37,168 nucleotides of DNA from Cupriavidus gilardii J11. GTDB lineage: Bacteria; Pseudomonadota; Gammaproteobacteria; Burkholderiales; Burkholderiaceae. Position 1 is the first letter of the stretch, and each line of letters opens with the position of its first letter. Location of the stretch: contig NZ_VLJN01000056.1 of the NCBI RefSeq assembly GCF_007829435.1, positions 23,037 to 60,204 on the forward strand, given 5' to 3'. Under the pieces are notes generated by a model, which was given only the letters and a program-made list of their open reading frames with translations, did not search any database and had not been told where the DNA came from. Of this stretch, positions 1-37,168 are shown in pieces. Both the position numbers and the translations under genes were made by a program.

Positions 1-1149
1 GGGTGGGTTCCGTGGAAGCGCCGGTCTTGGCCGTAGCCGCGGCCCGGCCGCCGTTGTTCTCGGCGATGATCCGTGCGATCAGCGCGTCGGCGTCGCGGCC
101 GACCTTGTCATAGACGTCCGTCTTCAAGGGGGACGTGGCGGTGGTCGCCGAGGCAGTCGCCATCGCGGCGCCATGCTCGTCCCGCACATCGACGGTGACG
201 TTCATCGACAGGCCGATGCGCAGCGGGTGCGCCTTCAGTTCCTGCGGATCGAGCGCGATGCGCACCGGCAGGCGCTGCACCACCTTGATCCAGTTGCCGG
301 TGGCGTTCTGCGCCGGCAGCAGCGAGAACGCCGAGCCGGTGCCCGCCGAGAAGCCCGCCACCTTGCCGTGGTACTCCACGTCCGAGCCGTACACGTCGGC
401 ATGCAGGGTCACCGGCTGGCCGATGCGCATATGCTCGATCTGCACCTCCTTGAAGTTCGCATCGACCCACACCTGGTCCAGCGGCACCACGGCCATCAGC
501 GGCGCGCCCGGGCTGACGCGCTGGCCGACCTGAACCGAGCGCTTGGCCACATAGCCGGTGACCGGCGCGGGCAGCTCCGAGCGCGCATAGGCCAGGTAGG
601 CGGCGCGCAGATTCGCGGCGGCCCGCTCCACGTTCGGGTGCTTCTCGACCGAGGTCTGGTCGGTCAGCGCCTTGTTCGATGCCAGCTGCTCACGCGCGGC
701 CAGCAGCGCCGATTCCGCGGCCTGCAACGTGGTGCGCGCGTGCGCCAGTTCCTCGCTGGACACGGCGCCCGAGCCGGCGATCGCCTGGCGACGCTTCAGG
801 TCCTCTTGCGCCCGCGCCACGTCGGCCTGGCGCAGCGCCACATTGGCGGCCAGCGAGCCGTTGTTGACGTAGAGGGTGCGCACTTCGCGCACTGCCTGGG
901 CAAGCTGGGCCTCCGCCTGTTGCAGCGTGACCTGGCTATCCGCGCGATCCAGCTGGATCAGCGGCTGGCCGGCGTTGACCTGCTGGGTATCGTCGGCGCC
1001 GATGGCCACCACGGTGCCGGCCACCAGCGGCGTCACCTGGACCACGTTGCCCGCGACGTAGGCGTCGTCGGTGTTCTCGAAGTGGCGGGCATAGGCGGCC
1101 CAGTAGCCGCGGTGGCCGCGTTCGTCGCGGTATCGGTCTTATCGTTCAT
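1..1149 (-). pseudogene. emrA: EmrA/HlyD-family multidrug efflux membrane-fusion adaptor, 5' end disrupted, 3' end cut by window edge
   Basis: This is a periplasmic adaptor of the HlyD/EmrA type. It would bridge an inner-membrane MFS pump (EmrB, probably beyond the left edge) to the outer-membrane channel encoded just upstream. The reading frame from about 1138 down to 1 gives a clean EmrA body: the TDDAYVAGNVVQVTP strand, a long Ala/Gln-rich coiled-coil hairpin, then the second lipoyl half (PAPVTGYVAKRSVQVGQRV) and a beta-barrel region. The family normally starts with a short cytosolic tail and one transmembrane helix. Here the only suitable ATG (1149-1147) reads MNDKTDTATNAATAAT, then enters the wrong frame and stops, while the EmrA frame has a TAA at 1141-1139 and no start before it. 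The anchor helix is absent, so the gene looks frameshifted by a deletion. An internal GTG at 1045 would make an anchorless fragment. Sequencing error is the main alternative. Confidence 0.7.
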
Positions 1150-1204
1150 GTTGAGCTCGCAAAAACAATGTCAGTTGTCTGGTTCGGATGTCTCTGTGCC
1201 GGGG

Positions 1205-2746
<1,542 letters not shown>

Positions 2747-2774
2747 GGGATACGGAAAATCAAAAAGCAGTCAA

Positions 2775-2806
2775 GCGACGCGGCAATGAAGCGACGCGGC
2801 AATGAA
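2775..2806. repeat. 16-bp tandem repeat between the efflux lipoprotein and marR
   Basis: GCGACGCGGCAATGAA occurs twice head to tail (2775-2790 and 2791-2806) and decays into a third partial copy up to about 2819. It sits in the 108-bp gap between the marR stop and the start of the outer-membrane lipoprotein. It would therefore be in the mRNA leader of the lipoprotein if the genes are cotranscribed. Confidence 0.85.
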
Positions 2807-2854
2807 GCGATGTCAATGAGAGAATCGGATGGCTTGCGAGCCTTGGCGGGGCCG

Positions 2855-3331
2855 CTATCCGCTGTTGTTCGCCAGCACCCGCTGCAACATGCCTCGCAGC
2901 ACGTCGATTTCGTCGGGCGTGAAATCGCGGAAGCGCCGGTTCAGCACCCGGCAGAAGAGGGCGGGCAGCTGCTGCATGACCGCATGGCCGGCTGGCGTGA
3001 TGCTCAGTTCGACGATGCGGCGATCCACCTCGCTGCGCTCGCGCTTGACGAGTCCACGCTTTTCCATGCGGCTGACCAGTCGCGTGACGGAACCCATATC
3101 GGTGTTCATTTCCCGTCCCAGGTCCGTCACCGTGCGGGCGCGGTCGTTCGCCAGCATCATGAGGCAGGTCGCCTGCGCATGCGTGATGTCCAGGGCGGCG
3201 GCTTCCTGTTCGACGTCGTTGGTCAGCGCGATCTTGGCCCGTGACAGCAGATAGCCAACGCTGCTGCACATCTGCCACGCCTCGGGGTCGAACAGCGGTG
3301 CGCCTTCGGGCCGGTCTGAAGATTCGCTCAT
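2855..3331 (-). CDS. MarR-family transcriptional regulator
   Basis: This 158-residue winged-helix regulator of the MarR/EmrR type is expected to bind DNA as a dimer and release it when a phenolic or drug ligand binds. The wHTH spans roughly residues 50-115, with a helix LGREMNTDMGSVTRLVSRMEKRG as the likely recognition region and a wing rich in basic residues (RERSEVDRRIVEL). The ATG at 3331 is preceded by AGG six bases upstream. A longer reading from a TTG at 3385 has no ribosome-binding site and adds residues not expected in the family. It is the first gene of the minus-strand efflux locus, so local repression of that pump is the natural inference. Palindromic elements lie just upstream. 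Confidence 0.9.
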   Translation of the reverse strand: MSESSDRPEGAPLFDPEAWQMCSSVGYLLSRAKIALTNDVEQEAAALDITHAQATCLMMLANDRARTVTDLGREMNTDMGSVTRLVSRMEKRGLVKRERSEVDRRIVELSITPAGHAVMQQLPALFCRVLNRRFRDFTPDEIDVLRGMLQRVLANNSG

Positions 3332-3334
3332 TTC

Positions 3335-3420
3335 TTGCCTATGCAATCTTTGTCGAGGCAAATATATGCTTCTGCTCAACTGCAAGCAAGGATGTCAATA
3401 CGTCGTTGCATATGTCGCAA
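3335..3420. promoter_or_regulatory. Candidate MarR operator region (TTGC...GCAA palindromes)
   Basis: Three short dyads cluster upstream of marR: TTGCCTATGCAA (3335-3346, over the ribosome-binding site), GCAAATATATGC (3358-3369) and TTGCATATGTCGCAA (3406-3420). The first, read on the minus strand, and the third share TTGCATA...GCAA. MarR proteins commonly bind such AT-centred dyads in their own promoters. That this regulator binds here is inference. Confidence 0.45.
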
Positions 3421-3558
3421 TAATGTGACGAGGCCGTCGCGCGGAAGGTGCGCAATGCTGCTCACGTGCTTGCAACTGTCAACGGCCGTCCGGCTTTTCG
3501 GTTGACGGCTCCCGCACGCCGTCCCAACAGGACCCGCAGGTTTTGCGCCGCAACATGC

Positions 3559-3564
3559 TAGAAT
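3559..3564 (+). promoter_or_regulatory. Probable -10 box of typA
   Basis: TAGAAT (3559-3564), preceded by TGC, lies 43 bases upstream of the typA ATG. No convincing -35 hexamer is visible at the usual 16-18 bp distance, so the call rests on the -10 alone. Confidence 0.4.
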
Positions 3565-3607
3565 GGCGGGTTAATTATTTGATGCCCAGCTTCAAGCGAG
3601 AGCCGCA

Positions 3608-5428
<1,821 letters not shown>

Positions 5429-5451
5429 ATGCCGGTTCGGACCGACGGATG

Positions 5452-5483
5452 AAAACCGCACCCCTCGGGGTGCGGTTTTTTTT
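5452..5483 (+). terminator. Rho-independent terminator of typA
   Basis: A perfect stem CCGCACCCC/GGGGTGCGG (5456-5464 and 5467-5475) with a two-base loop is preceded by AAAA and followed by eight T. It could work in both directions, but only typA points into it. Confidence 0.92.
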
Positions 5484-5490
5484 CGACGTT

Positions 5491-5532
5491 CTCTCCCGCA
5501 AAGCGTGAGAGGGGTCGGGGGTGAGGGCAGTC
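5491..5532. repeat. REP-like palindromic element, copy A (partial)
   Basis: The core CTCTCCCGCAAAGCGTGAGA is followed by GGGG and then GTGAGGGCAGTCA. It matches four other intergenic sequences in this window (around 13492, 19614, 31074 and 33942). It lies directly after the typA terminator. Confidence 0.75.
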
Positions 5533-5623
5533 ACCGCAAACCACGGGGCTACAACACCAAAACCCCCAATCCCACTGGTGTAAAGTTTCGCCCTGCATCC
5601 CCGGAACCTCAGGAACTGTCGCG

Positions 5624-6712
5624 ATGACCGAATTTGTAGCAACCGAAGTGCAGGGTGGAGTTGGATACCTTACGCTGACTCGCCCGCAAGCCCTCAATGC
5701 GCTGTCGCTCGACATGGTGCGCGCCATCACGCAGGCACTGGATCAATGGGCCGCCGATCCGCAGGTGCATGCCGTGGTCGTCGCGGGCGCCGGTGGCAAG
5801 GCGTTCTGCGCAGGGGGCGATATCCGCTTCTTCCACCGTGCCGCACTGGCCGGCGATCCGGAACTGGACCGCTTCTTCGCGGAGGAGTACGCGCTGAACC
5901 ACAAGATCCACCGCTACCCGAAACCGTATATCGCGCTGATGGACGGCGTGGTGATGGGCGGCGGCATGGGCATTTCGCAGGGCGCGCGCCGGCGACTCGT
6001 TACCGACCGCACCAAGATGGCCATGCCGGAAACCAATATCGGCCTGTTTCCAGACGTCGGCGGCGGCTGGTTCCTGGCCCGCACGCCCGGTCACATCGGC
6101 GAATATCTCGGCCTCACCGGAGCGGTGATCCACGCGGACGACGCGCTGTACGCCGGCCTTGCCGATGGCTTCGTCCCGGCTAACGCGCTGGCCGAACTGG
6201 CCGTGTCGCTGCGCGGCACCCGGTTCGACAGCGGCGACGCCGTTCTGGCGGCCGTCGACGCCTGCGTCGCGCGGCACCGCGATGCCTGCGATCCGTCCAG
6301 CTGCATGCTGGCGCGCGAGCGCGAGCCCATTGACGCCGCCTTTGGCGCAGCGACCGTGATGGAAATCGTCGCCATCGTCAGCGACGGCAATACCGACTGG
6401 GCCGCGCAGACGGCCGCCACGCTGCGCTCGCGTTCGCCGCTGATGCTTTGCGTCACGCTGGAGCAGATCCGTCGGGCACGGGCCATGACCCTCGAGGATG
6501 AGCTGCGCATGGAGCTGGACATGATGCACGACGTCTTTCGCTACGGCGACGGCGTGGAAGGCATCCGGGCACTGGCGGTGGACAAGGACCACGCGCCGAA
6601 ATGGCGGCCGGCGCGGCTGGACGAGGTGGAACGCGCGCGCGTGATGGCGTTTTTCGACAGCCCCTGGCGCAGCGAGGATCATCCGCTGGCGTCGTTGTCG
6701 TCGGCCCTGTAG
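5624..6712 (+). CDS. Enoyl-CoA hydratase/isomerase family protein, 3-hydroxyisobutyryl-CoA hydrolase type
   Basis: This 362-residue crotonase-fold protein most resembles 3-hydroxyisobutyryl-CoA hydrolase (ECH_2 family), which releases 3-hydroxyisobutyrate from its CoA ester in valine catabolism. Oxyanion-hole segments are seen at FCAGGDIRFF (61-70) and GGGMGIS (112-118). The segment MPETNIGLFPDVGGG carries Glu136 and Asp144, eight residues apart, as in the catalytic pair of the hydrolase. It is longer than simple enoyl-CoA hydratases (about 260 residues) and has the extra C-terminal helices of the ECH_2 group. AGGA lies upstream of the ATG. No other valine-pathway gene is adjacent, so the exact acyl-CoA substrate is inferred from the family only. 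Confidence 0.88.
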   Translation: MTEFVATEVQGGVGYLTLTRPQALNALSLDMVRAITQALDQWAADPQVHAVVVAGAGGKAFCAGGDIRFFHRAALAGDPELDRFFAEEYALNHKIHRYPKPYIALMDGVVMGGGMGISQGARRRLVTDRTKMAMPETNIGLFPDVGGGWFLARTPGHIGEYLGLTGAVIHADDALYAGLADGFVPANALAELAVSLRGTRFDSGDAVLAAVDACVARHRDACDPSSCMLAREREPIDAAFGAATVMEIVAIVSDGNTDWAAQTAATLRSRSPLMLCVTLEQIRRARAMTLEDELRMELDMMHDVFRYGDGVEGIRALAVDKDHAPKWRPARLDEVERARVMAFFDSPWRSEDHPLASLSSAL

Positions 6713-6855
6713 CCGCACGATGTGATGTGCAAGCCCCGCTAACGGGGAATCTGCTGCATTGCCACTATCGCGGTAGAGTGTTGGCTGGGTCGGCGCCCCG
6801 CGCCGGTCCGGCAGTCTTGCCCTTGTTCGATCACCGACACGAAAAGGAAAGCACG

Positions 6856-7416
6856 ATGAGCACTCCCCGAGACGTCGCGGTACTGGTAGGCAGTCTCCGC
6901 AAGGAATCCTATAACCGAAAGCTTGCGCTGGCCCTGGCGCAACTCGCACCAGCCGAACTCAAGCTCGACATCGTCGAGATCGGGCAGTTGCCGCTATACA
7001 ACGAGGATGTCGACGTCTCGCCGCCTGACGCGTGGACGGCGTTCCGGGACCGCATCCGCCGCGCCGATGCGGTGCTCTTCGTGACGCCGGAGTACAACCG
7101 ATCGGTACCGGCTCCACTGAAAAATGCCATCGATGTCGGCTCGCGCCCGTACGGCAAGAGCGCCTGGGACCGCAAGCCCGGGGCCGTGATCAGCGCCTCG
7201 CCGGGCGCTATCGGAGGGTTCGGCGCCAATCACCACCTGCGGCAGTCCCTGGTGTTCCTCAACGTGCCGGCGATGCAGATGCCCGAAGCCTATATCGGCG
7301 GCGTGGACAAGCTGTTCAACGACCAGGGCGGCATCGGCAACGAGTCGACCCGCGCCTTCCTCGACAAATTCCTCACCAGCTTCGCCGCCTGGATCGAGAA
7401 AAACACCGCGACTTGA
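6856..7416 (+). CDS. NAD(P)H-dependent FMN reductase (chromate/quinone/azo reductase-like)
   Basis: This 186-residue flavodoxin-fold oxidoreductase belongs to the FMN_red family, which includes ChrR-like and azoreductase-like enzymes that reduce FMN, quinones or chromate with NAD(P)H. The phosphate-binding loop is GSLRKESYNRKLA (12-24), and the flavin-contact segment VTPEYNRSVPAPLKNAID is typical of the family. The ATG at 6856 follows AAGGAAAG and gives the family's usual length. The frame stays open upstream to 6601, but that overlaps the previous gene and lacks family sequence. There is no clear operon partner. The physiological substrate cannot be told from sequence. Confidence 0.92.
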   Translation: MSTPRDVAVLVGSLRKESYNRKLALALAQLAPAELKLDIVEIGQLPLYNEDVDVSPPDAWTAFRDRIRRADAVLFVTPEYNRSVPAPLKNAIDVGSRPYGKSAWDRKPGAVISASPGAIGGFGANHHLRQSLVFLNVPAMQMPEAYIGGVDKLFNDQGGIGNESTRAFLDKFLTSFAAWIEKNTAT

Positions 7417-7513
7417 ATCAACTTCTTCTGATCGGCGCCGGTGTGCTGCTTGAGCCACCCTACCGAGGTAGGGAAACGCTTAATACCGCTCACCGGACGC
7501 CGTAAACATCGAT

Positions 7514-7834
7514 ATGGATCCAAGCGACATCTCTCCCGATTCCGCGGCCAATGCCGAACTGGTCGGCATCTGGGCAACGGCATCCCCGGCGCTGCTGGCC
7601 TCGGTGCTGAACAACGCGCTCGACGCCGAAGACCTGTCAGGCTTCGCATCGCTGCTGTCCGACATCGCGCGGGATCGCGGCCTGAAGGGCGCGCGCGGCT
7701 CGCATCAGTCGATCTACGACATGCCGTACGCGAGCCTGTTGCCCCGGCAGCAGCATCTGCTGGCCGATGCGTTCGATTTGTTTATCAAGCTGGGGCTGGA
7801 ACTGCAGCCGAGGAAGCCGCGGTTGGTGGATTGA
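7514..7834 (+). CDS. Hypothetical protein, small acidic helical
   Basis: This 106-residue protein has no motif I recognise. It is predicted to be mostly helical and acidic at the N-terminus (MDPSDISPDSAANAELVGIW), with no signal peptide or membrane segment. Codon use is GC-rich like the core genes around it, which supports a real gene. The ATG follows about 100 bases of non-coding sequence after the FMN reductase. There is no strong ribosome-binding site. The gene ends close to a convergent hicB gene. Confidence 0.7.
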   Translation: MDPSDISPDSAANAELVGIWATASPALLASVLNNALDAEDLSGFASLLSDIARDRGLKGARGSHQSIYDMPYASLLPRQQHLLADAFDLFIKLGLELQPRKPRLVD

Positions 7835-7855
7835 CGAGGCCGTGGGCCCAAAAGG

Positions 7856-7879
7856 AAAGCCCGCTTTGCATTGGGCTTT
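7856..7879. terminator. Weak hairpin between convergent genes
   Basis: AAAGCCC (7856-7862) pairs with GGGCTTT (7873-7879) around a ten-base loop between the convergent 7514 gene and hicB. The T and A runs are short, so termination strength is uncertain. Confidence 0.35.
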
Positions 7880-7884
7880 AATGC

Positions 7885-8289
7885 CTATGCCGAGTGAGAC
7901 ATTGCGTCCATTGCTGCTCGGGCAAGAAATCCGCTGCGGGTCTCATGGCGAGACTCCACATATGCATCGATCTTGCGCAGCATGAAGCGGGGCAGGCTGA
8001 TATTGACGCGTTCCGGGGTCGTGTCGAGCTTTTCCACTTCGACATCAACCAGGGCCCAGATCGCGCCTTGATATTCCTTACGTTTCGCCAATTCCTCAAT
8101 AGCAGAGCACTGAATATCGGGAACCTCTCCCAGTTCAGCAAGCGTTTCCATATGGCCGGTAATGGCGTCCTTGGCGTTATGGATCGCGTCTTCGATGGTA
8201 TCGCCCCACGAGTGGCAGCCCGGAATATCCGGCACCGTCACACCGTAGACGCTCCCATCATCCTTATGGATCGCGATGGGAAATTCCAT
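7885..8289 (-). CDS. hicB: HicB-family antitoxin
   Basis: This 134-residue antitoxin of a type II HicAB module would neutralise HicA and autoregulate the operon. The N-terminal half is the partially degraded RNase H-like HicB fold (MEFPIAIHKDDGSVYGVTVPDIPGCHSWGDT...A). The C-terminal part RVNISLPRFMLRKIDAYVESR looks like a ribbon-helix-helix DNA-binding domain followed by GFLARAA. It lies 63 bp downstream of hicA on the same strand. The toxin-first order is normal for this family. The module sits between a core hypothetical gene and dusA, as a small mobile insertion would. Confidence 0.93.
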   Translation of the reverse strand: MEFPIAIHKDDGSVYGVTVPDIPGCHSWGDTIEDAIHNAKDAITGHMETLAELGEVPDIQCSAIEELAKRKEYQGAIWALVDVEVEKLDTTPERVNISLPRFMLRKIDAYVESRHETRSGFLARAAMDAMSHSA

Positions 8290-8352
8290 GCAGTTTTCTC
8301 CTTGCTACTGTGTCGGCTAACGGAAAATACACCGCGTCAACAAACTACCGGC

Positions 8353-8532
8353 CTACAGGCCGGCGGTTTTCAGGATGCTGCGAACCGTTCCAATCGGCAG
8401 GTCCTTCTTGGGGTGCGGGACCGTGATAAGTCCCTGCCTAGTCGGGTGTTTGAAATGATGGTGACTTCCTCTGCACCTCACTTCTTGCCATCCATCGTCT
8501 TCCAGCATCCGGATCAGCCTGGCTGAGTCCAT
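8353..8532 (-). CDS. hicA: HicA-family mRNA interferase toxin
   Basis: This 59-residue double-stranded-RNA-binding-fold toxin is expected to cleave mRNA when free of HicB. The family signature GSHHHFKHPTRQGLITVPHPKKDLPIGT is split here only by its length. The catalytic His is His24 in GSH, and the C-terminal helix SILKTAGL is complete. The ATG at 8532 is chosen because GGGAG lies nine bases upstream and the length matches the family. An ATG at 8541 abuts the same GGGAG without spacing. A -10 box and a dyad lie just upstream. All key residues are present, so the toxin looks intact. Confidence 0.93.
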   Translation of the reverse strand: MDSARLIRMLEDDGWQEVRCRGSHHHFKHPTRQGLITVPHPKKDLPIGTVRSILKTAGL

Positions 8533-8554
8533 CTGGTGCATCTCCCGTCGGCTA

Positions 8555-8588
8555 TGTGTAATTATACACAAGAGATGCGGCTGGTCGA
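8555..8588 (-). promoter_or_regulatory. hicAB promoter with overlapping operator-like dyad
   Basis: On the minus strand a perfect TATAAT (8566-8561) is preceded at 16 bp by TCGACC (4 of 6 -35 matches). The dyad TGTGTA/TACACA (8555-8560 and 8565-8570) covers the -10, which fits autorepression by the HicB C-terminal DNA-binding domain. Binding is inferred. Confidence 0.65.
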
Positions 8589-8727
8589 TGGTGCGGCCGC
8601 ATGGTGGCGGGGCCTCGTACCTCGATCAAGCGCTAATGTTAGACTGCTCGGTTTCCCTGTCGCCCGTAAAGACCCACATCCGAACTTGGTAGTGGGTGAG
8701 GCATCTGTCACAGCGAAGCCACACCAG

Positions 8728-9759
8728 ATGATTGATTCAGCAGGAAAAACGGCCGTTGCCACCCCCCGCCGTATCGCCGTCGCTCCGATGATGGACTGGA
8801 CGGACCGCCACTGTCGCACCTTCCACCGGCGGCTAAGCCGGCACGCCTGGCTGTACACCGAGATGGTCACCACCGGCGCGCTGCTGCATGGCGATGTCGC
8901 GCGCCATCTGGACTTCGACGCCAGCGAGCAGCCGGTCGCGCTGCAGCTCGGCGGCAGCGAGCCGGCCGATCTGGCAGTGGCCGCGAAGCTGGGGGAGAAG
9001 TGGGGCTACGCGGAGATCAACCTGAACTGCGGCTGCCCGTCGGAGCGCGTCCAGCGCGGGGCCTTTGGTGCGTGCCTGATGGCGGAGCCGCAATTGGTGG
9101 CCGACTGCGTGCGGGCGATGCGGGACGCCGTCAGCGTACCGGTGACCGTCAAGCATCGGATCGGCATCGACACGATCGAGCATTACGATTTCGTGCGGGA
9201 CTTCGTCGGGACGGTGGCCGATGCCGGTTGCGAAACCTTTATCGTGCATGCGCGCAACGCAATCCTGAAGGGCCTGAGTCCGAAGGAGAATCGCGAGATT
9301 CCGCCGCTGCGCTATGAAGTTGCCTACCAGCTGAAACGGGAGTTTCCGCATCTCGAAATCCTGATCAACGGTGGCATCACGCAGTACGAAGAGATCGACG
9401 GGCATCTGGCTCATGTTGATGGCGTCATGATCGGCCGCGAGGCGTATCACAACCCGTACCTGCTATCAGAGGTCGATGCGCGCTACTACGGCGATCCGGC
9501 AACGATCCCATCGCGCCTCGACGTCGAGCTGGCGATGCAGCGCTACATCGGCGAGCTGGTGGAGCGGGGCGGTTATATGGGCGCGGCCACGCGGCATATG
9601 TTGGGCCTGCATCGCGGCGTGGCGGGTGGCCGTGGCTGGCGCCGCGTGCTGTCCGACGCCCGGCGCATGCAATCGATTCGCAGTCGTGCCGGCGTGGATG
9701 CCCTGTTCGAAGAGGCGAGGGCACACCTTGGCGTCGAGCGGCCGCTACGGGCGGCGTGA
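8728..9759 (+). CDS. dusA: tRNA-dihydrouridine(20/20a) synthase DusA
   Basis: This 343-residue FMN enzyme reduces uridine to dihydrouridine in the tRNA D-loop. The N-terminal FMN-binding segment VAPMMDWTDRHCRTFHR and the core NLNCGCPSERVQRGAFGACLM are typical of DusA rather than DusB or DusC. The catalytic Cys is residue 103. KHRIG, HARNAILKGLSPKENR and the phosphate-binding DGVMIGREAYHNPY complete the TIM barrel, and a helical tRNA-binding domain follows. The ATG at 8728 gives a normal length. The frame continues upstream but into sequence of different character next to hicA. It lies directly upstream of a tRNA-His gene with its own promoter. Confidence 0.95.
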   Translation: MIDSAGKTAVATPRRIAVAPMMDWTDRHCRTFHRRLSRHAWLYTEMVTTGALLHGDVARHLDFDASEQPVALQLGGSEPADLAVAAKLGEKWGYAEINLNCGCPSERVQRGAFGACLMAEPQLVADCVRAMRDAVSVPVTVKHRIGIDTIEHYDFVRDFVGTVADAGCETFIVHARNAILKGLSPKENREIPPLRYEVAYQLKREFPHLEILINGGITQYEEIDGHLAHVDGVMIGREAYHNPYLLSEVDARYYGDPATIPSRLDVELAMQRYIGELVERGGYMGAATRHMLGLHRGVAGGRGWRRVLSDARRMQSIRSRAGVDALFEEARAHLGVERPLRAA

Positions 9760-9782
9760 GCAAAAAATTTTGTGCGCGGTAC

Positions 9783-9811
9783 TAGCCATCCGGCGCCGAT
9801 GTTCGTATAAT
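9783..9811 (+). promoter_or_regulatory. Promoter of tRNA-His
   Basis: TAGCCA (9783-9788), a 17-bp spacer and a perfect TATAAT (9806-9811) would place the transcription start about 30 bases before the mature tRNA 5' end. Confidence 0.7.
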
Positions 9812-9849
9812 CTTGGTTTCCGTCGCGCAGCAATGACGACGGTGCAGCG

Positions 9850-9925
9850 GTGGCTGTAGCTCAGTTGGTAGAGTCCAGGATTGTGATTCCTGTCGTCGTG
9901 GGTTCGAGTCCCATCAGCCACCCCA
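9850..9925 (+). tRNA. tRNA-His (anticodon GTG)
   Basis: The cloverleaf is complete. The acceptor stem GTGGCTG pairs with CAGCCAC, and the D-arm contains AGCTCAGTTGGTAGAG. The anticodon stem CAGGA/TCCTG encloses TTGTGAT with anticodon GTG, and the T-arm has GTGGGTTCGAGTCCCAT. An encoded CCA ends at 9925. The discriminator base is C, and a G at 9849 supplies the extra G-1 that histidyl-tRNA synthetase requires, both hallmarks of tRNA-His. A hairpin terminator follows 18 bases downstream. The accessory stretch starts immediately after it, and no repeat of the tRNA 3' end was found nearby. Confidence 0.97.
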
Positions 9926-9942
9926 AAGAATTCCCTTGAGAA

Positions 9943-9970
9943 ACAGCCGCTTACGACAGCGGCTGTTTTT
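9943..9970 (+). terminator. Rho-independent terminator after tRNA-His
   Basis: ACAGCCGCT (9943-9951) pairs perfectly with AGCGGCTGT (9958-9966) around a six-base loop, followed by a T run. Confidence 0.9.
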
Positions 9971-10154
9971 GCTTTCTGGGCACTTCATACAGTGCTTTGT
10001 TCCCGTCATATTCCCACGGCGGGAATCCGCTGCCCCGGTCAGTGCTGCGGTCTTGTAGCTGGGCAGTTCCATGGACTTGTAGTTTCTTGTCAATGCTTAG
10101 TTTTATCCGACGAAAGTCGGGCGAGCCGGCGTGGCATTTGTGCTCTAATGACGT
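9951..10154 (-). other. Possible 5'-truncated gene remnant
   Basis: The minus strand is open for 67 codons from just after a TGA at 10157-10155 to a TAA at 9953-9951. It ends in the protein-like segment GFPPWEYDGNKALYEVP and a basic tail, and the last codons overlap the tRNA-His terminator. There is no ATG, GTG or TTG start in the frame, so if real it is the tail of a broken gene. I do not recognise the family. Chance openness in a lower-GC region is quite possible. Confidence 0.25.
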
Positions 10155-10201
10155 TCATCGCTTAGAGAACTGAGCGTCGCAACGACACAATAAAGACAAG
10201 A

Positions 10202-11008
10202 ATGCAAGCACCGCAGGAACTAGCCGCCGAACTAGAGTTCAGCAACCGTCTTGTGGACCTATTGCGAATTCGGCACCCGAATGAGTTGGAGGTGCGTCGC
10301 ATAGAGAACGGCCTCATCCGTCTCATCGAGCAGCGCCAAGCTTCTGACTTAGCCGCTGCGTACTGCGCCTTAGCGATGGCCAAGATGCTGCGGCGTGACT
10401 CCGATGGAGCAATAGCTGCCGCCAGGAATGCCATGCACCTCGTCCCGCAGGAGAGCCTGCTGAAGGTTAATCTCCTGACCACGTTGTTGAACCTGGCCGA
10501 TATAGACGCAGCGACTGCACTCGCAGATCGCAGCATTGAACTAGCAAAGGGCAATGTCCGGCTTCTAACGGCGATCGCGTCAACCTACGTTACTGCGTTT
10601 AGGGCGGAAGACGCTGTGCGGGTCATTGAGGAGGCATCCAAAGTGGCTGAACACGTTCCAGGGTACTCCGGCGCTTTGGGTACAAAAGCACTTAAGGCTG
10701 CCTGCGCGCTCAGGGCATTGCATGGCTATGGCGATGCGGAGCTAAGAGAGCTGTTCAAGACTGCGGTGACCGTGCTGAGAGAGTTCGATGGTGTTGGGCC
10801 TCTTCGCTACACCAATGTCACTTCAGACGAAGGGTCCGTTATGCATCACTTTCACGTCATGCAAACGGCAGAGGTGTGCGCGGAGCTTGACTGGCGTATT
10901 GCAGACCGCCTTGTCGAGAACTTTGAGCGAGCCGGGGAAGAGGTGTTGACGTTCTCCTGCTTACCGCTCGGCGCGTACTTTGACCTAAACGAAGATGCCT
11001 TGGGGTAA
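10202..11008 (+). CDS. Hypothetical helical-repeat (TPR-like) protein paired with a HEPN protein
   Basis: This 268-residue soluble protein has no recognised named family. From about residue 50 to 150 it shows paired amphipathic helices with TPR-like spacing: AAAYCALAMAKMLRRDSDGAIAAARNAM followed by LLKVNLLTTLLNLADIDAATALADRSIELA and LLTAIASTYVTAFRAEDAVRVIEEA. The C-terminal third is less regular and contains an unusual His/Met-rich stretch, VMHHFHVMQTAEVCAEL. It has no signal peptide or membrane segment. Its codon use (frequent CTA, TTA, ATA and AGA) differs from flanking core genes and suggests horizontal acquisition. The stop is 12 bp before the next ATG, so it is probably cotranscribed with the HEPN gene. 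A scaffold or antitoxin-like partner role is inference. Confidence 0.8.
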   Translation: MQAPQELAAELEFSNRLVDLLRIRHPNELEVRRIENGLIRLIEQRQASDLAAAYCALAMAKMLRRDSDGAIAAARNAMHLVPQESLLKVNLLTTLLNLADIDAATALADRSIELAKGNVRLLTAIASTYVTAFRAEDAVRVIEEASKVAEHVPGYSGALGTKALKAACALRALHGYGDAELRELFKTAVTVLREFDGVGPLRYTNVTSDEGSVMHHFHVMQTAEVCAELDWRIADRLVENFERAGEEVLTFSCLPLGAYFDLNEDALG

Positions 11009-11020
11009 GGGCCTGCTTTT

Positions 11021-11425
11021 ATGAGCGTCGATCATACGGACTTCGAGCGGCTCGCGTCGATTTCGGCCGGTGGGAAAAGCGAAATCGATTGGCGGAATAG
11101 CGTGTCTCGGGCTTACTACGCGGCTTTTCATATTGCGCAACAGCACGTTCATCATTGTCCCGACAATGCACACCTCCAGATGGGGACGCATGCGCGTCTA
11201 AGTGATCGCTTTGCCTCAGAGAAGAGCACTGCGGGCAGGGCGATTTCTTACATACTCGTTGCAATGAAGCGCTCACGCCATTTGGCTGACTACGAGATTA
11301 GTGATCCGTTCACGCAGGATCTCGCGACGAAGCAACTGGCCCAATTACCTTTGCTGCGAGGGCGGTTGCAAGCGTTCTCAGGAAAGTTCGGCGCTCCACC
11401 GCCCGCATTTGGTGCATCGGCCTAA
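11021..11425 (+). CDS. HEPN-domain protein (candidate RNase/toxin partner)
   Basis: This 134-residue protein carries a HEPN-type motif: WRNSVSRAYYAAFHIAQQH (residues 24-42), where Arg30 and His37 form an R-x6-H spacing, and a later RSRHLADYE segment typical of HEPN helices. HEPN domains occur in RNases of toxin-antitoxin and other defence systems and also in non-catalytic nucleotidyltransferase partners. Which applies here cannot be read from sequence. The last 15 residues are Ala/Pro/Gly-rich and probably unstructured. It follows the TPR-like gene by 12 bp in the same atypical-codon region next to tRNA-His. No MNT-type nucleotidyltransferase gene is adjacent, so it is not the familiar MNT-HEPN pair. 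Confidence 0.8.
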   Translation: MSVDHTDFERLASISAGGKSEIDWRNSVSRAYYAAFHIAQQHVHHCPDNAHLQMGTHARLSDRFASEKSTAGRAISYILVAMKRSRHLADYEISDPFTQDLATKQLAQLPLLRGRLQAFSGKFGAPPPAFGASA

Positions 11426-11583
11426 ACAGCCGGAGCTTGCCGATTTGTGCTTCGGTCTTCAGGATGTTCAAGGTCTTGTCCGTTTGAATCGTCCTTTAGG
11501 ATTACCGGGCTACGCGGTGTGCGACGCATCGAGGCGTGATAGCCCAGGGGCGATATGGTCGATGCCGCGCTGCGCATGGACGG

Positions 11584-11847
11584 TCACGGATGCTTCGGAT
11601 CCCACCGGGACTCCAGCCGCACCGACTCCCGGATCGCCTCCAGCGCTTCTTCCTCCGTCTTGTAGGTCCCGGCCAGCCGACGGCTCTTGCCGTCCAGCAC
11701 GTCGGCCTGCAGTGCGCGGGCTGCAGCGGCGTCGGTGCCGCGATGCCAGCAATAGCGCGCGGTCCATGTGCCGTTCTGCAAGCGCTCGGCAACCCAGACG
11801 ACGCGGAAGCCTTCGACCGCGACGCCGAACAACCCTTCTTTTTCCAT
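11584..11847 (-). CDS. Hypothetical protein, small conserved-looking
   Basis: This 87-residue soluble protein starts MEKEGLFGVAVEGFRVVWVAERLQNGTW. I do not recognise a named family. The beta-rich first half and the Lys/Glu helix TYKTEEEALEAIRESVRLESRW look like a compact alpha/beta fold. The ATG at 11847 is preceded by GGAGGT five bases upstream, an excellent ribosome-binding site that decides this start over a longer reading from 12033. GC-rich codons resemble the host core rather than the neighbouring TPR-like/HEPN pair. Confidence 0.75.
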   Translation of the reverse strand: MEKEGLFGVAVEGFRVVWVAERLQNGTWTARYCWHRGTDAAAARALQADVLDGKSRRLAGTYKTEEEALEAIRESVRLESRWDPKHP

Positions 11848-12002
11848 TACTACCTCCAACTGCAACGTCTTCTTGTCGTTTGGGCTCCATATTGCCACTA
11901 CACGCGGCTGGGGCCTATCTCTGCGGCGAAAAGAAGCGATGCTGGAGGTGCCTGGAGGGTGGCGCGCCGGGATTCCGTGCGTCGCGGGTGGCGCTTCGGG
12001 CG

Positions 12003-12029
12003 AAAAAAAAGTCCGCACATGGCGGACTT
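12003..12029 (-). terminator. Minus-strand intrinsic terminator, unit 1 of a similar pair
   Basis: On the minus strand AAGTCCGC pairs with GCGGACTT around a five-base loop and runs straight into eight T. No protein gene is found immediately upstream. A TACAGT hexamer (12073-12068) lies 38 bases before the hairpin, so a very short transcript is conceivable. Confidence 0.75.
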
Positions 12030-12146
12030 CCAAACTCTTGCGATCTCAATGCCCTGAAGGCAACTGCACTGTAGCCGGCATTGCGTGCGGCGACCATTCG
12101 GGTAAACGTATGGCCCCTGGTCGAGCCGGCAGAAAGCCATGACGCG

Positions 12147-12172
12147 AAAAAAAGCCCGCGCAAAGGCGGGCT
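12147..12172 (-). terminator. Minus-strand intrinsic terminator, unit 2 of a similar pair
   Basis: On the minus strand AGCCCGC pairs with GCGGGCT and is followed by seven T. It has the same surroundings as unit 1: a TACACT hexamer (12219-12214) 41 bases upstream, a GCCCT/AGGGC mini-hairpin and TTTGG immediately before the stem. The upstream small gene at 12381-12551 could also end here. Confidence 0.75.
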
Positions 12173-12380
12173 CCAAATCAGTTGAAGAAAGCCCTGTATT
12201 CGAGGGCACGAACAGTGTAGGAACATCGCATTCCGCTTGGCTATCTAGGGGAATCCCTTTCAGGCCGCCTCCTACGCAGGCAAACGCCTTGGCAAGTGGC
12301 CTTGGCGTTACCGTCGCGAGCGATTGCCGGTCCGTGCCACCCGAATTAGAGGACAGCCTCGAATTCAGGCGCCCCTTAGG

Positions 12381-12551
12381 CTAGGCATTCAACTTGACGG
12401 GTTGATCGAGTTCAAGCATCCGGCAGATGGCGGCCATGCTGCCCACCATCGTGCGGCGTTGGGCGCCCTGATAGATGCGAACGCCCTTGGACTGGCGGAA
12501 CGGCGTCGGCTTGACGGGATAGCGGTTGTGGGAGCGATCGGCTTGCAGCAT
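12381..12551 (-). CDS. Small hypothetical protein downstream of lexA
   Basis: This 56-residue basic protein starts MLQADRSHNRYPVKP and ends LELDQPVKLNA. No family is recognised. The ATG at 12551 has an AGAGGT ribosome-binding site five bases upstream. A longer frame from 12659 has no such site and Cys/Arg/Gly-rich filler composition. It lies 114 bp downstream of the lexA stop on the same strand, so it might be read through from the SOS-controlled lexA transcript, though no CTG-N10-CAG box of its own is visible. Confidence 0.6.
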   Translation of the reverse strand: MLQADRSHNRYPVKPTPFRQSKGVRIYQGAQRRTMVGSMAAICRMLELDQPVKLNA

Positions 12552-12665
12552 GGTGACCTCTTCAGTTTGCGCAGACAACAAGCCTCCCCCGACAGCGCCG
12601 CACGGGCATGCGCATCGGTGAAGACGGATGGCGGGACGCCGCGGCGCGGCATCCCACAACGGGGA

Positions 12666-13322
12666 TCAGAATCCGGACTGGCGAATCAGCCCGACGGCGA
12701 TGCCTTCGAGCGAGAATTCCTCGCGGCCGGGGCGCACGATGATGTTCTCGAAATCCGGGTTTTCGGCGATCAGCTCGATGGCGTCGCCGCGGTGCTTTAG
12801 TCGTTTGACGGTGACGTCTTCGCCCAGCCGGGCGACGACGATCTTGCCGTTGGAGGCGTCCTGCGCACGCTTGACGGCAAGCAGGTCGCCGTCGAGGATG
12901 CCGGCGTCACGCATGCTCATGCCGCGTACGCGTAGCAGATAGTCAGGCCGCTCATCGAACACGGACGCGTCGACCTGATATTGGCGATCGATATGTTCGG
13001 CGGCGAGGATGGGGCTGCCCGCTGCGACGCGGCCCACCAGCGGAAGCGACAACTGCATCACGCCGGCCAGCGGCAGCGGGAACTGGTCGGGAAGCTCGGA
13101 ATCGCTGCGCGAGACCTTCAGGCGAATGCCGCGCGAAGCGCCCGGCGTCAGCTCGATCACGCCCTTGCGGGCGAGGGCGCGCAGATGTTCCTCGGCGGCG
13201 TTCGGCGACGAGAACCCGAATTCCGACGCGATCTCGGCGCGGGTAGGGGGAATGCCGGTCTGCCGGATCGTGTTGCGGATCAGGTCGAAGATCTGTTGCT
13301 GCCGCGGTGTCAGGGTCGCCAT
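12666..13322 (-). CDS. lexA: LexA SOS-response repressor
   Basis: This 218-residue repressor-protease controls DNA-damage genes. The N-terminal winged helix (residues 1-65) has the LexA segment [29 protein letters not shown]. The S24-type C-terminal domain has the Ala101-Gly102 self-cleavage site (RVAAGSP), nucleophile Ser136 in GMSM and general-base Lys173 in TVKRLK. The 35- and 37-residue spacings are identical to E. coli LexA. The linker carries an insert relative to E. coli, as in many Burkholderiales. The ATG at 13322 starts [12 protein letters not shown], the family consensus. Two SOS boxes lie upstream, so it autoregulates. It is divergent from the L-asparaginase gene. Confidence 0.98.
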
Positions 13323-13404
13323 GGATCGCCGGTTGTTATGTGCGTATTCGCGTGGTTGTGGACTGGCTTGCTTGTTCTTTGCGTGCCGTGCGCTACGGCG
13401 GGCA

Positions 13405-13420
13405 CTGTACGTTTGAACAG
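13405..13420. promoter_or_regulatory. LexA (SOS) box 1
   Basis: CTGTACGTTTGAACAG matches the CTG-N10-CAG operator. It lies 82 bp upstream of the lexA ATG. Confidence 0.9.
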
Positions 13421-13424
13421 TATG

Positions 13425-13440
13425 CTGTGATTTTATACAG
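13425..13440. promoter_or_regulatory. LexA (SOS) box 2
   Basis: CTGTGATTTTATACAG is a second CTG-N10-CAG operator whose centre is 20 bp from box 1. The two dimers would sit about two helical turns apart on nearly the same face, which suits cooperative autorepression. Confidence 0.9.
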
Positions 13441-13491
13441 TGTGGACGGAAGCGCAAGTGAAATTTTCAACACTGGGATGGGGGCGGCTGT

Positions 13492-13538
13492 GACTGCCCT
13501 CTCCCCCGGCCCCTCTGCCGCATTGCGAGAGAGGGGAG
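13492..13538. repeat. REP-like palindromic element, copy B
   Basis: GACTGCCCTCTCCCCC is followed by a degenerate CCTCTGCCGCATTGCGAGAG core and GGGGAG. It lies between the lexA operators and the asparaginase gene. Confidence 0.75.
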
Positions 13539-13588
13539 TATCAGTGCCGCCTAGTACAATCGCGCCTTCTTTATGGGGGAAGCAGCTC

Positions 13589-14590
13589 ATGACCACCTTG
13601 CCTCGTGTTGTCGTACTTGCCACCGGCGGCACCATCGCCGGCTCGGCTTCCAGCGCCGCCAGCAGCGCGCGATACCAGGCCGCCACGGTTCCGGTGACGG
13701 CATTGCTCGATGCGGTGCCGGCGCTGAAAGACGTCGCCCGCATAGAGGCGGAGCAGGTGGCCCAGGTCGACAGCAAGGACATGTCATTCGCGTTGTGGCA
13801 CAGGCTCGCGGCGCGAGTCCACCATTGGTCGACGCAGCCCGACGTGACGGGCATCGTGATCACCCACGGCACCGACACGCTGGAGGAAACGGGCATGCTG
13901 CTGCATCTGGCCGCGGCGGCCAGCGTACCGGTGGTGTTGACCGCCGCGATGCGGCCCTCGACATCGCTGTCGGCGGATGGGCCGATGAATCTGCTGGACG
14001 CGGTACGCGTGGCCGCGCATCCCGCGGCGGCGGGGAAGGGCGTGCTGGTCGTGGTGAACCAGGAGATCCACGCGGCGCGGGACGCGGTCAAGGCGCATAC
14101 CTGCGCGGTGCAAGCCTTTGTCTCGCCCGTTTCCGGGCCGCTGGGGTTCGTGCAGGATGCGCTGGTGCGTTTCACCCGTGCGCCGTTGCGGCTGCCGGCG
14201 CAGCCGTGGCCGCTGCCGGCCGGTTCGTGGCCCGTGGTGGAAATCGTGGCGAGCTACGCCGAGCCCGGACGCGCGCTGGTGGATGCGCTGGTTGCGTCCG
14301 GTGTGCAGGGCTTGGTGGTGGCGGCGGCCGGCAACGGCTCCATTCATGAAACGCTGGTCGACGCACTCGCCGGCGCCGCGCGCGCCGGCGTGGCGGTGGT
14401 GCGCAGTTCGCGCACGGGCGCGGGCAATGTGCTGGCCCCGGCAAATCCCAATCCGCAGGCGGGCGTATTTGTTACCGCGGGCGACCTTAATCCTTACAAG
14501 GCGCGCGTCGCGCTGCTGCTGGCCCTGGCCGGCGATCCCGCGTTGGTAGCCGATGCAGCGGGGCTGCAGCGGCGGTTTGCCGACATCTGA
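13589..14590 (+). CDS. L-asparaginase (bacterial-type, cytoplasmic)
   Basis: This 333-residue enzyme hydrolyses L-asparagine to aspartate and ammonia. The nucleophile Thr15 is in ATGGTIAG, and the second catalytic set Thr95-Asp96 is in ITHGTDTLEET. AAMRPSTSLSADGPMNLLDAV and DAVKAHT (the catalytic-Lys segment) are present. There is no signal peptide, so despite type II-like motifs the product should stay in the cytoplasm. The ATG at 13589 gives the family N-terminus (TLPRVVVLATGGTIAG). The same frame is open back to 13307, but that covers the SOS boxes. A TACAAT -10-like hexamer lies at 13555-13560. It is divergent from lexA. Confidence 0.95.
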   Translation: MTTLPRVVVLATGGTIAGSASSAASSARYQAATVPVTALLDAVPALKDVARIEAEQVAQVDSKDMSFALWHRLAARVHHWSTQPDVTGIVITHGTDTLEETGMLLHLAAAASVPVVLTAAMRPSTSLSADGPMNLLDAVRVAAHPAAAGKGVLVVVNQEIHAARDAVKAHTCAVQAFVSPVSGPLGFVQDALVRFTRAPLRLPAQPWPLPAGSWPVVEIVASYAEPGRALVDALVASGVQGLVVAAAGNGSIHETLVDALAGAARAGVAVVRSSRTGAGNVLAPANPNPQAGVFVTAGDLNPYKARVALLLALAGDPALVADAAGLQRRFADI

Positions 14591-14611
14591 AGGGAGGGGG
14601 GCACACTCGCC

Positions 14612-14641
14612 TTGCCGCTTTCGCCGGTTTCGGGCTATAAT
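14612..14641 (+). promoter_or_regulatory. Promoter of the rpsF-priB-rpsR-rplI operon
   Basis: TTGCCG (14612-14617), an 18-bp spacer and a perfect TATAAT (14636-14641) lie 66 bases upstream of the rpsF ATG, leaving a leader of about 60 bases. Confidence 0.8.
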
Positions 14642-14707
14642 CGCCGGCTATTTAACCTTGCTGCACCGGACGTGGCGCCCGGGCGGCTTATTCCACAAGG
14701 AGCGTCA

Positions 14708-15082
14708 ATGCGTCATTACGAAATCGTATTCATCGTCCACCCGGACCAGAGCGAGCAGGTTCCGGCCATGATCGAGCGTTACAAGACGCTGGTCACGTCG
14801 CAGAATGGCCAGGTCCATCGCGTGGAAGACTGGGGCCGCCGTCAACTGGCCTACATGATCCAGAAGCTGGCCAAGGCTCACTACGTCTGCATGAACATCG
14901 AATGCGGCAAGGAAACCCTGGCCGAGCTCGAGCATGCGTTCAAGTTCAACGACGCCGTGCTGCGCCACCTGATCGTCCAGACCAAGAAGGCCGAGACCGC
15001 GCCTTCGCCGATGATGAAGGAAGTCCAGCGCGAAGAAGCGCGCAAGGCTTCGCAACAGACCAGCGAAGGCCAGGCCGCCTGA
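14708..15082 (+). CDS. rpsF: 30S ribosomal protein S6
   Basis: This 124-residue S6 protein binds 16S rRNA together with S18 in the platform of the small subunit. It has the family start [25 protein letters not shown], and the conserved [10 protein letters not shown] and F-N-D-AVLRH segments. A charged, probably disordered C-terminal tail is normal for the family. AAGGAG lies six bases upstream of the ATG. The frame is open further upstream, but that would run through the promoter. It is the first gene of a classical operon whose leader often mediates S6/S18 feedback. I did not identify that RNA element here. Confidence 0.99.
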
Positions 15083-15144
15083 GTGCGGTTTGCTGTCAGC
15101 GGTTCGTTCCGGCATGACCGGAGCGGCAGGCAAGCGGTGGTGCG

Positions 15145-15444
15145 ATGAATCAGCTGAGGCTGCACGCCACCCTGGTCGAGCGCGACATGCTGCGCTATAC
15201 ACCGGCCGGCATCCCCGTCGTCAACTGCATCCTGCAGTACGGCGGCGAGGTGGTCGAGGCGCAGACGCCGCGGCAGGTCGAATTCGCGATCGCCGCGATG
15301 GGTGTCGGCGCGATAGGGCAGAAGCTGGAGCGCACGCCGCTCGGCACGCTGCTCGATTGCGAAGGATTCCTCGCCCGCAAGCACCGCAACAGCAAGGCTC
15401 TCGTCTTTCACATCACTGGATGTAAAGCATTCGTAAAGGATTGA
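15145..15444 (+). CDS. priB: Primosomal replication protein N (PriB)
   Basis: This 99-residue single-stranded-DNA-binding OB-fold protein takes part in the PriA-PriB-DnaT replication-restart primosome. The sequence opens MNQLRLHATLVERDMLRYTPAGIPV and has the beta-barrel pattern with QVEFAIAAMGVGAIGQKLERT. It lies between rpsF and rpsR, its standard position in beta- and gammaproteobacteria. The stop is three bases before the rpsR ATG, so translation is probably coupled. Confidence 0.97.
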   Translation: MNQLRLHATLVERDMLRYTPAGIPVVNCILQYGGEVVEAQTPRQVEFAIAAMGVGAIGQKLERTPLGTLLDCEGFLARKHRNSKALVFHITGCKAFVKD

Positions 15445-15447
15445 ATC

Positions 15448-15726
15448 ATGGCATTCGTCAAACGTGACAACAAGAACAAGAAGCGCTTCCAACAGCAGAA
15501 CCCGCTGTTCAAGCGCAAGCGCTTCTGCCGCTTCACCGTGGCTGGCGTCGAACAGATCGACTACAAGGATCTGGACACGCTGAAGGACTTCATCGGCGAC
15601 AACGGCAAGATCACGCCGGCTCGCCTGACCGGCACCAAGGCGCACTATCAGCGTCAGCTCGACACGGCAATCAAGCGCGCCCGCTTCCTGGCGCTGCTGC
15701 CGTACACCGACCTGCACAAGAACTGA
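15448..15726 (+). CDS. rpsR: 30S ribosomal protein S18
   Basis: This 92-residue basic protein is the S6 partner on the 30S platform. The conserved core [26 protein letters not shown] and the C-terminal [23 protein letters not shown] are complete, and the N-terminus is Lys/Arg/Asn-rich as usual. It starts three bases after priB and is followed by rplI within 28 bp. Confidence 0.99.
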
Positions 15727-15754
15727 TCGCCCGGGTCGCTAAGGAGAAAACACG

Positions 15755-16207
15755 ATGCAAGTCATTCTGCTGGAAAAAGTCGTCAACCTGGGCAACCTGG
15801 GTGACATCGTTCGCGTCAAGGACGGTTACGCCCGTAACTTCCTGATCCCGACCAAGCGCGCCCGCCGCGCCACGCAGACCGCGATCGACGAATTCGAAGC
15901 GAAGCGCGCCGATCTGGAAAAGGCCGCCGCCGAGAAGCTGGCCGCCGCGCAAGCGGAAGGCGAGAAGCTGAACGGCCTGACGGTCCAGATCACGCAGAAG
16001 TCGGGCGTGGACGGCCGCCTGTTCGGCTCGGTCACCAACGCCGACATCGCCGAAGCGCTGGCCGGCCAGGGCTTCAAGCTGGAGAAGTCGCAGATCCGTC
16101 TGCCGAATGGTCCGCTGAAGATGGTTGGCGATTACCCGATCTCGGTGTCGCTGCATACCGACGTGACGGTGGACATTACCGTCTCGGTGCTGGGCGAGCA
16201 CGTCTAA
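15755..16207 (+). CDS. rplI: 50S ribosomal protein L9
   Basis: This 150-residue L9 binds 23S rRNA through its N-terminal domain ([36 protein letters not shown]). A long connecting helix leads to the C-terminal domain ([14 protein letters not shown]...[14 protein letters not shown]). AAGGAG precedes the ATG. It is the last gene of the ribosomal operon and is followed by a strong terminator. Confidence 0.99.
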
Positions 16208-16255
16208 GCATGCCGGGCAGCCGGTGCGAAGCCGCTTCGCGCTGGTGATCCAGAG

Positions 16256-16298
16256 AAAAGGCAGAAGCCGGGTGCAAGCCCGCGCTTCTGCCTTTTTT
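16256..16298 (+). terminator. Rho-independent terminator of the rpsF operon
   Basis: A long stem, AAAAGGCAGAAGC against GCTTCTGCCTTTT, is capped by an inner CGGG/CCCG pairing and ends in six T. It separates the ribosomal operon from dnaB. Confidence 0.93.
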
Positions 16299-16337
16299 GT
16301 TTGTTTCTCGCTTGTCCGCCGCGACGCCTGCGACCGC

Positions 16338-16343
16338 TATAAT
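16338..16343 (+). promoter_or_regulatory. -10 box of dnaB, almost touching the start codon
   Basis: A perfect TATAAT ends only eight bases before the dnaB ATG, which would put the transcription start at or next to the A of ATG. The best -35-like hexamer (TTGTCC, 16312-16317) is 20 bp away, which is long. Confidence 0.6.
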
Positions 16344-16351
16344 TGCCCCCC

Positions 16352-17743
16352 ATGAACGCGCCCGTCGCCGATCCCCAACTCGACAACCTCAAGGTCCCGC
16401 CGCATTCCATCGAAGCCGAGCAATCGGTCCTCGGCGGCTTGCTGCTGGACAACTCCGCCTGGGACCGCATTGCCGATTTCCTGTCCCAGGCCGACTTCTA
16501 CCGCTTCGATCACCGGATGATCTTCCAGTGCATCGCCCGGTTGATCTCGGACACCAAGCCGGCCGACGTCGTCACCGTCTACGAGATGCTGCAGGTCGCC
16601 GGCAAGGCGGAGGAAGTCGGTGGCCTTGCCTATCTGAACTCGCTGGCGCAGAACACCCCCAGCGCGGCCAATATCCGGCGCTATGCGGAAATCGTCCGCG
16701 AGCGCTCGGTGCTGCGCAAGCTGGTTACCGTCGCCGACGAGATCGCGACCTCGGCGTTCGCGCCGAAGGGGCGCGAGGTCCGCGAGCTGCTGGACGAGGC
16801 CGAATCGAAGGTCTTCGCGATCGCGGAGGAGGGCGCCCGTGGCCAGAAGGGCTTCCAGGAAATCCAGCCGTTGCTGACCCAGGTGGTCGAACGTATCGAC
16901 GAGCTGTATCACCGCGATGCGACCACCGACGTTACCGGCGTGCCGACGGGCTTTATCGACCTGGACCGCATGACGAGCGGCATGCAGCCGGGCGACCTGA
17001 TCATCGTCGCTGGCCGTCCGTCGATGGGCAAGACCGCGTTCTCGCTGAATATCGGCGAGCACGTGGCGGTGGAGCAGGGCCTGCCGGTGGCCGTGTTCTC
17101 GATGGAAATGGCGGGCACCCAGCTGGCGATGCGTATGCTGGGCTCGGTGGGACGGCTGGACCAGCACCGGCTGCGCACCGGCCGCCTGCTGGACGAGGAC
17201 TGGCCGCGCCTGACCCATGCGATCCAGCGCATGAACGATGCGCAGCTGTTCATCGATGAGACGCCCGCGCTGAACCCGATGGAACTGCGCGCGCGCTCAC
17301 GCCGGCTGGCCAGGCAATGCGGCCAGCTTGGCCTGATCATCATCGACTACCTTCAGCTGATGTCGGGCTCGGGCGGCGGTGAGAACCGCGCCACCGAGAT
17401 CTCGGAGATCTCGCGTTCGCTCAAGGGGCTGGCCAAGGAGCTGAATTGCCCGGTGATCGCGCTGTCGCAGCTGAACCGCAGCCTGGAGCAGCGACCGAAC
17501 AAGCGTCCGGTGATGTCAGATCTTCGCGAATCGGGCGCCATCGAACAGGATGCCGACGTGATCCTGTTCATCTATCGCGACGAGGTCTATAACCCGGATT
17601 CGCAGGACAAGGGCACCGCCGAAATCATCATCGGCAAGCAGCGTAACGGTCCGATCGGCACGGTGCGCCTGACCTTCCTCGGCCAGTTCACGAAGTTCGA
17701 CAACTTCAGTGGCGGGCCGGCCTTCTTCGATAACGACACCTGA
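16352..17743 (+). CDS. dnaB: Replicative DNA helicase DnaB
   Basis: This 463-residue hexameric 5'-3' helicase works at the replication fork. The N-terminal helical domain has PPHSIEAEQSVLGGLLLDN. The RecA-like domain has Walker A GRPSMGKT (221-228), the MEM(A)G arginine-region helix, Walker B LIIIDYLQLM and the motif ALSQLNRSLEQRPNKRPVMSDLRESGAIEQDADVI split over its C-terminal half. No intein or insertion is present. The ATG at 16352 gives the standard N-terminus but has no ribosome-binding site, and a TATAAT box ends eight bases before it. Confidence 0.98.
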   Translation: MNAPVADPQLDNLKVPPHSIEAEQSVLGGLLLDNSAWDRIADFLSQADFYRFDHRMIFQCIARLISDTKPADVVTVYEMLQVAGKAEEVGGLAYLNSLAQNTPSAANIRRYAEIVRERSVLRKLVTVADEIATSAFAPKGREVRELLDEAESKVFAIAEEGARGQKGFQEIQPLLTQVVERIDELYHRDATTDVTGVPTGFIDLDRMTSGMQPGDLIIVAGRPSMGKTAFSLNIGEHVAVEQGLPVAVFSMEMAGTQLAMRMLGSVGRLDQHRLRTGRLLDEDWPRLTHAIQRMNDAQLFIDETPALNPMELRARSRRLARQCGQLGLIIIDYLQLMSGSGGGENRATEISEISRSLKGLAKELNCPVIALSQLNRSLEQRPNKRPVMSDLRESGAIEQDADVILFIYRDEVYNPDSQDKGTAEIIIGKQRNGPIGTVRLTFLGQFTKFDNFSGGPAFFDNDT

Positions 17744-17933
17744 GCCTTTCGAAAGCGTGCGACGGCTGGGCGATTGTTCGCGCGTCACCGCCCAAACGGC
17801 CGCCGCGGGCCGTGCCAGCCTGTAGAATATGGCTTTTCCGTGACAGTCACACGGCGTGTGGCTGTCACCCATTTCGTCTTCGTCATCTCCCCCAACAAGA
17901 CAGCGCGCGCCGCGCTGCGACAAGGAACCGTCC

Positions 17934-18560
17934 ATGTTCGGCCGATTCATGCCCACCGAGGGCAAGTTCTTCGAATACTTCAACCAGCATGCCGATTGCG
18001 CGGTCACCGCTTCGCGCGAACTGGAAACGCTGATCAACGATCTGGCCAACGCCGAAGTGCATGCACGCAAGGTGCAGGCGACCGAGAAAAAGGCGGATCG
18101 CATCACGCACGACACCATCGACCTGCTGCACAAGACCTTCATCACCCCGCTGGACCGTGACGAGATCCACAAGCTGATCACCACCATGGACGACATCCTC
18201 GACCTGATGGAGGATGTGGCCGAAACCATCACGCTGTACGACGTCACCACGTTGAACGATGAGGCCCGCAAACTGGCCGTGATCTGCGTGCAGTGCTGCG
18301 AGCTGGTCAAGATCGCGGTCGGCCTGCTCGAGGACATGGGCAATGCCAGCGCCATCCTGAAAACGGCGCAGCAGATCGACCAGCTGGAGTCCGAGGCCGA
18401 CCGGATCATGCGTTCGGCGATCTCGCGGCTGTTCCGCGACGAGACCGACGTCAAGAGCCTGATCAAGATGAAGGCCATCTTCGAGCAGCTCGAGACCATC
18501 ACCGACAAGTGCGAGGACGTGGCCAACATCATCGAAGGCATCGTCCTCGAGAACGCTTAA
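17934..18560 (+). CDS. DUF47/PhoU-like phosphate transport regulator
   Basis: This 208-residue all-helical protein is of the DUF47 family (PhoU-like), usually encoded next to Pit-type phosphate permeases and thought to regulate them. Family features include the opening MFGRFMPTEGKFFEYFNQHA, EKKADRITHDTIDLLHKTFITPLDRDEI and the repeat-like acidic EDVAETI and EDVANIIEGI segments that could bind metal. AAGGA lies upstream of the ATG. The pit gene starts 21 bases after its stop, so the pair is an operon. TAGAAT at 17823-17828 is a possible -10. Confidence 0.94.
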   Translation: MFGRFMPTEGKFFEYFNQHADCAVTASRELETLINDLANAEVHARKVQATEKKADRITHDTIDLLHKTFITPLDRDEIHKLITTMDDILDLMEDVAETITLYDVTTLNDEARKLAVICVQCCELVKIAVGLLEDMGNASAILKTAQQIDQLESEADRIMRSAISRLFRDETDVKSLIKMKAIFEQLETITDKCEDVANIIEGIVLENA

Positions 18561-18581
18561 GGCGCGCGACCGGAACTCCGC

Positions 18582-19592
18582 ATGCAGACTGTACAAATGA
18601 GTTTGTGGGTGATCGTGCTGCTGGTCACGCTCGCCTTGCTGTTCGACTTCATGAACGGCTTCCACGACGCCGCCAACTCGATCGCGACCGTGGTTTCCAC
18701 GGGCGTGCTCAAGCCGCACCATGCGGTGGCGATGGCTGCCATGTGCAATGTCGTGGCCATCTTCGTGTTCCATCTGAAGGTCGCGGCCACGGTGGGTACC
18801 GGCACCATCGACGTCAATATCGTCGATCACTACGTGATATTCGGCGCCCTGGTGGGGGCGATCGCATGGAACCTGATCACGTGGTATTACGGCATTCCGT
18901 CGTCGTCATCGCACGCGCTGATCGGCGGCCTGGTGGGCGCGGCGGTGGCAAAGGCCGGCACCGGTGCGCTGGTGGGTAGCGGTCTGCTGAAGACGGTGGC
19001 CTTCATCCTGGTGTCGCCGCTGCTCGGCATGCTGCTGGGCTCGCTGCTGATGCTGGTGGTGGGCTGGACCTTCTTCCGCACGCCGCCGTCGCGGGTGGAC
19101 CGCTGGTTCCGCCGGCTGCAGCTGGTATCCGCTTCGCTGTACAGCCTGGGGCACGGCGGCAACGATGCGCAGAAGACCATCGGCATCATCTGGATGCTGC
19201 TGATCGCCAGCGGCCACGTGATGCAGGGCGCGGCGCAGCCGCCCACCTGGGTCATCGTCAGTTGCTACGTGGCGATCGGCATGGGCACGCTGTTCGGCGG
19301 CTGGCGCATCGTGCGAACCATGGGCCAGAAGATCACCAAGCTCAAGCCGGTGGGCGGATTCTGCGCGGAGACGGGTGGCGCGATTTCGCTGTTCTTCGCG
19401 TCGGCGCTGGGTGTGCCGGTGTCCACCACGCATACGATCACGGGCGCGATCGTCGGTGTCGGATCGGTCCACAAGCTGTCCGCGGTGCGGTGGGGCGTTG
19501 CGGGCAATATCGTGTGGGCGTGGGTGCTGACGATTCCAGCGTCGGCGTTCATGTCGGCGATCGCTTGGTGGATCGGTCGGCATATTCTGTAA
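18582..19592 (+). CDS. pit: Pit-family inorganic phosphate transporter
   Basis: This 336-residue inner-membrane permease couples low-affinity phosphate (metal-phosphate) uptake to the proton gradient. It shows about ten hydrophobic segments and the two PHO4 signatures in inverted halves: FDFMNGFHDAANSIAT near the N-terminus and SLGHGGNDAQKTIGIIW in the middle. The late motifs TGGAISLFFASALGVPVSTTHTITGAIVGVG are also present. It is cotranscribed with the DUF47 gene and ends at a REP-like element and a bidirectional terminator. Confidence 0.96.
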   Translation: MQTVQMSLWVIVLLVTLALLFDFMNGFHDAANSIATVVSTGVLKPHHAVAMAAMCNVVAIFVFHLKVAATVGTGTIDVNIVDHYVIFGALVGAIAWNLITWYYGIPSSSSHALIGGLVGAAVAKAGTGALVGSGLLKTVAFILVSPLLGMLLGSLLMLVVGWTFFRTPPSRVDRWFRRLQLVSASLYSLGHGGNDAQKTIGIIWMLLIASGHVMQGAAQPPTWVIVSCYVAIGMGTLFGGWRIVRTMGQKITKLKPVGGFCAETGGAISLFFASALGVPVSTTHTITGAIVGVGSVHKLSAVRWGVAGNIVWAWVLTIPASAFMSAIAWWIGRHIL

Positions 19593-19613
19593 CGCGTTTC
19601 GGTCACCGAAGGT

Positions 19614-19643
19614 GTTCTCCCCTCTCCCGCAAAGCGGGAGAAG
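19614..19643. repeat. REP-like palindromic element, copy C (core)
   Basis: CTCCCCTCTCCCGC followed by AAAGCGGGAGAAG. The perfect CTCCCGC/GCGGGAG stem with an AA loop is the core of the family found at four other places in the window. Confidence 0.8.
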
Positions 19644-19650
19644 GAAAAGA

Positions 19651-19679
19651 AAAAGCCAGGCGTCGGCCTGGCTTTTTTA
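19651..19679. terminator. Bidirectional terminator between pit and the NlpC/P60 gene
   Basis: AAGCCAGGC (19653-19661) pairs perfectly with GCCTGGCTT (19666-19674) around GTCG, with an A run on the left and a T run on the right. It serves both convergent genes. Confidence 0.93.
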
Positions 19680-20288
19680 TTGCGCCCGCGCAAAGGCGGC
19701 AATCGGATCGTCGTCCGGCGGTGGTTCCTCGACGGGCGTCGGTGCCACGGATGCACCGGCCACGCGGCGGGCTCCGTTATAGCGCGACGCCCAGTACGAC
19801 TTCGTCATGTCCTCCAGCCGCACGGTGCCGCCGGTGGATGGGGCATGCACGAAGCGGTTCTGGCCGACATAGATGCCGACATGCGAGTTGGGGCGGCCGG
19901 TGGTGTTGAAGAAGACAAGATCGCCGGAGGCCACCTGGCTGCGCTCGAGCGGCGTGCCGCGCGTTCCCATCGCCTCGGTGGTGCGGGGCAGCTGCACGCT
20001 GGCGGCGCGGGCCACCACGTAGCGCACGAGACCGCTGCAGTCGAAGCCGGAATCCGGTGTATTGCCGCCGTAGCGGTACGGTGTGCCGACCAGCGCCATG
20101 GCCTGGATCGAGATTTCTTCCAGGCCGGCGCTGGGCTCGACCATGGGCGCGCGGGGAGCCCGCGTGATGGCGCCATGGCGCGACGGTGGAGTGCTGGCGC
20201 AGGCGGCCAGCAGCAGCGCCATGGCGCCCAGCATCAGCGAACGGAGACGGACGGGCAAAGCAGGTTGGCCGAATCGGATCGTGCGCAT
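19677..20288 (-). CDS. NlpC/P60-family peptidoglycan endopeptidase lipoprotein
   Basis: This 203-residue predicted outer-membrane lipoprotein would cut peptide cross-links in murein. The signal segment ends in the lipobox LAAC with Cys30. The papain-like domain has nucleophile Cys84 (SGFDCSGLV), His136 (NSHVGIYVG) and His148 (RFVHAP), plus GTPYRYGG upstream of the Cys as in Spr/NlpC. The ATG at 20288 is selected because AGGAA lies just upstream and it gives a clean lipoprotein signal. The frame stays open to 20450 with Arg/Pro/Ser filler. The tail is Pro/Asp-rich. The gene ends at the shared terminator with pit. Confidence 0.92.
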   Translation of the reverse strand: MRTIRFGQPALPVRLRSLMLGAMALLLAACASTPPSRHGAITRAPRAPMVEPSAGLEEISIQAMALVGTPYRYGGNTPDSGFDCSGLVRYVVARAASVQLPRTTEAMGTRGTPLERSQVASGDLVFFNTTGRPNSHVGIYVGQNRFVHAPSTGGTVRLEDMTKSYWASRYNGARRVAGASVAPTPVEEPPPDDDPIAAFARAQ

Positions 20289-20367
20289 GCGTTCCTGTGT
20301 GGCCGTCCCGACCCGCGGGCGCCGTGCCGCGCGCAGCGTTTGCGCATGCCGCCTGGTTCGGCAAGAA

Positions 20368-20919
20368 CTACCAGCGTACCTGGGTGCTCTCGGTCGAGCC
20401 GGTGCGGATGGTGACGGATCGGGGCTGGCCGTTGAATGTGGCGTGCACATTGTATCCGCCTTCCGGCGCCTTGATCAGGCAAAGTGGCCCGTCCGCACGG
20501 AAGCGCGCCACGTCGTGGCCGTCGCGCATCAGGCGGACGTCGACATCGGACAGGTATTCGCCGCGGGTGCCCTGTGTGAACAGCAACGCCAGATTGAAGT
20601 AGTTCCGGCGCGCCTTCATGTGCTGCTGCTCGTCCTCACCCACGCCGCCGCAGACGTAGCTGATCGCGCCGATGGTGCGGATCACCGGTTCGCGGCCCGT
20701 GGCCGATGAGGCGGTGGGCGGCGCCGGCGCGACCGCTGGTGTGGACGCTGTTGGAGGCGCTGTTTGGGGCACGGTTGGAGGCGCGGGTGGAACGGCCGAA
20801 GCGGCGCCGGCGTCGGACTGCGCCATCGCTGGCAGCGCCGGGACGACAAACAGGGCCGACCACACCAGGCAGCGGGCGACGCACGCCGCGCGCAAGTGTT
20901 CCCCACGGGACAATGGCAT
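20368..20919 (-). CDS. Exported hypothetical protein with Pro/Ala/Thr-rich linker
   Basis: This 183-residue protein starts with a signal peptide (hydrophobic LVWSALFVVPALPAMA, likely cleaved after AMA). About 40 residues of Pro/Ala/Thr linker follow, then a roughly 110-residue globular beta-rich domain (REPVIRTIGAISYVCGGVGEDEQQHMKARR...STESTQVRW). The domain is reminiscent of periplasmic carboxypeptidase-regulatory-like beta-sandwiches, but I cannot name the family. GGAGAAGAG precedes the ATG. It lies between phoH and the NlpC lipoprotein on the same strand, so it may be cotranscribed with either. Confidence 0.8.
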   Translation of the reverse strand: MPLSRGEHLRAACVARCLVWSALFVVPALPAMAQSDAGAASAVPPAPPTVPQTAPPTASTPAVAPAPPTASSATGREPVIRTIGAISYVCGGVGEDEQQHMKARRNYFNLALLFTQGTRGEYLSDVDVRLMRDGHDVARFRADGPLCLIKAPEGGYNVHATFNGQPRSVTIRTGSTESTQVRW

Positions 20920-20967
20920 GCTCTTCTCCAGGGATGCGCCAGCCGCTCGGGCTGGCGCGATGGCACG

Positions 20968-22665
20968 TTACAGTACGTCGGCCGCGTGGTCCGCGAGGCG
21001 CGAGCGCTCGCCGCGTGCCAGCGTGATATGGCCGCTGTGGCTCCAGCCCTTGAAGCGGTCCACCACGAAGGTCAGCCCGGACGACCCCTCGGTCAGGTAC
21101 GGCGTATCGATCTGCGCGATATTGCCCAGGCAGACGATCTTGGTGCCGGGGCCCGCGCGCGTCACCAGCGTCTTCATCTGCTTGGGCGTCAGGTTCTGCG
21201 CCTCGTCGATGATGACGAACTTGTTGACGAAGGTGCGGCCTCGCATGAAGTTCATGCTCTTGACCTTGATGCGTGAGCGGATCAATTCCTGGGTGGCGGC
21301 GCGCCCCCATTCGCCGGCGCTGTCGTCGCTCTTCTGCAGCACCTCCAGGTTGTCATCGAAGGCGCCCATCCACGGCTGCATCTTCTCTTCCTCGGTGCCG
21401 GGCAGGAAGCCGATGTCCTCGCCGACGGGCACGGTGGCACGGGTGACGATGATCTCGTTGTACAGCTTCTGATCGAGCACCTGTTCGAGCCCGGCCGCCA
21501 GCGCGAGCAGCGTCTTGCCGGTGCCGGCCTGTCCCAGCAGCGTGACGAAGTCGATCTCGGGATTCATCAACAGGTTCAGCGCGAAGTTCTGCTCGCGGTT
21601 GCGGGCCGTCACGCTCCACACATTGTTCTTGTGATGGGTGAAGTCCTTCAGCGTCTGCAGCAGCGCCGTCTTGCCGTTGATCTCCTTGACCTGCGCGTAC
21701 AGCGGCAGGCTGCCATCCATCGGTTCGAGGTAGACGAACTGGTTGACCAGGAACGACGGCACCAGCGGGCCGGTGAGGCGGTAGAACATCGCACCGGTCT
21801 TCGGGTCCTGCCAGCTCTCGACGCCCTTGCCATGCCGGGCCCAGAAGTCGTTGGGCAGCACCATCACGCCCGAGTACAGCAGATCCTTGTCTTCCAGGAC
21901 CTGGTCGTTGAAATAGTCCTCGGCGGGCAGGCCCAGCGCGCGGGCCTTGATGCGCATGTTGATGTCCTTGGACACCAGCACGACCTCGCGGTCAGGATGC
22001 TGCTGGCGCAGCGCGCTGACGACCGCGAGGATCTGGTTATCGGCCTTGCCCTCGGGCAGGCCCTCTGGGAGCTTGGTTTCATTGAGCCGGGTCTGGAAGA
22101 ACAGCGTGCCTTGCGCGTCGCGGTTGCCCAGCTTCGCCAGCGGCAGGCCATCGTCCAGCACGCCATCGGTGCCCGCCACCAGCGCGTCTAGCGTGCGGCT
22201 GACCGCGCGGGCGTTGCGCGCGACCTCGCTCATGCCCTTCTTGTGGTTGTCCAGTTCCTCGAGCGTCATCATCGGCAGATAGATGTCGTGCTCTTCGAAG
22301 CGGAACAGCGAGGTGGGGTCGTGCATCAGCACATTGGTGTCGAGCACGAACAGCTTGGCGGGTCCGGCTTCCTTGCGCGCCCGCCGGCCCGCGCCGGCCG
22401 TGGTCGGCTTGACCAGCGACACGGGCGACGCGGCGGACGTGGCCGGCACGCGGGGCATGTCCCTGGCGCGTGCGTGCGTGGCGGTGCGGGCCTTGGGAGC
22501 CTCGGCGACGACGTCGGTGTCCCCGCTGTCCAGCAAGGCCACGCGTTCGAGCGCGGGAACGGGTTTTTTCCCCTGTGTCGCGGACTTCGGCAACCTGGCG
22601 ACCGGGGCGAATTCGCTCGGGTCCAGCAGTTGAGCAGGCTTGGCGGGCATGGTCGGCAGCGGCAT
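20968..22665 (-). CDS. phoH: PIN domain-PhoH ATPase fusion (PhoH2-type) protein
   Basis: This 565-residue two-domain protein has an N-terminal PIN RNase fold from about residue 103 (LFVLDTNVLMHDPTSL, with acidic Asp109 and later Glu and Asp residues such as TLEELDNH and VLVSKDINMRIKA). It is fused to a PhoH helicase-like ATPase with Walker A GQAGTGKT (378-385), VGEDIGFLPGTEEEKM and Walker B FVIIDEAQNLTP. PhoH2 proteins unwind and cleave RNA. The first 100 residues are Pro/Ala/Thr-rich and likely disordered. The ATG at 22665 has AAGGA nine bases upstream. The frame is open to 22737 without a better site. A 358-bp leader region precedes it. Confidence 0.93.
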   Translation of the reverse strand: MPLPTMPAKPAQLLDPSEFAPVARLPKSATQGKKPVPALERVALLDSGDTDVVAEAPKARTATHARARDMPRVPATSAASPVSLVKPTTAGAGRRARKEAGPAKLFVLDTNVLMHDPTSLFRFEEHDIYLPMMTLEELDNHKKGMSEVARNARAVSRTLDALVAGTDGVLDDGLPLAKLGNRDAQGTLFFQTRLNETKLPEGLPEGKADNQILAVVSALRQQHPDREVVLVSKDINMRIKARALGLPAEDYFNDQVLEDKDLLYSGVMVLPNDFWARHGKGVESWQDPKTGAMFYRLTGPLVPSFLVNQFVYLEPMDGSLPLYAQVKEINGKTALLQTLKDFTHHKNNVWSVTARNREQNFALNLLMNPEIDFVTLLGQAGTGKTLLALAAGLEQVLDQKLYNEIIVTRATVPVGEDIGFLPGTEEEKMQPWMGAFDDNLEVLQKSDDSAGEWGRAATQELIRSRIKVKSMNFMRGRTFVNKFVIIDEAQNLTPKQMKTLVTRAGPGTKIVCLGNIAQIDTPYLTEGSSGLTFVVDRFKGWSHSGHITLARGERSRLADHAADVL

Positions 22666-23023
22666 GCTTGGCGTTCCTTTCAGGGGGAGGGGAAAGAGGG
22701 TGTGGCCTGGGGGCGCGGCAGCGAACCCCGCAAGCAAAAGAGCCGCCAGACCCGGCGAACGGGTGTGGCGGCTCTGTGGGTGTCTGCCTGAGTGCGTGCC
22801 GGGCTGTGTGCCGGGCGGTCTGCGCCGGAGGCCGACACGGCAGGTCCGCTAGCGGCCCTGGGCGCGGTGCGCCTGGGCCGGCAAGGCGAAGCAACGTGGC
22901 AACCGGAATCTGAACTCATTACGAGGCAATGTATCCGAACGATTTCGGTTTGGCAATTGCCTGGCAAGCCCTTGCGGAGGTTGTCGCGCCCACGCAAATG
23001 CGGCGTGCGCGCGCGTGCCTGTC
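22666..23023. other. Intergenic region between bcp and phoH
   Basis: The 358 bases between two minus-strand genes hold a strong hairpin (22735-22775) and, farther upstream, a promoter-like pair TTGCCA...TACATT on the minus strand around 22945-22915. No protein gene is supported. Confidence 0.5.
22735..22775 (-). terminator. Strong hairpin terminator in the bcp-phoH gap
   Basis: AGAGCCGCCA (22739-22748) pairs with TGGCGGCTCT (22766-22775), with an inner ACCCG/CGGGT extension. On the minus strand it is followed by TTTT. It lies about 250 bases after bcp and 70 bases before phoH, so it either ends the bcp transcript or sits in the phoH leader. Confidence 0.7.
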
Positions 23024-23485
23024 TTACATTTGCTGTATCAGGCCCAGCACCTCGTCGACATGGCTGGGCACCTTGATGCCGCGCAGTTCGTGGCGCAGCT
23101 TGCCCTTGCCATCGATCACGAAGGTGCTGCGCTCGATGCCCCGCACTTCCTTGCCGTACATCTTTTTCATCTTGATGACATCGAACAGTGCGCACACGGC
23201 TTCGTCGGTGTCAGAGATCAGTTCGAAGGGCAATTCCAGCTTGGCCTTGAAGTTCTCGTGCGACTTCAGGCTGTCGCGCGAGATGCCGAAGACCACTGCG
23301 CCGGCCTTCACGAAGGCGTCATGGTTGTCGCGGAAGTCCATGGCTTCATTGGTGCAGCCGGGGGTGTTGTCCTTGGGGTAGAAGTACAGCACCACCGTCT
23401 TGCCGCGCTGGTCGGCGAGGCGAAAGGTGCCGCCGGTGGCGGGTGCGCTGAAGTCGGGAACGTCCTGGTTGAGGCTGACTGTCAT
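23024..23485 (-). CDS. bcp: Thioredoxin-dependent thiol peroxidase (Bcp/PrxQ)
   Basis: This 153-residue atypical peroxiredoxin reduces hydrogen and organic peroxides in the cytoplasm. The thioredoxin fold carries VVLYFYPKDNTPGCTNEAMDFRD with peroxidatic Cys44. The E. coli resolving Cys five residues later is replaced by Met49. The only other visible Cys is residue 98 (DEAVCALFD), so resolution must use another thiol. The ATG at 23485 has AAGGAG eight bases upstream and gives the family length. The frame open to 23659 has no family sequence. It is on the same strand as the Mth938-like gene, about 145 bp downstream of it. Confidence 0.95.
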   Translation of the reverse strand: MTVSLNQDVPDFSAPATGGTFRLADQRGKTVVLYFYPKDNTPGCTNEAMDFRDNHDAFVKAGAVVFGISRDSLKSHENFKAKLELPFELISDTDEAVCALFDVIKMKKMYGKEVRGIERSTFVIDGKGKLRHELRGIKVPSHVDEVLGLIQQM

Positions 23486-23630
23486 TCTTATGGCTCCTTG
23501 CGGGAAGCGGCTCGTGAGGGTGCGGCCTGATGGGAAGCGGTGGGCATCCGCGCGCGGGCGATGCGCCGTGCCGACGGCAGATGGGGACGGCGTGTCGATG
23601 TTCAAGCGTGACGCCGGAAAGACATGGCGG

Positions 23631-24032
23631 CTAGGCGCCCGCGCGGGTTTCCGGGGCATTGGGATCGAGCAGCAGCACCGCGGCCACCTTGCGCCCCTCC
23701 GCCATCAGGATGTTGTAGGTACGGCAGGCCGCCTGCATGTCCATTGCGTCGACGCCGATGTGCCGGCGGGACAGCGCGGCGGTCAGGCGCGGATGCGGGA
23801 AGCGCAGCCGGTCGCCGGTGCCGAGCAGCACCACTTCCAGGCCGTAGTCCACCAGGCCCTCGAACTGCTCGGGCGCCAGCGCCTCGAAGCCGCCATCCGG
23901 CCAGCGCTGGACCTGGCCTTCCGGCATGACCAGCACCGAATGGTCGTAGCGCACCTTGTTGATCTCGATATAGCCCGGGCCATAGCCGGTGACGGTGTTC
24001 ATGGCGTTGGGCTGGTCGGCGTGGAGTTTCAA
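23631..24032 (-). CDS. Mth938-like domain-containing protein (DUF498 family)
   Basis: This 133-residue small soluble protein of the Mth938/NDUFAF3-like family has an unknown bacterial role. Family features are the opening around NTVTGYGPGYIEINKVRYDHSVLV, then LLGTGDRLRFP and the C-terminal MDMQAACRTYNILMAEGRKVAAVLL. A TTG start at 24032 (reading MKLHADQPNA) is preferred because AAAGGTG lies six bases upstream. The alternative ATG at 24002 would give 123 residues and has no obvious ribosome-binding site. It is transcribed divergently from the aminotransferase gene, with a TATAAT box near 24197. Confidence 0.85.
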   Translation of the reverse strand: MKLHADQPNAMNTVTGYGPGYIEINKVRYDHSVLVMPEGQVQRWPDGGFEALAPEQFEGLVDYGLEVVLLGTGDRLRFPHPRLTAALSRRHIGVDAMDMQAACRTYNILMAEGRKVAAVLLLDPNAPETRAGA

Positions 24033-24191
24033 TGGCGCACCTTTGGGTCGAGGGGGCGGGGCCCAGGCCTTTTCCGTTTGAACACGATCGCGCCCTGGCG
24101 GATGGCAACGGCGAACGGCCGGGAGGGGAGCGGCAAGCCGGGAGCGTGCTGCATGGCAAGAACCCTGCCGAAGTCTGTCATAATCCGCTAA

Positions 24192-24197
24192 ATTATA
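24192..24197 (-). promoter_or_regulatory. -10 box for the Mth938-like gene in the divergent intergenic region
   Basis: A perfect TATAAT on the minus strand (GCTATAATT) lies about 160 bases before the Mth938-like start. Eight bases away CATAAT (24179-24184) reads on the plus strand toward the aminotransferase gene. No strong -35 is seen for either. Confidence 0.4.
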
Positions 24198-24311
24198 GCC
24201 TTTGCCTTCCAGCCAGCCGCGGCGCCCGGTGCGCCGCGTCAAAGCGGCGCGAAGCGCATCGCATGTTCCCCTGTTAGCCAACGACACGTCCTGTTCGCCA
24301 CCGACGAACCG

Positions 24312-25574
24312 GTGGTCTTCGCCTCGATTCCTGCCAACGCCGTGAAACCGATCCAGAAATCCAACAAGCTGAACAACGTCTGCTATGACATCCGCGGTCC
24401 GGTGCTGGAAAAGGCCAAGCAGATGGAGGAGGAGGGGCACAAGATCATCAAGCTGAATATCGGCAACCTGGCGGTGTTCGGCTTCGATGCGCCCGAGGAA
24501 ATCCAGCAGGACATGATGCGCAACCTGCCGAATTCGGCGGGCTACTCCGATTCCAAGGGAATCTTCGCCGCGCGCAAGGCGATCATGCATTACACGCAGC
24601 AGAAGCATATCCACGGCGTCGGCCTGGAAGACATCTATGTCGGCAACGGGGCCTCCGAGCTGATCGTGATGTCGATGAACGCGCTGCTGAACAACGGCGA
24701 CGAGGTGCTGGTGCCGGCGCCCGACTATCCGCTGTGGACGGCTGCGGTGAGCCTGTCCGGCGGCACGCCGGTGCACTATGTCTGCGACGAGGCCAACGAG
24801 TGGATGCCGGACCTGGACGATATCCGGGCCAAGATCACGCCGAATACCAAGGCCATCGTCGTCATCAATCCGAACAATCCGACCGGCGCGCTGTATTCCG
24901 ATGCGCTGCTCGAGGAAATCGTGACGATCGCGCGGCAGCACGGGCTGATCATCTTCGCCGACGAGATCTACGACAAGGTGCTGTACGACGGCAATACCCA
25001 TACGTCGATCGGCGCGCTGTCGACCGATGTGCTGACGGTGACTTTCAACGGCCTGTCGAAGAACTACCGTTCGTGCGGCTACCGCGCCGGGTGGATGGTG
25101 GTGTCCGGCGACAAGCGGCCGGCGCAGGACTATATCGAGGGCCTGAACATGCTGTCGTCGATGCGGCTGTGCGCCAACGTGCCGGCCCAGTGGGCGATCC
25201 AGACGGCGCTGGGCGGCTACCAGAGCATCAACGACCTGGTGGGCGAGGGCGGCCGGCTGCGCCGCCAGCGCGATCTCGCGCATGAGCTGATCACGCAGAT
25301 TCCGGGCATCACGTGCGTCAAGCCGAAGGCGGCGCTGTACCTGTTCCCGAAGCTGGACCTGTCGATGTACCCGATCGTCGACGACCAGGAGTTCATCTAC
25401 GAACTGCTGCAGGAATCGAAGGTGCTGCTGGTGCAGGGCAGCGGCTTCAACTGGGGCAAGCCCGACCACTTCCGCATCGTGTTCCTGCCGCATGAGGAAG
25501 ACCTGCGCGAGGCGATTGGCCGGGTCGCGCGCTTCCTTGAAGCCTACCGAAAACGACACGGCGCCGCGGCCTGA
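24312..25574 (+). CDS. alaA: Glutamate-pyruvate (alanine) aminotransferase, AlaA-type
   Basis: This 420-residue fold-type I PLP aminotransferase is very close to E. coli AlaA (YfbQ), which makes alanine from pyruvate and glutamate. Shared blocks include KLNNVCYDIRGPVLEKAK, NLPNSAGYSDSKGIFAARKAI, LVPAPDYPLWTAAVSLSGG, NPNNPTGALYS and FADEIYDKVLYD. The PLP Lys is about residue 250 in FNGLSKNYRSCGYRAGW. Neither possible GTG start has a good ribosome-binding site. The one used gives an extra ten residues over E. coli, while the GTG at 24342 (MKPIQKSNKL) aligns exactly with the E. coli start and may be the true one. The hom gene follows after 57 bp. Confidence 0.92.
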   Translation: MVFASIPANAVKPIQKSNKLNNVCYDIRGPVLEKAKQMEEEGHKIIKLNIGNLAVFGFDAPEEIQQDMMRNLPNSAGYSDSKGIFAARKAIMHYTQQKHIHGVGLEDIYVGNGASELIVMSMNALLNNGDEVLVPAPDYPLWTAAVSLSGGTPVHYVCDEANEWMPDLDDIRAKITPNTKAIVVINPNNPTGALYSDALLEEIVTIARQHGLIIFADEIYDKVLYDGNTHTSIGALSTDVLTVTFNGLSKNYRSCGYRAGWMVVSGDKRPAQDYIEGLNMLSSMRLCANVPAQWAIQTALGGYQSINDLVGEGGRLRRQRDLAHELITQIPGITCVKPKAALYLFPKLDLSMYPIVDDQEFIYELLQESKVLLVQGSGFNWGKPDHFRIVFLPHEEDLREAIGRVARFLEAYRKRHGAAA

Positions 25575-25631
25575 TCCGCCCGCAGCGGCGCCACGCTTTA
25601 CCTTATTTCGCAACCACAGATCTGATTGACC

Positions 25632-26942
25632 ATGAATCCCATCAAAGTAGGCCTGCTCGGCATCGGCACCGTCGGTAGCGGCACGTACAACGTGCTCAAG
25701 CGCAACCAGGAGGAGATTCGCCGTCGCGCTGGCCGGGGCATCGAGATTGCCGTGGTGGCGGACCTGAATACCGAGCTCGCGCGCGAGCTGACAGGTGGCG
25801 AGGTGGAAGTGGTCGCGGACGCGAACGAGGTGGTCAACCGTCCCGATATCGACATCGTGGTCGAGCTGATCGGTGGCTATGGCGTGGCGCGCGAGCTGGT
25901 GCTCAAAGCGATCCGCAATGGCAAGCACGTGGTCACCGCCAACAAGGCGCTGCTGGCGGTCTACGGCAACGAGATCTTCGAGGCGGCGCGCGAGAAGGGT
26001 GTGATCGTGGCCTTCGAGGCCGCGGTGGCCGGCGGCATTCCGATCATCAAGGCGCTGCGCGAGGGGCTGACCGCGAACCGTATCCAGTGGATCGCCGGCA
26101 TCATCAACGGCACCACCAACTTCATCCTGTCGGAGATGCGGGACAAGGGCCTGGACTTCGACACGGTGCTGAAGGAGGCGCAGCGGCTGGGCTATGCCGA
26201 GGCCGATCCGACCTTCGACATCGAGGGCGTGGACGCGGCGCACAAGGTCACGCTGATGAGTTCCATTGCTTTCGGCATGCCGGTGCAGTTCGACAAGGCG
26301 CACGTCGAGGGCATCACGAGGCTGTCGGCGGTAGACATCAAGTATGCAGAGGAGCTGGGCTACCGGATCAAGCTGCTGGGCCTGACCCGTCGCCGCGAGG
26401 ACGGCATCGAGCTGCGCGTGCATCCGACGCTGGTGCCGGCCTCGCGGCTGATCGCCAATGTGGAGGGCGCGATGAACGCCGTGCTGGTGCAGGGTGACGC
26501 CGTGGGTGCCACGCTGTACTACGGCAAGGGCGCGGGCGCCGAGCCGACCGCGTCGGCGGTGATCGCCGATCTGGTCGATGTGACGCGGCTGCACACCGCC
26601 GATCCCGAGCATCGCGTGCCGCATCTGGCGTTCCAGCCCGACGAGCTGTCCAGCGTGCCGGTGCTGCCGATCGATGAGGTCACGAGCAGCTATTACCTGC
26701 GCATGCGCGTGTCCGACGAGACCGGCGTGCTGGCCGATATCACGCGCATCCTGGCCGACGCCGGCATCTCGATCGACGCGATGCTGCAGAAGGAATCGCG
26801 CGAGGGCGAGCCGCAGACCGACATCATCATGCTGTCGCACCTGTGCCGCGAAAAGCAGGTCAATGCCGCCATCACGAAGATCGAGGCGCTGCCCACGGTG
26901 CTGTCGGCCGTCACGCGGCTGCGCATGGAAGAACTGAACTGA
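25632..26942 (+). CDS. hom: Homoserine dehydrogenase
   Basis: This 436-residue enzyme reduces aspartate semialdehyde to homoserine with NAD(P)H, the branch step to threonine and methionine. The Rossmann motif GLLGIGTVGSGTYNVL opens the protein. The catalytic domain has KHVVTANKALLA, FEAAVAGGIPIIKALREGL, INGTTNFILSEM and EADPTFDIEGVDAAHKV. A C-terminal ACT domain (about 350-430, YYLRMRVSDETGVLADITRIL...) gives threonine feedback. The ATG at 25632 begins MNPIKVGLLG. The upstream aminotransferase and downstream thrC suggest an amino-acid biosynthesis operon. The stop codon lies inside a 5-bp tandem repeat. Confidence 0.98.
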   Translation: MNPIKVGLLGIGTVGSGTYNVLKRNQEEIRRRAGRGIEIAVVADLNTELARELTGGEVEVVADANEVVNRPDIDIVVELIGGYGVARELVLKAIRNGKHVVTANKALLAVYGNEIFEAAREKGVIVAFEAAVAGGIPIIKALREGLTANRIQWIAGIINGTTNFILSEMRDKGLDFDTVLKEAQRLGYAEADPTFDIEGVDAAHKVTLMSSIAFGMPVQFDKAHVEGITRLSAVDIKYAEELGYRIKLLGLTRRREDGIELRVHPTLVPASRLIANVEGAMNAVLVQGDAVGATLYYGKGAGAEPTASAVIADLVDVTRLHTADPEHRVPHLAFQPDELSSVPVLPIDEVTSSYYLRMRVSDETGVLADITRILADAGISIDAMLQKESREGEPQTDIIMLSHLCREKQVNAAITKIEALPTVLSAVTRLRMEELN

Positions 26943-26959
26943 ATTGAATTGAACTGAAC
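26932..26959. repeat. 5-bp tandem repeat spanning the hom stop codon
   Basis: Five AACTG/AATTG units plus a partial sixth run through the last two codons and stop of hom into the 79-bp gap before thrC. Confidence 0.85.
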
Positions 26960-27021
26960 AGCCACACACACCGACGCGGCCGCTGGCCGGCGCAAGCCGG
27001 CGGCGGCGCCGCTACCCTACG

Positions 27022-28467
27022 ATGAAATATCAGTCGACGCGCGGCCACGAGATGCCGCAATCGTTCTCCGAGATCCTGCTGGGCGGCCTGGCGCCGGACG
27101 GCGGCCTGTTCCTGCCGCAGCGGTATCCGCAGGTCAGCAGCGAGGAACTGGAGGCGTGGCGCAAGCTGTCGTACGCCGACCTGGCGTTCGAGATCCTGTC
27201 GCGCTTCTGCGATGACATTCCTGCCGACGACCTGCGCGCGCTGACGCGCAAGACGTATACGCCCGAGGTCTATTGCAACGCGCGCCCCGGCGACAATACC
27301 GCCGACATCACGCCGCTGCGCAAGCTGGGCGACGAAAACGGCGCGCCGCTGTATCTGCTGGGTTTGTCCAATGGCCCCACGCTGGCCTTCAAGGACATGG
27401 CCATGCAACTGCTCGGCAACCTGTTCGAGTACGCGCTGGCGCGCGCCGGGCAGGAGCTGAACATCCTCGGCGCGACCTCGGGCGATACCGGCAGCGCGGC
27501 GGAGTACGCGATGCGCGGCAAGCGCGGCATCCGCGTGTTCATGCTGAGCCCGCACCGCAAGATGAGCGCGTTCCAGACCGCGCAGATGTTCAGCCTGCAG
27601 GACCCGAACATCTTCAACATCGCGGTCGAGGGCGTGTTCGACGACTGCCAGGACATCGTCAAGGCCGTGTCCAACGACCATGCCTTCAAGGCACGGCAGA
27701 AGATCGGCACCGTCAACTCGATCAACTGGGCCCGTGTGGTGGCCCAGGTGGTGTACTACTTCAAGGGCTGGCTGCTGGCCACGACCGGGCCGGGACAGAA
27801 GGTGTCGTTCTGCGTGCCGTCCGGCAACTTCGGCAATGTCTGCGCCGGTCATATCGCGCGGATGATGGGCCTGCCGATCGACAGGCTGGTGGTGGCCACC
27901 AACGAGAACGATGTGCTGGACGAGTTCTTCCGCACCGGCGTGTATCGCGTGCGCAAGGCGGCCGAGACGTTCCACACCTCCAGTCCCAGCATGGACATCT
28001 CGAAGGCATCGAACTTCGAGCGGTTCGTGTTCGACCTGGTGGATCGGGACGCCGGCCGGCTGGCCCAGTTGTTCCGCGACGTGGATACCAAGGGCGGCTT
28101 CGATCTGAACGCCAGCGGCGAGTTCGCCCGCATCCGAGAGTTCGGCTTCGTGTCGGGCCGCAGCACGCACGGCGATCGCGTCGCCACGATCCGGGATCTG
28201 TCTTCGCGCTACGGCGTGACGATCGACACGCATACCGCCGATGGCGTCAAGGTGGCGCGCGAGCACCTGTCGGCCGGCACGCCGATGGTGGTGCTGGAGA
28301 CCGCGCTGCCCGCCAAGTTCGCCGACACCATCCGCGAGGCCCTGGGCCGCGAGCCGGAGCGTCCGGCCAGCTTCGAGGGCATCGAGGCGCTGCCGCAGCG
28401 CTTCGAGGTGATGCCGGCGGATGTGGAACTGGTGAAGGGCTTTATTGCCCGGCATACGGGGTTGTGA
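27022..28467 (+). CDS. thrC: Threonine synthase
   Basis: This 481-residue fold-type II PLP enzyme converts O-phosphohomoserine to threonine. It starts MKYQSTRGHEMPQSFSEILLGGLAPDGGLF, the long proteobacterial/fungal class. The PLP Lys is about residue 124 in LAFKDMAMQ, and the phosphate-binding GATSGDTGSAAEYA and CVPSGNFGNVCAGH segments are complete. It lies 79 bp downstream of hom, consistent with co-regulation. No thrB is adjacent in this window. Confidence 0.98.
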   Translation: MKYQSTRGHEMPQSFSEILLGGLAPDGGLFLPQRYPQVSSEELEAWRKLSYADLAFEILSRFCDDIPADDLRALTRKTYTPEVYCNARPGDNTADITPLRKLGDENGAPLYLLGLSNGPTLAFKDMAMQLLGNLFEYALARAGQELNILGATSGDTGSAAEYAMRGKRGIRVFMLSPHRKMSAFQTAQMFSLQDPNIFNIAVEGVFDDCQDIVKAVSNDHAFKARQKIGTVNSINWARVVAQVVYYFKGWLLATTGPGQKVSFCVPSGNFGNVCAGHIARMMGLPIDRLVVATNENDVLDEFFRTGVYRVRKAAETFHTSSPSMDISKASNFERFVFDLVDRDAGRLAQLFRDVDTKGGFDLNASGEFARIREFGFVSGRSTHGDRVATIRDLSSRYGVTIDTHTADGVKVAREHLSAGTPMVVLETALPAKFADTIREALGREPERPASFEGIEALPQRFEVMPADVELVKGFIARHTGL

Positions 28468-28646
28468 GGGGTTGATCTGGCGGGGTTTGGCTCAAAGCCC
28501 ACCCGCGTCACCAATCACCCGAAGCCACACGGCATTACAATCCCCCTAAGCGCCACCGCCCGCCGGTAACGCCGCCTTGCGCAGGCAAGGCTCCATCCGG
28601 ATGCGTTTCCCGCCTGCGCGGGATCGCCTCATTCAACGTACCTCGC

Positions 28647-29876
28647 ATGGATACTCGCCCTCCGATGTTGACGCTGGCGCAGGCGCTCGACGCCTTGCTG
28701 GCCGGCGCGCAACCGCTCGCGGAAAGCGAGCGGGTCGCCACGCTGGACGCGAACGGCCGCGTGCTGGCCCGTCCGGTGACGAGCACGCTGGACGTGCCGC
28801 CCGCGGACAATACGTCGATGGACGGCTATGCGCTGCGCTGCGCGGATGTGCCGATGCCCGGTGCGCGGCTGCGCGTGGCGCAGCGGATTCCCGCCGGCCA
28901 TGTCGGCGGGCCGCTGGAGCCCGGAACCGCGGCACGCATTTTCACGGGCGGGCTGATTCCACCCGGTGCCGACGCGGTGGTGATGCAGGAGCAGTGCGAG
29001 GTCGACGGTGACCACGTCATCGTGAATCATGCGCCCGGGCCGGGCGAATGGATCCGGCGCGCCGGCGAGGACATCATGGCGGGCAGCCAGATCCTGCCGG
29101 CCGGTACCCGGCTGACGCCGCAGGCGCTCGGGCTGGCCGCATCGGTGGGGCAGGCAGAGGTCGATGTCGTGCGCCGGGTGCGCGTGGCGGTGTTCTTCAC
29201 CGGCGACGAGCTGGCGATGCCCGGCGAGCCGCTGAAGCCGGGCGCGATCTACAACTCCAACCGTTTCACGCTGCGGGGCCTGTTGCAGAACCTGGGCTGC
29301 GAGGTGACCGACTTCGGCATCGTGCCGGATACGCTGGAGGCGACCCGCGACACGCTGCGGCGCGCGGCGCAGGGCCACGACCTGATCATCACGTCGGGTG
29401 GCGTCTCGGTGGGTGAGGAAGACCATATCAAGCCGGCGGTGCAGGCGGAAGGCCGCTTGGACCTGTGGCAGATCGCGATCAAGCCGGGCAAGCCGCTGGC
29501 GTTCGGCCATGTGTCGCGAGGCGGGCAGGACGGTTCCGCGGCCTTTCTCGGCCTGCCCGGCAATCCGGTATCGAGCTTCGTGACCTTCCTGCTGTTCGTG
29601 CGTCCCTTCATCCTGCGGATGCAGGGCGTGACGGACGTGGCGCCGCACCGCATTCCGATGCGCGCCGACTTCGATCTGGTCAAGTTCGACCGCCGTAACG
29701 AATTCCTGCGCGTGCGGGTCAACGGCGGCGGCGGGCTCGACCTGTTCCCCAACCAGAGTTCCGGCGTGCTGACGTCGACGGTATGGGGCGATGGGCTGGT
29801 CGACAATCCGCCCAACCAGCCGATCCGCCGGGGCGATACCGTGGTGTTCCTGCCGTTCGCGGCGATGATGCATTGA
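28647..29876 (+). CDS. moeA: Molybdopterin molybdenumtransferase MoeA
   Basis: This 409-residue enzyme inserts molybdate into adenylylated molybdopterin to form Moco. The MoeA N-terminal domain has ADNTSMDGYAL and ARIFTGGLIPPGADAVVMQE. The MoCF-binding domain has FFTGDELAMPGEPLKPGAIYNSN, ITSGGVSVGEEDHIK and LGLPGNPVSSFVTF. A C-terminal beta domain follows. The ATG at 28647 gives the usual length. It heads a tight run moeA-moaD-moaE-crcB (gaps of 22 and 1 bp, then a 4-bp overlap). A TACAAT hexamer at 28536-28541 is a possible -10. The 179-bp gap before it contains a small hairpin but no riboswitch I recognise. Confidence 0.97.
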   Translation: MDTRPPMLTLAQALDALLAGAQPLAESERVATLDANGRVLARPVTSTLDVPPADNTSMDGYALRCADVPMPGARLRVAQRIPAGHVGGPLEPGTAARIFTGGLIPPGADAVVMQEQCEVDGDHVIVNHAPGPGEWIRRAGEDIMAGSQILPAGTRLTPQALGLAASVGQAEVDVVRRVRVAVFFTGDELAMPGEPLKPGAIYNSNRFTLRGLLQNLGCEVTDFGIVPDTLEATRDTLRRAAQGHDLIITSGGVSVGEEDHIKPAVQAEGRLDLWQIAIKPGKPLAFGHVSRGGQDGSAAFLGLPGNPVSSFVTFLLFVRPFILRMQGVTDVAPHRIPMRADFDLVKFDRRNEFLRVRVNGGGGLDLFPNQSSGVLTSTVWGDGLVDNPPNQPIRRGDTVVFLPFAAMMH

Positions 29877-29898
29877 GGCGGGCGGGGAGAATCGGACG

Positions 29899-30156
29899 AT
29901 GCAGATCGAATTGCGCTACTTCGCCAGCGTGCGGGAGCAGGTAGGGATCGGCCAGGAGCGCGTGGAGCTGCCGCCGTCGATTCACACGGTGGGTGCCCTG
30001 CGGCAATGGCTGCGCGAGCGCGGCGGACCCTGGCAGGCCGCGCTCGCCGACGGGCGGGCGCTGCGGATGGCGGTCGACCATGCCGTGGCGCGCGGCGACA
30101 CCGCCATCGCGGATGGTTGCGAAGTGGCGTTCTTTCCGCCGGTGACCGGAGGCTGA
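29899..30156 (+). CDS. moaD: Molybdopterin synthase sulfur-carrier subunit MoaD
   Basis: This 85-residue ubiquitin-fold protein carries sulfur as a C-terminal thiocarboxylate. The required Gly-Gly terminus is present (PPVTGG). It opens MQIELRYFASVREQVG, the MoaD consensus. It is adjacent to moaE, its partner in MPT synthase, with a one-base gap. Confidence 0.97.
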   Translation: MQIELRYFASVREQVGIGQERVELPPSIHTVGALRQWLRERGGPWQAALADGRALRMAVDHAVARGDTAIADGCEVAFFPPVTGG

Positions 30157-30157
30157 C

Positions 30158-30667
30158 ATGAGCGTGAGGGTGCAGCGCGAGGATTTCGACCTCGGCGCCG
30201 AAGTGGCGGCGCTGCGCGCCGGCCGCCCCGGCGTCGGCGCGGTGGCCAGCTTCATCGGCACGGTCCGGGATGTGAACGACGGCAGCCGGGTCGACGCGAT
30301 GGAGCTGGAACACTATCCCGGCATGACGGAAAAGGCGCTCGAAAGGATCGAGGCGGTGGCCCGCGAGCGCTGGGCGCTGGAGGGCGTGACCATCATCCAT
30401 CGCGTCGGACCGCTGCTGCCGCAGGACCAGATCGTGCTGGTGGCGGTGGCGTCCGCGCATCGCGGCAACGCGTTCGCCGCGTGCGAATTCATCATGGACT
30501 ATCTGAAGTCCGAGGCGCCGTTCTGGAAGAAGGAAGCCACGCCAGAGGGCGCGCGCTGGGTCGACGCGCGCGTGACCGATGAGGCGGCGCTCGCGCGCTG
30601 GGGCGTGCGTTCGCTCAATGCCAGCGGCGAGGCGACGCCGGAGGGCGAGGCGGAGCCACGTTCGTGA
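30158..30667 (+). CDS. moaE: Molybdopterin synthase catalytic subunit MoaE
   Basis: This 169-residue large subunit of MPT synthase transfers two sulfurs from MoaD to cyclic pyranopterin monophosphate. The catalytic lysines correspond to Lys117 and Lys124 in YLKSEAPFWKKE, with the same seven-residue spacing as E. coli Lys119 and Lys126. GAVASFIGTVRD and the VASAHRGNAFAACEFIMD helix are conserved. The last 15 residues or so (SGEATPEGEAEPRS) extend past the usual end and look disordered. The stop overlaps the crcB start. Confidence 0.97.
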   Translation: MSVRVQREDFDLGAEVAALRAGRPGVGAVASFIGTVRDVNDGSRVDAMELEHYPGMTEKALERIEAVARERWALEGVTIIHRVGPLLPQDQIVLVAVASAHRGNAFAACEFIMDYLKSEAPFWKKEATPEGARWVDARVTDEAALARWGVRSLNASGEATPEGEAEPRS

Positions 30668-31044
30668 CGGCGCTGGGCTTTGTGGCGGTGGGCGTCGGCG
30701 CGGCGATCGGCGCCTGGCTGCGCTGGCTGTTCGCGCTGCTATGGAACGCGGCCAATCCTGCGCTGCCTTATGGGACGCTGGTGGCCAATCTGCTGGGCGG
30801 CTTCCTGATCGGCATCGCGGTGGGCTTTTTTGACCACCACGCCGGGCTGCCGCCGGCCTGGCGGCTGCTGGTGATCACGGGTTTCCTTGGCGGGTTGACC
30901 ACGTTCTCGACCTTCTCGAGCGAGTTGTCGGCCAATCTGCTGGCGGGCGACATGGGTGCGGCGTTGCTGCATGTGGTGCTGCATCTGGGCGGGTCGCTGG
31001 GGCTGACGTTGTTGGGGCTTTGGGTTTATCGGGCGTTGGCTTGA
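30664..31044 (+). CDS. crcB: Fluoride efflux channel CrcB (Fluc)
   Basis: This 126-residue membrane protein with four hydrophobic helices acts as a dual-topology dimer exporting fluoride. The family blocks GAAIGAWLRW, YGTLVANLLGGFLIGIAVGF and GFLGGLTTFSTFSSE carry the pore Asn and Phe residues. The start is a GTG (30664) that overlaps the moaE stop by four bases, so translation is probably coupled. I found no fluoride riboswitch upstream, which fits expression from the moeA operon. Why it is linked to Moco genes is unknown. Confidence 0.95.
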   Translation: MTALGFVAVGVGAAIGAWLRWLFALLWNAANPALPYGTLVANLLGGFLIGIAVGFFDHHAGLPPAWRLLVITGFLGGLTTFSTFSSELSANLLAGDMGAALLHVVLHLGGSLGLTLLGLWVYRALA

Positions 31045-31073
31045 GGGGGGCTGTGGGGTTCTGGGTGGGCTGA

Positions 31074-31120
31074 GACTGCCGTCTCCCCCGCCCCTCTCCC
31101 GCTTTGCGGGAGAGGGGAGG
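31074..31120. repeat. REP-like palindromic element, copy D
   Basis: GACTGCCGTCTCCCCCGC is followed by CCTCTCCCGCTTTGCGGGAGAGG, giving a perfect CCTCTCCCGC/GCGGGAGAGG stem. It lies after crcB and ends 10 bases before the clpB heat-shock promoter. It may double as the transcription end of the moeA-crcB run. Confidence 0.8.
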
Positions 31121-31130
31121 TCCCTACCGC

Positions 31131-31158
31131 CTTGAAATGTCACCACAAAGCCCTATCT
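31131..31158 (+). promoter_or_regulatory. Sigma-32 (heat-shock) promoter of clpB
   Basis: CTTGAAA (31131-31137), a 13-bp spacer and CCCTATCT (31151-31158) closely match the RpoH consensus CTTGAAA-N13/14-CCCCATNT. It lies 98 bases before the clpB ATG. Confidence 0.88.
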
Positions 31159-31255
31159 TCCGCAGTGACATCACGGTGTCCTGCCGGTCGGCCCATGCGG
31201 CGCGCATGGGCCTTCGAGCCGCCTTGGGACATCGATCCGACAGAGAGGATTTCCC

Positions 31256-33844
<2,589 letters not shown>

Positions 33845-33891
33845 GGTGAGGGTGCGCGGCCGGCGTGGATTGCCGGCCGTGCGAGATCAGC

Positions 33892-33924
33892 AAGCCGGGC
33901 GGCGTCAGCCGTCCGGCTTTTTTT
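33892..33924 (+). terminator. Rho-independent terminator of clpB
   Basis: AAGCCGGGCGG pairs with CCGTCCGGCTT (one G-U pair) around a six-base loop and is followed by a T run. Confidence 0.9.
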
Positions 33925-33941
33925 GCTGATGGGTTTGCGGT

Positions 33942-34001
33942 TACTGCCCTCTCCGCCGCCCCTCGCCCGCATGCCGGAGAAGGGCGGGGGAGAGGGCAGT
34001 C
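33942..34001. repeat. REP-like palindromic element, copy E (full length)
   Basis: This is the most complete copy. Outer arms ACTGCCCTCTCC and GGAGAGGGCAGT (with one mismatch region inside) flank an inner CCCGC...GCGGG-like core. It lies directly after the clpB terminator, at the start of the 522-base gap before sbp. Confidence 0.8.
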
Positions 34002-34071
34002 GCGCCCCATTCCACGCTCCACTTGACCTGCATCAAACCGGTCCTTGCCCCAAGTCCGTACCATCAATCCG

Positions 34072-34167
34072 GTCATGAAGCTGCGGGGGCGCTCTTCATG
34101 ACTTGTCTACCCGTTTCCGTATGGAAACTTGGCCCGCGGTGCGCTTGCGCCGCGGGCATTTTCTTTT
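34072..34167 (+). promoter_or_regulatory. Structured leader: three successive hairpins, the last terminator-like, upstream of sbp
   Basis: GTCATGAAG (34072-34080) pairs with CTTCATGAC (34094-34102). GTTTCC (34113-34118) pairs with GGAAAC (34123-34128). GCCCGCGG (34132-34139) pairs with CCGCGGGC (34150-34157), followed by ATTTTCTTTT. The array ends 200 bases before the sbp start. It could be an attenuator for the sulfate genes or a free small RNA. I do not recognise a known riboswitch. Confidence 0.5.
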
Positions 34168-34279
34168 GGGCGACGGCTTGATGCCTGGCCTTATGCGTAA
34201 AACGGTGCTGGATCGGCGAAATCATTCGTTTGCCGAGCAAGGGGCCGCTGATAGTGTGAGCTCTCGCCGCCGTATTGGC

Positions 34280-34307
34280 GGGGGGGGGGGGGGGGGGGGG
34301 GGGGGGG
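34280..34307. repeat. Homopolymer tract of 28 G
   Basis: Twenty-eight consecutive G lie 59 bases before the sbp start codon. Nothing else in the window comes near this length. It is either a slippage-prone regulatory tract or an assembly artefact. Confidence 0.9.
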
Positions 34308-34366
34308 CGGTCCCGTCAGATCGAGGTGGAACGGTCCCGCGCCACGATCTGACCGGAGCCAACAGA

Positions 34367-35374
34367 ATGATCCGCAAGCTGGCCATCGCGGCCGCAGTCC
34401 TCGCCATCGCCGGTTTGACCAGCGCCGCCCATGCCAACACCACGCTGCTCAACGTGTCGTACGACCCGACCCGTGAGCTTTACGTCGATATCAATGCCGC
34501 TTTTGCCAAAGCCTGGAAGGCCAGAGGCGGCGACAACGTGACGGTGCGGCAGTCGCACGGCGGTTCCGGCAAGCAGGCGCGCTCGGTGATCGATGGGCTG
34601 GAGGCCGATGTGGTGACGCTGGCGCTCGGCTACGACATCGACGCCATTGCCGAGCGCGGCCTGATCAAGCCGGACTGGCAGAAGCGCCTGCCGCACAACG
34701 CGTCGCCGTACACGTCGACCATCGTGTTCCTGGTGCGCAAGGGCAATCCGAAGAACATCCGCGACTGGAACGACCTCGTCAAGCCCGGCGTGCAGGTCAT
34801 CACGCCGAATCCCAAGACCTCGGGCGGTGCGCGCTGGAACTACCTGGCCGCGTGGGGCTATGCGCTGCGGCAGCCCGGCGGCAACGATGACAAGGCCCGG
34901 CAGTTCGTCGGCCAGTTGCTGAAGAACGTACCGGTGCTGGACTCCGGCGCACGCGGTGCCACCACGACCTTTGTCGAGCGCGGCATTGGCGACGTGCTGA
35001 TCGCGTGGGAGAACGAGGCGCTGCTGGCGATCAAGGAGCTTGGTCCGGACAGGTTCGATATCGTCGCGCCGTCGGTGTCGATCCTCGCGGAGCCGCCGGT
35101 GGCCGTGGTGGACAAGGTCGTCGACAAGCGCGGCACGCGGCGCGTTGCCGAAAGCTATCTGCAATTCCTGTACACCGACGAGGGCCAGGAGATTGCCGCG
35201 AAGAACTACTACCGGCCGATCTCGACCCGTATCGCCGCCAAGTATGCCGGCAGCTTCCCGCAGCTGAAGCTGTTTACCATCGACGAGGCGTTCGGCGGCT
35301 GGGCCAAGGCCCAGAAGACCCACTTTGCCGACGGCGGCACTTTCGACCAGGTGTACCAGCCGGGCCGGCACTAG
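34367..35374 (+). CDS. sbp: Sulfate ABC transporter substrate-binding protein
   Basis: This 335-residue periplasmic protein delivers sulfate (or thiosulfate) to a CysTWA permease, whose genes would lie beyond the right edge. The signal peptide [23 protein letters not shown] is cut near residue 23. The mature protein starts [16 protein letters not shown], as in Sbp/CysP. Ligand-binding blocks include [42 protein letters not shown] and ENEALLA. The ATG at 34367 is used because it gives a proper signal peptide and CGGAG lies upstream. The same frame is open back to 34121 and 34103 through the poly-G tract, which would bury the signal peptide. Confidence 0.96.
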
Positions 35375-35398
35375 AACGCCATGCCAGGGGATGCCGCC

Positions 35399-36265
35399 AT
35401 GCCTCATCACGACTCCCACACCGCCCCGGGCCTGCCAGGCACATTGCTGCCGGAGGCGCTGGCGCAGTACCTCGACTCGCTGCCGTCGCAGCCCCAGGCC
35501 GACCGTTCGCTGTGGCGCGATGGCCTGGGCCAGGTCCAGGGGCGTTTCCACCAATGCTCGCTGGCCAGCGTATTCGAACCGCTGATCCGGCTGGCCGACC
35601 GCGCCGTGATCGGGCACGAGGCGACGGTGCGCACCTATGCCGGCGAACACGCCGGGCTTGCGGCATGGAAGGTGTTTGCCGCCGCCGCCGACGATGCATC
35701 GCTGGTGACGCTGGACCGTCTGTGCCGGCTGATTCATGCCGTCAACTACGCGGCAAGCGGCGGCGCCGGCAAGCTGGTGCTGAACGTGCATAACCGCCTG
35801 CTGGCCGCGGTGGGCGACGACCATGGCGCCGCGTTTCGCGGCGCTGTGCAGGCGCTGGGCCTGCCGCAGCACCAGATGGTGATCCAGATCCCTGCCAGCG
35901 CCAATGACAATCTGCCGCTGTTGCTTCAGGTGGTGGGCCACTATCGGCGTAACGGTTTCGCCGTGAGCCTGCAGGCCAAGGATCCCGCCGAGGCGGGGGC
36001 GCTGATGGCCCATGCGCGGCCCGATTGGCTGAAGCTCGACATGCGCCGCCGGTGGACCGACCGGCAGCTTGCCGGCCTGCGTTCCAGCGCCGGGGATGCC
36101 GGCGTGACGCTGATCGGCCGTCGCATCGAATCGGCCGACGCCGTGCAGCGCCTGCGCGGCGCGGGCATCGAGCTGGGGCAGGGGGGCTACGCCGGTGTCG
36201 CGATGTCGCCGCATGCGTTGCGATCCCGGCCGTGGCATGCACCGGCGGGAGCCGCTATGGTGTAG
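35399..36265 (+). CDS. Degenerate EAL-domain protein
   Basis: This 288-residue cytoplasmic protein is related to cyclic-di-GMP phosphodiesterases but apparently inactive. The EAL motif region reads GHEATVR instead of ExLxR, and LVLNVHNRLL keeps the Asn. The catalytic Glu and the paired Asp (usually DDFG) segments are replaced by QIPASAND and SLQAKDPA, while the Lys in WLKLD remains. It may bind c-di-GMP or a partner without hydrolysis. The ATG at 35399 has AGGGG nine bases upstream; an ATG at 35381 in the same frame has none. It lies 24 bases after sbp and 104 before the hydrolase gene, so it is probably part of the sulfate-uptake transcript. Confidence 0.85.
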   Translation: MPHHDSHTAPGLPGTLLPEALAQYLDSLPSQPQADRSLWRDGLGQVQGRFHQCSLASVFEPLIRLADRAVIGHEATVRTYAGEHAGLAAWKVFAAAADDASLVTLDRLCRLIHAVNYAASGGAGKLVLNVHNRLLAAVGDDHGAAFRGAVQALGLPQHQMVIQIPASANDNLPLLLQVVGHYRRNGFAVSLQAKDPAEAGALMAHARPDWLKLDMRRRWTDRQLAGLRSSAGDAGVTLIGRRIESADAVQRLRGAGIELGQGGYAGVAMSPHALRSRPWHAPAGAAMV

Positions 36266-36332
36266 AGGGTCCCGCGCATTCGCGCGTTTGCGCGGAAAGA
36301 CACGCCGCCGCTCGTGTAATCGATCATGCAAC

Positions 36333-36356
36333 CCGCTCATGCATCCGCTCATGCAA
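36333..36356. repeat. 12-bp tandem repeat upstream of the alpha/beta hydrolase gene
   Basis: CCGCTCATGCAT and CCGCTCATGCAA lie head to tail, with a partial third copy (ATCATGCAAC) just before. They end a few bases before the ribosome-binding site of the next gene. Confidence 0.75.
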
Positions 36357-36369
36357 GCAAGGAGCCATC

Positions 36370-37068
36370 ATGGCACAGGTCACGCCGCATGCCGCCAGCC
36401 GCACCGGTCTCGCGCAGCCGTCCACCGTCTTCCCTGAACTGGCTGTCCCCGCTGGTCTGGCCATCCTGACGGTACCCGGCCTGTATGGCAGCGGTCCGGA
36501 TCACTGGCAAAGCCGCTGGGAAGCGCGCTTTCCGGATTGGGAGCGGGTCGTGCAGCATGACTGGGCGCGCCCGAGCCTGCATCTGTGGGCGGGGCAGGTG
36601 GGCGCCACGGTCGCTCGCCGGCGCGCCACCGCGCCGCGCGGTGTCGTGCTGGTGGCGCACAGCTTTGGCTGCCTCGCCGTGGTGTATCAGGCCGCGCTGG
36701 ATTCGACCGGCATCGCCGGCGCCCTGCTGGTGGCGCCGGCCGATCCGGATCGATTCGGGGTGGGGCCGCTACTGCCCGCCTTCAGGCTGCCGTTTCCGAC
36801 GGTGCTGGCCGCGAGCCGTAACGACCCCTGGATCGCCCAGCGCACTGCGTTCAGCTGGGGCGCGTTGTGGGGCGCCGACGTCCACGACGTGGGCAGTCTC
36901 GGACATATCAACGCCGAATCCGGCCTGGGGACATGGCCGGAAGGGATTGCCCTGCTCGGCAGCCTGTTGCAGCGGATCGACGCCAGCGGTCTGTCGGCCG
37001 GCCCGGCGGACGGCGCGACGCCGTGGGAGGCCGGCGTCGAGGTGCACGGCGCCGTCCCTTATATCTGA
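36370..37068 (+). CDS. RBBP9/YdeN-family alpha/beta hydrolase
   Basis: This 232-residue serine hydrolase has all three catalytic residues: Ser98 in VAHSFG, Asp152 in SRNDPW and His179 in GHINAESGLGTWPEG. The last block is typical of the RBBP9 family. It has no signal peptide. AAGGAG lies seven bases upstream of the ATG. The substrate is unknown. It follows sbp and the EAL gene in the same direction, which links it to sulfur uptake only by position. A longer overlapping frame from 36025 lies over the EAL gene and is not coding. Confidence 0.9.
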   Translation: MAQVTPHAASRTGLAQPSTVFPELAVPAGLAILTVPGLYGSGPDHWQSRWEARFPDWERVVQHDWARPSLHLWAGQVGATVARRRATAPRGVVLVAHSFGCLAVVYQAALDSTGIAGALLVAPADPDRFGVGPLLPAFRLPFPTVLAASRNDPWIAQRTAFSWGALWGADVHDVGSLGHINAESGLGTWPEGIALLGSLLQRIDASGLSAGPADGATPWEAGVEVHGAVPYI

Positions 37069-37168
37069 AGCGTCTAAAGACATTCGGAAATATTCGTTCG
37101 GCATATAAGCGCGGCTCTGCACAATGCATTTCTGGGTTTTTTCAACGGGGTGGGGTGGGTTTGTGACT
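37069..37168 (+). promoter_or_regulatory. Right-edge intergenic stretch with promoter-like features
   Basis: The last 100 bases are AT-richer than the surroundings and contain CATTCG (37081-37086) spaced 17 bp from TATAAG (37104-37109), a weak promoter candidate for a gene beyond the edge, possibly cysT. No gene is visible. Confidence 0.3.

Follow-up and report, generated by a model that had tools for sequence, protein, structure and literature searches.

The run of 28 G that precedes the sulfate-binding protein gene sbp in the draft genome of Cupriavidus gilardii J11 is probably an artefact of sequencing or assembly, in which absence of signal was recorded as G, and at this length it would not be part of the organism's DNA. 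An assembly fault had been one of two explanations offered when the locus was read from its letters alone (hereafter the sequence-only reading), and it is supported by three observations: blocks of G and C spoil conserved genes elsewhere in the same draft, the relatives examined lack the run, and across the genus long runs of this kind cluster at contig ends. The other explanation, a phase-variable tract, is not supported, given the position of the run 3′ of a conserved -10-like element, its absence from the 34/34 loci of relatives examined and a poly-Gly/Sbp reading frame that is not conserved.

The G run and the leader of sbp

The window, that is, the whole stretch of 37,168 nucleotides analysed, corresponds to C46:23037-60204 of a 66-contig, 4.88-Mb draft genome. 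The record holds exactly 28 G between clpB and sbp, followed by 59 bases up to the sbp ATG, precisely as the sequence-only reading had reported (Table 1), and no second G run of at least 7 is present in the window. With a first-order Markov model taken from the window, about 1e-9 runs of at least 28 are expected in 4.88 Mb; the run is therefore not a product of chance, and some process must have made it. It lies at position 57,315 of the 183,126 in contig C46, where the nearer end is 57 kb away, and thus lacks the contig-end location that an artefact might be expected to have. In addition, A/T-depleted flanks, looked for at the run as a further sign of an artefact, were not found, positions 34250-34279 and 34308-34366 having ordinary A/T content.

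Table 1. Annotated features around the G run, in window coordinates
Feature	Position	Strand	Basis
clpB, gene upstream of sbp	31256..33844	+	TIGR03346, 1418.2 bits, cut-off 1232.1
Conserved block, putatively promoter/regulator (CTTATGC ... ATTCGTT ... GATAGTGT)	34190..34257	+	alignment with 16 relatives
-10-like TAGTGT	34252-34257	+	common to relatives in the 16-relative alignment
GC-rich leader hairpin (core CCGCC 34267-34271 / loop GTATT / GGCGG 34277-34281)	34261..34284	+	stem search
Run of 28 G	34280..34307	+	exact letters; G/C runs of at most 6 upstream of sbp in 34/34 named relatives' loci
9-bp inverted repeat, GTCAGATCG (34315-34323) / CGATCTGAC (34345-34353)	34315..34353	+	read by eye; region paired in the single-sequence fold
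sbp, sulfate ABC transporter substrate-binding protein	34367..35374	+	NF008022, E 4.7e-168; TIGR00971, E 7.5e-156

The NF008022 match confirmed the earlier identification of the downstream gene as that of a sulfate-binding protein. The closest named matches of Sbp are from Cupriavidus, with 90% protein identity, and at the DNA level the closest other genome is 85% identical over 332/393 bases of the locus. Alignment with 16 relatives revealed a conserved block ending in the -10-like element, followed by a leader that varies up to the conserved Shine-Dalgarno region at its end. A promoter role for this block is suggested by its conservation and not by mapping, and a sigma-70 consensus scan found no promoter upstream of sbp. 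Since the run begins 22 bases 3′ of the -10-like element, it belongs to the leader and falls outside the promoter spacer; of the "leader or promoter zone" in which it had been placed, the leader stands and the spacer does not. Counted from where the -10-like element begins, the ATG is reached after 67-114 bases in the relatives and after 117 bases here with the run, or 89 without it (by subtraction).

Comparison of the same gap in relatives, which the sequence-only reading had proposed as a check, went against the tract. It covered 34 named loci, nearly all of them from Cupriavidus and all with a full sbp start; a 35th locus, L096, was left out, its match covering the protein only from residue 28 onwards, and L076 and L082 cover only about 320 bp upstream of sbp. 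Within 400 bp upstream of the gene, the largest run of G or C is 4-6 bases long in 34/34 loci, and none of them holds a G/C run longer than 6 at the orthologous place, as anticipated for an artefact. A G tract retained with varying length was not found among these loci.

The run starts inside the 3′ arm of the GC-rich leader hairpin and is entered through TTGGCGGGG. The best leader stem begins at position 12 in this leader and at positions 17-27 in 24 of the 34 relatives, with differing letters, a raw count that ignores chance; some stem of at least 4 pairs occurs in 33/34 leaders, a count likewise raw and ignoring both chance and relatedness. Further downstream, the GTCAGATCG/CGATCTGAC repeat lies directly 5′ of the Shine-Dalgarno-like GGAG (34355-34358) of sbp; visual inspection of the alignment with 16 relatives did not reveal it in them. 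In single-sequence folds of 34 sbp leaders, the leader start is often paired with the Shine-Dalgarno region. The leader was also considered as a structured regulatory RNA and rejected, only four pairs being predicted and none of them changed on both sides in an alignment of 26 of the 34 leaders, in which the inner hairpin appears misplaced by eye, its stem letters differing among species. Searched against Rfam, 15 related sbp loci yielded no hit that reached the gathering score.

Two further elements were observed between clpB and sbp. A conserved small-RNA-like element (34072-34163, plus strand) ends in a terminator-like hairpin (34132-34157); a search of the 700 bp preceding sbp located it in 27/34 named loci. 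Its predicted structure, from a 24-row alignment, comprises 30 pairs. Both partners have changed in 7 of them, every one belonging to the terminator stem, whereas an invariant TGCGGGGGCGC occupies the tip of the first hairpin. A weak similarity to Rfam NmsRb was recorded (27.9 bits against a gathering score of 52, E 0.045). In addition, a palindromic intergenic repeat of the CCCTCTCC..GGAGAGGG kind occupies 33946-33998, and in other drafts from the genus repeats like it adjoin several long G/C runs. An Rfam mir-1684 hit below gathering (E 2.1e-5) at 33931-34014 was taken as chance.

Blocks of G and C in the draft and across Cupriavidus

Runs of G or C of at least 8 bases occur at 29 places in the draft genome, and 20 stretches were inspected. 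Runs of at least 12 are confined to three places, and the two besides the sbp run both fall within conserved genes. The prmC gene (TIGR03534, 277.6 bits against a cut-off of 199.1) has 15 bases, read as GAG plus G12, in excess of 12/12 relatives (L032, G000:C28:22952-22965). The extra bases keep the reading frame, for which the chance would be one in three if the length were random, and could be a real Glu-Gly4 insertion. In the conserved gene at C13:135530, 38 extra bases around a G21C12 block shift the frame relative to 11/11 relatives; the first 231 residues of this gene gave no NCBIfam model match.

Shorter blocks have similar consequences. In selD, a family assignment that was confirmed on the sequence of a relative, a nearly pure G/C block (G11..C9; L244, G000:C13:17310-17335) is accompanied by a frameshift, with 8 extra bases compared with 4/4 relatives. 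Across 60 bases of this block, a single A/T is found against 11 in the consensus of four relatives, and 18/18 differences from that consensus are changes to G or C. Identity there drops to 0.38-0.69 against 0.78-0.96 in the adjoining 20-base bins; it is also low (0.29-0.49) at query positions 41-80, where A/T is kept. Furthermore, a carbamoyltransferase-like gene (Carbam_trans_N) is broken by a G9..C9 block (L247, G000:C22:26391-26414), for which DNA comparison matched 2/21 genomes, namely the genome itself and one other over 40 bases only. Altogether, gene-damaging blocks of the kind expected of an artefact accompany the sbp run in the same assembly, in the form of the frameshifts at C13:135530 and in selD and of the prmC insert.

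When a close pair is defined as two runs, both at least 8 long and separated by no more than 8, the draft contains three sites with G followed by C and none with C followed by G, and G-then-C is the order that reads fading to 'G' from either side would produce. The sbp run, unlike the selD and C13:135530 blocks, has no C half.

Across the genus, G runs of at least 12 are present in 35/60 Cupriavidus genomes, and runs of at least 18 occur at 29 places in 15/60. At 17 of these 29 places the nearest contig end is no more than 150 bp away, though not at the two in the present genome. Grouped by printed, rounded contig number, 3/22 genomes of at most 10 contigs carry runs of at least 18 versus 12/38 of the others, a modest contrast, and G-then-C pairs are found in 1/22 versus 8/38; C-then-G pairs occur in 4/60 Cupriavidus genomes, the present one not among them. 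Several runs at right-hand contig ends read C. A simple fade model does not predict this. A GGC motif was not enriched in the 10 bases preceding the runs (8/29 long runs, of at least 18, versus 125/330 short ones).

Near-complete genomes are not free of such runs: G049 (L183, L194), G007 and G055 hold G/C runs of 21-32. The runs in G007 (G28, L174) and G055 (C21, L185) are clean and intergenic. No comparable run was found in the 11 best-matching relatives of the former, and among the 9 best-matching relatives of the latter there is one C8 (L306) and none longer. The C21 of G055 sits where similarity to three relatives (97-98% identity) stops, a short distance 5′ of a CIRCE-like TTAGCACTC..GAGTGCTA repeat.

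Origin of the run

In two-channel sequencing chemistry, absent signal is read as G, and lost signal would give template-free strings of G. At the sbp locus, the GC-rich leader hairpin could weaken or stall sequencing-by-synthesis reads in its 3′ arm; on a two-channel instrument, with G unlabelled, a spot without signal would be called G, and the consensus would then hold a string of G until readable sequence returns. In the organism itself, the leader would probably contain GGCGG, the hairpin arm, with no more than a few additional G. What is observed is the run, the hairpin, the absence of the run from the relatives examined and the G/C blocks that damage conserved genes elsewhere in the draft; the instrument type, the fault in the reads and the actual run length are inferred.

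Published precedents agree with parts of this mechanism, as far as the excerpts of the cited papers go. Two-channel instruments leave G unlabelled (PMC11140927, excerpt), and the likeness to the chemistry considered there (NextSeq 2000, MGISEQ-200) is that a G call rests on absent signal; that work differs in dealing with plasmid homopolymers of 6 and 8 bases, against 28-base strings in assemblies here. Among the reported error contexts of Illumina sequencing are inverted repeats and GGCGGG-type motifs (PMC3622629, excerpt), and the sbp run is similar in being entered via TTGGCGGGG within a hairpin's 3′ arm. The errors described in that excerpt are strand-biased miscalls and not long insertions, and GGC is not enriched before the long runs analysed here. 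A literature search at the level of titles and the starts of abstracts found no description of this poly-G pattern in bacterial assemblies.

A real poly-G tract, private to this lineage, lying in the untranslated leader and expanded by slippage from the GGCGG arm without selected function, is the second likeliest explanation, though well behind an artefact; it would vary in length from cell to cell and might form a G-quadruplex. Such a tract would accord with the clean flanks at sbp, with the clean, apparently private runs of 28 and 21 in two near-complete genomes and with the in-frame prmC insert. Some of the same features weigh against an artefact: the run is internal, so that the contig-end pattern is not directly applicable to it; its flanks are clean, it has no C half, and the fade account does not explain a clean resumption of reads after 28 dark cycles; the prmC insert is in frame; and the runs in G007 and G055 suggest that the genus may harbour genuine runs of such length. 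A private tract is opposed by its absence from the 34 relatives' loci examined, by the selD and C13:135530 blocks of the same draft, which can hardly be functional sequence, and by the first-order model, which expects no such run and hence requires slippage expansion.

A function for the run is harder to reconcile with the locus. To our knowledge, nutrient-uptake genes such as sbp are not usual targets of phase variation, and a switch of sbp, in which length changes under selection would alter transcription or translation, is unsupported and very improbable. In its favour, poly-G promoter tracts do switch in Treponema pallidum (tprL, 7-11 G; PMC7864442, excerpt), and the sbp run ends 59 bases 5′ of the start codon. 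Homopolymers have been tied to phase variation in another betaproteobacterium, Bordetella pertussis (PMC1891110, excerpt). The resemblance to tprL and tp0126 of T. pallidum consists of a G tract upstream of a gene; in the excerpt of that study, the tprL tract ends just upstream of a mapped transcription start and that of tp0126 is situated between -35 and -10, whereas the sbp run lies 3′ of the inferred -10, has no counterpart in relatives (0/34 loci keep the tract) and far exceeds the 7-11 G of tprL (PMC7864442). With the promoter located from conservation, the run neither lies between its elements nor overlaps them, and its beginning 22 bases 3′ of the -10-like element would leave promoter spacing unchanged; the earlier suggestion that length changes alter this spacing was accordingly dropped, and a promoter-spacing switch was ruled out. 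No paper joining Cupriavidus, a homopolymeric tract and phase variation was found in the literature searched. The further idea that a real tract and the leader hairpin form a slippery, possibly G-quadruplex element varying sulfate uptake from cell to cell in this lineage only is similarly improbable; if true, a housekeeping nutrient gene would be switched by a tract over double the size of the one at tprL.

Translation of the run as an N-terminal poly-Gly extension of Sbp is the least credible of these possibilities. The frame is indeed open from TTG 34103 through the run into Sbp, as the sequence-only reading had stated, and it is likewise open for 62-136 codons in 11/34 relatives (96 here). 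It is not conserved, however, since a stop lies upstream of the ATG after 5 open codons in 14/34 relatives and after at most 32 in 23/34, and the fusion was ruled out on this ground. Furthermore, the frame runs across the terminator-like hairpin 34132-34157, and the extension would bury the conserved Sbp N-terminus, the conserved protein beginning at ATG 34367.

Consequences for Cupriavidus genomes

The G/C blocks of this draft corrupt conserved genes (selD, the second C13 gene and perhaps prmC) and call for caution in its use. Scans for phase variation based on homopolymer length would consequently return false positives in this draft and, given the contig-end pattern, in other Cupriavidus drafts as well. 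Should the tract be real, it would represent an unusually long natural poly-G in the leader of a nutrient gene.
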